Shown here: positions 1 through 64,000 of the stretch, one piece after another
Layout: each line of letters starts with the position of its first letter
Position numbering within the stretch: position 1 is the first letter of the stretch
Source of the DNA: Modestobacter sp. DSM 44400
GTDB lineage: Bacteria; Actinomycetota; Actinomycetes; Mycobacteriales; Geodermatophilaceae
DNA: 64,000 nt
NCBI RefSeq assembly: GCF_900107175.1
Contig: NZ_FNOZ01000011.1
Location: 1 to 64,000, forward strand
Direction: 5' to 3'
The notes under the pieces: generated by a model
Database searches by the model: none
What the model was told of the DNA's origin: nothing
The model's input: the letters and a program-made list of their open reading frames with translations, nothing else
Translations under genes and position numbers: made by a program

Positions 1-1203
1 CGTCCGGCCTGGCAGGACCGCCGGCCCAGTGGGGACCGGCCCGAGCGGACCGGGGCGCCACGTCGCGATATCGACGACCGCCGACCGCCGCGGACGGCGC
101 AGGACCGGCCCGGTTGGCAAGACCGTCGTCCCGGCGGTGGTCGGCCCACCGACGACGCATCGGAGCGCCGTCCCAGCGGGCCGTCGATCCCCGAGTGGGT
201 CGACGTCCGCGAGCTCGATCCGGCTGTCCGGTCGGCCCTGCGCGGCCTGGACTCCCGCAACGCCGACACGGTCGCCCAGCACCTGGTCGCCGCTGGCGGC
301 CTCGTCGACGACGACCCGGAGCTCGCCCTCCAGCACGCCCGCGCCGCCCGGGACCGTGCCTCCCGCATCGCCGCCGTCCGTGAGGCCGTCGGCGTCGCCG
401 CCTACCACGCCGACGACTTCGCCGAGGCTGCCCGGGAGCTGCGCGCGTACCGGCGGATGAGCGGGGACGAGAGCTACCGCGCCGTCCTGGCCGACTGCGA
501 GCGCGCGCTGGGACGGCCGGACAGCGCGCTTCGACTCGTGTTCGAGGCGCTGGCCCACGACCCGGGCGCGGAGGAGGTCATCGAGCTCCGGCTGGTCGAG
601 TCCGGCGCTCGGCACGACCTCGGCGAGCTGCCGGCAGCGCTGCTGGTGCTCGAGACCGCGCTCGGTGGCCGGCCCACCCCCGTCTCTCTGGGGCACGCCG
701 AGCTCGGCGTGCTGCGGCTCGCGACGGCCTATGCCGACCTGCTCGAGGAGCAGGGCGATGAGGAGCTCGCGGCCGAGTGGTTCGGTGCCATCGCGGCCGC
801 GGACCCCGACGATCTGACCGGTGTCTCCGCCCGCTTCGGAGACGACGTGGACGAGGGCACGGACGACGCCGTCGGTGACACGGATGACGCGGACGACGCC
901 GTCGGTGACACGGATGACGCGGACGACGCCGTCGGTGACACGGATGACGCGCCGCCCGCGCCGTCCGAGGGGACCCACGAGACTCGGGACGACCCGGCGG
1001 AAGGACTCGACGAGGACGCCGCTGCCCTCGGCGACGAGGTGCACCCCGACGACATCGAGGCCGAGGTGGCCGAGCTGCTCGGCGAGGCACCGCCGTCGCG
1101 TGCGGCGCTGGAGTTCGATCACAGCAGGTTGTTCCAGGAGGCCCCCGGACAGGCGGCCGATCCCGAGCCGGAGCGGGAGGAGCAGCACCCTCCGACAGAC
1201 TGA
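1..1203 (+). CDS. TPR-like protein, 5' end outside window
   Basis: The frame is open from base 1 without a start codon, so the N-terminus lies upstream; about 400 residues are visible. The first 55 or so are Arg/Pro/Asp-rich and look disordered. They are followed by helical, Ala/Leu-rich repeats typical of TPR proteins (for example around the AAYHADDFAEAARELRAYRR stretch), and then by a very acidic tail with a perfect triple repeat. In M. tuberculosis a TPR protein (Rv1691) occupies the same place before the HAD phosphatase and tlyA; a shorter second TPR protein also follows at 3085. The function is unknown; protein-protein scaffolding is the family's general role. No membrane segment or enzyme motif is visible. 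Confidence 0.75.
   Translation, partial: RPAWQDRRPSGDRPERTGAPRRDIDDRRPPRTAQDRPGWQDRRPGGGRPTDDASERRPSGPSIPEWVDVRELDPAVRSALRGLDSRNADTVAQHLVAAGGLVDDDPELALQHARAARDRASRIAAVREAVGVAAYHADDFAEAARELRAYRRMSGDESYRAVLADCERALGRPDSALRLVFEALAHDPGAEEVIELRLVESGARHDLGELPAALLVLETALGGRPTPVSLGHAELGVLRLATAYADLLEEQGDEELAAEWFGAIAAADPDDLTGVSARFGDDVDEGTDDAVGDTDDADDAVGDTDDADDAVGDTDDAPPAPSEGTHETRDDPAEGLDEDAAALGDEVHPDDIEAEVAELLGEAPPSRAALEFDHSRLFQEAPGQAADPEPEREEQHPPTD
861..950 (+). repeat. Three perfect 30-bp tandem repeats inside the TPR gene
   Basis: The 30-bp unit starting GGACGACGCCGTCGG is present three times without mismatch at 861-890, 891-920 and 921-950. It encodes an acidic decapeptide (DDAVGDTDDA). The period is a multiple of three, so copy number can change without breaking the frame. 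Perfect identity suggests recent expansion by slippage. Confidence 0.95.
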
Positions 1204-1287
1204 GCTGGACCGTCCACACCGGCCGGCGTCGTCCACAGATCCACGGCGGCGCTGGCCGCTGCAGGCCGGTGCGGCGAGGCTCGCGCC

Positions 1288-1644
1288 ATGAGCCTGTCAG
1301 TCATCGACCGGAACGACGTCGTGCTGCGTGGACGCCTTTCGGCGCCACCCGAGCTGCGACCCATGCCCAGCGGCGACACCTTGCTGCTGTTCAAGCTCGT
1401 GGTGCGTCGCGAGCAGTCACGCCCCCGGGGCGCCAAGTCCGACGTCATTACCTGCGTCAGTTACCTGCCCGCGCTCCAGCGGTACGCCGCGGCGTGGACC
1501 GCCGACGACGTGGTGGAGGTGGAGGGCGTCCTCCAGCGGCGCTTCTGGCGCACTCCCACCGGCACGGCCGTGGCCTACGAGGTCAACTGCCGCCGCGGGC
1601 GCAAGGTGACGCGCTTTGCCCAGCGGGCGCCCCGATCGGCGTGA
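1288..1644 (+). CDS. Single-stranded DNA-binding (SSB-like) OB-fold protein
   Basis: The 118-residue product has the pattern of an OB-fold SSB: an N-terminal RNDVVLRGRLSAPPELR strand pair, a FKLVVRRE central strand, then CVSYLPALQRYAAAW and DDVVEVEGVLQRRFWR, where SSB family members bind ssDNA with aromatic residues. It lacks the long Gly-rich tail and acidic tip of the main replicative SSB (which is usually 160 residues or more), so it is probably an accessory paralogue used in recombination or competence-like ssDNA handling. ATG at 1288 is the only good start; no strong Shine-Dalgarno is visible. It stands alone, with the convergent DUF1015 gene 16 bases downstream. Confidence 0.8.
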   Translation: MSLSVIDRNDVVLRGRLSAPPELRPMPSGDTLLLFKLVVRREQSRPRGAKSDVITCVSYLPALQRYAAAWTADDVVEVEGVLQRRFWRTPTGTAVAYEVNCRRGRKVTRFAQRAPRSA

Positions 1645-1660
1645 GAGCCCTGCTGCCGGC

Positions 1661-3016
1661 TCAGCCGCCGTGCGGTCGCAGCACCAGCCCGGTGCGCGGC
1701 TTCGGCACGAACAGCGTGGACTTGCGGGGCATGCGCGCGCCGGCGCGGGCCACCGCGGCCACGTCCGCCGGCGAGGGGGAGTGCAGCAACACCGCGACCC
1801 CGGCCCGCTCCCGGCCCAGCTGCAGCGCTTCGGCGACGTCGTGCGCCACCAACACCGACGCGGGGTCGTCCCGGCGGCCCCACAAGCGGCCGAACAGCCC
1901 GTGGTGGGCGAGCACCACGTCCAGCCCGCGCCACGCGGTTGGCGCCTCGGCAGGGATCGCGTCCAGCACCGCGGGTGCGGGCGAGGTCAGCTCGGCGACC
2001 CGGGTGCCGTCGGTGACCAGGAAGCCGACGCGGCCGCCGGTCGTCGTCCACCTGTCGACGACGGCCACCACGTCCCCGTCGGCGGGGGTGCGGTCGGACA
2101 CCTGGAACCCGTCGGCGGCGGTCGCCAGCGCGGTATCCAGGGCCAGGTCGGGCACCACGCGGTGGATCGCCCGCACCTGCAGTCCGCCGGGACCCATCGG
2201 CGTGACCAGTGACAGCACGGCCCCGGAGTCGACGTGGCCGCTGCGCTGGTGCTCGCGAGCGGCGGCGAAGCGGTGGTGACCGTCGGCGATGACCGCCCGT
2301 GTACCGGCCAGCGCCCGCACGAGGCGGTCCAGCACGGCGGGGTCAGTGACCCGCCACAGCCGGTGGGTGACCCCGTCGGGGTCGGCCACCTGCAGTGTCG
2401 GGGCGGACGCCCCGGTCGCCACGGTCAGGGCGGTCACCTCGTCGTCGGGGTCGTGCGCCAGCACGATCGGCTCCAGGTCGGTGTGCGTGGCAGCCAGCAG
2501 CGCCCGACGGCCCTCGACCGCCGGGGCGAAGGTGTCCTCGTGCGGCAGGACAGCGCTGGACCCGGACCGGGGCAGGCCGACCGCACCCAGCCAGCCGGTC
2601 GTGGGCCCGGACCCGGGCGCGGCCATCTCGTACCGCCACAGTGCGGGCAGGGCGTCGCGGTCGAGGACGCCCTGGTCCAGCCAGTCGCGCAGGGTGCCGG
2701 CTGCCGTCTCGGCCGAGCCGGGCCCCACCATCGCCGCGTCCGTTCTCTCGCCGCCTGCGCGCTCGACGTGGGGCAGGATAAGGCGGACGATGTTGTGCGG
2801 GTCAGCGGCGGCCAGCCGGTTCCGGCCCGCGGCGGTCACCAGGTCGTAGGCCGGGGAACTCACCCGTGCGAGGTCCGCCGGGTCGTGCTGCCGATAGGTG
2901 AGCGCCCGGAACGGTCGGACGTCGAGGCCGCCTGCCCCGGAGGGCGGGTCGGCCGCCGGAGACGGGGGCACGACATCGATGGTAGGAGTGCGCCGGTCGG
3001 AAGGTCGGGGCCGCAC
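1661..3016 (-). CDS. DUF1015 family protein
   Basis: The 451-residue product matches the uncharacterised DUF1015 family: an N-terminal LDVRPFRALTYR segment, SSPAYDLVTAAGRNRLAAADPHNIV, and the central ADGHHRFAAAREHQR motif that is the best conserved part of the family. Some members have been discussed as ParB/sulfiredoxin-like kinases, but no activity can be assigned here. The reported start is GTG at 3016. An in-frame GTG at 2971 is an equally reasonable start because the first 25-30 residues are low-complexity and the domain begins only at LDVRPFR. It is divergent from the TPR gene at 3085 with only 68 bases between, so the two share a promoter region. Confidence 0.85.
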   Translation of the reverse strand: MRPRPSDRRTPTIDVVPPSPAADPPSGAGGLDVRPFRALTYRQHDPADLARVSSPAYDLVTAAGRNRLAAADPHNIVRLILPHVERAGGERTDAAMVGPGSAETAAGTLRDWLDQGVLDRDALPALWRYEMAAPGSGPTTGWLGAVGLPRSGSSAVLPHEDTFAPAVEGRRALLAATHTDLEPIVLAHDPDDEVTALTVATGASAPTLQVADPDGVTHRLWRVTDPAVLDRLVRALAGTRAVIADGHHRFAAAREHQRSGHVDSGAVLSLVTPMGPGGLQVRAIHRVVPDLALDTALATAADGFQVSDRTPADGDVVAVVDRWTTTGGRVGFLVTDGTRVAELTSPAPAVLDAIPAEAPTAWRGLDVVLAHHGLFGRLWGRRDDPASVLVAHDVAEALQLGRERAGVAVLLHSPSPADVAAVARAGARMPRKSTLFVPKPRTGLVLRPHGG

Positions 3017-3084
3017 CCCGTCCGGGCGTCCCGGCCGGTCCTGCGGACGTCCGGGGAGCGGAGGCGTACTGGGGAGGAGCGGCG

Positions 3085-3480
3085 GTGTCGGAGTCGGAGG
3101 AGCCGGAGGGCGGCGTCTACGAGTGGTACCGGCGGGGGCTGAAGCTGCTCACCGACGGTCACCCGGACGCCGCGGCCACCCTGCTGGACCGGGTTGCCGC
3201 CGCCGAACCCACGTCCCGCAGCGTGCTGGAGGCACTGGCCCGGGCGCAGTACGACGCCGGCCGGTACCAGGAGGCGATGGGCAGCTTCGGCCGGCTCGTC
3301 GCGAGCAACCTGACCGACGACTACGCACACTTCGGTCTGGGGCTCTCCGCCAGCCGGGCCGGTGAGCTCGAGCGCGCCGCCGAGCACCTCGCGCTCGCCG
3401 TCGCCATGCGGCCCGACGCCGGCCACTACGCCCGGGCGCTGCGCGGGGTCCGGGCCCGCCGTGGTGCGATCGCCGAGTGA
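3085..3480 (+). CDS. Short tetratricopeptide repeat protein
   Basis: The 131-residue protein consists almost entirely of TPR helices: YRRGLKLLTDGHPDAAATLL, LEALARAQYDAGRYQEAMGS, AHFGLGLSASRAGELERAAE. These have the small-residue spacing (A8, G8, A20) expected of TPRs. GTG at 3085 is preceded by a GGGAGGAG Shine-Dalgarno about nine bases upstream. It precedes the HAD phosphatase by 37 bases and is probably cotranscribed with it, matching the Rv1691-Rv1692 order in M. tuberculosis. The role is unknown. Confidence 0.85.
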   Translation: MSESEEPEGGVYEWYRRGLKLLTDGHPDAAATLLDRVAAAEPTSRSVLEALARAQYDAGRYQEAMGSFGRLVASNLTDDYAHFGLGLSASRAGELERAAEHLALAVAMRPDAGHYARALRGVRARRGAIAE

Positions 3481-3517
3481 CGACCTCGCCGCACGCCCCG
3501 ATCCATGGACTGCTCCG

Positions 3518-4609
3518 ATGAGCGCCGACCGCGCTCCGGCGTCGCTCGCCGCCGGCACCTCCACGCCGCCGACCCAGGTGTTCGACGTGGCGCTGCTCGA
3601 CCTCGACGGCGTCGTCTACGTCGGCCCGGCCGCCGTGTCCGGCGTCCCGGAGGTGCTGGGCGAGGCCCGCCGCGACGGGATGCGGCTGGCCTACGTCACC
3701 AACAACGCCGCCCGCACGCCGCAGCAGGTTGCGGCGCACCTGACCGAGCTCGGGGTCCCGGCCGAGCCCGGCGAGATCATCACCAGCTCGCAGGCGGCGG
3801 CCACGGTCGTGGCCGAGCGGATGGGCCCGGGCGCCCGCGTCCTGGCCGTGGGCGGCCCCGGTGTCGCCGCCGCCCTGACCGCCGCCGGGCTCACGGTCGT
3901 CGAACAGGCCGAGGACGAACCGGTTGCCGTCGTGCAGGGCTACGGCCCGGGCGTGGACTGGGCCCAGCTGGCCGAGGCGGTCGTCGCCGTCCGCGGCGGC
4001 GCGCGGCACGTGGCCACCAACGCCGACGCCACCATCCCCTCGCCGCGGGGGGTGCTCCCGGGCAACGGAGCGCTTGTCGGGGTGGTGAGCGCCGTCACCG
4101 GTCAGCAGCCGCTCGTCACCGGCAAGCCAGACCCGGCCATGCACGCCGAGTGCGTGCGCCGGACCGGCGCCCAGCGTCCGCTGGTCGTCGGGGACCGGCT
4201 CGACACCGACATCGAGGGCGCCTCCCGGGCCGGGGCGACCAGCCTGCTGGTGTTCTCCGGCGTCACCGAGCCGGCCGGTCTGCTCGCTGCCGGCCCCCGC
4301 CACCGTCCCGACCTGTTGGCCCGGGACGCCGGCGGGCTGCTGACCGCCCATCCGGCGGTCAACGCGGTCAACGGTGGCTGGCGTTGCGGACGCTGGGTGG
4401 CCACAGCCGATGGGGAGGACCGGCTGACCCTCGCCCTCGCCGCCGAGGATGGGACGGTCGGCGCGCCCGTGGATGACCTGTACGGGCTCCGGGCCCTGGC
4501 GGTGGCGCACTGGGCGCGCACCGGTGAGGAGGCCCGACCGGCCGCGGTGTCAGCCGCCGACGACGACGCCGCCCGGGCCCTGGCCGACTGGGGGCTCGGC
4601 GGGCGATGA
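3518..4609 (+). CDS. HAD-IIA family (NagD-like) phosphatase
   Basis: The HAD core is visible from residue 20: FDVALLDLDGVVYVG is motif I with the nucleophile and acid/base Asp residues, YVTNNAART is motif II, and the KPDPAMHAE / VVGDRLDTDIEGASRAGA segment carries the motif III lysine and the motif IV metal-binding Asp pair. The IIA cap lies between motifs II and III. The start ATG at 3518 was chosen because it follows the TPR stop at once and gives 363 residues; the extra 100 or so at the C-terminus beyond NagD length are also seen in mycobacterial Rv1692, which has been described as a glycerol-phosphate phosphatase. The same substrate is an inference from synteny. Confidence 0.85.
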   Translation: MSADRAPASLAAGTSTPPTQVFDVALLDLDGVVYVGPAAVSGVPEVLGEARRDGMRLAYVTNNAARTPQQVAAHLTELGVPAEPGEIITSSQAAATVVAERMGPGARVLAVGGPGVAAALTAAGLTVVEQAEDEPVAVVQGYGPGVDWAQLAEAVVAVRGGARHVATNADATIPSPRGVLPGNGALVGVVSAVTGQQPLVTGKPDPAMHAECVRRTGAQRPLVVGDRLDTDIEGASRAGATSLLVFSGVTEPAGLLAAGPRHRPDLLARDAGGLLTAHPAVNAVNGGWRCGRWVATADGEDRLTLALAAEDGTVGAPVDDLYGLRALAVAHWARTGEEARPAAVSAADDDAARALADWGLGGR

Positions 4610-4656
4610 CGACCGTCCGGGCGTACGAGGTGGTGCGGGGCCCGGCGGCCCGAGGG

Positions 4657-4995
4657 TCAGAGCAGGGAGCGCAGCCGCAGCATGTCGCGCAGCCCGGCCT
4701 CCAGCTTCACCCGTCCGCTGGCCCACGCCGGCGTGAAGGAGAGCTCACCGCTGGTCAGCGCGAGCAGGTCGTCGCTGGCCATCGTCAGTCGGATGTCGGC
4801 CTTTGGAACCATCGGTCCGTCCGGCACCGCCGTCATGTCGTGCACCGCGCCGGTGGCCAGCCGGCCCCGGACCACCTGGCCCAGGTCGGTCAGCCGGCAC
4901 GACACCGACCGGTCCAGCCCGCGGGCCGCGTCGGCGGAGGCCAGCTTGCCGACGAAATCCTCCAGGGCGGTCATGCACTGTTCGAGTGTCGCCAC
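4657..4995 (-). CDS. SCP2-like sterol-carrier domain protein
   Basis: The 112-residue product from GTG at 4995 has the pattern of an SCP2 domain: LTDLGQVVRGRLATGAVHD, then PKADIRLTMASDDLLALTSG and the lipid-pocket helix FTPAWASGRVKLEAGLRDML. The GTG is preceded by AAGGGGG, a good Shine-Dalgarno; the open frame continues upstream but is Arg/Pro-rich and not convincing. The gene is convergent with the HAD phosphatase (47-base gap) and divergent from the short gene at 5208. Members bind lipids or act as small accessory domains; no substrate can be named. Confidence 0.75.
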   Translation of the reverse strand: MATLEQCMTALEDFVGKLASADAARGLDRSVSCRLTDLGQVVRGRLATGAVHDMTAVPDGPMVPKADIRLTMASDDLLALTSGELSFTPAWASGRVKLEAGLRDMLRLRSLL

Positions 4996-5207
4996 GTGCG
5001 GGGTGCCCCCTTGTCCGGACCGGTCGCCGACGCTGCGTCCGCGCGGCCGGATCGCGACGCTACCGCCCACCGGACGACCCGGCGCGATCACCGCCGGCGG
5101 TCCCCCGACGCCGCCGCGGGATCGAGGATGCGTCGCACCCGGCCGGTAGCCTCCGGCAGGAGCCCGACCGAGGCGCTGAGGCACGCGACGACGCGGAGGA
5201 GAACACG

Positions 5208-5435
5208 ATGAGCCAGCCCGCAGGAGTCCGTCCGGTGCCCGGTCCGCCGCCGGTCCCGCCCGCACCGCCGGCCGGGCTGGCCCCGGACGCGTCCGAGTCC
5301 GCTCCTGTGGCTGCTCCCCAGACGCCGGCTGACCTGGCTGACCTGGCTGACCGTCCGGTTGTCGAGCACGTCGCGGTGTTCGAGGCCGAGCACGACCGGC
5401 TGCGGCGTGAGCTGTCGACCATCGACCAGCTCTGA
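5208..5435 (+). CDS. Short Pro/Ala-rich protein upstream of tlyA
   Basis: This 75-residue protein begins with a Pro-rich disordered half and ends in a charged amphipathic helix (VVEHVAVFEAEHDRLRRELS). ATG 5208 is preceded by GGAGGAG. Its stop overlaps the tlyA start (TGATG), so translation is coupled. A similarly small gene (Rv1693) occupies the same place in M. tuberculosis. Function unknown. An eight-base sequence giving the ADLADLAD repeat lies mid-gene. Confidence 0.75.
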   Translation: MSQPAGVRPVPGPPPVPPAPPAGLAPDASESAPVAAPQTPADLADLADRPVVEHVAVFEAEHDRLRRELSTIDQL

Positions 5436-6232
5436 TGGCCCGACGCAGCAGGCTCGACGCCGAGCTCGTGCGGCGCGGGCTGGCCCGCTCACGCGAGGAC
5501 GCCGTCGCCCTGATCTCCGAGGGCAGGGTGCTGGTATCCGGTCAGGCGGCCACCAAGCCCGCCACCGGGGTCGAGGCCGACACTCCGGTCGTCGTCCGCA
5601 CCGACCCCGACCGGCCACGCTGGGTCTCCCGTGGCGCCCACAAGCTGCTGGGTGCCCTGGCGGCGTTCCCGGTCGAGGTCGCCGGCCGCCGGGCACTGGA
5701 TGCCGGCGCGTCCACCGGTGGCTTCACCGAGGTGCTGCTGAGCCGGGACGTCCGTGAGGTGGTCGCGGTCGACGTCGGCTACGGCGAGCTCGCCTGGTCC
5801 TTACGCACCGACGAGCGGGTGGTCGTGCACGAGCGCACCAACGTGCGGGAACTGACCCCGGAGGGCATCGGCGGTCCGGTCGACCTGGTGGTGGCCGACC
5901 TGTCGTTCATCTCGTTGCGCCTGGTTCTGCCCGCGCTCACCTCCTGCACCCGGCCCGACGCCGACCTGGTGCCGATGGTCAAGCCGCAGTTCGAGGTCGG
6001 CCGGCAGCGGCTGGGTGCCGGCGGGGTGGTCCGCTACCCCGGGCTGCGCGCCGAGGCGGTGCTCACCGTGGCCCAGGCGGCCGCCGAACTCGGTTGGGGC
6101 ACCGCCGGCGTGGTGGCCAGCCCACTGCCGGGCCCGGCCGGCAACGTGGAGTTCTTCCTGTGGCTGCGCCGGGACGCCCCACCCCCGGAGCACACTGACG
6201 TCGATCGAGCAGTCGAGGAGGGGCCACGGTGA
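5435..6232 (+). CDS. tlyA: TlyA 16S/23S rRNA (cytidine-2'-O)-methyltransferase
   Basis: TlyA methylates 2'-O of cytidines in 16S and 23S rRNA near the subunit interface; the modification creates the capreomycin/viomycin site in mycobacteria. The product is 265 residues, the family length. Residues 1-60 are an S4 RNA-binding domain (RLDAELVRRGLARSREDAVA, GRVLVSG). A Rossmann methylase follows: SRGAHKLLGAL, the SAM-binding LDAGASTGGFTEVLL near residue 90, and VVADLSFISLRLVLPAL. Its start overlaps the previous stop (TGATG). Its stop codon lies within the first unit of a 77-bp repeat array that separates it from nadK. Confidence 0.95.
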   Translation: MARRSRLDAELVRRGLARSREDAVALISEGRVLVSGQAATKPATGVEADTPVVVRTDPDRPRWVSRGAHKLLGALAAFPVEVAGRRALDAGASTGGFTEVLLSRDVREVVAVDVGYGELAWSLRTDERVVVHERTNVRELTPEGIGGPVDLVVADLSFISLRLVLPALTSCTRPDADLVPMVKPQFEVGRQRLGAGGVVRYPGLRAEAVLTVAQAAAELGWGTAGVVASPLPGPAGNVEFFLWLRRDAPPPEHTDVDRAVEEGPR

Positions 6233-6458
6233 GCGAGCTCGCGAGGTCATCCAGATGTCCAGCCCGTCGGGCACCGCGCCGACGGGCGCCGGCGAGGAGA
6301 ACATGTGAGTGAGCTTGCGAGCTCACCGACGAGCACAGCAGCGCCGCGAACGCGGTCGACGAGCGCCACCGAGGAGAACATGTGAGTGAGCTTGCGAGCT
6401 CACCGACGAGCACAGCAGCGCCGCGAACGCGGTCGACGAGCGCCAGCGAGGAGAACAC
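6229..6458 (+). repeat. Tandem array of a start/stop-associated ~77-bp repeat between tlyA and nadK
   Basis: Three units lie head to tail: a diverged 76-bp unit (6229-6304), then two nearly identical 77-bp units (6305-6381 and 6382-6458, one mismatch plus the final base pair). Each unit starts GTGAGYGAGCTYGCGAG and ends with GAGGAGAACA, so it carries a stop codon (TGA) at its left end and a Shine-Dalgarno plus start position at its right end. The first unit supplies the tlyA stop; the last supplies the nadK Shine-Dalgarno, and the nadK GTG follows directly. Internal junctions read ATGTGA, a start codon followed at once by a stop. A third full 77-bp copy lies in the purine locus on the other strand (46615-46691). 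Confidence 0.9.
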
Positions 6459-7520
6459 GTGAGCGACTGCACCCCGCCGTCCGATCAGCCGTCGTCCGGT
6501 CCGACGACCCGACGGGTGCTGCTCGCCGTGCACACCGGCCGCGTTGACATCGTCGAGCTCGCCCGCGCCTCCGCAGAGCGGCTGGCCAAGGCCGGGATCG
6601 TGGTGCGGGTCCTGGACGACGAGTCGGAGGCGCTGGCCATTCCCGACGCCGAGGTGTGCGCCTTCGGGCCGGAGGCCGCCCAGGATGCCGAGATCGTGCT
6701 GGTGTTCGGCGGCGACGGGACCTTCCTGCGCGCCGCCGAACTGGGCCGCGCCACGAACGCCGCGCTGGTCGGGGTGAACCTGGGCCGGGTCGGCTTCCTC
6801 GCCGAGACCGAGCCGGAGTCCATCGAGGACATGCTGACGGCCGTGGAGGCCTGCCACTACGAGGTGGAGGAGCGCCTGACCATCGAGGTGTCGGTGCTGG
6901 ACGCCACCGGGCTGCGCACCGGCGGCACCTGGGCCCTCAACGAGGTGTCGGTGGAGAAGGTGGAGCGCTCGCGGGTCCTGGACGTCGTGCTCGCCATCGA
7001 CGGTCACCCGCTGACCAGCTTCGGCTGCGACGGCATCCTGTGCGCCACGCCCACCGGGTCGACGGCCTACGCCTTCTCCGCCGGCGGCCCGGTCATCTGG
7101 CCCGACGTCGACGCGCTGCTGGTCGTGCCCACCAACGCCCACGCCCTCTTCGCCCGGCCGCTGGTCACCTCACCGACGTCGGTGCTCACCGTCGCGGTGC
7201 CGCCGGACGGGACCAGGGCGCGGGTCTCGGCCGACGGACGCCGGATGGTCGACGTGCCCGAGGGCGGTCGCGTCGAGGTCCGCCGCTCCGACCGGCCGGT
7301 CCGCATCGCCCGGGTCAACCCCACCGCGTTCGGCGACCGGCTGGTGGCCAAGTTCGGGCTGCCGGTCCGCGGCTTCCGAGACGCTCGGTCGCACGGTCCC
7401 GGGCACGAGGCGCCCACCTCCGGGTGCAACGTGCTCGACCGCGACATCACGACCGCCCACGGCGTCATCGGCGCCGGGGAGGAGGCGGTGACCGGTGGCG
7501 ACCCGGATGGCGGGGCGTGA
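6459..7520 (+). CDS. nadK: NAD kinase
   Basis: NAD kinase phosphorylates NAD to NADP. The GGDGT motif (residues 84-88) binds the donor phosphate, NE at 161-162 and the CDGILCATPTGSTAYAF block (about 190-206) form the NAD site. The family usually ends near residue 300; about 45 extra residues here are hydrophilic and may be disordered. GTG 6459 is fixed by GAGGAG seven bases upstream, donated by the repeat array. The 3' end overlaps recN by 26 bases, as in other actinobacteria (Rv1695-Rv1696). Confidence 0.95.
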   Translation: MSDCTPPSDQPSSGPTTRRVLLAVHTGRVDIVELARASAERLAKAGIVVRVLDDESEALAIPDAEVCAFGPEAAQDAEIVLVFGGDGTFLRAAELGRATNAALVGVNLGRVGFLAETEPESIEDMLTAVEACHYEVEERLTIEVSVLDATGLRTGGTWALNEVSVEKVERSRVLDVVLAIDGHPLTSFGCDGILCATPTGSTAYAFSAGGPVIWPDVDALLVVPTNAHALFARPLVTSPTSVLTVAVPPDGTRARVSADGRRMVDVPEGGRVEVRRSDRPVRIARVNPTAFGDRLVAKFGLPVRGFRDARSHGPGHEAPTSGCNVLDRDITTAHGVIGAGEEAVTGGDPDGGA

Positions 7521-9438
7521 GCCCGCGACCCGGGCGGCGCCGAGGACAGCCGCGCCCGCCCGCCGCCCTGCGTCCGAGGGCGCCGAGTCCGAGGGCGCCG
7601 AGTCCGAGGGCGCCGAGTCCGAGGGCGCCGAGTCCGAGGGCGCCGAGTCCGAGGGCGCCGAGTCCGAGGGCGCTGTGTCCCACGGTGTCCGGCCCCAGGG
7701 CGTCGTCCGCAACGGTGCCCTCGCCGAGCTGCACATCCACGGCCTCGGGGCGATCGACGACGTCACGCTGGAACTCGGCCCGGGACTGACGGTGGTCACC
7801 GGGGAGACCGGCGCCGGCAAGACGATGGTCGTCACCGGGCTGACGTTGCTCTTCGGCGGCCGCGCCGACCCCGGCCGGGTCCGGGCCGGCGGGCGCGCCG
7901 GCGTCGAGGGGCGCCTGGTACTGCCGGCCGACTCACCGGTCTGGGCGCGCGCTGCCGACGCCGGCGCGGAGCCCGACGAGGACGGCGCCCTGATCCTGGC
8001 CCGCACGGTGAGCGCCGAGGGTCGCTCCCGGGCGCACCTGGGCGGCCGCAGCGTGCCGGTCGGGGTGATCGCCGAGCTCGCCGAGGACCTGCTCGCCGTG
8101 CACGGCCAGACCGACCAGCTGCGGCTCACCCGCCCGGCCGAGCAGCGCCGCGCACTCGATCGCTACGCCGGCCCCGCCCACCTGGGCCTGCTGGAGGAGC
8201 ACCGCGTCGCGTACGCCCGCTGGCGGCAGCTGGCCGACGACCTGGACCGCCGGCGCAGCCAGGCCCGTGAGTTGGCACAGACCGCCGACGTCCTGCGGCA
8301 CGGGCTGGAGGAGATCTCCGCGGTGGCGCCGGAACCGGGGGAGGACGAGGCGCTCGACGCCCAGGCCGCCCGGCTCGGGGACGCAGATGCCCTGCGCGCT
8401 GCCGCCGACGAGGCCCGGCTGTCGCTGGTCGGCGACGTGACCGGCGACCTCGGCGGAGGGGAGTTCCCGCAGGACGCCACCACGTCGCTGGCGGTCGCCG
8501 AACGGGCTCTGGCCGGCTCCAACGACCCGGCGCTCGTCCTGCTGGCCCAGGACCTCGCCGACGCCGTCGCCGTGGTGTCCGACGTCGCCGTCCAGCTGGC
8601 CGGGTACGTGGCCGACCTGGACGCCGATCCCGCGCGGCTGGCCGAGGTGCTCGACCGGCGGGCCGTGATCACCGCCCTGGTCCGCAAGTACGCCGACGCG
8701 GGGGAGGGGCTGGCCGGGGTACACGCGTGGGCCGCCGAAGCCGCGGACCGGCTGTCCCAGCTCGACGTCTCCGACGAGGCGCTGGAGGCGCTCACCGTCG
8801 CCCGGGACGCCGCGCGGGCGGAACTCGCCGAGCTGTCCGCCCGGGTGACCGTGGGCCGGACGGCCGCGGCCGAGGGGTTCGCGGCCGAGGTCGGCACGGA
8901 GTTGGCCGGCCTGGCGATGAAGAGCGCCCAGGTGTCCTTCCGCATCGACAGCGACCCCGGGCACCCCGGCCCCGAGGGTGTCGACGAGGTGGCGCTGCTG
9001 CTCTCCCCGCACCCGGGCGCGCCGCCCCGGCCAGTCCACAAGGGCGCGTCCGGCGGCGAGCTCTCCCGGGTGATGCTGGCCATCGAGGTCGTCTTCGCCG
9101 GCGCCGACCCGGTGCCGGTCATGGTGTTCGACGAGGTCGACGCCGGCGTGGGCGGTCAGGCCGCCGGCGAGATCGGACGCCGGCTGGCCCGGCTGGCCCG
9201 CGACCACCAGGTCGTCGTGGTCACCCACCTCGCCCAGGTCGCCGCGTTCGCCGACAACCACCTGGTCGTCGACAAGTCACCGGACACCGCGCAGGGTGTC
9301 ACCGCCACTGACATCCGCGCCGTCGCCGGCGAGGACCGGGTGCGCGAGCTGGCCCGGATGCTGTCCGGTCTGACCGACAGCGACACCGGTCAGGCACACG
9401 CCCGGGAGCTGCTGGCCGTCGCCACCGACGGGCGCTGA
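7495..9438 (+). CDS. recN: DNA repair protein RecN
   Basis: RecN is an SMC-like ATPase that acts at double-strand breaks. ELHIHGLGAIDDVTLELGPG is the canonical N-terminus, with Walker A GETGAGKT at residues 103-110, the ABC signature GASGGELSR near 519 and Walker B VMVFDEVDAGVGG near 546; the middle is a long coiled coil. The 647-residue length exceeds the usual 560-590 because of a 70-residue N-terminal extension with seven SEGAE-type pentapeptides. GTG at 7495 lies inside nadK; the in-frame GTG codons at 7675 and 7702 would give a normal-length protein, so the true start is uncertain. Confidence 0.93.
   Translation: MATRMAGREPATRAAPRTAAPARRPASEGAESEGAESEGAESEGAESEGAESEGAESEGAVSHGVRPQGVVRNGALAELHIHGLGAIDDVTLELGPGLTVVTGETGAGKTMVVTGLTLLFGGRADPGRVRAGGRAGVEGRLVLPADSPVWARAADAGAEPDEDGALILARTVSAEGRSRAHLGGRSVPVGVIAELAEDLLAVHGQTDQLRLTRPAEQRRALDRYAGPAHLGLLEEHRVAYARWRQLADDLDRRRSQARELAQTADVLRHGLEEISAVAPEPGEDEALDAQAARLGDADALRAAADEARLSLVGDVTGDLGGGEFPQDATTSLAVAERALAGSNDPALVLLAQDLADAVAVVSDVAVQLAGYVADLDADPARLAEVLDRRAVITALVRKYADAGEGLAGVHAWAAEAADRLSQLDVSDEALEALTVARDAARAELAELSARVTVGRTAAAEGFAAEVGTELAGLAMKSAQVSFRIDSDPGHPGPEGVDEVALLLSPHPGAPPRPVHKGASGGELSRVMLAIEVVFAGADPVPVMVFDEVDAGVGGQAAGEIGRRLARLARDHQVVVVTHLAQVAAFADNHLVVDKSPDTAQGVTATDIRAVAGEDRVRELARMLSGLTDSDTGQAHARELLAVATDGR
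7573..7677 (+). repeat. Seven 15-bp tandem repeats at the 5' end of recN
   Basis: Six perfect copies of TCCGAGGGCGCCGAG and one variant copy (ending GCTGTG) run from 7573 to 7677. In frame they encode the pentapeptide SEGAE. The unit is a multiple of three, so length change keeps recN in frame. They lie upstream of the conserved RecN domain. Confidence 0.97.
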
Positions 9439-9498
9439 CCGGGGGGCCGTAACGGTCCCCTCCAGGCGTTCTTGAGCTCGCTGGGGTTCGGCGAAGTC

Positions 9499-9548
9499 GG
9501 CCCCGTCCCGGGCTTCCCTGAGCTGGCGAAGGGATGCGGGACGGGGTC
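9499..9548. terminator. Bidirectional terminator between recN and the TetR gene
   Basis: CCCCGTCCCG (9501-9510) and CGGGACGGGG (9537-9546) form a perfect 10-bp stem, extended by two further pairs including a G-U. The loop is 26 nt and a pyrimidine-rich tract (TCCTTCTGCTTCTT) follows on the + side. Its place between two convergent genes fits a shared terminator. Confidence 0.65.
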
Positions 9549-9559
9549 CTTCTGCTTCT

Positions 9560-10579
9560 TCAGCGCCGCTTGGCGTACCCGGCCAGCCCGAACTGCAGCA
9601 GTGCCAGCCCGCGCTCGCCCCGGGTCTGCAGCTCCGCGACCAGCTCCGGGCCCGACGCCCCGGCCAGGACCCGGTCGCGGGCGTGCTCCATGAGCGCCGA
9701 GTACAGCCCCAGCACCGAGTTGGCCGCCAGCCACGGCTCGAGGACCCCCTCCGCCGGGCGCGTCTCCACGGTGATCTGCTCGGCCAGGGCGTCGGTCAGT
9801 GTGCCGAGGATCTCCCGTTCCCGCGCCTGCAGGATGCGACTGCCCCGCACCACCCGGGCCATCTCCGCGACGCCGGTGGCCGCCGCCGGTGAGCCCAGTT
9901 GGCTGATCGCCGTCACCACGAACGCGCCCGCTGCCGCGGCCACCGACTCCCCGGCCGGGCGGCGGCGGACCGCCTCCACCAGCGCGGCCCGCATCGGCGG
10001 GTCGGCCTCGAAGACCAGCCCCTCCTTCACCGGGAAGTGGTTGAATACCGTCTTCTCCACCACGCCGGCGCGCTGGGCGATCTGCTGCACGCTGACGGCG
10101 TCGAAGCCGCGCTCGCTGAACAGCGCCGCGGCGGCGTCCACGATCGCCTCGCGGGTCTGCTGGTGGCGCACCTCCCGTTTGTTGGGCCCCCGCCGGGCCC
10201 GTCGACGCCCCAGCCGGCGCGGTGCCGGCTCGGCGGGCGCCTGCGCCGGCCCCTGGTCAGCGGCCGGCGGCGCGGTGTCGGTCGCCGCGCGCACGCCCGC
10301 CTCGGCGACAGCGGGGACGCTCGGCTCGTCCTCGGGCTCGACCGCCGGCTCGGGAACCGGAACGGCCCGCACCGCGAACTCCACGACCTGCGCCGTCGCC
10401 GCCGGCTCGGAAAGCTCGGCGCCCGATTCCCTGGGATCGGCGCCGGGAGAGGCCGCGTCGGGCGCGGCGTCCGAGGCCGCGTCGTCGGCGACGTCGCCGG
10501 CCGGGTAGTCGGCCACCACGTTGCCCAGGACAGTCGCTGTACGCCGGCGAGCGGCGGCCCCTGCAGTCACAGCAGCCAC
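9560..10579 (-). CDS. TetR/AcrR family transcriptional regulator with long N-terminal extension
   Basis: The DNA-binding domain begins only near residue 135: HQQTREAIVDAAAALFSERG, then the HTH VQQIAQRAGVVEKTVFNHFPVKEGL, typical of TetR. The C-terminal ligand domain is about 150 residues. The first 120 residues are an Ala/Pro/Glu-rich, probably disordered extension; a start nearer the HTH cannot be excluded. It has no counterpart between recN and steA in M. tuberculosis, so it is a lineage-specific insertion. It diverges from steA (154-base gap), and might regulate itself or steA. Confidence 0.85.
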   Translation of the reverse strand: MAAVTAGAAARRRTATVLGNVVADYPAGDVADDAASDAAPDAASPGADPRESGAELSEPAATAQVVEFAVRAVPVPEPAVEPEDEPSVPAVAEAGVRAATDTAPPAADQGPAQAPAEPAPRRLGRRRARRGPNKREVRHQQTREAIVDAAAALFSERGFDAVSVQQIAQRAGVVEKTVFNHFPVKEGLVFEADPPMRAALVEAVRRRPAGESVAAAAGAFVVTAISQLGSPAAATGVAEMARVVRGSRILQAREREILGTLTDALAEQITVETRPAEGVLEPWLAANSVLGLYSALMEHARDRVLAGASGPELVAELQTRGERGLALLQFGLAGYAKRR

Positions 10580-10733
10580 GCTAGTGACGGACCGGTCAGC
10601 CCCCCGGGCAGGAACGCTGAGGGCGGGTCCGGCGTGTCGGTTGCGAGTCGGTGTCGGTCACCCTGCGTGTTCAAGCGGCCACTGGTGCGCGTCCTCGATC
10701 AGCCGCCCGGACCTCCGTGGGAGCATCGCGCCC

Positions 10734-11918
10734 ATGCGCATCGGCACCGTGCGGCGCGGGAGAGCGTCCGAGACGGAACCCGGGGTGACCGGCACCGTCC
10801 GAGTGGACCGCCGAACGAAGAACCTCACCAAGCGGCTGCGGCCCGGGGACATCGCGGTCATCGACCACGTCGACGTCGACCGGGTCAGCGCGGACTCGCT
10901 GGTCGCCTGCAAGGTGGGGGCGGTGGTGAACGCCGCCTCGAGCATCTCCGGGCGGTACCCCAACCTCGGCCCCGGCATCCTGGTCGCCGCCGGCATCCCA
11001 CTCCTCGACGGCGTCGGCAAGGACGTGCTCGCCCAACTCAAGGAGGGCGTCCCGGGCCGGCTGGAGGGCAACCAGCTCTTCGTCGGCGACCAGGTCGTCG
11101 CCGAGGGCGTCCGGCAGAACGAGGAGACCATCGCCGTTGCGATGACCGAGGCGCGCGCCGGGCTGTCGGCCCAGTTGGAGGCCTTCGCCGCCAACACCAT
11201 GGAGTACATGAAGCGCGAGCGCGCGCTGCTGCTCGACGGTGTCGGCGTTCCTGACGTGACCACCCAGATCGAGGGCCGGCACGTACTGGTCGTCGTCCGG
11301 GGATACGACTACAAGGAGGACCTCCAGGCGCTGCGGCCCTACATCCGTGACTACCGGCCGGTGCTGATCGGTGTCGACGGCGGGGCGGACGCGCTCAAGG
11401 AGGCCGGCTACCAGCCGGACATGATCATCGGCGACATGGACTCGGTCAGCGACTCCGTGCTGCGCTGCGGGGCAGAGGTGGTCGTGCACGCCTACCCCGA
11501 CGGGCGGGCGCCCGGGCTCCAGCGGGTCACCGACCTCGGCGTGGAGGCCATCACCTTCCCGGCGGCGGCCACCAGCGAGGACATCGCCATGCTGCTCGCC
11601 GACGAGAAGGGCGCCACGCTCATCGTCGCCGTCGGGACGCACGCCACGCTGGTCGAGTTCCTCGACAAGGGCCGGGGTGGCATGGCCTCGACCTTCCTCA
11701 CGAGGCTGCGGCTGGGCGGCAAGCTGGTCGACGCCAAGGGCGTCAGCCGGCTGTACCGCAGCCGCATCTCCACCCTGGCCTTGGTGCTGCTCGTGTTCGC
11801 CGCGCTGGCCTCCATCGTCGCGGCCCTCGCGGTGTCCACGGCCGGCCGCATCTACTTCGACCTGCTCGTCGACCAATGGGACAGCTTCGTGTTCTGGCTG
11901 GAGAACCTCTTCGCGTGA
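10734..11918 (+). CDS. steA: SteA-like cytokinetic ring protein
   Basis: SteA with SteB acts at the division septum in Corynebacteriales and affects peptidoglycan hydrolysis. The 394-residue product has an N-terminal VDRRTKNLTKRLRPGDIAVIDH block, a thiamine-pyrophosphokinase-like core (VLIGVDGGADALKEAGYQPD, IIGDMDSVSD) and a C-terminal transmembrane helix near residues 340-363 (ALVLLVFAALASIVAALAVS). ATG 10734 is the start of the conserved domain. The stop overlaps steB (GTGA), so the pair is coupled. It corresponds to Rv1697. Confidence 0.88.
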   Translation: MRIGTVRRGRASETEPGVTGTVRVDRRTKNLTKRLRPGDIAVIDHVDVDRVSADSLVACKVGAVVNAASSISGRYPNLGPGILVAAGIPLLDGVGKDVLAQLKEGVPGRLEGNQLFVGDQVVAEGVRQNEETIAVAMTEARAGLSAQLEAFAANTMEYMKRERALLLDGVGVPDVTTQIEGRHVLVVVRGYDYKEDLQALRPYIRDYRPVLIGVDGGADALKEAGYQPDMIIGDMDSVSDSVLRCGAEVVVHAYPDGRAPGLQRVTDLGVEAITFPAAATSEDIAMLLADEKGATLIVAVGTHATLVEFLDKGRGGMASTFLTRLRLGGKLVDAKGVSRLYRSRISTLALVLLVFAALASIVAALAVSTAGRIYFDLLVDQWDSFVFWLENLFA

Positions 11919-12871
11919 TCGACTTCCGGTACCACCTCGTCTCGCTGATCGCGGTCTTCCTGGCCGTGGCGCTGGGCATCGTCATCGGCACGACCCAGCT
12001 CAACGGCCCGTTGACGACCAACCTGCAGGGGCAGGTCAGCAACCTGCAGCAGGACAAGCGGGAGTTGGAGGGCCAGACCCAGCAGTTGCAGAGCCGGCTC
12101 AACGACGTCGGCGGCTTCGAGGAGGCCGTCGGTCCGACTCTCGTGCAGAACACCCTCGCCGACCGCAGCGTCGTGCTGGTCATCGGCAACAACGACGTCC
12201 CGGCCGACGTGGTCGAGGGCATCACCGCGCTGCTGGGCGCCGCGGGGGCGACCGTCACCGGCAGCGTCCGGCTGACGTCGGACTACAGCGACCCGCAGAG
12301 CGAGACCAACCTGCAGGGCTACCTGGCCGGCCCCGGCCTGCCGCCGGGCGTCACCCTGCCTCCCGACACCGAGGACACCGGGAAGATGGTCGCCTCCGTG
12401 CTCGCCCAGGTCCTGATGGTGCCCGGCGCCGGCGACGCCGGAGCCGGCACGACGCCGGACCAGACCGCCACCTCCTCGGTGCTGGCCGGGCTGGAGGAGC
12501 TGGGCGCGCTCAGCTCGGACACCTCCTCGGTCAGCCCGGCCGACTTCGCGGTCTTCCTCACCGCCGGCGCCTTCCCCAGCCAGGACGCCGAGGCCCGCAA
12601 CGCCAGCCTCGTGCAGCTGGTGACCGCGCTGGACCGGCAGGGCTCCGGGGCGGTCGTGGCCGGGGACACCGCATCGACCGGGGACGGCGGCCTGGTCGCG
12701 GCCATCCGCGGCGACGCCACCGTGAGCCCGGCGGTGTCCACCGTCGACAACGTCGACACGGCCGCCGGCCGGGTCAGCACGGTCCTGGCCGCGGCCGCCG
12801 AGGGACGCGACACCTCCGGCGCCTACGGCACCGGCGAGGACGCCCAGCCCGTCCCGCCCCCCGCGCGGTGA
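11915..12871 (+). CDS. steB: SteB/MctB-like membrane-anchored protein
   Basis: GTG 11915 overlaps the steA stop. The 318-residue product begins MIDFRYHLVSLIAVFLAVAL, the hallmark of this family, with one N-terminal transmembrane helix (residues about 5-27) and a coiled-coil segment (NLQQDKRELEGQTQQLQSRL) facing outside. The M. tuberculosis orthologue Rv1698 has been called copper transport protein MctB, and the corynebacterial one SteB; the divisome role is favoured here by the coupling to steA. The C-terminus is Ala/Gly-rich. It overlaps the next gene (GTGA). Confidence 0.88.
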   Translation: MIDFRYHLVSLIAVFLAVALGIVIGTTQLNGPLTTNLQGQVSNLQQDKRELEGQTQQLQSRLNDVGGFEEAVGPTLVQNTLADRSVVLVIGNNDVPADVVEGITALLGAAGATVTGSVRLTSDYSDPQSETNLQGYLAGPGLPPGVTLPPDTEDTGKMVASVLAQVLMVPGAGDAGAGTTPDQTATSSVLAGLEELGALSSDTSSVSPADFAVFLTAGAFPSQDAEARNASLVQLVTALDRQGSGAVVAGDTASTGDGGLVAAIRGDATVSPAVSTVDNVDTAAGRVSTVLAAAAEGRDTSGAYGTGEDAQPVPPPAR

Positions 12872-13722
12872 CCGCCGGGCGGCGGCTGACGCCCCAGCGC
12901 CGACTGGCCCTCGCCGCCGGCGGCGCCCTCGCCGCCCGCGCGGGCCTGGCCGCGGCTGCGGGCATCGCCGTCGGCCCGGCCGGGCAGCGGTGGGCGCGTA
13001 CCAACTACGCCCGGCGGCCGGTGACCCTGCTCGGCGGGCCCGTGCTCGCCGCGGCAGCCACCGGTTCGGCGGTGCTCGGTGCCCCGGCCGGCACCCGCGC
13101 CGCCGTCGTCGTCGTCGGCACCGTCGCCGGCCTGGTCGGCGGCTACGACGACCTGGCCGGCGCCCGACCCGAACAGGCCGGGGACAAGGGCCTGGCCGGG
13201 CACCTGGCCGCCCTGCGGGCCGGCCGGGTCTCGGCCGGCGCGGTGAAGATCGCCGGCATCGGCGCAGCCGCCGCGGTCGCCGCGGTCCTCACCCGCCGCG
13301 GCACCGGTGCAGGCGCGTTGGTCGACGGCGTGCTCACCACCGGCCTCGTCGCCGGGACGGCGAACCTGCTCAACCTGCTGGACCTGCGGCCCGGCCGGGC
13401 CGCCAAGATCACCGTGCTGCTGGCCTCGGCCACCCTCGGCGGGCCGGCCGGCGGGCTGTCCGCCGGACCGCTCGGTGCTGCGCTCGGCGTGCTGCCGGCC
13501 GACCTCGGGGAACAGGTGATGTTGGGCGACTGCGGCGCCAACGCGGCCGGCGCGCTGCTGGGGCTCCGGCTGGCAGCGCTGCCCAGCCGGGCCGGCCGGG
13601 CCGGGCTGCTGGGCGTGGTCACCGCGCTCACCCTGGCCAGCGAGAAGGTCAGCTTCACCCGGGTGATCGAGTCCACCCCCGGCCTGCGGAAGTTCGACCG
13701 GCTCGGCCGACGCACCCCGTGA
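12868..13722 (+). CDS. Polytopic membrane protein resembling PNPT-type sugar-phosphate transferases
   Basis: The 284-residue protein has about six or seven hydrophobic helices. VGGYDDLAGARPEQAGDKGLAG resembles the Asp-rich cytoplasmic loop of the MraY/WecA (polyprenyl-phosphate N-acetylhexosamine-1-phosphate transferase) family, NLLNLLDLRPGRA resembles its NxxNxxD motif, and MLGDCGANAAGALLG resembles its GDxG loop. It is shorter than MraY (about 360), so it may be degenerate or specialised. GTG 12868 overlaps the steB stop and its own stop overlaps the MurJ-like start. The actual substrate is unknown; the neighbours suggest cell-envelope work. Confidence 0.65.
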   Translation: MTAGRRLTPQRRLALAAGGALAARAGLAAAAGIAVGPAGQRWARTNYARRPVTLLGGPVLAAAATGSAVLGAPAGTRAAVVVVGTVAGLVGGYDDLAGARPEQAGDKGLAGHLAALRAGRVSAGAVKIAGIGAAAAVAAVLTRRGTGAGALVDGVLTTGLVAGTANLLNLLDLRPGRAAKITVLLASATLGGPAGGLSAGPLGAALGVLPADLGEQVMLGDCGANAAGALLGLRLAALPSRAGRAGLLGVVTALTLASEKVSFTRVIESTPGLRKFDRLGRRTP

Positions 13723-15380
13723 GCGAGCTCGCGAGCCCGCGCAGCCGGGCGTTGCGCGGCGTCGCGGCCGCGGCGGTGCTGATCTCGGTGCTCACCCTGC
13801 TGGCCCGGGTCACCGGGTTCGGCCGCACGCTGGTCTTCACCAACGCCGTCGGCGCCGGCAGCACCGCGGACACCTACGTGGCGGCCAACAACGTCCCCAA
13901 CATCGTGTTCGAGGTGGTGGCCGGGGGAGCGCTGGCCAGCCTCGTCGTCCCCATGCTCGCCGGTGGCATTGCCGCCGGGGACCGCGAGCAGGTCCGCCGC
14001 ACCGCCTCCGCGCTGCTGGGCTGGACGCTGCTGGTGCTCCTGCCACTGGCAGCACTGCTGGCCCTGTTCGCCGCCCCGATCGCCGCTGGACTGCTCGGTG
14101 CCGGCGGGATCGACCCCGCGAAGGTCGCCCTGGCGGCCCGATTTCTTGTCGTCTTCGCCCCGCAGGTCGTGCTCTACGGGATCGTCGTCGTGCTCACCGG
14201 CGTGCTGCAGGCACACCGCCGCTTCGCCGGGCCCGCCGTGGCGCCGCTGCTGTCCTCGGTCGTGGTGGCCGGCGCCTACCTGCTCTTCGCCGGCATCGGT
14301 GGGGACCGGTCGGTCGACGGATTGTCCCTGCCTGCGGAGCTCGTGCTCGGTGTGGGGACGACGCTGGGCGTGCTCGCCCTGGCACTGGCCCTGGTGCTGC
14401 CCCTGCGGCGGCTGCGGCTGGGCCTGCGGCTGAGTCTGCGCTTCCCGGTCGGCGCCGCACCGCGCGTGCGGCGGCTGGCCGTGGCCGGTGTGCTCACCCT
14501 GGCCGGACAGCAGCTGGTCGCCGTGGTCGCCATCCGGCTGGCCAACGACGCCGCCCCGGTCGGCACCCAGACGATCTACTTCGCCGCGATGACGGTGTTC
14601 CTACTGCCCTGGGCCGCCCTCGCCGTGCCGCTGGCCACCTCCGCCTACCCGGGCATGAGCGAGCGCGCAGCGGTGGGCGACGAGGCCGGCTACCAGCGGG
14701 CGCTCGCCCCGGCCGCCGTGCTCACCGTGGTCGCCTCCGCGGTCGCCGCCGCCGGCCTGGTCGCCGTCTCCGGACCGCTGGCCCGGGTGTTCCTCGCCTC
14801 GGTGACCGAGCGGGAGCGGGCGGTCGCCCTCGCGCCCACGATCGCCGCCTTCGCGCCGGGGTTGCTCGGCTACGGATTGGTCGCGCTGCTGTCCCGGGCG
14901 CTGTACGCCCGCGGCCTGTGGCGGGCGCCGACGGCCTGCGTGGCCGGCGGCTGGCTCGTCGCGGTGGCCGCGGACCTGGTCCTGGCCCAGCTGGTCCCGG
15001 CCGCCGACCGGGCGACCGCACTGGGCGCCGGACACAGCATCGGCGTCACCGTCGCCGGAGCCGCCCTGCTGGTCGTCGTCCGGCGCACCGCCGGCGCCGG
15101 TGCGCTTGCCGGCCTCGCGCGCACCGGCCTGGCCGCCCTGGTGGCCGGTGCGCTCGCCGGCGCCGCCGGACTGTTCGCCGCCCGGACGCTGGGCGCGCAG
15201 CCGGTCCCCGAGGGCAGCGTGCTCGCTGCGATCGGGACGGGGATCGTCGCCGGTGGCGTCGTGCTGGTCGTCGCCGCGGCGGTCATGATGGGCACCGCGC
15301 GGGGGCCGCTGCGGACGGCGGTACAGGAACTCCGTTCGACCGAGGGCGCGAGCAGGCAGCAGGAGGTGGCTGGTGGCTGA
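13719..15380 (+). CDS. MurJ/MviN-like lipid flippase
   Basis: The 553-residue protein shows 13-14 hydrophobic helices of the MOP superfamily. VLTLLARVTGFGRTLVFTNAVG, TYVAANNVPNIVFEVVAGG and AVLTRRG-less N-terminal helices match the MurJ pattern, and the TYVAANNVPN segment is the family signature. MurJ moves lipid II across the membrane; this may be a paralogue for another lipid-linked sugar, because the main MurJ of actinobacteria is generally near the chromosome end next to trxB. GTG 13719 overlaps the previous stop, and its first codons copy the GTGAGCGAGCTCGCGAG head of the 77-bp repeat family. Confidence 0.85.
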   Translation: MSELASPRSRALRGVAAAAVLISVLTLLARVTGFGRTLVFTNAVGAGSTADTYVAANNVPNIVFEVVAGGALASLVVPMLAGGIAAGDREQVRRTASALLGWTLLVLLPLAALLALFAAPIAAGLLGAGGIDPAKVALAARFLVVFAPQVVLYGIVVVLTGVLQAHRRFAGPAVAPLLSSVVVAGAYLLFAGIGGDRSVDGLSLPAELVLGVGTTLGVLALALALVLPLRRLRLGLRLSLRFPVGAAPRVRRLAVAGVLTLAGQQLVAVVAIRLANDAAPVGTQTIYFAAMTVFLLPWAALAVPLATSAYPGMSERAAVGDEAGYQRALAPAAVLTVVASAVAAAGLVAVSGPLARVFLASVTERERAVALAPTIAAFAPGLLGYGLVALLSRALYARGLWRAPTACVAGGWLVAVAADLVLAQLVPAADRATALGAGHSIGVTVAGAALLVVVRRTAGAGALAGLARTGLAALVAGALAGAAGLFAARTLGAQPVPEGSVLAAIGTGIVAGGVVLVVAAAVMMGTARGPLRTAVQELRSTEGASRQQEVAGG

Positions 15381-16520
15381 GCAGCAAGAGCGGCCGCTGG
15401 CCGGCCGGCGGGTGGCGGAGGTGCTGGCGACCAGCACCGGCGGGGTGGGCACCCACCTGCGCTCGGTGCTCCCGTCCCTGGGGGCCGCCGGCGCCGCCGT
15501 GCGGGTCTGCGGGCCGCAGGCCACCGAGAAGCTCTTCGGCTTCACCGGCACCGGCGCGGCCTTCCGGCCGGTCGGCATCTCCGCCGGCCTCGCGCCGCTG
15601 GCCGACCTGCGGGCGGTGCTGGTCCTGCGCCGGGTCACCGCGGGCGCCGACCTCGTGCACGCCCACGGGCTGCGCGCCGGCCTGGTCGCCGCGGCCGCCC
15701 GGCGGCTGGCGGGGGAGCGGGCTCAGCCGCTGGTGCTCACCCTGCACAACGCCCTGCCCGAGGGCGGCGGCCTGCGCCGTCGGGCGCTGCAGGCTGCCGA
15801 GGCGGCCACGATCCGCGGCGCGGACATGGTGCTCGCGGCGTCGGCGGACCTGGCCGCGAACGCCCGCCGGCTCGGTGCCCGCGACGTCCGGGTCGCCCCG
15901 GTCTCGGCCCCCGCCCTGCCGGTGGCCCGGCGGAGCCGCGCCGAGGTGCGCCGCGAGCTCGGTCTGCACGGCGACACGCGACCGGTGGTGGTCGCCGTCG
16001 GCCGGCTGCACCCGCAGAAGGGCTACGACGTCCTGCTGGCCGCCGCGGCCCGCTGGGCGGCCGAACCCGTTGCCCCGCTGGTGGTCATCGCCGGCGCCGG
16101 CCCGCTGCACGATGCGCTGGCCGAGCAGGTCCGGGCCCAGGAGCTGCCGGTCCGGCTGCTGGGCCGGCGCACCGACGTCGCCGACCTGCTCGGCGCCGCC
16201 GACGTCTGCGTGCTGCCCTCGGTGTGGGAGGCCCGGTCGTTGACCGCCCAGGAGGCGCTGCGGGCGGGCATTCCGCTGGTGGCCACCCGGGTCGGCGGGA
16301 TCCCCGAACTGGTCGGGACGGCGGCGGACCTGGTGCCCGCCGGGGACCCCGTCGCGCTCGCCGACGCGGTCACCGCCGTCCTCGGCGACCCGGTGCGCTC
16401 CGCCCGGTTGGCGGCCGCCGGGCCCCGCCGGGCCGCCGAGTGGCCGGACGAGGCGGCCACGGCCCGCCAGCTCGTCGCGGTCTACCGCGAGCTGCTCGGT
16501 CCGCCGGGCGGACCCGGCCG

Positions 16521-16524
<4 letters not shown>
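15373..16524 (+). CDS. Family 4 glycosyltransferase
   Basis: The 383-residue enzyme has a GT-B fold: the N-terminal domain starts VAEVLATSTGGVGTHLRSVL, and the C-terminal nucleotide-sugar domain has VVAVGRLHPQKGYDVLL, then ADVCVLPSVWEARSLTAQEA with the donor-binding Glu pair, and PLVATRVGGIPELVG. These are GT4 retaining transferase motifs. GTG 15373 follows GGAGGTGG and overlaps the flippase gene by 8 bases. Together with the PNPT-like and MurJ-like genes it would build and export a lipid-linked glycan; the sugar is unknown. Confidence 0.88.
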
Positions 16525-20573
<4,049 letters not shown>

Positions 20574-20574
<1 letters not shown>

Positions 20575-21170
20575 TGCCGGACAACGAGCCGCACGAGTAC
20601 CAGGTTTTGGCCACGGAGCAGATCTACGACGGTCGGGTCATCTCGCTGCGCCGGGACACCGTCGCCATGCCCGGCGGCGGCGACAGCGTGCGCGAGGTGG
20701 TCCACCACCCCGGCGCGGTCGGCGTCGTCGCGCTGGACGACGAGGGCCGGGTGGTACTGCTGCGCCAGTACCGGCACCCGATCGGCGAGCACCTGTGGGA
20801 GCTGCCCGCGGGCCTGCGCGACGTCGACGGCGAGCCGCCCCTGGAGACCGCCCGCCGCGAACTGGCCGAGGAGGTCCAGCTCGCGGCCGAGCGGTGGTCG
20901 CTGCTGGCCACGCCGTACTCGACGCCCGGGTTCTGCGACGAGATGGTGCTGGTCTACCTGGCGGAGGGGCTGACCGAGGTCCCGCTGCCCGACGGGTTCA
21001 CCGTCGAGCACGAGGAGCTGGACATGACCGTCGAGCGGGTGCCGCTGGCCGACGCCGTCCAGCAGGTCTTCGACGGCACGATCCGCAACGCCCTGGCCGT
21101 GATCGGCGTCCTGGCCGCCGCCCAGGCCAAGGCAGTAGCCCCGCGGCTGCGCCCGGTCGACGCTCGTTGA
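20574..21170 (+). CDS. NUDIX hydrolase, ADP-ribose pyrophosphatase type
   Basis: ATG 20574 overlaps the pyrG stop (TGATG). The 198-residue protein has LLRQYRHPIGEHLWELPAG followed by the NUDIX helix RRELAEEVQL, whose E..EE residues bind Mg. One extra residue before the box and the LPAGLRDVDGE loop are features of ADP-ribose pyrophosphatases. The M. tuberculosis counterpart is Rv1700. The FDGTIRNALAVIGVLAA C-terminal helix is also typical of that group. Confidence 0.9.
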
Positions 21171-21219
21171 CTTCCCCCTCCCGCCCGGCCCGCTGACTTC
21201 CCCCTCCCGACCGGCCCGC
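21168..21219 (+). repeat. Two tandem 26-bp repeats downstream of the NUDIX gene
   Basis: TGACTTCCCCCTCCCGCCCG... at 21168-21193 is repeated at 21194-21219 with a single C-to-A change. The first unit includes the stop codon of the NUDIX gene (TGA). Confidence 0.9.
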
Positions 21220-21229
21220 CGAGCGGGCC
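21213..21229 (+). terminator. GC hairpin after the NUDIX gene
   Basis: GGCCCGC-CGA-GCGGGCC is a perfect 7-bp stem with a three-base loop, overlapping the end of the second 26-bp repeat. No U-tract follows, so it is at best an actinobacterial I-shaped terminator. Confidence 0.45.
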
Positions 21230-21244
21230 TGGCAGGGTGTAGCG

Positions 21245-21664
21245 GTGCTCACACATGACCAGGCCCTGACCCTGCTCGCGGCCGCCGGCGCCGAATCCGA
21301 CCAGCTGGGCATCCCGATGTCCTTCGCCGTGATGGACCCCTACGGCCACCTGGTGGCGCTGGCCCGGATGGACGGCGCCCCGTGGATCTCCGCCGAGGTC
21401 GCCCAGGGCAAGGCGTGGACGTCAGCGGCGTACGGCATGCCCAGCGCCGGCCAGAAGTCGAAGATGGACCCGCTGCCGAACTTCGCCACCGCGCTGACCG
21501 GGATGACCCACGGCAAGTTCACCCCGCAGCCCGGCGCGGTGCCGGTCTTCGACGGCGGGCAGCTGATCGGCGCGCTCGGCGCCAGCGGCGGCACCGGCCA
21601 GCAGGACGAGGACGTCTGCTCGGCCGCCGTCCGGTCCGCGGGTCTCTCCACCGCCGCGAGCTGA
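21245..21664 (+). CDS. GlcG/HbpS family heme-binding-like protein
   Basis: The 139-residue product fits the DUF336 (GlcG/HbpS) family: [40 protein letters not shown] and the glycine-rich [20 protein letters not shown] end. HbpS in Streptomyces binds heme and modulates a redox two-component system, while GlcG members sit with glycolate genes; which applies here is not known. GTG 21245 is the first start and lies 15 bases after a hairpin. The gene is convergent with the membrane protein at 21667. Confidence 0.8.
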
Positions 21665-21666
21665 CC

Positions 21667-22299
21667 TCAGCCGACCGTCGTCTCCGGCAGCAGCCGCAGC
21701 CCGAGTCGGGCGAGTTCGAGCCCGGCCAGCGCCCGGACCGCCGCCGGGTCCCCGGCCCGCCAGCCGGCTCCGGTCCCGGTCGGCAGCCCGGCCAGCGCCG
21801 GCAGGGGAGCGGTGGCCAGCGCCCGCGCGGCGAGCAACTCCAGGTCGGGGGCGTCCAGCCGGCGGTCGGCCATCAGCCGGTCGGCCGCCCGGGCCTCCCG
21901 CGCCCAGCGCAGCCGCCACGGCAGCCAGCGCAGCAGCATCCAGCCGACCGGCAGCACGACCAGCACGACCGCGAGCACGGTAGCCAGCGTCGCCACGGCG
22001 TCCTGGCTGCCCTGGCCGGCGCCGGCCACCGAGCTTCCGGCCCGGCCGAGCGCGGCCAAGGGGTCGGCCAGCTCATCGCCGACCACCGGGACGTCGCCGG
22101 CCGCGCCGGCCGCGGAGTCCATGCTGTCGGCGATCGAGCGGCCGAGGCCCTCCACTGCCCGGCCCGGGTCGGCCAGCACCAGCACGGCCCCGTGCACGAC
22201 CCGGGCGACCAGGACCCACAACACCGTCCAGGCGAGCAGGCCGACGTCGGCGGCCAGCTGCCGCGCGCGTCGGTCGGGGCGGTCGGCGTACAGGCGCAT
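21667..22299 (-). CDS. Hypothetical membrane protein, two helices
   Basis: From ATG 22299 the product has 210 residues: a basic N-terminus ([14 protein letters not shown]), a hydrophobic helix ([20 protein letters not shown]), an Ala/Gly-rich external segment, a second helix ([20 protein letters not shown]) and an Arg-rich cytoplasmic C-terminal domain with [19 protein letters not shown] lies about 12 bases before this ATG; an upstream in-frame GTG at 22368 is the alternative start. No family recognised beyond actinobacterial hypothetical proteins. It is divergent from ald. Confidence 0.7.
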
Positions 22300-22435
22300 G
22301 GAGGAACTCCCGGGGGTCGACGGACCGGCCGGGAGGTCCCGCACGGCGTCCCCGGCATCGTCGGTCACCGGGCCCGCCCCGGCAGCGCGACCGGCCGAGT
22401 CCTCCGCTCACCCGCGCGGGTCCGCCCCGCGTGCC

Positions 22436-22441
22436 TAGACT
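22436..22441 (+). promoter_or_regulatory. Possible -10 box upstream of ald
   Basis: TAGACT matches the actinobacterial sigma-70-type -10 consensus and lies 93 bases before the ald start. The same hexamer occurs upstream of the chorismate mutase gene. No convincing -35 is seen. Confidence 0.35.
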
Positions 22442-22534
22442 CCGCCCCGAGGTCGGCCCCGACCGGGCCGGCCCACGACACGGCGACGCTGCCGGCACGA
22501 CCGGGGCGCCCGCCGAGACCAGGAGACGAGCACG

Positions 22535-23650
22535 ATGCGGATCGGGGTCCCTCGAGAGGTCAAGAACCGGGAGTACCGGGTGGCACTCACCCCGGCCGGG
22601 GTGCACGAGCTGGTGCGCGCCGGGCACGAAGTGCTGGTCGAGCAGGGAGCCGGCGAGGGGTCGTCGATCCCCGACGCCGACTTCGCCGGCGCCGGTGCCT
22701 CGATCGCGGCCACCGCGGACGACGTGTGGGGCGCCGCCGACCTGCTGCTCAAGGTCAAGGAGCCGGTCGCCGAGGAGTACGGCCGGCTGCGGGCCGACCA
22801 GACGCTGTTCACCTACCTGCACCTCGCGGCGTCCAAGGAGTGCACCGACGCGCTCGTCGAGTCCGGCACGACCGCGATCGCCTACGAGACGGTGCAGACG
22901 GCCAACGGTGCGCTGCCGCTGCTGGCGCCGATGTCGGAGGTCGCCGGCCGGATGGCGCCACAGGTCGGGGCGCACTCCCTGGAGCGGGCGCACGGCGGCC
23001 GCGGGGTGCTGCTCGGCGGGGTTTCCGGCGTCTACGCCGGAAAGGTCGTCGTCATCGGCGCCGGGGTCTCCGGGATGAACGCCGGGGCGATCGCGCTGGG
23101 GATGCAGGCCGAGGTGATCGTGCTGGACCGCGACGTGGACAAGCTGCGCGGCGCCGATCGCATCTACCAGGGCCACCTGCAGACGGTGACGTCGAACGCC
23201 TACGAGGTGGAGCGGGCCGTGCTGGACGCCGACCTGGTCATCGGCGCGGTGCTGGTCCCCGGGGCCAAGGCACCCACCCTGGTCAGCAACGAGCTGGTCA
23301 GCCGGATGAAGCCGGGCTCCGTTCTCGTCGACATCGCCGTCGACCAGGGCGGCTGCTTCGAGGACACCCGCCCCACCACGCACGACGACCCGACCTTCCG
23401 GGTGCACGGGTCGGTCTTCTACTGCGTGGCCAACATGCCCGGCGCCGTTCCGAACACCTCCACCCACGCCCTGACCAACGTGACCCTGCCGTACGTGATG
23501 GCGCTGGCCAACGAGGGGACGGCGGCGGCGGTCCGGACCGACCGGGCGCTGGCCCGCGGGGTCAACGTGGTGGGCGGCCAGGTCCTGCTCCCCGAGGTGG
23601 CCGCGGCTCACGGCATGACGGCCGTGCCGCTCGCGGAGGTGTTCTCCTGA
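22535..23650 (+). CDS. ald: Alanine dehydrogenase
   Basis: The enzyme interconverts L-alanine and pyruvate with NAD. The 371-residue product starts with [20 protein letters not shown], has the substrate residues in LLKVKEP and TYLHLAASK, the NAD Rossmann motif [20 protein letters not shown], and [29 protein letters not shown] before ATG 22535 provides the Shine-Dalgarno. It is inserted between the NUDIX gene and xerD relative to M. tuberculosis. Its last codons contain the ribosome binding site for xerD. Confidence 0.96.
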
Positions 23651-24621
23651 CGGCCCCCCCACAGCGTTCGCCCCGCCCCACCGCCCCGGCCGGGCCCCGC
23701 GTCGACCGGGTCGTCACCGGTTACCTCGACCACCTCCTGGTCGAGCGGGGCCTGGCGGCCAACACCATCTCCTCCTACCGCCGCGACCTGCGCCGGTACG
23801 TGGAGTTCCTCGAGGCCGCCGGGGTGCGCGGGCTGGGGGAGGTCGCCGACAGCGACGTCGCGGGCTTCCTCACCGCGCTCCGGCAGGGGGACGACGACCA
23901 CCCGCCGCTGTCGACCACGTCGGCGGCCCGCGCGGTGGTCGCCGTCCGCGGGCTGCACCGGTTCGCCCTGCTCGACGGGCTGGTCAGCGACGACGTCGCC
24001 GCGGAGGTGAAGCCACCGGCGCCCGCCCGCCGGCTGCCCAAGGCCATTCCGGTGGAGTCGATCGAGGCGCTGATCGCGGCTGCCGGGGCGGTGGACGGGC
24101 CGCGCGGGCTGCGCGACCGGGCGCTGCTGGAGCTGCTCTACGGCACCGGCGCCCGCATCTCCGAGGCCGTCGGGCTGGCCGTCGACGACCTCGATCCGGC
24201 GTCGGCGGCGGTGCGGCTGGCCGGCAAGGGCGGCAAGGAACGCATCGTCCCGGTGGGCAGCTACGCCGTCCGGGCGGTGGAGGAGTACTTGGTGCGGGCC
24301 CGCCCGGCGCTGGCCGCCGCGGGGCGCAGTCGCACGCGCGGCGCGCTGTTCCTCAACGCCCGCGGTGGAGCGCTGACCCGGCAGAGCGCCTGGTCGATCC
24401 TGCGCACGGCCGCCGAGCGGGCCGGTCTCACCGCCGAGGTGTCGCCGCACACCCTGCGGCACTCCTTCGCCACCCACCTGCTCGACGGCGGCGCCGACGT
24501 CCGCGTCGTCCAGGAGCTGCTCGGCCACGCCTCGGTGACCACCACGCAGGTGTACACGCTGGTCACCGTGGAGCGGCTGCGCGAGGTCTACGCCACGAGC
24601 CACCCCCGCGCGCTGCGCTGA
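23647..24621 (+). CDS. xerD: Tyrosine recombinase XerD, apparent CTG start
   Basis: XerD with XerC resolves chromosome dimers at dif. The N-terminal core-binding domain begins [20 protein letters not shown]; the catalytic set is visible: Arg in [12 protein letters not shown], Lys in [22 protein letters not shown] (His, Arg), [13 protein letters not shown] (His and the nucleophile Tyr). No ATG, GTG or TTG occurs in frame between the ald stop and the first conserved helix. CTG at 23647 overlaps the ald stop as CTGA and has a perfect GGAGG (23635-23639) seven bases upstream, so it is the best start. The next GTG would remove the start of the core-binding domain. Confidence 0.93.
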
Positions 24622-24634
24622 GCGGGCGGTCGGG

Positions 24635-24813
24635 TCAGCGGACCTCGGGGAGCGAGGGCCAGCGACATGTGGCCCACTGGCCCCAGGAGGCGTACCCGGC
24701 CGGGAGCGCGGCCGGTGCCGCGCCGCCAGTTTCCGGCCGTCGGGCACCTCGAACTGGGCGCGCCACCACTCGAGTTCCGCCGGCCTCAGCTCGACCTCGC
24801 CCGGAACGCTCAC
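24635..24813 (-). pseudogene. Small hypothetical gene with one frame break
   Basis: Reading left from GTG 24813 (GGGAGG six bases upstream) gives SVPGEVELRPAELEWWRAQF, a plausible protein start. Near 24715-24728, in a GCGGCGCGG tract, the sensible reading moves to another frame and continues as LPAGYASWGQWATCRWPSLP to a TGA at 24635. One missing base restores a single 59-residue Trp-rich protein. The Shine-Dalgarno, coherent amino acids on both sides and a stop at the expected place argue that it is a real small gene, broken either in the cell or in the sequence. Function unknown. Confidence 0.5.
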
Positions 24814-24999
24814 CGATCCTCCCAGGGAGCGGGCGGCCGCCGGCATGGAACCCGGCGCGCCGAGCCGGTCCCGGTCGGCAGAGAGCCTGCCGAGAAGAGG
24901 AGGAGAGCGCCGGTCCGGCGCGGCGAGCCTCCCTCGACCGCCGGTTCGCGCTCCCTAGCGTGATCACCGAACGGACCGCACCAGGGAAGGCCGGAGACG

Positions 25000-25917
25000 A
25001 TGTCGACACGAGCCGAGGCGGCGGCGTCCGCCGTCGCGCTCCCGTCCCAGGGGGGCTTCGCCGGCGGCGAGATGGGTGCCCCCACAAGCCGGGTCGACCC
25101 CGCCCGGGCGCGGCAGCGGAAGCTGCCCGACCCCAAGCCCCTGGACCGGCACGGGCCGGCCCGGATCATCGCCATGTGCAACCAGAAGGGCGGCGTCGGC
25201 AAGACGACGTCGACCATCAACCTGGGTGCCGCGCTGGTCGAGCAGGGCCGCCGGGTGCTGCTGATCGACCTGGACCCGCAGGGAGCGCTCTCGGTCGGCC
25301 TCGGCATCCCGGCCCAGCAGCTGGACCGCACGATCTACAACGCGCTGATGGAGCGGAACACCACGCTCGCCGATGTCCGGCTGCCCACCCGGGTGCCCGG
25401 CCTGGACCTGGTGCCCAGCAACATCGACCTGTCCGCCGCCGAGGTGCAGCTGGTCAGCGAGGTGGCCCGCGAGCAGACCCTGATGCGGGTGATCGCCAGC
25501 GTGCGCAACGACTACGACTACGTGCTCATCGACTGCCAGCCCTCGCTCGGGCTGCTCACCGTCAACGCGCTGACCGCCGCCCAGGGCGTCATCATCCCGC
25601 TGGAGTGCGAGTACTTCTCGCTGCGCGGGGTGGCCCTGCTGGTCGACACGATCGACAAGGTCAAGGAGCGGCTGAACCCGAGCCTGGCCATCGACGGCAT
25701 CCTGGCCACGATGTACGACACGCGGACCGTGCACTGCCGCGAGGTGTTCAGCCGGGTCGTCGAGGCCTTCGGCGACACCGTCTACCAGACCGTCATCCAG
25801 CGCACCGTGCGCTTCCCCGAGACCACCGTCGCCGGTCAGCCGATCACCACCTGGGCGCCCACGTCCGGTGGCGCCGCTGCCTACCGCGACCTCGCCAAGG
25901 AGGTCCTGGCCCAGTGA
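25000..25917 (+). CDS. ParA/Soj-family ATPase
   Basis: The 305-residue protein has a 50-residue unstructured N-terminus and then the deviant Walker A of ParA proteins, CNQKGGVGKTTSTINLGA (KGGVGKT at 63-69), LLIDLDPQGALSVGLG, YVLIDCQPSLGLLTVNALTA (Walker B) and ECEYFSLRGVALLVDTI. It is the ParA paralogue linked to scpAB in actinobacteria (Rv1708 in M. tuberculosis), not the oriC-linked Soj. It probably acts in chromosome organisation. Its stop overlaps the start of the next gene (GTGA). Confidence 0.92.
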   Translation: MSTRAEAAASAVALPSQGGFAGGEMGAPTSRVDPARARQRKLPDPKPLDRHGPARIIAMCNQKGGVGKTTSTINLGAALVEQGRRVLLIDLDPQGALSVGLGIPAQQLDRTIYNALMERNTTLADVRLPTRVPGLDLVPSNIDLSAAEVQLVSEVAREQTLMRVIASVRNDYDYVLIDCQPSLGLLTVNALTAAQGVIIPLECEYFSLRGVALLVDTIDKVKERLNPSLAIDGILATMYDTRTVHCREVFSRVVEAFGDTVYQTVIQRTVRFPETTVAGQPITTWAPTSGGAAAYRDLAKEVLAQ

Positions 25918-26390
25918 CACGACGCCCAGTCCTGCCGGGCGCCGCCGAGCTGTTCCGCCGCACCGACGTGCCGGCGACCCAGTCCACGCCGGTCACCGAG
26001 CTGTCCACCCTCGCCGCCGCCCAGGCCTCCCCGGCATTGCGCAGCGCTGCCACCGCCGCGGAATCGGCCGCCGGCATGCCACTCTCGCTCGTGCCGGCTC
26101 GGGCGCTCGACGACCTGTCGACGCTCCGGTCCGCGCTGCCCGCCCCTGCGCACCGCCCCGCGCCCGGGCCGTCCGACAGCGGCCGCGCCCGGCACGCCGA
26201 GAAGATCACCGTCTACTGCTCGGCCGAGGAACTGCTGGCCCTGGAGTCCGCGCGCCTGACGCTGCGCGGTCAGCACCGCGTCGTCGCCGACCGCGGCCGC
26301 ATCGTGCGGGAGGCCATCGCCGTCCTGCTCGCCGACCTCGACGAGCACGGCGAGGACTCGGTCCTGGTCCGGCGGCTGCGCCGCGGGTAG
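25914..26390 (+). CDS. Small protein with C-terminal ribbon-helix-helix-like domain, ParA partner candidate
   Basis: The 158-residue product has an Ala/Pro-rich N-terminal 90 residues, then KITVYCSAEELLALESARLT and RGRIVREAIAVLLADLDEHG. The beta strand followed by two helices resembles ribbon-helix-helix DNA-binding domains, a usual partner type for ParA proteins. It overlaps parA by four bases and ends (TAG) nine bases before scpA. The role as DNA adaptor of the ParA is inferred from position. Confidence 0.65.
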   Translation: MTRRPVLPGAAELFRRTDVPATQSTPVTELSTLAAAQASPALRSAATAAESAAGMPLSLVPARALDDLSTLRSALPAPAHRPAPGPSDSGRARHAEKITVYCSAEELLALESARLTLRGQHRVVADRGRIVREAIAVLLADLDEHGEDSVLVRRLRRG

Positions 26391-26399
26391 CGGCCGATC

Positions 26400-27329
26400 G
26401 TGTCGGTAGTGGCCTCTACCGTGCCGGCCGTGACGGTCACCCGGGACGACGGGCCCCCCGTCCCGGCCGCCGAGGCGCCGGGGCAGGGGCGGTTCACCGT
26501 CCGGCTGACCAACTTCGAGGGCCCGTTCGACCTGCTCCTCCAGCTGATCAGCAAGCACAAACTCGACGTCACCGAGATCGCGCTGTCCGCGGTCACCGAC
26601 GAGTTCATCGCCCACCTGCGCGCCCTCGGCGACGAGCTCGACCTCGACCAGGCCAGTGAGTTCCTCGTCGTCGCCGCCACCCTGCTCGACCTCAAGGCGG
26701 CCCGGCTGCTGCCGGCCGCCGACGTGGAGGACGAGGAGGACCTCGAGGCGCTCGAGGCCCGCGACCTGCTGTTCGCCCGGCTGCTGCAGTACAAGGCCTA
26801 CAAGCAGGCCGCGGCGGTCCTCCGCGAGCGGGAGGCCACCGCGGCCCGGCGCTTCCCGCGCAACGTCGCGCTGGAGCCCCGCTTCGCCGACCTGCTGCCC
26901 GAGGTACTCCTCGGCGTCACCCCGCAGCAGTTCGCCGCCCTGGCGCTGGAGGCGCTGACGCCCAAGCTGCCGCCCACGGTCAGCGTCGCACACCTGCACG
27001 CACCTGCGGTCAGCGTCATCGAGCAGCTGCTACTGGTCCGCGGCCGGCTGGCCGGCGCCGGGACGACGACCTTCCGGGCGCTGTCCGGCGACTGCGCGCA
27101 CACCCTCGAGGTGGTGGCCCGGTTCCTGGCGCTGCTGGAGCTCTACCGCCAGCAGCTGGTCACCTTCGACCAGGTGGCACCGCTGGGGGAGCTGCACGTG
27201 CGCTGGACCGGTCCGCCGCTGGTCGACGGCCGGCTGCCCGGGAAGGACGACGGGGACGTGAGCGGGTTCGACCTCGCGGAGTTCGACCCGGCCGGTCCGC
27301 CCGACGAGCCGGAGCGGGCGAGTCCATGA
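26400..27329 (+). CDS. scpA: Segregation and condensation protein A
   Basis: ScpA is the kleisin of the SMC-ScpAB condensin. The N-terminal domain is clear: RFTVRLTNFEGPFDLLLQLI, KLDVTEIALSAVTDEFI, SEFLVVAATLLDLKAARLLP. The C-terminal winged helix contains VVARFLALLELYRQQLVTFD. GTG 26400 gives 309 residues, slightly long through N- and C-terminal tails. It overlaps scpB (ATGA). Confidence 0.95.
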   Translation: MSVVASTVPAVTVTRDDGPPVPAAEAPGQGRFTVRLTNFEGPFDLLLQLISKHKLDVTEIALSAVTDEFIAHLRALGDELDLDQASEFLVVAATLLDLKAARLLPAADVEDEEDLEALEARDLLFARLLQYKAYKQAAAVLREREATAARRFPRNVALEPRFADLLPEVLLGVTPQQFAALALEALTPKLPPTVSVAHLHAPAVSVIEQLLLVRGRLAGAGTTTFRALSGDCAHTLEVVARFLALLELYRQQLVTFDQVAPLGELHVRWTGPPLVDGRLPGKDDGDVSGFDLAEFDPAGPPDEPERASP

Positions 27330-28207
27330 CCGGACCCCACGGCGGCCGGGCGCCGATCTCCTGGGAGGCGCTGGCCGCCGAGCTCGCCACCGAGCTGACC
27401 GGTGAGGCAGACGAGGCCGCGGCCGGTCAGCCGGTGGAGGCGTGGGACGCCGCCGCCGCCCGGCTGGCCGCCGGCCTGGGGGCTCCGGCCGCAGCTCCGG
27501 ACACCGCCCCGGACACCGCCCCGGCCGACGTGCGGGTCCCGTTGGGCCGGGCGCCGCAGCCCGCGCCGATGGAGCTGGTCGCTGTCGACCCGCCCGAGCC
27601 GGTGGTCGAAGAGCCCGTCCCCGTTCCGGCCGGCGCCGCTCCCGAGGACGCGGCCGTCGACCCGGTGGCGGTGCGCGGCGGGCTGGAGGCGTTGCTGTTC
27701 GTGGTCGATGCCCCGGTCGACGAGGTCACTCTGGCCGCGGCCCTGCGGTGCCCGGTCGGCCAGGTGCGCGCCGGGCTGGCCGCGCTCGCCGCCGAGTACG
27801 ACCAGCGCCGGGCCGGGGTGACGCTGCGCCGGGTGGGGGAGGGGTGGCGGGTCTACACCCGCGAGGAGCACGCCGACGTGGTCGAGCGGCACCTGCTGGA
27901 GGGGCAGCGCAGCCGGCTGACCCAGGCGGCCCTGGAGACCCTCGCTGTCATCGCCTACCGGCAGCCGGTCACCCGGGCACGGGTGTCGGCGATCCGTGGG
28001 GTCGGGGTGGACGCCGTCGTCCGGACGCTGGTGAACCGGGGGCTGATCAGAGAGTGCGGCACCGACCCGGACACCGGCGGTGGCCTGTACGCCACGACGG
28101 AGTTGTTCCTCGAGCGGCTGGGGCTCACCGGCCTGGACGAGCTTCCCGAGCTCGCCCCGCTGCTGCCTGAGACCTCGACCGTGCTCGACGAGCACCCGGA
28201 CGCCTGA
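27326..28207 (+). CDS. scpB: Segregation and condensation protein B
   Basis: ScpB is the winged-helix dimer that binds ScpA. The conserved part starts near residue 113: VRGGLEALLFVVDAPVDEVT, RGAGVTLRRVGEGWRVYTR-like strands, QAALETLAVIAYRQPVTRAR and IRGVGVDAVVRTLVNRGLI. The preceding 110 residues are Ala/Pro-rich and atypical; the family is normally about 200 residues. ATG 27326 overlaps scpA, so the extension is probably translated. Confidence 0.93.
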   Translation: MTGPHGGRAPISWEALAAELATELTGEADEAAAGQPVEAWDAAAARLAAGLGAPAAAPDTAPDTAPADVRVPLGRAPQPAPMELVAVDPPEPVVEEPVPVPAGAAPEDAAVDPVAVRGGLEALLFVVDAPVDEVTLAAALRCPVGQVRAGLAALAAEYDQRRAGVTLRRVGEGWRVYTREEHADVVERHLLEGQRSRLTQAALETLAVIAYRQPVTRARVSAIRGVGVDAVVRTLVNRGLIRECGTDPDTGGGLYATTELFLERLGLTGLDELPELAPLLPETSTVLDEHPDA

Positions 28208-28464
28208 GGCGGCGTCGACGGTGCAGGGGTGTCCTGCTCGCGCTGGTCTCCCACCTTCCTGAGGCCGGTCCTCGCACAGGTGCCGCCGCGGCCGTCGACC
28301 ACGGCCCCGAGGGGCGCTGGGGGACAGGTGCCGACTCGCCCGTGTCGCCGAGCGGGCTACTCGGGGAGCAGAGCGGCTGACAGTCGATCGCGTGTGAGGA
28401 AGCAGAACCAGCGTCGTCGAGGATGCGCGAACGCCAGCTGACGACTACGCCGACATGGGCACGA
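28208..28464. other. Intergenic stretch, nothing recognised
   Basis: Between scpB and the broken gene on the other strand, no coding frame with a ribosome site, no clear terminator and no repeat is visible. Base composition is less skewed than in the scp operon. Confidence 0.5.
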
Positions 28465-29002
28465 TCAGCGGACCGGGGTCACCTTGTCCGGGGTCCGCCG
28501 CACGAGGCGCCGTCCGCTCCTCCCCGTCCTCCCGAGCACTCGCCCGGTGTAGATGAGTCGCCAGGTGCTGGCCACCGCCCCCTCGCCGTGGAGCCAGTCC
28601 TCCCGGACGACGGGCCGGCGCAGTTGACGCAGGATCCACGCCGCGGCCCAAGCGGCGTGGCGTTCCGGATCAGCGTGGACGCCTGTCACCGTCACGTCCT
28701 CGATGTCGTTCCCATCGTGGTCATCGAGGATCCACGCCGCGCTGCTCCAGGCACCTTGGAGGACGGCGCCGCAGGTTCGGCTCGAGTACGCAACCTGGAG
28801 CGTCCGGCAGTCGATCGGAAGGCCGGGAACAGTGAACGCCGGCGTACACCGGCTTGAGGAAGCACCCAGCGGACGTGTCGCTTGGCGTCAGCCCTGCCAT
28901 GCTCCAGGCTGCGGTCTCATGGCGCAGACGCGACAGAAAAGCTGCCTCCGCCTCGTCCCGCCCCGGCTCGTCGCCGAACCAGGGCGAGTGCTCCTCCACC
29001 AT
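28465..29002 (-). pseudogene. Hypothetical protein gene with one frame break
   Basis: From ATG 29002 the frame reads MVEEHSPWFGDEPGRDEAEA and LKPVYAG; near 28830-28840 it must shift by one base to continue as VPGLPIDCRTLQVAYSSRTC and WILDDHDGNDIEDVTVTG, ending RRTPDKVTPVR at 28465. The two halves together would give about 179 residues; the total length is one base more than a multiple of three. The protein (Trp-rich, WAAAWILRQLRRPVV) matches no family I recognise. The segment lies in the low-order region between scpB and rluB, so decay after transfer is plausible. Confidence 0.5.
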
Positions 29003-29388
29003 GGGGCCATCCTCGTTGATCCGCAGATCCTGAGGCAGACCATCAGCCGTTGATCAGCGCCGCCTGTGTCCTGGAGCGGCCCACTCAGGGTCAGAAGCCT
29101 CCGGTGTCGCCGACTTCAGCGGTTGCGATCGGTGGCCGATATGACTGGCATGCACAGGTGGGTGAGGGACCTCATGTCCGTGGGGCGCGCCGGGTGAAGC
29201 ACCTGGCCCGGCGAGGCGAGCCGTCCACGATGGGCTCGGAAGCTGGTCATCGAAGGCGCGCGGCCTGGGGTCACACGCTGCTCCACTGGCGTATGGACGC
29301 TTCCGACCTCCGGCCTCGCCGGCTGTATCGGCAAGTCGCACAGCGCTTCTCCAGTGCACCCAGCTAAGTCTTGCTTCGGGTCTTGCTC
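29003..29388. other. Intergenic stretch, nothing recognised
   Basis: No frame in this stretch combines a plausible start site with family-like sequence. It separates the broken gene at 28465 from a small membrane protein and may include remnants of transferred DNA. Confidence 0.4.
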
Positions 29389-29583
29389 ATGACTGCGTTC
29401 GTGGTCTTCATGGCAATCGTCGGGGGCATCGGCGTGCTCGTGGCCCTGGTCGTAGGGAACGCGGCACTCGACGGGTTCGTGGCTGGAGTCATGACCGCTG
29501 TCCTGCTGCTTGTGCTCGCGTTCGGGTACCACGGCTTTGGGGGACTGCTCGATTGGCTGAATAGGCGCCGTCGAACGCACTGA
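29389..29583 (+). CDS. Small two-helix membrane protein
   Basis: From ATG 29389 the product is 64 residues: two hydrophobic helices (VVFMAIVGGIGVLVALVVGN and VAGVMTAVLLLVLAFGYHGF) and a basic tail (NRRRRTH). A TTG at 29371 would add six residues. No family recognised. Coding bias is weaker than in neighbours. Confidence 0.5.
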   Translation: MTAFVVFMAIVGGIGVLVALVVGNAALDGFVAGVMTAVLLLVLAFGYHGFGGLLDWLNRRRRTH

Positions 29584-29806
29584 CTGGCAGATTTGTAGCT
29601 GGCCTTCAGGTGTCTCTGAAGCCGCCTTCAAGGACACCGGCTTCAGCAACGTGCCATCAGAGCCGTGAAGCGGGCCTTGGACGAACGTCGCTCGGTACCC
29701 GTGGGCCGCTGACGGACCGAGGGGCCGGACCCCTCGGACACACCCCGAAGGCATGTGGGCAGTCCCGGACCCTGAACCGACGCGCGGCGGCACAGGGCGG
29801 GCACCA

Positions 29807-31008
29807 TCACGACTTCACGCCGATGCGGATCTCGGTGCCGTCGGGGCGGTAGGTGCGCCATCGGCCATCGGGTGGTCGTTCGACGCGGAAGCCGTGGTGG
29901 ACCTTGGTGTGGTGGCGTTCGCAGAGCAGCGCGGAGTTCTGCAGGCTGGTTGGGCCCTGGTCGCGGACCCATTCCAGGACGTGGTGGACGTCGCACCAGT
30001 GGCTGGGGGCGGAGCAGCCGGCAAAGATGCAGTGCCGGTCGCGGAACTCCACCGCCCGGCGCAGGCCCGGTGAGACGACCCGTTTGGTGCGGCCGAGGTC
30101 CAGGGGCTGCCCGTCGGGGTCCAGCACGATCCGGGTGATCTGTGCGTCGCAGGCCAGCCATCGGGCTCGGGCGGCGGACAGCGTGGCTCCGAACCCGGTG
30201 GTGGCCGCACCTGGGCCGGTGGAGGGGTCGATCAGGTCCTCGAGGGCGATGACCACCCCGATGTGGGGTTTCACCGTCCGCAGGAACGGCAGGTTCCCGG
30301 AGGCGAGGGCGTTGTCGCACAGCTGGACGAGGGCGTCGGCCTGCTGCTGGGCGCGGGTGCGGGTGTCGCCCTTCGGGCGGGCGGCCTGCACGATCGACTC
30401 GAGTGCGGCCTGGACCTTTTCTCCGCCGACCGCGTCGAGGTCGAACCGGCCGGTGATGCTGCCGTCGGCGTGCCGGGCGATGGTCAGCCGGCGGCCCTCG
30501 GTGGGGTCGGGTTCGGGTCCGTCGGGGTTCAGTGCGGCCAGGTACAGACCGACCGCCTGCTTGGTCTGGGTGTGCCCGTACCCGGTGGCGACCGCGGTCA
30601 ACGCCTGGTCGATCTGGGTCAGGTCGACGGCCTGGCCGGCGGCGCGGGTCAGGTTGGCGGGCCCGGCCACCTCGGAGATCACTCGACCTGCGCGGCGGTG
30701 ACCGCCCCGTCGGCGAACGCCCCGGCCAGTGCCGGCAGGTGCTCCAGTGCCCGGCCCGAGCTCACCAGCCGGCTCGCCTGGGGACCGGACAGCTGCCCGT
30801 GCCCGCGCAGCCAGGACTGCACGGTCGCCAGCCCGTCGCACTCGGCGGCGCCGGTCAGCTCACACTCCCGCACCGTGCGGGTGATCTCTGCCGCCAACCG
30901 GTTCTGCTGGCGCAACAGCTCACCGAGCCGGGCCAGCAGCTGCGGGGCGAACATCGCGTGCAGGTCATCGCCGGCCAGGGAGTCCAGCGTCGACGACAAC
31001 TCGCCCAC
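29807..31008 (-). pseudogene. DUF222 / HNH endonuclease (13E12-type) gene with one frame break
   Basis: From GTG 31008 (GGGAGG five bases before) the DUF222 domain runs through LDSLAGDDLHAMFAPQLLAR and HGQLSGPQASRLVSSGRALE to AAQVE, where a stop appears at 30679. Adding one G (GTCGAG(G)TGATC) restores the frame into ISEVAGPANLTRAAGQAVDL and on to the C-terminal HNH nuclease: HCIFAGCSAPSHWCDVHHV then LLCERHHTKVHH, with both Cys pairs and the His residues present. The intact protein would be about 400 residues. It resembles the 13E12 repeat family of mycobacteria. A perfect SOS box precedes it. Everything but one base is intact, so recent mutation or a base-calling error are both possible. Confidence 0.85.
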
Positions 31009-31023
31009 GACACCTCCCGTTGC

Positions 31024-31039
31024 TCGAACGTCTGTTCGA
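31024..31039 (-). promoter_or_regulatory. SOS box (LexA operator)
   Basis: TCGAAC-GTCT-GTTCGA is a perfect match to the actinobacterial/Bacillus-type LexA consensus TCGAACN4GTTCGA. It lies 16 bases upstream of the DUF222/HNH start, so LexA should repress that gene until DNA damage. Confidence 0.88.
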
Positions 31040-31187
31040 ATACTACCGCCGCGCGCGAGCATGGGCAAGGCAAAAGCCCAGCTCAGGGCGCATGTCATGG
31101 CTGTGCGAGGTGTTGGCGACAGGGTGAGAACGGCCCGCGCACCTCGTCGGTCACGCCTGGGCCATCGGTGGTGGGAGACTGGCAGGG

Positions 31188-32054
31188 ATGAACACCGAGC
31201 GCCCCGAAGGCGAGCCCCCGGGCGACGAGCACGGCCTACAGGGCGACGAGCACGGCATCTGGTACGAGGACATGGAGCTGGCACCGGTACACCCCGGTGA
31301 CCGCGAGCCCGACGAGCCGACCGGCGACCGGCAGGGGGAGCGCCTGCAGAAGGTGCTGGCCCGGGCCGGGATCGGGTCGCGGCGGGTCTGCGAGGACATG
31401 ATCGCCGAGGGCCGGATCAGCGTGAACGGCAAGCTGGTCCGCGAGCAGGGCATGCGCGTCCACCCGGAAACCGACCAGATCACCGTGGACGGGCAGCGCA
31501 TCGACGTCCGCAACGACCGGGTCACCTACGCGATGAACAAGCCCTCCGGCGTCCTCACCGCGATGAGCGACGACCGCAACCGGCCCACCGTCGGCGACAT
31601 GGTCGGCGACCTGGCCCCTGGCCTGGTGCACATCGGCCGGCTGGACCAGGACACCGAGGGCCTGCTGCTGCTGACCACCGACGGCGAGCTCGCCCACCGG
31701 CTGGCGCACCCGTCCTACCTGGTCCGCAAGACCTACCTCGCGCAGGTGAGCGGCTCGGTGCCGCGGGACCTGAGCAAGCGGCTGCGCGCCGGGATCGAGC
31801 TGGAGGACGGCCCGATCGCCGTCGACGGCTTCCAGGTGATGGACACCCACGCCGGGCAGTCCGTGGTCGAGATCGTGCTCCACGAGGGTCGCAAGCGCAT
31901 CGTCCGCCGGCTGCTGGCCGAGGTCGGGCTACCGGTCTCCCGGCTCACCCGCACCGCCGTCGGCCCGATCGAGCTGGCCCGGATGCGCACCGGGTCCATC
32001 CGTCGGCTGACCGTCCAGGAGGTCGGGTCGCTGCACGAGCTCGTCGGTCTCTGA
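31188..32054 (+). CDS. rluB: Pseudouridine synthase RluB/RsuA family
   Basis: The enzyme makes a pseudouridine in rRNA (23S in RluB). The first 48 residues are acidic and disordered; an S4 domain follows (RLQKVLARAGIGSRRVCEDM, GRISVNGKLV), then the catalytic domain with YAMNKPSGVLTAMSD, the active-site Asp in IGRLDQDTEGLLLLTTDGEL and KTYLAQVSG. ATG 31188 follows GGCAGGG. In M. tuberculosis (Rv1711) it follows scpB directly; here 3 kb of other DNA intervenes. Confidence 0.93.
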   Translation: MNTERPEGEPPGDEHGLQGDEHGIWYEDMELAPVHPGDREPDEPTGDRQGERLQKVLARAGIGSRRVCEDMIAEGRISVNGKLVREQGMRVHPETDQITVDGQRIDVRNDRVTYAMNKPSGVLTAMSDDRNRPTVGDMVGDLAPGLVHIGRLDQDTEGLLLLTTDGELAHRLAHPSYLVRKTYLAQVSGSVPRDLSKRLRAGIELEDGPIAVDGFQVMDTHAGQSVVEIVLHEGRKRIVRRLLAEVGLPVSRLTRTAVGPIELARMRTGSIRRLTVQEVGSLHELVGL

Positions 32055-32100
32055 CGGCGTTCACCTGCTCCGCTCCTGAAACGCCCGAGAGGACGTCGCC

Positions 32101-33266
32101 GTGACCCCCCAGCCGACCCTCGACGACAAGTTCTCCTTCGGTCTGTGGACGGTCGGCTGGCCGGCCCGCGACCGTTCGGCGACGCCACCCGGGCGCCGGT
32201 CGACCCGGTCGAGTCGGTGCACCGCCTGGCCGAGATGGGCGCCTACGGCGTCACGTTCCCCGACGACGACCTCATCCCCTTCGGCAGTGACGAGGCCGCG
32301 GGAGAACCACATCACCCGCTTCCGCGCCGCGCTGGAAGAGACCGGCCCCGTCGTCCCGATGGCCACCACCAACCTGTTCACCCAGCCGGTGTGCAAGGAG
32401 GGGGCGCTCACCGCCAACGACCGCGAGGTCCGCCGCTTCGCGCTGCGCAAGGTCATGCGGAACATGGACCTGGCCGCCGGGCGAGGCGCGAGGACCTACG
32501 TGCTGTGGGGTGGGCGCGAGGGCGCTGAGGTCGACATGGCCAAGGCCCTGGTCGCCGCGCTGGACCGCTACGCCGAGGCCATCGACACCCTGGCGCAGTA
32601 CTCGGAGGACCGGGGCTACGGCCTGCGCTTCGCCCTGGAGCCCAAGCCCAACGAGCCCCGCGGCGACATCTTCCTGCCCACCATCGGGCACGCGATCGCC
32701 TTCATCTGGAAGCTGCAGCACGCCGACCTGGTCGGGATCAACCCGGAGACCGGCCACGACCACATGTCGAACCTGGACGTTACGCACGGCATCGCCGAGG
32801 CGATCTGGCTGGGCAAGCTTTTCCACATCGAGCTCAACGGCCAGCACGGGCCCAAGTTCGGCCAGGACCTCGTCTTCGGCCACGGCGACCTGCTGCAGGC
32901 CTTCAGCACCGTGGACCTGCTGAAGAACGGCGGCCTGGACGGCGGCCCGCGGCACTTCGACTACAAGCCGCTGCGCACCGAGGACATGGACGGCGTCTGG
33001 ATCTCGGCGGCGGCGAACATGCGCACCTACCTGCTGCTCAAGGAGAGGGCCGCGGCCTTCCGCGCCGGCCCCGAGGTGCAGGAGGCCATGGAGGCGGCCC
33101 GGGTGACCGAGCTGCGCACCCCGACCCTGGGCGAAGGCGGCTGCGCGGAGCTTCTCGCCGACCGGTCGGCCTTCGAGGACTTCGACGCCGACACCGTCGG
33201 CATCCGGGGCGCGGGGTCGTGCGGCTGGACCAGCTGATGGTCGAGCACCTACTCGGCGCACGCTGA
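32101..33266 (+). pseudogene. xylA: Xylose isomerase gene with three frame breaks
   Basis: XylA converts D-xylose to D-xylulose. GTG 32101 gives [19 protein letters not shown], then one base is missing near 32172 and the expected [20 protein letters not shown] appears in another frame; two bases (CG) are missing near 32297, after which the first frame resumes at [20 protein letters not shown]. The metal-site regions [14 protein letters not shown] and [14 protein letters not shown] are intact. Near 33216 a missing T (GGGT(T)CGTG) moves the end [14 protein letters not shown] out of frame; the true stop is TGA 33264. With the four bases restored the protein is 389 residues, the family length. 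xylB follows intact. Confidence 0.88.
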
Positions 33267-33282
33267 CCTGAGGGACGCCCCG

Positions 33283-34692
33283 ATGACTCTGGTGGCCGGG
33301 GTCGACTCGTCGACCCAGTCGTGCAAGGTCGTGGTGCGGGACGCCGGAAGCGGCCGCCTGGTGCGCGAGGGCCGGGCGCCGCACCCCGACGGCACCGAGG
33401 TCGACCCGGTCGCCTGGGAGGCGGCGCTGCGCCAGGCGGTCAGCGACGCCGGGGGCCTGGACGGCGTCGCCGCCCTCGCCGTCGGCGGGCAGCAGCACGG
33501 CATGGTCTGCCTGGACAAGGCCGGGGACGTCGTCCGGCCGGCGCTGCTGTGGAACGACACCCGCTCGGCCGGCGCCGCCACCGACCTGATCGCCGAGCTC
33601 GGGCTGGGCGAGGCCGGCCGGCAGGCCTGGGCCGACGCGGTCGGACTGGTGCCGGTGGCCTCGTTCACCGTCAGCAAGCTGCGCTGGCTCGCCGAGCACG
33701 AGCCGGCCAACGCCGTCCGGACGGCGGCCGTGTGCCTGCCGCACGACTGGCTGACCTGGCGGCTGGCCGGTTCACCCGGTCTGGAAGTGCTGGTCACCGA
33801 CCGCGGTGACGCCAGCGGCACCGGCTACTGGTCCCCGGCGACCGGGCAGTACCGGCTGGACCTTCTGGAGCGGGCGCTCGGGCACTCGGCGATCGTGCCG
33901 CGCGTCCTGGCGCCCGCGGAGCCCGCCGGGAAGGCACTCGGCGGCGCGGTGCTCGGCCCGGGCACCGGCGACAACGCCGCGGCCGCTCTGGGACTGGCTG
34001 CCGAGCCCGGCGACGTCATCGTCTCGATCGGGACCTCGGGGGTGGTGTACATGGTCTCGACGGTGCCGACCGTCGAGCCGTCGGGCATCGTCGCCGGCTT
34101 CGCCGACGCCACCGGCCACTTCCTCCCGCTGACCGCCACGCTCAACGCCGCCCGGGTGCTCGACGCGACCGCCCGGTTGCTCGGGGTGGACCACGACGAG
34201 CTGTCCCGGCTGGCGCTGTCCGCGCCGGCCGGGTCCGGCGGCCTCGTGCTCGTGCCCTACCTGGAGGGGGAGCGCACCCCGGACCGGCCGTGGTCGACCG
34301 GCGCCGTGCACGGGCTCACGCTGTCTACGGCCGAGCCCGCCTTCCTGGCCCGCGCCGCGGTCGAAGGGCTGCTGTGCGGCCTGGCCGACGGGCTCGAGGC
34401 GGTTGCCGCGGGCGGCACCCCGGTCCGCCGGGTGCTGCTGGTCGGCGGCGGCGCGCGCTCTGAGGCCGTCCGGCGACTGGCGCCCGCAGTGCTCGGCGTC
34501 CCCGTCCTCGTGCCGCCGCCGGGGGAGTACGTCGCCGACGGCGCGGCCCGGCAGGCCGCGTGGGTGTTGACCGGCGGGGACATCCCACCGGTCTGGCCGA
34601 CGACGGAGACCGTGGTGTTCGAGGCCGCGCCCCTGCCCCAGGTCCGGGAGCGGTACGCCGACGTGCGGAACCTAACCGCCCCCCGCGCCTGA
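33283..34692 (+). CDS. xylB: Xylulokinase
   Basis: XylB phosphorylates D-xylulose for the pentose phosphate pathway. The 469-residue FGGY kinase has [20 protein letters not shown] (phosphate loop 1), [28 protein letters not shown], the catalytic Asp in [25 protein letters not shown] region, and [20 protein letters not shown] near the end. ATG 33283 lies 16 bases after the restored xylA stop, so xylAB was one operon. No xylose transporter or regulator is next to it. Confidence 0.93.
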
Positions 34693-34736
34693 CGGGCCTG
34701 GCGCCGCAGTGGTCGGGGCGGGTGGCGCGGCCTCCG

Positions 34737-34742
34737 TAGACT
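34737..34742 (+). promoter_or_regulatory. Possible -10 box upstream of chorismate mutase
   Basis: TAGACT lies 51 bases before the aroH-type gene and matches a sigma-70-type -10. The same hexamer precedes ald. No -35 is obvious. Confidence 0.35.
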
Positions 34743-34793
34743 CGACCGAGGTGTACGGCGATCCGTGCACCGGCATCGATGTCAGGAGAGTGC

Positions 34794-35156
34794 ATGGCCG
34801 TCCGAGCCATCCGGGGTGCGACACAGGTGGCCGCCGACGACCGCGACGAGGTGCTGTCGGCGACGCGTGAACTGGTGTCCGCCGTCCTCGAGCGCAACGA
34901 ACTGTCCTCGGAGGACCTGATCAGCATCCTCTTCACCGCCACTCCCGACCTCGTGTCGGAGTTCCCGGCGCTGGCGGCACGTGAACTCGGGCTCGGCGAC
35001 GTGCCTCTCATGTGCGCCACCGAGATCGCCGTTCCGCACGGCCTGCCGCGGGTGCTGCGGCTGATGGCGCACGTGGACACCCCGCGGCCCCGTGCCGAAG
35101 TGCAGCACGTGTATCTGCGCGGCGCCGTGGCGCTGCGACGGGACATCGCGCAGTGA
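34794..35156 (+). CDS. aroH: AroH-type chorismate mutase
   Basis: The enzyme rearranges chorismate to prephenate for Phe/Tyr synthesis. The 120-residue length and sequence fit the trimeric AroH class: VRAIRGATQVAADDRDEVLS, LISILFTATPDLVSEFPALA, then EIAVPHGLPRVLRLMAHVDT and the Arg in VQHVYLRGAVALR. AGGAG five bases before ATG 34794 selects this start over the ATG at 34779. It overlaps cmk (GTGA). Confidence 0.93.
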   Translation: MAVRAIRGATQVAADDRDEVLSATRELVSAVLERNELSSEDLISILFTATPDLVSEFPALAARELGLGDVPLMCATEIAVPHGLPRVLRLMAHVDTPRPRAEVQHVYLRGAVALRRDIAQ

Positions 35157-35857
35157 GCGGCCCTGTGAGCCGGCACGGTTTCCGGGGCCAGGTGACCCTC
35201 GACGGTCCCTCCGGCACCGGCAAGTCCAGCGTCGCCCGGGCCCTCGCTGTCCGGCTCGGCGCCTCCTACCTCGACACCGGGGCCATGTACCGCGCCGCCA
35301 CCGTCGCAGTGCTGGATGCCGGCATCGAGCCCACGGACGCCGAGTCCGTCACCCGCAGCGTGAGCGCCGCCCGGATCGACATCGGCACCGAGGCCGGCAC
35401 CGAGCTGGTGCAGGTCGACGGCGTGGACGTCGCCACCCGGATCCGCGGGGTCGAGGTCACCCGGTCGGTGTCCGCGGTCTCCGCCGTGCCGGCCGTCCGC
35501 CGGTTGCTGGTGGACCGCCAACGCGCGTTGGTCGCCGACGCCGAGGCGATCGTCGTCGAGGGCCGTGACATCGGCACCGTCGTGCTGCCCGAGGCGACCC
35601 TCAAGGTCTACCTGACCGCGGCGCCGGAGATCCGGGCCGAACGGCGGGCCGGCCAGCTCGGCGTCACCGACCCGGCCGAGATCGCCGCGATCGCGGCCGA
35701 TCTGCGCCGCCGCGACGACTACGACAGCAGCCGGGCCGACAGCCCGCTGCGTCCGGCCCCCGACGCGGTCGTGGTCGACAGCAGCGGTCTGGACCGCGAG
35801 GCGGTCGTCGACCGGGTCCTCGAGCTGGCCCTGACCGCTGTGGGGGAGAAGGCGTGA
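35153..35857 (+). CDS. cmk: Cytidylate kinase
   Basis: Cmk phosphorylates CMP/dCMP. The 234-residue protein has the P-loop [36 protein letters not shown] for CMP binding, [14 protein letters not shown], and [16 protein letters not shown] with the lid arginines. GTG 35153 overlaps the chorismate mutase stop; GTG 35165 is an alternative. It overlaps der (GTGA), as in M. tuberculosis (Rv1712-Rv1713). Confidence 0.95.
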
Positions 35858-37194
35858 GCGAGCAGCAGGGGCCGCTCCCCGTCGTCGCCGTCGTGGGCCG
35901 ACCGAACGTCGGCAAGTCCACGCTGGTCAACCGCTTCCTCGGCCGCCGTGCCGCGGTGGTGCAGGACGTCCCCGGCGTCACCCGGGACCGGATCGCCTAC
36001 GAGGCGCTGTGGAACGGCAAGAGCTTCACCGTCGTCGACACCGGCGGGTGGGAGCCCAAGGCGACCGGCATGGCCGCCTCGATCGCCCGGCAGGCCGAGT
36101 ACGCCATGAAGACCGCCGACGTCATCGTGCTGGTGGTCGACGCCTCGGTCGGTGCGACCGAGACCGACCTGGCCGCCGCCCGGGTGCTGCGCCGCAGCGA
36201 CCGCCCGGTGATCCTGGTGGCCAACAAGGTCGACGACGAGCGCGGCGAGGCCAATGCCGCCGAGCTGTGGTCGCTCGGACTCGGTGAGCCGTACACGGTC
36301 AGCGCACTGCACGGCCGCGGCAGCGGCGACCTGCTCGACCTCGTCCTCGATGCGATGCCCGAGGCGCCGCGGGAGACCGAGGCCGTGGGCGGCCCGCGCC
36401 GGGTCGCGCTGGTGGGCCGGCCGAACGTGGGCAAGTCCAGCCTGATCAACCGGCTGTCCAAGGAGGAGCGCTCGGTCGTCGACTCGGTGGCCGGCACCAC
36501 CGTGGACCCGGTCGATTCGCTGGTCACCCTTGGCGGGCAGGAGTGGCGCTTCGTCGACACCGCGGGGCTCCGCCGCAGGGTTAACACCGCCAGCGGCACC
36601 GAGTACTACGCCAGCCTGCGCACCGAGGCCGCCATCGAGGCCGCCGAGGTCGCCGTCGTGCTGCTCGCCGCTGACGAGGTGATCAGCGAGCAGGACCAGC
36701 GGGTGATCACCCAGGTGATCGAGGCCGGCCGCGCGCTGGTCATCGCGTTCAACAAGTGGGATGCCCTCGATGAGGACCGGCACGCCCAGCTCGAGCACGA
36801 GATCGACCGCGACCTGGCCCGGGTGAAGTGGGCCAGCCGGGTGAACATCTCGGCGGTGACCGGCCGCGGGGTCAACAAGCTGGCCGACCACCTGAAGGCT
36901 GCGCTGGCCGGCTGGGAGACCCGGGTGCCGACAGCGGAGCTGAACACCTACGTCCGGGCGCTGGTCCAGGAGACCCCCCCGCCGGCGCGCGGTGGCCGGG
37001 CGCCGAAGATCAAATACGTGACTCAGGCGGACATCCGACCGCCGCGGTTCGTGGTCTTCTCCACCGGCTTCCTCGAGGCGGGGTACAGGCGGTTCCTGGA
37101 GCGCAAGCTGCGCGAGCGCTTCGGCTTCGAGGGCACCCCGATCGACGTGTCGATCAAGGTCCGTGAGGGCCGGGGGAGCGACAAGAAGGGATGA
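35854..37194 (+). CDS. der: Ribosome-biogenesis GTPase Der (EngA)
   Basis: Der has two GTPase domains in tandem and helps assemble the 50S subunit. Domain 1 begins [20 protein letters not shown] with VANKVDD as G4; domain 2 begins [19 protein letters not shown] with DTAGLRRRV (G3) and FNKWDAL (G4). The C-terminal KH-like domain ends [10 protein letters not shown]. 446 residues is a normal length. Confidence 0.97.
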
Positions 37195-37281
37195 CCGCCC
37201 GCCGGGGCGCCGCAGGCCGTGCGGTAACCTGCTCCGGCAGCGATCGAGCGCGCCCGGGCAATCGGGGTAGCACTCGGAGCT

Positions 37282-37356
<75 letters not shown>

Positions 37357-37376
37357 AGAAGAAGGCGCAGGTCAGA

Positions 37377-37405
37377 GGCGGGTCGTCCGACACGGACGGC
37401 CCGCC
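37377..37405 (+). terminator. Terminator after tRNA-Pro
   Basis: GGCGGGTCGTCC and GGACGGCCCGCC form a 12-bp stem (one G-U pair) with a five-base loop, followed by TCTTGCGT. It lies 22 bases after the tRNA. Confidence 0.75.
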
Positions 37406-37416
37406 TCTTGCGTCAG

Positions 37417-37435
37417 TACAGCAACCGGTACAGCA
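37417..37435 (+). repeat. 19-bp direct repeat, left copy (arm-site-like)
   Basis: TACAGCAACCGGTACAGCA is identical to 56827-56845 and in the same orientation. It contains TACAGC twice, spaced by six bases, like the arm-type binding sites of tyrosine integrases. Both copies lie near the tRNA-derived 45-bp repeats. Confidence 0.75.
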
Positions 37436-37458
37436 TCGCAGTCTTAATACAGCGACGT

Positions 37459-37725
37459 TCACCACTCGAGAGCCTCGTCGAGCCGGTCGGCGGCCTCTCG
37501 CCGCTGTGCCGGTGCCACATGGCTGTAGATGTCCGCAGTGATGACGTAGGACGGACCTGATTGGTGCACCCAGGCGGCCACGCAGGTGTCGACGAGGGCC
37601 TGGGAGATGACTCTGCTGCTGAGCCGGGCCGCACAGTCCGTCGCGTCGAGGAACGCGTAGGAGAGGGTCCTGTCGGCCAGGGAGCGGTCGGGGAATGCGG
37701 CCACTTCCTCAACAAGGTCGGGCAT
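37459..37725 (-). pseudogene. Fused remnants of an IS256-type transposase and a tyrosine integrase C-terminus
   Basis: An open frame of 88 codons joins two unlike pieces. The first, DRSLADRTLSYAFLDATDCA, resembles the region around the first catalytic Asp of IS256-family transposases. The second, YVITADIYSHVAPAQRREAA, is the C-terminus of a phage-type integrase with its nucleophile Tyr, ending a few dozen bases from the 19-bp arm-like repeat. The rest of each gene is missing. The integrase end points toward tRNA-Pro, as expected for an element integrated there. A deletion or IS insertion probably produced the junction. Confidence 0.65.
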
Positions 37726-37854
37726 CCGCGGCCGGGAGCCGTTGCGTTCGGCGCGGTGCGCGCGTCCGTGCGCTCGTGTGGCGCGGCGCCGGTCACCGCC
37801 GCCTCGGTGAGTGTCTCGTCGTCGAAGCCGCGACCGGGCGAGGCCGCCAGGCGC

Positions 37855-38691
37855 TCAGAGGAACTGCCGGCTCAGCTGCACGTGCCGGTTGACGTCCTTA
37901 TACAGCAGGTAGCGGAACCGACCGGGGCCGCCGGCGTAGCAGGCCTGCGGGCAGAACGCGCGCAGCCACATGAAGTCCCCGGCCTCGACCTCCACCCAGT
38001 CCTGGTTGAGCAGGTAGACGGCCTTGCCCTCCAGCACGTAGAGCCCGTGCTCCATCACGTGCGTCTCGGGGAAGGGGATCACGCCCCCCGGCTCGAAGGT
38101 GACGATGTTGACGTGCATGTCGTGCCGGACGTCGGTCTGGTCGACGAAGCGGGTGGTGGTCCAGGTGCCGCCGGTGTCGGGCATCGGCACCGGCTCGACG
38201 TCGCGCTCGTTGGTCACGAAGGCCTCGGGTACGTCGATCCCGTCGACGCGCTGGTAGGCCTTGCGGATCCAGTGGAGGCGGGCCGGCTCGGCCTGCTCGT
38301 TGTGCAGCGTCCACACCGCGCCCGGTGGGACGAAGGCGTAGCCGCCGGGCTCCAGCTGGTGCGTGACCTCGCCGATCGTCAGGCGAAGGGCGCCCTCGAG
38401 CACGAAGAGCACCGCCTCGGCGGCCGGATCGATCTCGGGCCGGTCGCTGCCGCCGCCCGCGGACACCTCCACGATGTACTGGGAGAACGTCTCGGCGAAG
38501 CCGGAGAGGGGCCGGGCGATCACCCACAGCCGGGTCTGGTTCCAGAACGGCAGGTTGCTGGTGACGATGTCGGTCATCGTCCCCTTCGGCAGGACGGCGT
38601 AGGCCTCGGTGAACATCGCCCGGTTCGTGGTGAGTGCGGTCTGCCCCGGCAGCCCGCCCCGGGGTGCGTAGTAGGAGCTGGTCGTCGTCAC
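37855..38691 (-). CDS. allE: (S)-ureidoglycine aminohydrolase
   Basis: AllE releases ammonia from (S)-ureidoglycine, giving (S)-ureidoglycolate in the allantoin pathway. The 278-residue product is a bicupin: TLHNEQAEPARLHWIRKAYQ follows the first cupin (VLEGALRLTIGEVTHQLEPG), and HVNIVTFEPGGVIPFPETHV plus MEHGLYVLEGKAVYLLNQDW form the metal-binding second cupin. GTG 38691 is preceded by GGAGAGG. It is the last gene of a leftward purine operon of ten genes. Confidence 0.9.
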   Translation of the reverse strand: MTTTSSYYAPRGGLPGQTALTTNRAMFTEAYAVLPKGTMTDIVTSNLPFWNQTRLWVIARPLSGFAETFSQYIVEVSAGGGSDRPEIDPAAEAVLFVLEGALRLTIGEVTHQLEPGGYAFVPPGAVWTLHNEQAEPARLHWIRKAYQRVDGIDVPEAFVTNERDVEPVPMPDTGGTWTTTRFVDQTDVRHDMHVNIVTFEPGGVIPFPETHVMEHGLYVLEGKAVYLLNQDWVEVEAGDFMWLRAFCPQACYAGGPGRFRYLLYKDVNRHVQLSRQFL

Positions 38692-38753
38692 GCTGGTGGT
38701 CCTCTCCGCAGGGGCCGCTCGATCGGCTCGGTGATGGTGTCGTCCCGGGTCGT

Positions 38754-40094
38754 TCATGCTCCACCCCGGGTCAGGAACCGCCCACGCGGCTCGGCGTCGA
38801 TGTCGATGGCGGCCCCACGCAGCCAGGTGCTGCGGACGACGCCGTCGAGCCGGCGGCCGGCGTAGGGCGTCACGGGGTTGCGGTGCTGCAGCTGGGCCGG
38901 GTCGACGACGAACGACTCGTCGGGGGCGAAGACGCAGAAATCTGCGTCGGCGCCGACGGCGAGGCGTCCCTTGGTGCGCAGTCCGGCGACGCGGGCGGGC
39001 TGCTCGCACATCCACCGGACGACGTCGGACAGCGCGTAGCCGCGGGCCCGAGCCTCGGTCCAGACGGCGGTCAGGCCGAGCTGCAGCGAGCTGATCCCGC
39101 CCCACGCGAGGCCGAAGTCGCCGACGTCGGGCCGCTTGAGCTCCGCGGTGCAGGGGGAGTGGTCGGAGACCACGCAGTCGATGACGCCCTCGGTGAGGGC
39201 CTGCCAAAGCAGCTCCCGGTTGGCCGCCTCGCGGATGGGCGGGCAGCACTTGAACGCCGTCGCGCCGTCGACGACGTCCTCGGCGTCGAAGGTGAGGTAG
39301 TGCGGGCAGGTCTCCACGGTGATCGGCAGCCCTTCGCCGCGGGCGTCCCGCAGCAGCGGGACCCCGTCGGAGCTGGACAGGTGCAGGACGTGCGTTCGCG
39401 CGCCGGTCCGCCGGGTTGCCTCGACCACCGTCGCGATGGCCCGGTCCTCCGCGGTGCGCGGCCGGGACCGGAGGAAGTCGGCGTACCGCCCGCCGTGCGG
39501 CTCGGGCGCCTGCTCGATCACCACGGGGTCCTCGGCGTGCACGATCATCAGCCCGTCGAAACCGGCCAGCTCACGCAGGTGCTCCTCCAGCTCGGCCGCC
39601 GACAGCGGCGGGAACTCCTCCACTCCGGAGTCGAGCAGGAAGCACTTGAAGCCGAAGACACCCGCCTCGTGCAGTGCGTGCAGGTCGCTGAGGTTGCCTG
39701 GGACGGCTCCGCCCCAGAAGCCGACGTCGATGTGGCACTTCCCGTCGGCCGCCTTCTTCTTCGTCTCCAGGGCAGCGACGTCGACCGTCGGCGGGATGCT
39801 GTTGAGCGGCATGTCCAGGATGGTCGTGACGCCGCCGGCCGCGGCCGCCCGAGTCGCGCTCGCGAACCCCTCCCACTCGGTCCGTCCTGGCTCGTTGACG
39901 TGCACGTGGCTGTCGACGAGCCCGGGCAGCAGCACCTCGTCGGCGGCCAGTTCGACGATCCGCGCGCCGTCCAGTCGCGCCGAGAGCGGGGCCACGGTGG
40001 CGATCCGGCCGTTGCGGACGCCGATGCACGCGCCGGTTTCGCCGGCTCCGATCACCGCGCGCGGAGCCCGCAGCACCAGCTCGAGGTCACTCAC
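38754..40094 (-). CDS. allB: Allantoinase
   Basis: Allantoinase opens the hydantoin ring of allantoin to allantoate. The 446-residue cyclic amidohydrolase has [20 protein letters not shown] (metal His pair), [11 protein letters not shown] (the carboxylated Lys), [24 protein letters not shown] and [11 protein letters not shown] (metal Asp). ATG 40094 overlaps the upstream 137-residue gene by eight bases, so translation is coupled. Confidence 0.95.
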
Positions 40095-40500
40095 CTGCGG
40101 CCGCCGAACCGGCGCGGTACGCCCGCCAGCCCCCCGCCGCGGATATGTCCACCACAGTGGGCGAGCCGTGCTCCCCGGCGCGCAGAACCACCGCCAGCGC
40201 GGCGGACCCGTCGGCGAGCTCGATGACGCTCAGCTCCAGCTCCGGCGGTTCGGCCGGGATGAAGGCGTCCCGGATGACCGTCAGCGGCACCTCGTAGAGT
40301 TCCCCGGGCACCGCGACCCCGCCGTCGGCGACCGGCCACAGTGCGGGGAACCGGTCGCCGACGGAGAAGAACCGGTAACGGGGTGCGGTGGTCGCCTCGC
40401 CCAGGAACGGGTGCTCGGCGATGGTCGGGTGGACCGAGCCACCACGCATCCCGTCGCCGTTGACGAAGAGAGGGACGGCGGTCGGCTGCCGGTCGGTCAT
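40087..40500 (-). CDS. Allophanate-hydrolase C-domain-like protein
   Basis: The 137-residue protein ([80 protein letters not shown]) resembles the separate C-terminal domain of allophanate hydrolases, which has a gamma-glutamylcyclotransferase-like fold. In that family the domain acts on an N-carboxyurea-type intermediate. Here it is free-standing between glycerate kinase and allantoinase, overlapping both by a few bases. It may act on a ureido compound of the allantoin pathway; that is inference. Confidence 0.7.
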
Positions 40501-41651
40501 GAGGATGCCTCTCGTGTGGTGGGGATCAGGAGGTGCTCCTGTGCGATGCGGCCGGCGAGCCGCTCCAAAAGCGCGCCAGCCTCGCGCATGCAACGGTCGA
40601 CGTCGGGTTCGATCGCGGTCAGCGGATAGGCGGCCGTGATACCGGCTTCGCGCAGTTCGTCGGGCCCGAGCGAGCAGCGTCCGGCCACCGCGACCACCGG
40701 CACACCGGCGGCCCGGGCCCGGGCGGCGACGCCCGCGGGCGCCTTACCCCGCAGCGTCTGGTCGTCAAGGGACCCCTCCCCGGTGAGCACCAGGTCGGCT
40801 CCCCGCAGGTGCTCGGCGAAGGCCCCGAGCTCCAGGACGACGTCGACGCCGGGACGGCGGACCGCGCCGAGTGCGACCAGACAGGCGTAGCCGACGCCGA
40901 CGGCCGCACCCGCTCCGGGCTCCGGCACGGCGGTCGCCGCCCGGGAGCCCACGACGCCGGCGAGCGCCGCCGCCCAGCGGGTCAGCGCGGCCTCCAGCAC
41001 GACGACGTCGCCGGCGGAAGCGCCCTTCTGCGGGCCATAGACGGCCGCCGCGCCGGACGGCCCCAGCAGCGGGTTGTCCACGTCGCTGGCCAGCACGACG
41101 CGGACGCCGCGCAACCGCGGGTCCAGCCCGCTGAGCTCGACCCGGTCCAGGTGTGCCAGCGACCCACCGCCCGGCACGAGGTCGTGACCGCCGGCGTCGA
41201 GCAACCGCGCGCCCAGGCCAGCCAACAGCCCGGCACCCCCGTCGGTGCACGCGCTGCCCCCGATGCCGAGCACCACTTCGGTGCAGCCCAGGTCCAGCGC
41301 GACCCGGAGGAGCTGCCCGGTGCCGAGGCTGGTCGCCGCCAGGGGCGCGGGCTGCCCGCCGGGCAGCAGCGCCAGCCCGGAGGCCGCCGCCATCTCCACG
41401 ACGGCCGTCCGGTCGCGCACCGCCACGGCGCTGTCCAGCGGCGCACCGGTCGGCCCGGCCACCTGGACCGGCACCCGGGTGAAGCCGGCCGCCAGCGCGG
41501 CCTCGAGGGTGCCCTCGCCGCCGTCGGCCACCGGGACCTGCGCCACGATGGCCGACGGCACGACCCTGCGGAGCCCGGCCGCCACCGCGGCGGCGACCTC
41601 GGCCGCGGAGAGGCTGCCCTTGAACTTGTCCGGTGCTACCAGGACGCGCAT
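40497..41651 (-). CDS. glxK: Glycerate kinase (GlxK/GarK type)
   Basis: It phosphorylates D-glycerate to 2-phosphoglycerate, sending glyoxylate carbon to glycolysis. The 384-residue product starts MRVLVAPDKFKGSLSAAEVA and has QVPVADGGEGTLEAALAA, LGIGGSACTDGGAGLLAGLG, LGPSGAAAVYGPQKGA and LTGEGSLDDQTLRGKAPAGV, all signatures of family 1 glycerate kinases. ATG 41651 begins the conserved domain. Confidence 0.95.
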   Translation of the reverse strand: MRVLVAPDKFKGSLSAAEVAAAVAAGLRRVVPSAIVAQVPVADGGEGTLEAALAAGFTRVPVQVAGPTGAPLDSAVAVRDRTAVVEMAAASGLALLPGGQPAPLAATSLGTGQLLRVALDLGCTEVVLGIGGSACTDGGAGLLAGLGARLLDAGGHDLVPGGGSLAHLDRVELSGLDPRLRGVRVVLASDVDNPLLGPSGAAAVYGPQKGASAGDVVVLEAALTRWAAALAGVVGSRAATAVPEPGAGAAVGVGYACLVALGAVRRPGVDVVLELGAFAEHLRGADLVLTGEGSLDDQTLRGKAPAGVAARARAAGVPVVAVAGRCSLGPDELREAGITAAYPLTAIEPDVDRCMREAGALLERLAGRIAQEHLLIPTTREASS

Positions 41652-41709
41652 CGTCGCTCCGGTCCAGGCCGGGCTCTGGGGGGAGCGCTCGTCGGCTGCG
41701 CGGTGGACA

Positions 41710-43509
<1,800 letters not shown>

Positions 43510-43540
43510 GGCGTGCTCCTTACGAGTTCGGGGTGAGGGG

Positions 43541-44425
43541 TCAGCGCGGGGTCTGGCCGGCGAGGCGCTCGACGCCGCGGAGCAGCGCGGAGTGGTCGAG
43601 CCGGCCGTCGCCGTTGGCCCGGGCCGAGGCCATGAGCTGGGCGACCAGCGCGCCCAGTGGAACGACCACCCCGGCCTCGCGGGCCGCGGAGGTGACGATG
43701 CCGAGGTCCTTGTGGTGCAGGTCGATCCGGAAGCCGGGCTCGAAGGAGCGGGTCAGCATGTTGTTCTTCTTCTGCTCCAGCACCTTCGACCCGGCCAGCC
43801 CGCCGCCGAGCACCTCCAGGGCCGCCGTGGTGTCCACGCCGTAGGCCTCCAGGAAGACGACGGCCTCGGCGAGGACCTGGATGTTCGCGGCCACGATGAG
43901 CTGGTTGGCGGCCTTGACGGTCTGGCCCGAGCCGGCCGGGCCGACGTGCACGACGGTCTTGCCGACCACGTCGAGGACCGGCTTCGCGGCCGCGAAGTCC
44001 TCCGCCGTACCACCGACCATGATCGAAAGTGCCGCGTTGACCGCGCCGGCCTCGCCGCCGGAGACCGGTGCGTCGAGCAGCCGGAACCCGCGCGCCGTGG
44101 CTTCCTCGGCGAGCTGCGCGGTGACGTCGGGCCGGATGCTGGAGAAGTCGATGACCAGGGTGCCGGGCTTGGCGGTGGCGAACACGCCGTCCTCGCCGGT
44201 GAGCACGGCCTGCACGTCAGGGGAGTCGGGGACCATGACGGCGACGATGTCGGCCTCGGCGACCGCCTCCGCGGAGGAGGTGGCGGCCCGGCCACCGGCC
44301 TCCTCCAGTGGTCCGGTGCGGTGGGGGACCAGGTTGTAGCCGACCACGTCGTAGCCGGCCCGGGCAAGGTGCACCGACATCGGGCTGCCCATGATGCCGA
44401 GACCGATGAACGCGATGGTGGTCAT
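43541..44425 (-). CDS. glxR: 2-hydroxy-3-oxopropionate (tartronate semialdehyde) reductase
   Basis: The enzyme reduces tartronate semialdehyde to D-glycerate with NAD(P)H. The 294-residue beta-hydroxyacid dehydrogenase has [20 protein letters not shown] (Rossmann), [20 protein letters not shown] with the substrate loop, and the catalytic Lys in [16 protein letters not shown]. It lies between hyi and gcl, its usual place. Confidence 0.95.
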
Positions 44426-44453
44426 GACGAACCTCTCGAGAAGGGGGATGGGG

Positions 44454-45278
44454 TCAGGCGGAGGCGCCGCGGCGGGCGCGGGGCAGCCAGTCGAAGCTGT
44501 CGATGGAGGCGGTCGACGGCTTGTACTCCAGGCCGACCCAGCCGGTGTAGCCGGCGGTCTCCAGGTCGCCCAGCTGCCGCTGCAGCGGGAGGGAACCGGT
44601 GCCGGGTTCGTTGCGGCCGGGGGAGTCGGCGATCTGCACGTGTGAGATCCGGTCGGTGGAGTCGGTGATGACTTCGTCGACGTCGTCGCCGTTGACTGCG
44701 AGGTGGTACAGGTCGGCGAGCAGCCCGACGTTGGTCGAGCCGTGCTCGTCCCCGACCCGGTCGAGGACCGTCAGCGCGTCGGCCGCCGTCCGCAGCGGAT
44801 ACCGGGGTGCGCCGCTGACCGGCTCGATCAGCACGGTGCCGCTGATCCGGGCAGCCGCTCTGGCTGCGACAGCGAGCAGTTCGGCGCCCAGCTCGTCCTG
44901 CTCGGCAGGGTCGACGTCGCCCACCCGGTTCCCGTACAGGGCGTTGAACGCCCGGCAGCCCAGCCGCTCCCCGATGCCGATCGTCACGTCGACGTTGTCG
45001 CGGAACTCGGTGGCGCGGGCCGGCCAGGACATCAGCCCGCGGTCACCGGCCGGCATGTCGCCGGCGGCGAAGTTCAGGCCGACGAGCTGCACTCCGGCGT
45101 CCTGGACGGCGGAGACGAAGGCGTCGACCTCGCGGTCGCCGGGCACGGCGACGGCGAAGGGCCACCAGAACTCGACGGCGTCGAAGCCGGCGTCCCGAAC
45201 GGCCGCGGGGCGCTCCAGCAGCGGCAGCTCGGCGAAGAGGAGGGAACAGTTGACGGCGTAGCGGAGGGCATGTTGCAT
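44454..45278 (-). CDS. hyi: Hydroxypyruvate isomerase
   Basis: Hyi interconverts hydroxypyruvate and tartronate semialdehyde. The 274-residue TIM barrel has YAVNCSLLFAELPLLERPAA, FDAVEFWWPFAV, VLIEPVSGAPRYPLRTAADA (metal Glu) and GWVGLEYKPS at the end. ATG 45278 starts the gene, with uricase 88 bases upstream in the same direction. Confidence 0.93.
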   Translation of the reverse strand: MQHALRYAVNCSLLFAELPLLERPAAVRDAGFDAVEFWWPFAVAVPGDREVDAFVSAVQDAGVQLVGLNFAAGDMPAGDRGLMSWPARATEFRDNVDVTIGIGERLGCRAFNALYGNRVGDVDPAEQDELGAELLAVAARAAARISGTVLIEPVSGAPRYPLRTAADALTVLDRVGDEHGSTNVGLLADLYHLAVNGDDVDEVITDSTDRISHVQIADSPGRNEPGTGSLPLQRQLGDLETAGYTGWVGLEYKPSTASIDSFDWLPRARRGASA

Positions 45279-45366
45279 GGCCGACCTTCCGGGTCGTGGG
45301 GGAGTGCGGCTGGACAGGTGCCTGCGGTGCCGGCTCCCGGCCGCCCGCCGGCGGGCAGCGGACCCG

Positions 45367-46272
45367 TCAGCAGAAGCCCGGCACGCCGTGCCAGGCGGAT
45401 CCCGGGCCGGACGCGTCGTCGCGCACGACGCTGGCCTCGATCAGCCCGTAGGGCCGGTCGGCGGCGTGGAACACCTCACCGGGGTTCTCGGTCCCGAAGG
45501 GCGAGAGGTCGGCGAGGAAGTGGTGCTTGTTCGGTGCGGAGAACTTGATCTCGGCCACCTCGGGATGCTGTTCGAGGACGGCCGAGCCCATGCCGTACAG
45601 CGTCTGCTGCAGCGCAAAGCTGTGGATCTCGGCGAAACGCTGCAGCAGCAGGCCCTTGATGGCGTCGTAGGACTTGTCCCAGTCGACGTCGGTGTGCTCG
45701 TACCGCCACCGGGCGACCAGGGAGGTCGCCAAGATCCGGTCGGTGGTCTCCGGAAGGGTCGTGTACTCGTCCTCGAGGAACCCATGGAACTCCGAGCCGG
45801 TGGACTTCAGGACGGTCAGGTCGTTGATCCCCGAGACGACGTGTGCCTGCCGGTCGGCCCCCCGGCCGTCGATGTTGACCACAGTGGTCCGCACTCCACC
45901 GCCGGTGCGCACAAAAGAGTGGTCGTGGCCGGCGCCCTCGACCGGGATGCGGCCCCAGGGGTACTCCTCGATCTCGATGCGGGCGCCATCGGCCGCAGGG
46001 GTCTGGCCGATGAAGTGGTCGCCGAGAGTGAGGGCGAACTCCTCGATCGAGGCCACGCCCTTCTCCTTGGCGAAGGCGAAGACGGTGTTCTTCTGCGTGT
46101 CGGTGGGCAGGACGCCCCGCTGGTCACCGGTGACGTGCGCGGCCTCGAATCGGCCACGCAGCGACGAGGAGACGTTGAGGTCGCGGATCTCGTGGCGAGC
46201 GGTGTCCCGGACGATGCGGACCAGGCGGTTCTCTGCCTTGCCGTACTGGTTGGGGCCCAGGGTGATGGTCAT
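45367..46272 (-). CDS. Urate oxidase (uricase)
   Basis: Uricase oxidises urate to 5-hydroxyisourate without cofactor. The 301-residue product has the T-fold motifs: GPNQYGKAENRLVRIVRDTA with the active-site Lys region, FVRTGGGVRTTVVNIDGRGA, LKSTGSEFHGFLEDEYTTLP, and KHHFLADLSPFGTENPGEVF near the end with the His/Asn of the site. ATG 46272 lies six bases from the uraH stop. Confidence 0.96.
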   Translation of the reverse strand: MTITLGPNQYGKAENRLVRIVRDTARHEIRDLNVSSSLRGRFEAAHVTGDQRGVLPTDTQKNTVFAFAKEKGVASIEEFALTLGDHFIGQTPAADGARIEIEEYPWGRIPVEGAGHDHSFVRTGGGVRTTVVNIDGRGADRQAHVVSGINDLTVLKSTGSEFHGFLEDEYTTLPETTDRILATSLVARWRYEHTDVDWDKSYDAIKGLLLQRFAEIHSFALQQTLYGMGSAVLEQHPEVAEIKFSAPNKHHFLADLSPFGTENPGEVFHAADRPYGLIEASVVRDDASGPGSAWHGVPGFC

Positions 46273-46278
46273 GCGGGC

Positions 46279-46614
46279 TCAGCTCCCTCGATAGGTGGAA
46301 TAGGCGAACGGACTCAGCAACACCGGCACGTGGTGGCGCTGTTCGGGGTCGGCCACCACGAAGGAGAGGCTGACCTCAGGGAAGAAGCAGGGCTGACCGG
46401 TCCGGGCGAAGTAACCGGCGGTGTTGAACACGAGCCGGTAGGTGCCGGGACAGACCCGGTCAGGCCCCAGCGAACCGATCCGCCCGTCGTCGTCGGTGGT
46501 GCCGGCGGCGAGAACTGCGCCGTCGGCTCCGATGACCAGTTCGAGCCGGACGAGCAGGCCGGCGGCCGGCCGACCCTGCCCCGTGTCCAGCACGTGGGTG
46601 GTTATGGCGCTCAC
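46279..46614 (-). CDS. uraH: 5-hydroxyisourate hydrolase
   Basis: UraH hydrolyses 5-hydroxyisourate to OHCU. The 111-residue transthyretin-like protein begins ITTHVLDTGQGRPAAGL, where the His is catalytic, and ends with the required C-terminal tetrapeptide YRGS. The start GTG 46614 is set by GAGGAGA, which belongs to a copy of the 77-bp repeat lying directly upstream. Confidence 0.95.
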   Translation of the reverse strand: MSAITTHVLDTGQGRPAAGLLVRLELVIGADGAVLAAGTTDDDGRIGSLGPDRVCPGTYRLVFNTAGYFARTGQPCFFPEVSLSFVVADPEQRHHVPVLLSPFAYSTYRGS

Positions 46615-46691
46615 CGGCTCTCCTCGCTGGCGCTCGTCGGCCGCGTTCGCGGCGCTGCCGTGCTCATGCGTGAGCTCGCACGCTCGCTCAC
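46615..46691 (-). repeat. 77-bp start/stop-associated repeat between uraD and uraH
   Basis: Read on the minus strand it starts GTGAGCGAGCGTGCGAG and ends GCGAGGAGAGCCG, and matches the tlyA-nadK units (6305-6458) along its length with a few changes. It is exactly 77 bases. The TGA at its left end is the uraD stop; the GAGGAGA at its right end is the uraH ribosome site. Confidence 0.9.
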
Positions 46692-47183
46692 GTCTGGATG
46701 ACCCGACGGAGCCGGAGCAGGGCGATCTTGCGCAGCTCCTCGCCCACGACACCGGCCTCGGTCTCCTCGTCGTGGGCCAGGCGACCCTGAAGCGAGTCGA
46801 GGACGTCAGCGCCGGAGAGGCCGGTGGCACAGATCAGGAAGACCCGGCCGAACCGCTCCTCGTAGGACCGGTTCGCCTCGGCCAGCACCTGCTGGGTGCC
46901 CGCGGCGCGGTCCACTCCGGACTGCTCCTGGCGCGACCACCGCGCCTCGGCGCCCTCCCGGTGCGCTGCCTCGCCGATCCGCGGGTGGGCGTCCAGCGCG
47001 CGGTCCACGTCGGTCGCGGTGAAGCGCCGGGCCGCCGCGTCGGCGGTGGCGAGCAGTGCGTCGACGTTGGCGTAGGGCCGGTTGTCGCGGACCGCCGCGG
47101 CCCATGGCCGGGACGTCGCAACAGGCCAGCAGCGCCGGAGTGAGTTCTGCGGCGGGGGCGGAGTTGAAGCCGGGCAGGTCCAT
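46688..47183 (-). pseudogene. uraD: OHCU decarboxylase gene with one frame break
   Basis: UraD converts OHCU to (S)-allantoin. From ATG 47183 (AGGAGG upstream) the frame reads DLPGFNSAPAAELTPALLAC; near 47105 an extra A (GCC-A-TGG) moves it, and the expected AVRDNRPYANVDALLATADA, AHPRIGEAAHREGAEARWSR (with the catalytic His) and EERFGRVFLICATGLSGADV continue in the next frame to the stop at 46688. Without that base the protein would have about 164 residues. A second OHCU decarboxylase domain is fused to the permease at 48189, so loss may be tolerated. Confidence 0.85.
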
Positions 47184-47253
47184 GACGACCTCCTCTCATG
47201 TGACGGAGGTGACGTTCCCGTCTGCCGAGAGGTTGTCAGCTGCCCCGAGCTAC

Positions 47254-47270
47254 GTCAACAGTTTGTTGAA
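47254..47270 (-). promoter_or_regulatory. 17-bp palindromic operator and -35 of the uraD operon
   Basis: On the minus strand the sequence is TTCAACAAACTGTTGAC, identical base for base to 48083-48099 before the permease gene. Its TTGAC end followed by G can serve as a -35; CAACCT lies 17 bases on as a weak -10. It is 71 bases before the uraD start. A repressor bound here would block RNA polymerase. Confidence 0.75.
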
Positions 47271-47338
47271 GTTGGCCTTGAGTGGCCCTCTGCAGGGACC
47301 CGCCGCGAGCCTGCGAGTGGTGGGGGGCAGGGGGTCCT

Positions 47339-47752
47339 TCAGCGGTCGCGGTTCAGGTAGTTGTAGACGGTGAACCGGCTGACCCTGAGCGCCTCGGCCA
47401 CGGTCTCGGCCGACTTCCGGTAGGTGAACGCCCCGCGCTCTTCCAGCAGCCGGACGGCGCGCTGCTTCTGCGGCCGGGGAAGATCGCCCAGGGGGGCGCC
47501 GAGCTCGGTGGCCAGGTCCTCCAGGAGCCTGCCGAGGTCACCGACGGCCTCCACCGGGAGGTGTGTCGCCTGGTCGGCGAACCGGACTCCCGCAATGGTC
47601 TCGCCGTCCCACAGCAGCGGGACGTCCGCAGCGGTGATCGCATCCGCCCCGACGAGGACGGCGTCGGTCCGGGTGAGCAGCGGGGCGATCGCCACCAGGA
47701 GCGGGTGCTCCGGGTCGAGTCGCGCCGAACCGGCCGCCGGGTCAGTCGTCAA
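47339..47752 (-). CDS. HTH regulator candidate for the purine locus
   Basis: The 137-residue product ends with a clear DNA-binding motif: RLLEERGAFTYRKSAETVAE, ALRVSRFTVYNYLNRDR. This resembles the C-terminal helix-turn-helix of YheO/DauR-type regulators. The N-terminal part (LLVAIAPLLTRTDAVLVGAD, LPLLWDGETIAGVRFA-like) could be a small sensor. TTG 47752, overlapping the upstream gene by 11 bases, is the best start; no ATG or GTG fits. It lies between the two identical operators and is the obvious candidate to bind them. Confidence 0.7.
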   Translation of the reverse strand: MTTDPAAGSARLDPEHPLLVAIAPLLTRTDAVLVGADAITAADVPLLWDGETIAGVRFADQATHLPVEAVGDLGRLLEDLATELGAPLGDLPRPQKQRAVRLLEERGAFTYRKSAETVAEALRVSRFTVYNYLNRDR

Positions 47753-47984
47753 TGCGCTCGACCTGCAGCGAGACGCGCGTGGCCCCATGGGCGAACGCAG
47801 CGGAGAGCACCTGACCGAGCACCGGGAGCAAGGTGTCATCCTCGCCGGTCAGGGACGTGCCCAGTGGCCCGAACTCGCAGATCACCCCCGACTCCTGCAC
47901 GACGTGCAGCGTCTCGATGGCATGTGCCGGCGCGGGGCCCTCGCCGACGAAGGGCTCGGTCGTGAACTCCGCTACCAGTCGCAT
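47742..47984 (-). CDS. MTH1187/YkoF-like (DUF77) small protein
   Basis: The 80-residue protein (AHAIETLHVVQESGVICEFG, PLGTSLTGEDDTLLPVLGQV, ATRVSLQVERIDD) has the ferredoxin-like pattern of the MTH1187 family, members of which bind thiamine or HMP. Here it is coupled to the HTH gene, so it may be a sensor subunit for a purine-related ligand; that is inference. ATG 47984 diverges from the permease with a 204-base shared promoter region. Confidence 0.7.
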   Translation of the reverse strand: MRLVAEFTTEPFVGEGPAPAHAIETLHVVQESGVICEFGPLGTSLTGEDDTLLPVLGQVLSAAFAHGATRVSLQVERIDD

Positions 47985-48082
47985 GGCGGCAGGTTATGCC
48001 GTCGCGAGCCGGTTGCGGTGCGGTCGCGGTCCGGTCGTAGCGGCAGCCAGGGCGTCGCCCAGCGGGCCGTCGACCACGTCGA

Positions 48083-48123
48083 TTCAACAAACTGTTGACC
48101 TAGGGTGTGACTCACATTACGTT
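48083..48123 (+). promoter_or_regulatory. Permease promoter with the 17-bp palindromic operator
   Basis: TTCAACAAACTGTTGAC (48083-48099) contains the inverted pair CAACA/TGTTG. TTGACC (48095-48100) and TACGTT (48118-48123), 17 bases apart, form a good sigma-70-type promoter whose -35 lies within the palindrome. It is 66 bases before the permease ATG and also faces the divergent small genes at 47984. Confidence 0.78.
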
Positions 48124-48188
48124 GGCCGTTACGGGAAGCCCTTTTCCGTATGGCGGAAGCCGTCCCGACTGGCCCAACGAGGAATGCC

Positions 48189-50123
48189 ATGTCCCAGGCA
48201 GCACCCCAGCAGGCGCCCCCCGCACGCCGCAAGCACCCCGTCGACGAGGTCCCGCCCGTGGGGAAGCTCGTGGTCTACGGCATGCAGCACGTGCTCGCCT
48301 TCTACGCCGGCGCGGTCGTCGTCCCCATCTTGCTGGCCGGGGCGATCGGGCTCTCCGACCGCGAGCTCATCCACCTCATCAACGCCGACCTGTTCACCTG
48401 CGGCATCGCGTCGATCATCCAGTCGGTCGGCTTCTGGAAGGTCGGCGTCAAGCTCCCGCTGCTGCAGGGCGTCACCTTCACCGCCGTCTCGCCCATGATC
48501 GCGATCGGGCTCGCCGCCGGCGGTGGCACCGACGGGCTGCTGGTCATCTACGGCGCAGTGATCGTCGCCGGGCTGTTCACCTTCCTGATCGCCTCCTACT
48601 TCAGCCGGCTCATCCGCTTCTTCCCTCCGGTGGTCACCGGGTCGGTCATCACCATCATCGGGATCGCCCTGCTGCCGGTCGCCGCGGCCGACATCGTCGG
48701 TGGCGCGGCCAACCCCGAACCGGGCAACGGCCGCAACCTCGCCTACGCAATGGGCACGCTCGCCCTGATCGTGCTGATGCAGCGGTTCTTCCGCGGCTTC
48801 CTCGCGACCGTCGCCGTCCTCGTGGGGCTTGTCGTGGGAACGCTGGTCGCATGGGCGCTCAGCGACGCCGCATTCGGCGCGGTCGGGGACTCCTCGTGGG
48901 TCGGCGTCACCACACCCTTCTACTTCGGCTGGCCGAAGTTCAGCACGGCCGCCATCATCTCGATGATCGTGGTCATGCTGATCACCGCCGTGGAGACCAC
49001 GGGCGACGTCTTCGCCACCGGCGAGATCGTCGACAAGCGGATCGGGCGTAAGGACATCGCGGCTGCGCTGCGGGCCGACGGCCTGGCGACCACGCTCGGC
49101 GGCGTCTTCAACTCCTTTCCCTACACCTGCTTCGCCGAGAACGTGGGCCTGGTCCGGCTGACCCAGGTGCGCAGCCGGTGGGTCGTCGCCGCGGCGGGCG
49201 GGTTCATGATCCTCATCGGGTTGGTGCCCAAGGCCGGCGCCGTAGTGGCCGGCATCCCGCACCCCGTGCTCGGCGGCGCGGCGCTGGCGATGTTCGCCAC
49301 CGTGGCCGTCGTCGGGATCCAGACCCTCTCGCGGGTGGACTTCAACGACCACCGCAACGTCGTCATCGTCGCCACGAGCCTCGGCCTGGCGCTGCTCGTC
49401 ACCGTCCAGCCGGGCGTCGTCGGCGCGGTGCCCTCGTGGGCGGGGATCATCTTCGGCAGCGGGATCACGCTGGGAAGCATCGTTGCCATCGCGCTCAACG
49501 CCGTCTTCCACCACCTGGGGCGCGGCCGGGGAGCCGCCCTGGCCGGAACGCCGGGGCGCGGGCAGATCCGGCTGGACGACGTCAACGCGATGAGCCGCGA
49601 GGAGTTCGACGGCACCTTCAGCACGCTGTTCCAGGGCCCGACGCCGGTCGTCGAGAACGCCTACACCCAGCGGCCGTTCAGCGACACCAGTGCACTGCGG
49701 ACCGCGCTCCAAGAGGCCTTGTTCGCGGCCACGCCGGAGCAGCATCGCGAACTCATGGCTGTCTACCCGGCCCTGGGCGGCGACGTGGTGTGCGACGGGG
49801 AGGCCGGCGAACAGTCGACCCTCGACCAAGCGTCCGCGGGTCTGACGCAGCTCACCGAAGAGGACCACGACGCCCTCCGGGAGGTCACTACCGCCTACCG
49901 GGAGAGGTTCGGCTTCCCGCTGATCGTCTGCGTCCGGGACAACCCCAGCCGGGAGCGCATTCTGGCACAGGGCTGGGCCCGGCTCCAGAACTCACCCACT
50001 CAGGAGCACGCGGCAGCGCTCATCGAGATCGCCAAGATCGCCGGGTACCGGTTCGACGACCTCGTCGCGGACGCCAACCCGATCCACAGCGCCCGCACCC
50101 AGCGGTACGGGGCCGCCTTCTGA
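48189..50123 (+). CDS. NCS2 purine permease fused to an OHCU decarboxylase domain
   Basis: The 644-residue product has two parts. Residues about 25-460 are an NCS2 (xanthine/uracil) symporter: VVYGMQHVLAFYAGAVVVPI, LPLLQGVTFTAVSPMIAIGL, and the signature ETTGDVFATGEIVDKRI. After an Ala/Gly-rich linker, residues about 480-640 are a UraD-type decarboxylase: MSREEFDGTFSTLFQGPTPV, ALQEALFAATPEQHRELMAV, QASAGLTQLTEEDHDALREV, YRERFGFPLIVCVRDNP. The usual catalytic His is not obvious at MAVYPALGG, where standalone UraD has AHPRIG. ATG 48189 has GAGGA six bases before it; the upstream in-frame ATG at 48150 has none. It would import xanthine or urate and handle OHCU at the membrane. Confidence 0.9.
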   Translation: MSQAAPQQAPPARRKHPVDEVPPVGKLVVYGMQHVLAFYAGAVVVPILLAGAIGLSDRELIHLINADLFTCGIASIIQSVGFWKVGVKLPLLQGVTFTAVSPMIAIGLAAGGGTDGLLVIYGAVIVAGLFTFLIASYFSRLIRFFPPVVTGSVITIIGIALLPVAAADIVGGAANPEPGNGRNLAYAMGTLALIVLMQRFFRGFLATVAVLVGLVVGTLVAWALSDAAFGAVGDSSWVGVTTPFYFGWPKFSTAAIISMIVVMLITAVETTGDVFATGEIVDKRIGRKDIAAALRADGLATTLGGVFNSFPYTCFAENVGLVRLTQVRSRWVVAAAGGFMILIGLVPKAGAVVAGIPHPVLGGAALAMFATVAVVGIQTLSRVDFNDHRNVVIVATSLGLALLVTVQPGVVGAVPSWAGIIFGSGITLGSIVAIALNAVFHHLGRGRGAALAGTPGRGQIRLDDVNAMSREEFDGTFSTLFQGPTPVVENAYTQRPFSDTSALRTALQEALFAATPEQHRELMAVYPALGGDVVCDGEAGEQSTLDQASAGLTQLTEEDHDALREVTTAYRERFGFPLIVCVRDNPSRERILAQGWARLQNSPTQEHAAALIEIAKIAGYRFDDLVADANPIHSARTQRYGAAF

Positions 50124-50246
50124 CCCCGGCCCAGCCCCGGGCACGCCCGGACGGGCCTCGGCCGCTCCCCTCGGAATCCTGCACCGCAGGGCGTCCACCG
50201 ATGTCCACAACGCCGATTTCCATGACGCTGAACAGGGAGCAATCTC

Positions 50247-51703
50247 ATGCCGTCGCCCACAGCCACCGTGAACGGACAGGTGCTGTCCCTCTCCGGGGTG
50301 GACCTGCACACCACGGTGCTCGACTGGCTCCGCAGCCGCGGTCTCCTCGGGTGCAAGGAGGGATGTGCCGAAGGGGAGTGCGGGGCGTGCTCGGTCCTGG
50401 TGGCCCGCCCGGGCATCTCCTCCCCGACCCGGTGGACGGCCCTGAACGCCTGCCTGCTGCCGGTCCTCACCCTCGACGGTCAGGAGCTGATCACGGCCGA
50501 GGGACTCGGGGCCCCCGACGCCCTGCACCCGGTGCAGCGCGAGATGGCCGTGCGTGGCGGCTCGCAGTGCGGCTACTGCACCCCGGGCTTCGTCTGCAGC
50601 ATGGCCGCGGAGTTCTACCGACCGGACCGCGTTCCGGCGGAGCCGTCGGAGACCGGCCCGGCACCGTCCGACCACCTGCACGGGCCGAACGGCTTCGACC
50701 TGCACGCCCTGTCCGGCAACCTGTGCCGGTGCACGGGCTACCGCCCCATCCGAGACGCTGCCTTCGCCCTGGGAGCACCGGCTGACGACGACCGGATCGC
50801 AACACGGCGGGACCAACCGCCGCCCCCGGTGCCCGGGACCCGGGTGGCCGGTGGCGGTGCCCGGTTCGCCCGTCCGGCCGCCCTCACGGAGGCGCTGAAC
50901 CTGATCGCGGAGCATCCGGGCGCCCTGCTCGTGGCCGGTTCGACCGACTGGGGCGTCGACGTCAACCTGCGGGCCGCGCGCGCCGCTTTCGTCGTCGCGA
51001 TCGACCGGCTGCCGGAGCTGCGCACCTTCCGCGTGGACTCCGACGCCGTCGAGATCGGTGCGGCGCTGACGCTCAGCGAGGCCGAGGAGTTGCTGGACGG
51101 GCACGTTCCGCTGCTCGACCAGTTGTTCCCGCAGTTCGCCTCCCGGCTCATCCGCAATGGCGCCACGATGGGCGGGAACCTGGGCACCGGCTCGCCGATC
51201 GGCGACACGGCTCCCGCGCTGCTCGCGCTGGACGCGTCGCTGATCCTCGCCTCTGCGAACGGGGAGCGCGAGGTGCTGCTGGCCGACTACTTCACCGGCT
51301 ACCGGCGCAGCGTGCGGCTCCCCGGCGAGCTCATCCGCGCGGTGCGGATCCCGCTGCCGCAGCCCGGCCTGGTCGGCTTCTCCAAGGTGGCCAAGCGCCG
51401 GTTCGACGACATCTCCAGCGTCGCCGTCGCCTTCGGCCTGGACGTCGAGGACGGCGTGGTGCGCCGTGCGCGCATCGGGCTGGGCGGCGTCGCCGCGACG
51501 CCGCTGCGTGCCCGGGCCACCGAGGACGCGCTCACTGGCCGGCCCTGGACCGCGGAGACCGTCCGGGCGGCGGCCGATGTGATGGCCGCGGAGGGCACGC
51601 CGCTGGACGACCACCGCGCCAGCGCCCGCTACCGATCGGCCATGTTGCGGCAGGCCCTGCTCAAGTTCCACGCCCAGCACGAGACTCCCTTGGAGGTGGG
51701 AGC

Positions 51704-51707
<4 letters not shown>
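50247..51707 (+). CDS. xdhA: Xanthine dehydrogenase, FeS/FAD subunit
   Basis: XdhA carries electrons from the molybdenum centre to NAD. The 486-residue chain has the plant-type 2Fe-2S cluster (GCKEGCAEGECGACSV), the second cluster (GGSQCGYCTPGFV and LSGNLCRCTGYRPI) and then a FAD domain (LLVAGSTDWGVDVNLRAARA, GATMGGNLGTGSPIGDTAPA, PGELIRAVRIPLPQ). ATG 50247 has GGGAGCAA just upstream. It overlaps xdhB by four bases. Confidence 0.96.
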
Positions 51708-54148
<2,441 letters not shown>

Positions 54149-54158
54149 GGAGATTGAC

Positions 54159-54995
54159 GTGCACTGGTTGAAGGCCGTCGAACAACTGCGCGCCGCGCGC
54201 GATCCCGCGGTGCTGGTCACCATCGCGTCCGTCCGCGGGCACGCGCCGCGGGAGGCCGGTACGAAGATGGTGGTCGCCGCCGACCGGACCTGGGGGACCG
54301 TCGGCGGGGGCAATCTGGAGGCCGTGGCCATCGCCCGCGCCCGGGTACTGCTGGCGGCGGGGACGACGCAGCCGGAGCTGCTGCCGGTGACGCTCTCGGA
54401 CAAGGTGCGTTTCCGGTACGGCGTCCAGTGCTGCGGAGGAGAGGTCACCATGGTGCTCGAGCCACTGTCGGTGGTCCCGGCCGTGGCGGTCTTCGGGGTC
54501 GGTCACGTCGGGTTGGAGCTGGCCCGGATCCTGGCGCGGCAGGACCTCGAGCTGCACCTCGTCGACTCCCGTCCCGAGCAGGTCACCCCGGAGCGGCTGG
54601 CGGTGCTGGCCGACGCCGAGGCCCGGGTCCACGTGCACCACGTGCCGGTCCTGCCGGAGCTGGTGCTGGCCGAGCTGCCGCCGGGCGCGCACGTGCTGAT
54701 CATGACCCACGACCACGCCGAGGACGCGGCGCTGTGCGACGCCGCTCTGCGCACGCAGCACCTGGGCTCTATCGGACTCATCGGCTCTGCGGGCAAGTGG
54801 GCGCGCTTCCGGCACAAGCTCGCCGCAGAGGGGCACTCCGCCGAGGCCATCGAGCGGATCACCACACCCATCGGCCTGCCCGGCATCACCGGCAAGGATC
54901 CGTCGACCATCGCGGTGAGCGTCGCCGCGGCACTGGCGGGTGCCTTCGAGCAGGACCGGGCCGCCGTGCATGCCGGGCAGCGGGCCGGCTCATGA
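54159..54995 (+). CDS. xdhC: XdhC molybdenum cofactor insertion protein
   Basis: XdhC sulfurates and delivers molybdenum cofactor to XdhB. The 278-residue chain starts VHWLKAVEQLRAARDPAVLV, has IASVRGHAPREAGTKMVVAA, TVGGGNLEAVAI, RYGVQCCGGEV (Cys pair) and a C-terminal Rossmann domain (VFGVGHVGLELARILARQDL). GTG 54159 has GAGGAG six bases upstream; ATG 54141, overlapping xdhB, would add six residues. It overlaps guaD (ATGA). Confidence 0.94.
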   Translation: MHWLKAVEQLRAARDPAVLVTIASVRGHAPREAGTKMVVAADRTWGTVGGGNLEAVAIARARVLLAAGTTQPELLPVTLSDKVRFRYGVQCCGGEVTMVLEPLSVVPAVAVFGVGHVGLELARILARQDLELHLVDSRPEQVTPERLAVLADAEARVHVHHVPVLPELVLAELPPGAHVLIMTHDHAEDAALCDAALRTQHLGSIGLIGSAGKWARFRHKLAAEGHSAEAIERITTPIGLPGITGKDPSTIAVSVAAALAGAFEQDRAAVHAGQRAGS

Positions 54996-56341
54996 CGCTG
55001 TTCCGCGGAACGGTCCTCGACACCCCGGACGACCCGTTCACCGGCGGGGCCCTCCGGGCCGAGGCCGACGCCGGGCTCCTCGTGCGAGCGGGCGTGATCG
55101 TCGAGCGGGGCAGCTTCGCTGAACTGCGTGGCCGGCACGCCGAGGAGGACGTCGTCGATCTCACCGGCGGGCTGGTGCTGCCCGGGTTCGTGGACACCCA
55201 CGTGCACTTCCCGCAGGTCCGCGCGATCGGCGGGCTGGGCATGCCGCTGATGGACTGGCTCGAGCGCTGTGCGCTGCCGGAGGAGGTGCGGCTGGCCGAC
55301 GAGCACTACGCGCGGGCCGTCGCCGGGGAGTTCATCAGCGGTCTGGCGCAGGCCGGGACGACGACGGCGCTCGTCTTCGGCGCGCACTTCGCCGGAGCGG
55401 TCGACGCCCTGTTCGCCGAGGCCGCGCGGGTGGGTCTCCGGCTGACGTCCGGGCTGGTAGTCAGTGACCGGCTGCTGCCCGAGGAGTTGTTGACCACCCC
55501 GCAGCGGGCCCACGACGAGGGTCTGGCCCTCGCGCGTCGCTGGCACGGTGTCGGCCGTAACCGCTATGCCGTCACGCCGCGGTTCTCGCTGTCCTGCGGC
55601 GACGCACTGCTGGACTCCTGCGGGTCGCTGCAACGGGACGTGCCCGGGGCGTGGTTCACCTCGCACATCAACGAGAACGCCGTCGAGATCGCCACGGTCG
55701 CGGAGCTCTTTCCGGGCTGCCACTACCTCGACACCTACGACCGGCACGACCTGATCGGTCGACGCAGCGTCCTGGCGCACAACGTGCACCCCACCGACGA
55801 GGAGCTGCAGCTGCTGGCCCACCGCGGGGCGAGCGTCGCCCACTGCCCGACCAGCAACGCAGCGCTGGGCAGCGGGATCTTCTCGCTCAAGCGGCACCTG
55901 GCGTCCGGCGTCCGAGTGGCCCTCGGGTCCGACGTCGGTGCCGGCACGGGCTTCTGCCTGCTCAAGGAGGGGCTCCAGGCCTACTTCCTGCAGCAACTGC
56001 TGGGCGGTGAGGGCCAACAGTTGGCGGCCGCACAGCTGCTGCACCTGGCGACTGCAGCGGGTGCCGAGGCTCTCGGACTGGAGGAAGTGGGTGACCTGAA
56101 CGTGGGGAAGCGGTTCGACGCGGTCTGGATCAGGCCGCGCCCCGGGACGACCCTGGACGTGGGCCTGCGCAACGCGGCGGGGACGGAGGAGGCGCTCGCG
56201 AAGGCCTTCGCGCTCGGCTCTCCGGCCGACATCGACTCGGTGTGGATCGACGGTGAGCCGCTCCACACCGTCTCCGCCGGTGGCGGGTCGTCGACGCCGG
56301 CACCGACACACCGGCCCCCGGCGGCCGCTCCCGTCGGCTGA
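54992..56341 (+). CDS. guaD: Guanine deaminase
   Basis: GuaD converts guanine to xanthine, feeding XdhAB. The 449-residue amidohydrolase has LVLPGFVDTHVHFPQVRAIG (metal His), HINENAVEIATVAELFPGCH, VLAHNVHPTDEELQLLAHRG and ALGSDVGAGTGFCLLKEG (metal Asp). The C-terminal 25 residues are Pro-rich. It ends the rightward purine operon. Confidence 0.95.
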   Translation: MTLFRGTVLDTPDDPFTGGALRAEADAGLLVRAGVIVERGSFAELRGRHAEEDVVDLTGGLVLPGFVDTHVHFPQVRAIGGLGMPLMDWLERCALPEEVRLADEHYARAVAGEFISGLAQAGTTTALVFGAHFAGAVDALFAEAARVGLRLTSGLVVSDRLLPEELLTTPQRAHDEGLALARRWHGVGRNRYAVTPRFSLSCGDALLDSCGSLQRDVPGAWFTSHINENAVEIATVAELFPGCHYLDTYDRHDLIGRRSVLAHNVHPTDEELQLLAHRGASVAHCPTSNAALGSGIFSLKRHLASGVRVALGSDVGAGTGFCLLKEGLQAYFLQQLLGGEGQQLAAAQLLHLATAAGAEALGLEEVGDLNVGKRFDAVWIRPRPGTTLDVGLRNAAGTEEALAKAFALGSPADIDSVWIDGEPLHTVSAGGGSSTPAPTHRPPAAAPVG

Positions 56342-56949
56342 GGTGGTGAGTCGCAGCTCACGCCCGCTGCCTCGACGGCGCGCGGCCGCTCCCACGAAGA
56401 GCTCGGCCGTGGACTCAGCTGTCCGCCGCGTGGCGGCGTGCCCCCGGCTCATGTGTGGGGAGCGACGAGGCCGGGCGTCGTCACGGTTCGGTCGGCAGCG
56501 GCCGGGGGAGTGGTGGCAGCCGTCGCGCTCTCCGCGGTGATCTGCCCGATGGGCCGACACACTGGTCTGCCGGCTTGCCGGGCTTGCTGCTGATCAGTCC
56601 GCTGCCGACCGCGACCTCGCGCTCGAGCTGGCCGCCGCGCTCCGCGCGCTGGACGACGGGTCGAGTGCCAGCTCCGGGTGGTCTCAGCGGCTGCTCGCGT
56701 CGCACCCATCTCTCGCTCTACGGATCAGCGCGCTCTTGATGGCGCCCCGCGGAGGGGTGAGGGTCCATGGCCCGCATCGCCTCCTTGCTTCCACGGCGCA
56801 GGACATGCCAGGGGTGGGGGAGGAGATACAGCAACCGGTACAGCAACGCGGTTCGAACGACGGCGTACCGCGGCGGACGGCAACGGACGCGGCAAGGCTT
56901 CGACCAGCGCAAATCGATCCAGGTGAACGGCGACGGACCGTGCGCAGGT
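56342..56949. other. Intergenic remnant region between guaD and the right attachment-like repeat
   Basis: No intact gene is visible. A short + strand frame around 56590-56760 reads ADRDLALELAAALRALDDGS and QRLLASHPSLALRISALL, which resembles the C-terminus of M48-type peptidases and may be a gene end. The 19-bp TACAGCAACCGGTACAGCA lies at 56827-56845. Confidence 0.5.
56827..56845 (+). repeat. 19-bp direct repeat, right copy (arm-site-like)
   Basis: Identical to 37417-37435 and in the same orientation; 104 bases before the right 45-bp tRNA-derived repeat. Confidence 0.75.
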
Positions 56950-56994
56950 GACTGCGGGTCAAGGGGCCGCAGGTTCAAATCCTGTCAGCCCGAC
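56950..56994 (+). other. Attachment-site-like repeat, right copy (tRNA-Pro 3' half)
   Basis: 43 of 45 bases match the tRNA-Pro 3' half at 37312-37356. No 5' half is present, so it is not a tRNA gene. It marks the right limit of a 19.6-kb segment that carries the purine genes. Confidence 0.75.
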
Positions 56995-57080
56995 TGAAAA
57001 ACGCAGGTCAGGGGCCGTTTCCGGGAGACTGGGAGCGGCCCTCCGGTGGGTGGGCGTCGACCTCGACCGAGGAACTCGCG

Positions 57081-57252
57081 GTGGCCGCCACCGCGGTGCT
57101 GGCCTCCGCCGGCCTGCTGCGGGGGGCCCACCGTCCTCGGGTTTCCCCGTTCATGGACGGAGGCGCTGGTGCTGGCTGCGGTGGCTGCCGGTCTCGCAGC
57201 CGTCCCCGGCCTGTTGCGTGCGCTCCGTGCCCCCGTGGCTCGGTCGGCCTAG
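57081..57252 (+). pseudogene. Small membrane protein gene with a frame break in a G run
   Basis: GTG 57081 (GAGGA eight bases before) starts AATAVLASAGLLRG; in the run of six G near 57120 the sensible reading moves one base and continues LGFPRSWTEALVLAAVAAGL and [17 protein letters not shown] to TAG 57250. One G fewer gives a 56-residue protein with two hydrophobic helices. Function unknown. Confidence 0.45.
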
Positions 57253-57291
57253 CTCGGGGATCACCTGCTCGCGCGCTCCGGCGACGTCGTC

Positions 57292-57579
57292 ATGGTGGAG
57301 GGCAACGCCTACTTCCCCGACTCAGCGATCCGGCCGGGCGTGCTGAGCCCTACCGAGACCCGGACGGTGTGCCCGTGGAAGGGCGTGGCCAGCTACTACA
57401 CGGTCACCGTCGACGGGGTCGTGCACCGAGACGCCGCGTGGACCTACCGACGTCCGTGGCCTCTGGCCCGGCGGGTGGCGGGACGTGTGGCGTTCTGGGG
57501 AGATGTCGACGTGCGGATCGACCACGGCCGCCACACGGCCCTGGACGGTGTGGGCGGCGCGGACGATGACGAACGTTGA
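57292..57579 (+). CDS. DUF427 domain protein
   Basis: The 95-residue product matches the compact DUF427 fold: MVEGNAYFPDSAIRPGVLSP, TRTVCPWKGVASYYTVTVDG, DAAWTYRRPWPLARRVAGRV and AFWGDVDV. Members normally start 15-20 residues earlier; here LGDHLLARSGDVV in the same frame fits that extra strand but is cut off by TAG 57250-57252, and no ATG or GTG lies between. The start may therefore be damaged. Function unknown. Confidence 0.75.
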   Translation: MVEGNAYFPDSAIRPGVLSPTETRTVCPWKGVASYYTVTVDGVVHRDAAWTYRRPWPLARRVAGRVAFWGDVDVRIDHGRHTALDGVGGADDDER

Positions 57580-57623
57580 GAGACCGACGATGGCAGCAGA
57601 GACGACGAGCGAAGGAGCTTCGC

Positions 57624-58022
57624 GTGGCTATGTTGCGCAGTGACATCACCATCGACCGTCCGGCCGAGGAGGTGTGGGCGGTCGTCAGTGACGCCGGCCG
57701 GATCTCGGAGTGGTTTCCGTCCATCGTGACGCCGTCGGCGAACAGTGACGAGCGCAGCTGTGAGCTCGAGGGCGGGGTGCCGTTGACCGAGGGGGTCGTC
57801 ACCAACGACTCCTCCTTGCGGCGCTTCCAGTACCGCATCACCGGCGGCGGGGTTCCCGTCGAGTCCCAATTGGGCACCGTCGACGTTCTTGCCCTCGACT
57901 CCGGCCGCAGCCTTGTCGTCTGCAGCACGGAGGTCACGCCGGATGAGTTGGCCGGTGCCCTCGGGCCGGCGATAGACGACGGGGTCAAGGGACTGAAGGA
58001 GCACTGCGAACGCCGCGGGTGA
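57624..58022 (+). CDS. SRPBCC (START-like) domain protein
   Basis: The 132-residue product has the helix-grip pattern of small polyketide cyclase/START-like proteins: LRSDITIDRPAEEVWAVVSD, RISEWFPSIVTPSANS, SLRRFQYRITGGGVP, and a long C-terminal helix (GPAIDDGVKGLKEHCERR). AAGGAG six bases before GTG 57624 fixes the start; ATG 57630 is two codons later. It probably binds a hydrophobic ligand. It is convergent with the UAG-containing gene. Confidence 0.8.
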   Translation: MAMLRSDITIDRPAEEVWAVVSDAGRISEWFPSIVTPSANSDERSCELEGGVPLTEGVVTNDSSLRRFQYRITGGGVPVESQLGTVDVLALDSGRSLVVCSTEVTPDELAGALGPAIDDGVKGLKEHCERRG

Positions 58023-58096
58023 TTTCCTTCCGACGGCGGCGGAGCGGCGCGTGTCCACGGGGTGCGGACGCGGCGTCGCCCCCGCGGCGGTCGGGG

Positions 58097-59056
58097 TCAG
58101 CGGGGGATTCCGAGGAGCTCTGCCACGAAACGGAGCCGCTCCGGGGCGGGGCAGCCGGTCGCATCGAGGATGCGGTTCATCATCTCGAAGTTGGCGCATA
58201 CGCCGATCGCGGCGGCGGCCATCTGCGGACCCGCCGCACGGGACAGGGCGGCGCGGGTCTCCTCGAGTCGCTGACCGGTGACCATGGCGGTCGCCAGGCT
58301 GCGCAGCTCGAGGCCCGCCGGGAGTTCCGGATCGATGCGGTCGTCGACCACCGCTCGGAGGTCGACGGTCGTCCCGGTCGTCTTCTGCACGCTCACCCGG
58401 AGCATGTTGGCATGGGCGAGCAGCTAGTAGAAGCAGTCGTTGAGGAGCGACACGCGCGCGGCCAGCAGCTCCATCTGGGCCCGGGACAGCACCCCCCGGT
58501 AGGTGAAGTCGGCCATCTGCTCGGTGCTGAGGTACAGGACGGCATGCAGCTGGTCGCGCGCGTGCTCCTCGACGGGTACCGCAGAGAGGGCGAAGCGGGC
58601 GCCGTCCTCGGGTGCGGTGGGGACGAACGCCTGCCGCCACCGGACCCGGTTCTCGTGTTCGCCGGTGGGCCGCCCCGGCGTCGGCTCGGGCAAGGGCTCT
58701 TCTTGGGCTCCGATGCCCCGTAGGTAGGAGTCCACCGCGGCGAGCCTGCTGACGACGCCCACGACCTCGACGTACTGCTCGATCGTGACGCCGCGGGCGA
58801 CCAGGTCGACCACCCATTCGCGGGTGATGAGATGCGCCGCGGCCGACACGGACTGTGCCGCCTCGATCAGCGGCTCGGGCAGTTCGCTGTGCGCGTCGGC
58901 GAACGTCCGAGCGGTCCGCGCCTCTGCGGCCACCGCGAGCCGCTGCCGCCCGGTCAGCCATGTTCCCGGCGCGGCGAGGCGCTGCCATTCACGGCGCAGC
59001 TCCTCCCCGACGCGGTCGGGCACCGGCAGGACGGCATCCGCCAGTTCGAAGCTCAT
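58097..59056 (-). CDS. AhpD/CMD-like protein with in-frame UAG (candidate selenoprotein)
   Basis: From ATG 59056 (GGGGAGAG upstream) 210 codons run to a TAG at 58424-58426, and the same frame continues 108 codons to TGA at 58097. Across the TAG the protein reads SLLNDCFY-[UAG]-LLAHANMLR. AhpD-like peroxidases and carboxymuconolactone decarboxylases have a CxxC...H active site; here the first Cys and the His are in place and the UAG takes the second Cys position. A 7-bp hairpin with a G-containing loop follows at the distance expected of a bacterial SECIS. The sequence after the UAG keeps normal coding composition. I read it as one 319-residue selenoprotein with a CxxU motif. It is the last gene of the redox operon. 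Confidence 0.82.
58388..58406 (-). promoter_or_regulatory. SECIS-like hairpin after UAG 58424
   Basis: On the mRNA CATGCTC-CGGGU-GAGCGUG forms a 7-bp stem (one G-U) with a five-base loop that has G at its second position. The loop starts 24 nt after the UAG. Bacterial SECIS elements are usually described with a loop 16-37 nt after the codon and G in its first two bases, so it fits. Confidence 0.7.
58424..58426 (-). other. In-frame UAG read as selenocysteine (inferred)
   Basis: TAG on the minus strand at codon 211 of the AhpD-like gene, at the second position of a CxxC-type active site. Confidence 0.75.
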
Positions 59057-59123
59057 GTCTCTCCCCTATCGGTCCGGGCGGATCGAGAGCCGCTCGACCC
59101 GGTGGACTCCCGTCCGCGCTGGC

Positions 59124-60056
59124 TCAGAGGTCGAGTCGCGTCTCCGGGCCGTCGGCCTGGGTCAGGAGTCCCAACGCGGCCTCCACCACCTGGCGTTGCC
59201 GGGCCCGGTCGCCGGCCGGGCCAATGGTGCGGCCCATCAGGTGCGGGGTGACCAGCACCCGGGGCAGCCGCATCCGTCCGGCGACGTGCGCGAAGGCGCG
59301 GATGAACACCGCGACGGTGGGGATTCCTGCCGCCTCGAGGGCGCGCGCGACGAGTCCGACCGACTCGTGGCAAGCCGGCTAGGTGGCGACCAGTAGGCAG
59401 GCGTCCACGCCGTCGGCGACCAGTCGGTCCGCCCATTCCGGCGCCACCTGGGTACGTAACCGGACCTGGGAGGTGGCCCCGGTGAAGGCGTAGTGAATGT
59501 CGGCCAGCTGCACGCTGCCCTCGGACTCGAGCTCTCGGAGGACGGCGAGCGGGAAGACGGTTCCGGGATCGCGCTGCGCGGTGAGCGCGTCGTAGCCGGG
59601 ATGACGTGCGGTCAGAGCACTGTCCGGGGTGTTCTTCGGGATCACCGAGAGGGTGGGCGCGCCGCGCAGGAAGTCCTTGATCAAGCCCAGAGACTCCGCC
59701 TGGGTGGGGCCGTCGGGGCCCATCGGGTCGTCGTCGGCGCGGAACACGCCACCGGCGGAGACCAGGGCGAGGCGCAGATCGGCCAGCGGGGCGGGCAGCG
59801 GGGTGAACGGCGCGTCGTCGACGACGGGCGTGTCGTCGGCCTGGTAGGCGGCGACCTGGGCGGCGTAGACCGCGTCGCGGACGCCGGTCAGGGCGCCGGT
59901 GTCCAGAGCCTCACCGACCCGAGCCAGCACCTCTGCGACAGTGTCCGCCGCCGCCTCGTCGCCCATCCCGGCGAGGAACTTGAACTGCATGTCGGAGCGG
60001 TCGCCGTAGGAGAAGCTCCTGCGGAACGCCTCGAAGCTCATCGGCTCCTCGCCCAT
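59124..60056 (-). CDS. GrdB-like selenoprotein with in-frame UAG
   Basis: From ATG 60056 the frame runs 225 codons to TAG (59379-59381) and continues 84 codons to the stop at 59124. Over the TAG it reads GVDACLLVAT-[UAG]-PACHESVGLVARALEAAGIP. In proteins annotated as glycine/sarcosine/betaine reductase selenoprotein B family, this motif has Sec or Cys followed by Pro-x-Cys and then a V.LVAR..E.AGIPT helix. The UAG is exactly at the Sec/Cys site. A perfect 7-bp hairpin with a GGUCG loop follows. The N-terminus (MSFEAFRRSFSYGDRSDMQF) is typical of the aerobic GrdB-like proteins, whose reaction is unknown. The start overlaps the HAD stop (TGATG). Confidence 0.87.
59350..59368 (-). promoter_or_regulatory. 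SECIS-like hairpin after UAG 59379
   Basis: On the mRNA ACGAGUC-GGUCG-GACUCGU is a perfect 7-bp stem with a GGUCG loop, starting 10 nt after the UAG; the loop starts 17 nt after it. The GGUC loop is like that of the E. coli fdhF SECIS. The stem uses GGA for Gly, rare in this GC-rich sequence, which is needed for pairing. Confidence 0.85.
59379..59381 (-). other. In-frame UAG read as selenocysteine (inferred)
   Basis: TAG on the minus strand at codon 226 of the GrdB-like gene, in the U/C-P-x-C motif. Confidence 0.82.
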
Positions 60057-60742
60057 CACTGAGCTCCTTCTCCGTCGAGCACGTCGGCGAGCTCGGCGAG
60101 GCTGGTCGCGGTCAGCGCGGGGGCTGTGAAGACGTCGGGGTAGCCGCTGCCCTCGCGGTTGATCCAGGCGGTGGCCATGCCGGCGCGGGCCGCGCCGTCG
60201 ATGTCCCACGGGTGGACGGCGACCAGCAGCATGTCGCCCAGGTCGATGCCGCAGGTGCGGGCGGCGTACTCGTAGGCGGCGCGGGCCGGCTTCCAGGCGC
60301 CGGCGTCCTCCACCGACAGCAGCGCCTCGAACTCCTCACGGATGCCGGCGTCGCCGAACAGCCGCTCGGCGACCTGGGCGGACCCGTTGGAGAGGGTGAC
60401 CAGCCGGCGTCCGGAGCGGCGCAGCGCGCGGACGCCGTCGGGCACGTCCGGATGGACGCCCAGATCGCTGAAGCCGCTTATGACGTGGTCGATGGCCGCG
60501 TCCAGGCTGCGGTCGAGGTTCACGTCGTGCAGCACCGTGTGCAGGGCGTCGACGCCCAGCTGGGCGAAGGGCCGCTGGCCGCCGGCGGCGGTGAGCGCGA
60601 ACCCGTCGCGCAGCAGGGTGGCGAACCACAGCTTGGCCAGGTGCTCCGGTGCCCCGATGTCGATGAAGCGCTGCGCCATCGGGCTCATGTCGGACAGGGT
60701 CTCGTTGACGTCGAAGACGATCACGGACGGGGCGGGGCTCAT
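60056..60742 (-). CDS. Type II haloacid-dehalogenase-like HAD protein
   Basis: The 228-residue product resembles L-2-haloacid dehalogenases: VIVFDVNETLSDMSPMAQRF holds the nucleophilic Asp, LWFATLLRDGFALTAAGG the substrate region, LVTLSNGSAQVAERLF motif II, KPARAAYEYAARTCGI the Lys, and LLVAVHPWDIDGAARAGMAT motif IV, as in this family. It may hydrolyse a C-halogen or other leaving group; no assay is implied by sequence. It overlaps its neighbours on both sides (ATGA and TGATG). Confidence 0.9.
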   Translation of the reverse strand: MSPAPSVIVFDVNETLSDMSPMAQRFIDIGAPEHLAKLWFATLLRDGFALTAAGGQRPFAQLGVDALHTVLHDVNLDRSLDAAIDHVISGFSDLGVHPDVPDGVRALRRSGRRLVTLSNGSAQVAERLFGDAGIREEFEALLSVEDAGAWKPARAAYEYAARTCGIDLGDMLLVAVHPWDIDGAARAGMATAWINREGSGYPDVFTAPALTATSLAELADVLDGEGAQ

Positions 60743-61608
60743 CGGGTCTCCAAAGGTGTGCTCGGCAGCTGCGCGTCCTGCGCGTCCTGCGCGCCGGCCG
60801 GCGGGAGGAGGTCGTTGATGGCGGCGGCGAGGATCTCGGGGTGGTCTTCGGGCGTGAAGTGCCGGCCGCGGGGGATGGGCAGCAGGGTGGTGCCGAGGTC
60901 GGCGGCGAGCCGCCGGCCGTAGGAGACCTTCTGGAACCGGTCGACACCGCCCCAGACCACCCGGGCGGGCAGGCCGAGGGAGGGCAGCTGGTCGGCCACG
61001 GCGAGGGTGTCGCGAGTGTGCAGCGCACTGACTTGGCGCATCAGGGCGGCCGCGGCGCCGTGGGTGACGTAGGGCTGCCAGTGGACGCCGATGGACTCCA
61101 GCGCCCGGGCTCGGTCGTCGTGCCCGCGGTGGATCAGCTGGACGATGGCCGAATAGAGCGAGGTCTGGGGCAGGTGGCGCAGCAGCGGTGTGGCGTGCTG
61201 CATCGCGGCCACGCTGGGGTCGGCCACGAGTCGTAGCAGACGGCGTTGGTGAGCACGAGGCCGCCGCAGGCCTCCGGGCGTCGTACGGCGGCGATCTGCG
61301 CGACGCCGCCGCCGAGGTCGTGGCCGACGGGCACCGGTGCCTCTAGCCCGAGCACGTCGACCCAGCGGGGGAGCCGGTCGGCCTGTGCGGCCAGGCTCAG
61401 GTCCCGTCCGACGCCGTCGGGGATCGAGGTGCCGTAGCCGGTCATCTCGATCGCCAGGCACCGGCCGCGGAGCCGCGGAAGGACGTGGCGCCACAGCAGC
61501 GGCGAGGTAGAAGCCGTGGACCAGGACGACCGGGTGGCCTTCCCCGGCCTCCAGCCACCGCACGGGCGCTCCGTCGACGACGGCCTCCTGCAGCTCTGCG
61601 GGGCTCAT
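60739..61608 (-). pseudogene. Alpha/beta hydrolase gene with two frame breaks
   Basis: From ATG 61608 the frame gives VRWLEAGEGHPVVLVHGF; near 61505 two bases are missing (TAC(AC)CTCG would restore it), after which LLWRHVLPRLRGRCLAIEMT and VPVGHDLGGGVAQIAAVRRP, including an Asp nucleophile in GHDLGGG, appear in the second frame. Near 61224 a C is missing from a C run and the first frame resumes at VAAMQHATPLLRHLPQ, ending RGRHFTPEDHPEILAAAIND with the catalytic His. The net loss is three bases, so the ends are in register. The intact enzyme would be 290 residues, of the haloalkane dehalogenase/epoxide hydrolase type. Confidence 0.8.
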
Positions 61609-62196
61609 CGCCGGCCCCGCGAGGCGCGCCAGGCAGCCCGCGCCTCGGGCAGCGCCAGCGGCAGCGTCGCGATCTGGGCCAGCGCGGCGAGCGTGCACCA
61701 GGAACAGACGGCCCGGTGCTTGGTCACTTGCTCGGCGAGCAGATAACCGCCGCCGGCGGCGTCCGCGGCGGTCTCCGCCGCCAGCGCCAGCGGTGTTCAT
61801 GGCGCCGCGCGGGCCCGGTCGCGGGCGCCCATCCCGGCGAGTCACCAGGGTGGCGCCCGCGCTGACCAAACCGAGTGCGGCGTCGGGGGTCTTGAACGCC
61901 TGGTAGGCCTCGCCGGAGGCGTCGACGGCGTCGGCGTTCAGGAACCGCAGCGGCGGCTCGGGAACCCGATGTAGCACGCCGAACTGGTACGGGCCCACCA
62001 CTCCGAGAGCGGTGCCGGCCAGCGAACCGAGCCCGGCGATCCACCGGCGCTGCTCGAGGAAGTCTCCGGAGCCGCGGCGCAGGTCGTCGCTGACCCGCTC
62101 GGCCGCCGCCGAGGACGACCGGCCGATGCCACCCGAGCCGGGGCGCACCGACTCGGCCGGTGGGCCGGCCGGCCGCCGCCTGGTGGTCGCTCTCAT
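61605..62196 (-). pseudogene. Vitamin K epoxide reductase (VKOR)-like gene with a frame break and a UGA
   Basis: From ATG 62196 (AGGAGG upstream) the frame reads FLEQRRWIAGLGSLAGTALG and GPYQFGVLHRVPEPPLRFLN and DAALGLVSAGATLVTRR; near 61835 it shifts, and MGARDRARAAP, a UGA (61797-61799), TPLALAAETAADAAGGGYLL and HRAVCSWCTLAALAQIATLP follow. The CSWC motif is the VKOR redox CxxC. The UGA occupies a place where I expect Trp. The stop overlaps the hydrolase start. With both lesions repaired it would be a membrane thiol oxidoreductase of about 197 residues. Confidence 0.65.
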
Positions 62197-62314
62197 GTCC
62201 ACTCCTCCTGCCGTCGGTGGCCGTTCCCGAGTGTTCTGCCCGGTAGCGAGGCAGGGTATGCCCGCTGCCTGGCGGGCGTTCCGCGGCCGGGGCCGGCCGC
62301 GGAACGCCCGGACC

Positions 62315-62857
62315 TCACAGGCCGGGAGCGGGCGGGAGATCGAGGTCGGTCTCCACCAGGTGGTTGAAGTGGTTGGTGAACAGGTTCAGCGCGATGTGCA
62401 GCGACACCTCGGTGAGTTCGGTGTCGCTCCAGCCGGCGTCCAGCGCCGCCTGCCACACCTCGTCGGACACGTGTCCCAGGTTCGAGGAGGAGGCGCGGAC
62501 GAGGGTCAGCAGCGCGGCGAGCTTGGGGTCGAAGTCGACCCGGCCCTCGCGGATGGCGACGGTCTGCTCCTCGGTGAGCCCGGCGCGCTTGGCGCCGAGG
62601 GTGTGCGCCGACTGGCAGTAGGAGCAGCGGTCGACGTTGCCCACCACGAGCGCGATCGCCTCGCGGGTGGCGGCGCCGAACGTGCCGTAGTCGCCGATGA
62701 CCTGCTGCAGCGCGACGTAGCCCGCCAGCACCACCGGCGCATGGGCCATCTCGCCGTGGATGTTGAGCACCTTGCCGAACTGCACCTCCAGCGCCTTCAG
62801 CTCGTCGCGGCTGTTCTCAGGGGCGTCGGCGACGGTGTGCACGGGGATGCGCGGCAT
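62315..62857 (-). CDS. AhpD/carboxymuconolactone decarboxylase-like peroxidase (CxxC)
   Basis: The 180-residue protein has the peroxidatic motif RCSYCQSAHTLGAKRAGLTE (CxxC with the following His), preceded by ATREAIALVVGNVD, and a repeated helical half (SDTELTEVSLHIALNLFTNH). GGAGG five bases before ATG 62857 selects this start. It is 119 bases upstream of the VKOR-like gene, probably the first gene of the operon that ends with a UAG-containing relative. Confidence 0.88.
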   Translation of the reverse strand: MPRIPVHTVADAPENSRDELKALEVQFGKVLNIHGEMAHAPVVLAGYVALQQVIGDYGTFGAATREAIALVVGNVDRCSYCQSAHTLGAKRAGLTEEQTVAIREGRVDFDPKLAALLTLVRASSSNLGHVSDEVWQAALDAGWSDTELTEVSLHIALNLFTNHFNHLVETDLDLPPAPGL

Positions 62858-62933
62858 TCGTTCCTCCATGATCTCGATGGGCTGACCCTGCGGTAACCCG
62901 GCGAGAGCACAGGGGCCTTCCCGGTGCCGATCG

Positions 62934-64000
62934 TCAGCGTGTCGACGGCGGCCGGCGGTGGACGCCGGCAGATCCGTCCGCGAGCTCGGCGATCGCGTAT
63001 GCAGCGGTCACCAGGCCGACGTGGCTGAAGGCCTGCGGGAAGTTGCCCAGCATGTGCCCGGTGCGGGGATCGACCTCCTCGGCCATCAGCCCGAGGTCGT
63101 TGCCCGCGGTCAGTGCCGTGGCGAAGACCTCTTTGGCCTCGTCGACCTGTCCGGTCAGGGCGAGGGCGTGGGCGAGCCAGAAAGTGCACAGGACGAACGC
63201 GCCCTCGGTGCCGGCGAAGCCGTCGCTGCCGTCCTCGTACCGGCGAACGAACCCGCGCTCGTCGCACAGCCGGTCCTTGACCGCCTTGATGGTGCCCAGC
63301 ACACGCGGGTCGTCGCCGGGGAGCAACCCGACGATGGGCACCATGAGGGCGCTGGCGTCGATCACCGTCGACCCGAAGGCCTGGGTGAACGCGCCGACCT
63401 CCTCGTGGAACCCGTCGGTGAGGATCGTGGCGGCGATCGCCTCTCGGGTCGCCGTCCAGTCCTCGACCCGGTCCCGGGCCTGCAGCAGCCCGGCGAGGTC
63501 GATCGCCCGGTCCATTGCCACCCAACACATGAGCTTGGAGTACAGGTGGTGCTGGGGGGCACCGCGCAGCTCCCAGATGCCCTGGTCGGGCTGCAGCCAG
63601 GCAGCAGCCGCAGCGTCGGCGACGCCGATGAGGAACCGCCGCTGGACCTTGTCGAGTTCGCCGATCTGGTCGGCCAGGGTGTGCACGGCGTCGAGCAGCT
63701 CGCCGTAGACGTCGAGTTGGTGCTGACTCCACGCGTCGTTGCCGATGCGGACCGGCCGGTTCCCGTGCCAGCCGGACAGGTACGGCAGCTCCCGTTCGGT
63801 CAGATCGTGCTCGCCGGCGACCCCGTACATGATCTGCAGCGGCCGGCCGGCCTGAAGATCAGTGAAGGCCGCACCGACCAGCCAGTCGAGGAACGTGCTC
63901 GCTTCGTCCGGGCAGGCGGCGACCCACAGCGCCCGCAGGGTGAGGCTGGCATCGCGGATCCAGCCGTAGCGGTAGTCCCAGTTCCGCCCGGCGCCCGGAG
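62934..64000 (-). CDS. GH15 glucoamylase/trehalase-like protein, 5' end outside window
   Basis: About 355 C-terminal residues are visible; the start lies beyond 64000. NWDYRYGWIRDASLTLRALW near the right edge is the GH15 core motif with substrate-binding Arg-Asp; YLSGWHGNRPVRIGNDAWSQ and QLDVYGELLDAVHTL follow, then WELRGAPQHHLYSKLMCWVA with the catalytic Glu and GLMAEEVDPRTGHMLGNFPQ with the second Glu, and FSHVGLVTAAYAI at the end. Mycobacterial members hydrolyse trehalose. The last 15 residues vary. Confidence 0.92.
   Translation of the reverse strand, partial: PGAGRNWDYRYGWIRDASLTLRALWVAACPDEASTFLDWLVGAAFTDLQAGRPLQIMYGVAGEHDLTERELPYLSGWHGNRPVRIGNDAWSQHQLDVYGELLDAVHTLADQIGELDKVQRRFLIGVADAAAAAWLQPDQGIWELRGAPQHHLYSKLMCWVAMDRAIDLAGLLQARDRVEDWTATREAIAATILTDGFHEEVGAFTQAFGSTVIDASALMVPIVGLLPGDDPRVLGTIKAVKDRLCDERGFVRRYEDGSDGFAGTEGAFVLCTFWLAHALALTGQVDEAKEVFATALTAGNDLGLMAEEVDPRTGHMLGNFPQAFSHVGLVTAAYAIAELADGSAGVHRRPPSTR

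Follow-up and report, generated by a model that had tools for sequence, protein, structure and literature searches.

The decoding of UAG as selenocysteine (Sec) with tRNA-Sec(CUA) was reportedly described in Geodermatophilaceae by Mukai and colleagues in 2016. A probable new case of it is a locus in the window (the whole stretch of 64,000 nucleotides analysed), which resembles the published cases in having a CUA tRNA-Sec in its genome, a UAG at a Sec site and a hairpin after the UAG. In the available excerpts of Santesmases et al. 2017 (PMC5330540), UAG-Sec is listed for three genomes and for the families FDH, UGSC and AhpC; the present set differs from that one in its genes (PrdB/GrdB-like, AhpD-related and solute-binding protein [SBP] genes) and in the presence of the CUA anticodon in 101 of 112 family genomes. 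The gene reported here is a further case of a phenomenon already published in 2016–2017; relative to those excerpts, the newer parts are the PrdB/GrdB-like and AhpD-related families as UAG-encoded, the family survey, the repeated switching, the SBP family and the genome G036.

PrdB/GrdB selenoproteins of PF07355, as presented in the excerpts of PMC2398784 and PMC1088965, share with the window gene the family, the UxxC motif and Sec at the same place; however, UAG stands here for UGA, and the protein scores below the PrdB and GrdB cut-offs, so that no role in D-proline or glycine reductase is claimed. Its neighbour likewise resembles AhpD_rel_CFYUT (NF041238; excerpt of PMC13188914), scoring over the model cut-off with a CxxU motif, but in this bacterial family its predicted Sec codon is UAG rather than UGA. 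The available part of a 2026 review mentions UAG in just two roles, as a stop and as a Sec codon in engineered systems. The pyrrolysine system also combines UAG with a CUA tRNA, whereas the tRNA found here is a tRNA-Sec and no PylS exceeded its cut-off.

A PrdB/GrdB-like gene interrupted by UAG and its neighbours

59124..60056, minus strand: PrdB/GrdB-like selenoprotein gene (predicted), 310 codons and a TGA stop, Sec at codon 226, UPxC motif
59379..59381, minus strand: in-frame UAG of the PrdB/GrdB-like gene, at the Sec/Cys column
60056..60742, minus strand: HAD type II hydrolase gene (TIGR01428, 173.2 bits), directly upstream of the PrdB-like gene

The minus-strand frame 60056–59124 contained a single interruption, the TAG at codon 226, and continued for 84 codons beyond it, just as the preliminary description had claimed. 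With the TAG read as Sec, the product matched Pfam PF07355 (GRDB) at 49.4 bits against a gathering cut-off of 22, which places it in the family. The gene had been called GrdB-like; the family assignment stood, but the NCBIfam scores put the protein nearer to PrdB (best match, 100.6 bits; cut-off 300) than to GrdB (71.4 bits; cut-off 602.2), under both equivalog cut-offs. The UPxC motif hints faintly at a thiol-redox reaction. The fold model (pLDDT 64, no PDB match at E 0.001) was too poor to assign a function and was rejected for this use, and a plasmid home for the gene was rejected as well, with no tblastn match at 1e-20 among 72,556 plasmid records.

Comparison with two homologues revealed similar constraint on both sides of the UAG: dN/dS was 0.12/0.77 after and 0.17/0.88 before it against L174, and 0.19/0.68 after and 0.21/0.95 before it against G131, pointing to purifying selection on the 3' sequence as on the 5' part. 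All 12 aligned relatives had Cys or Sec at the column itself. PrdB-like matches occurred in 12 of 146 relatives' genomes at 14 places, where the column read TAG (7), TGA (5) or Cys (2); among homologous loci from named records, a contig scan revealed a stop codon at this column in all 47 (44 TGA, 3 TAG), and the stop is therefore not there by chance. The placement of the UAG on the Sec/Cys position of the family motif was borne out by these data, and the alignment that the preliminary description had proposed did yield UGA or Cys in relatives at the same column. The three TAG loci from named records were those of Blastococcus sp. CT_GayMR19, B. tunisiensis and B. mobilis, Blastococcus being a member of Geodermatophilaceae; the closest UGA forms among named records came mostly from Nitriliruptoraceae draft genomes (63–72% identity).

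The TGA of the HAD hydrolase gene overlaps the ATG of the PrdB-like gene (TGATG), and a functional link between the two may be surmised. A second PrdB-like copy in the same genome (L027, G000:C56:2334-2951) also carries UAG at the Sec column, likewise with a HAD-type gene upstream. Upstream of the window HAD gene, an alpha/beta hydrolase frame at 60739–61445 (minus strand) seems, by eye, to be split over overlapping frames; Pfam matched 61134–61445, and 60739–61239 was without a match.

A second UAG-split gene, absent from the preliminary description, lies directly downstream of the PrdB-like gene and starts 67 nt after its stop.

58097..59056, minus strand: AhpD-related CFYU gene, second UAG selenoprotein candidate (NF041238, 238 bits; cut-off 175)
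58424..58426, minus strand: in-frame UAG in the CFYU motif of the AhpD-related gene

Its score and its CxxU motif (CFYU) make it a member of NF041238 AhpD_rel_CFYUT. The gene was present in 6 of the 112 family genomes, with one TAG each, all 6 being CUA genomes; among 296 genomes of the phylum, three others had matches, with TGA (column checked in three of four copies). Selection after the UAG was like that before it (dN/dS, three pairs), as in the PrdB-like gene. A conserved PrdB–AhpD pair was not borne out, since no other PrdB-like or AhpD locus had both genes in the flanks examined (only 1.5 kb for loci from the genome search). Another CMD/AhpD-type gene, with ordinary codons, is located a few kilobases away at 62315–62869 (minus strand).

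Hairpins downstream of the UAG codons

59350..59368, minus strand: SECIS-like hairpin of the PrdB-like gene, 7 bp, loop GGUCG
58388..58406, minus strand: SECIS-like hairpin of the AhpD-related gene, 7 bp, loop CGGGU

The hairpin of the PrdB-like gene has 7 Watson-Crick pairs and a free energy of −9.9 kcal/mol, its stem starting 10 nt and its loop 17 nt after the UAG. The bSECIS criteria given in the available excerpt of PMC13188914 are a loop of 3–9 nt, a stem of 4–16 bp, G in the first two loop positions, a spacing of 16–37 nt and an MFE of at most −7.5; a bSECIS check of the region, suggested beforehand, placed the hairpin within all of them (5 nt, 7 bp, GG, 17 nt, −9.9 kcal/mol). The 7-bp stem, the GGUCG loop, the 17-nt distance and the rare GGA codon (68 of the 1301 Gly codons counted over 32 confident ORFs of the window) had all been described correctly, but the hairpin is convincing only through its homologues. 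Taken alone, it is weak evidence and unexceptional: a stem as long occurred at some permitted position in 1129 of 5000 synonymous recodings, an MFE as low was reached in 760 of 2000, and the 45-nt stretch containing it had z = −0.78. Its use as stand-alone proof of Sec was rejected, because many synonymous recodings equal it.

Across 47 distinct homologous sequences, 96.7% of the cells paired. Four of the seven pairs were altered on both sides, and compensatory changes were found in 37 cells compared with 13.4 (sd 2.7) in shuffles, a contrast inflated by relatedness; slid versions of the structure, which retain relatedness, paired only 10.9–46.8%, in a test where a structure derived from the same sequences favours itself. 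These comparisons argue for strong conservation of the predicted hairpin across homologues. Pairs were missing in 7 of 49 sequences, two of the seven in L187, L191, L194 and L209 and one in L190, L201 and L218. In 9 sequences of the AhpD-related gene (6 TAG, 3 TGA; locus L266 lies outside the AhpD motif scan), a 7-bp hairpin occupied the corresponding position, each pair being formed in 8 or 9 of the 9. The hairpin of the SBP gene was less clear, with 5 consecutive pairs by scan and a bulged consensus whose pairs formed in 33–35 of 35 sequences.

tRNA-Sec, sel genes and the reading of UAG

The genome of the window (5.0 Mb, 182 contigs) contained a tRNA-Sec of 66.9 bits, over the model cut-off, with anticodon CTA and followed by GCCA. 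selA (421 bits), selB (283 bits) and selD (386 bits) each exceeded their cut-offs, and selD, the tRNA-Sec(CUA) gene, an SBP gene, selA and selB lay in one 19.5-kb stretch; all the components for which the preliminary description had advised a search, including a selC with a CUA anticodon, were thus found and clustered. Further UAG genes of this genome were the AhpD-related neighbour, two SBP copies, the second PrdB-like copy and a UGSC copy.

L006 9977-11653, TAG at 10457-10459: SBP_bac_5 gene, third UAG candidate, between selC and selA (130 bits)

The UAG of the SBP protein falls within a GEGHW-U-VID motif. No published description of an SBP selenoprotein family with this GHWU motif was found in the open-licence literature. 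SaoB and SaoX were considered as identities and rejected, neither being among the NCBIfam matches of the protein at 1e-5.

TGA closes 37 of the 39 confident ORFs in the window and the sel stretch; the other two have TAG ends, which are the predicted Sec codons of the AhpD-related gene and the SBP gene (the PrdB-like gene, because of overlap, is outside this count). From this small sample, few genes seem to be ended by UAG, a scarcity that would make its recoding less costly. Among relatives, selB of G036 is ended by UAG. The UGSC genes L279, L281 and L283 have a second in-frame TAG near the match end, besides the UAG at the Sec motif, and UAG apparently serves there as both Sec and stop in one gene. 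UAG thus appears still to terminate translation in these genomes, with its Sec reading dependent on context; since UAG also ends genes, UAG-Sec would be recoding in context and not reassignment.

On this evidence, the window gene almost certainly encodes a full-length PrdB/GrdB-like redox selenoprotein of 310 residues, with UAG codon 226 read as Sec by tRNA-Sec(CUA); the UAG selenoprotein proposed earlier is supported by the tRNA-Sec(CUA), the sel genes, the UGA or Cys at the column and the selection after the UAG. By analogy with established bacterial Sec biology, from which insertion and its efficiency are extrapolated, SelA would convert Ser-tRNA to Sec-tRNA, drawing on selenophosphate made by SelD, and the Sec-tRNA would be delivered to the ribosome by SelB, itself attached to the hairpin that closely follows the UAG.

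If the UAG were an ordinary stop, the locus would be a pseudogene or would yield only the first 225 residues. UAG does end genes here (selB of G036 and, apparently, some UGSC genes), but selection continues past the UAG in both window genes, the stop falls at exactly the Sec column in 47 of 47 homologues, and a matching tRNA-Sec and sel genes are present, which makes this reading very improbable. Less credible still is a sequencing or assembly error at the UAG codon: the window does come from a draft of 182 contigs, yet other genomes have UAG at this column too, and it recurs in other gene families. Decoding as pyrrolysine, with a chance just as slight, is suggested by ARAGORN, which labels the tRNA tRNA-Pyl; against it, the tRNA exceeds the cut-off of the tRNA-Sec model, PylS reached only 22.5 bits in this genome (cut-off 178.15), and in homologues the column holds UGA or Cys. 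Pyrrolysine decoding was rejected on the tRNA-Sec match and the PylS score. Annotation that allows UGA alone would truncate UAG selenoprotein genes, and the tRNA is called pyrrolysine by ARAGORN.

Codon switching and a genome with two tRNA-Sec genes

The tRNA-Sec survey of the 112 family genomes revealed scores of at least 64 bits in 108 and a total of 110 genes, 102 with CTA (in 101 genomes) and 8 with TCA, a tally that omits G051 (only 50–52-bit matches) and in which the anticodons of G107 and G118 are unread; G044, G002 and G015 had no tRNA-Sec match in this survey. The TCA genes were from seven drafts of genera g6, g8 and g10, plus G036. A natural UAG-Sec code is supported in further gene families, and the tRNA survey shows its breadth within the bacterial family. 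In other families of the order, TCA was found in 29 of the 29 loci read, the best-scoring of 273 matching genomes; CUA lowers the tRNA-Sec score, and CUA may therefore also occur in other families.

The predicted Sec codon follows the anticodon within the family: TAG was present in CUA genomes in 6 of 6 AhpD cases and 15 of 15 SBP cases, and TGA in the SBP gene of the UCA genome G045. The 15 SBP genes came from 12 genomes, the pieces L227 and L238 being one gene counted once. The second UCA genome with an SBP column, G029, had TAA, and family f32 had TGA in 25 of 25 loci. The G029 gene (L234, G029:C70) contains a further in-frame TAG; it either has decayed or represents an intermediate between UGA and UAG. 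The change from UGA to UAG takes two substitutions, and a single-step path would therefore run via UAA or UGG.

The PrdB-like gene tree comprised 58 rows, of which 7 have TAG, 49 TGA and 2 Cys. Mapping TAG onto it takes 5 changes, and branches with good support make 3 of these unavoidable; such counts do not give direction, and one place, which joins long branches, is unsure. L174 (TAG) and G131 (TGA) cluster with the window gene, inside a set of UGA forms largely from Nitriliruptoraceae. Switching of the predicted Sec codon between UGA and UAG is thus repeated on one gene tree. UGA, UAG and Cys occur within one gene family in near relatives, which therefore provides a natural experiment on how the assignment of a codon shifts.

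G036 has its own set of a CUA tRNA-Sec, selA, selB, selD (L142) and a UAG-containing UGSC gene, together with the following features.

L153 (G036:C17) 1173-1263, minus strand: second G036 tRNA-Sec, anticodon UCA, 91 nt, 81.8 bits, GCCA
L153 (G036:C17) 1582-2157, plus strand: AhpD-type gene of G036 (TIGR01926, 112.6 bits), TGA in CFYU

The AhpD-type gene lies about 0.3 kb from the tRNA-Sec(UCA) gene and has a 7-bp hairpin after its TGA; transposase and integrase domains were found within 15 kb. Completeness of the assembly is rated at 100% and contamination at 1%, values compatible with a foreign contig. Plasmid records gave only tRNA-sized matches to this stretch, in five records, and the AhpD-like protein matched only G036 itself among 308 genomes of the order at 1e-25. 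It is an even call whether assignment of the Sec codon is mobile in this family, selenoprotein genes having changed repeatedly from one of UGA and UAG to the other in adjustment to the host tRNA-Sec, and whether two stop codons serve as Sec side by side in G036, a transposase-rich region having brought in the tRNA-Sec(UCA) and the UGA-containing AhpD-like gene, which the resident SelA, SelB and SelD would serve. If G036 is one clean genome, it offers a test of whether one SelB serves two stop codons.

Among UGSC copies (n = 94, hand count), 72 had TAG, 22 were without a stop and none had TGA; the TAG was located at the UGSC motif in all 19 of the 72 TAG copies that were inspected.
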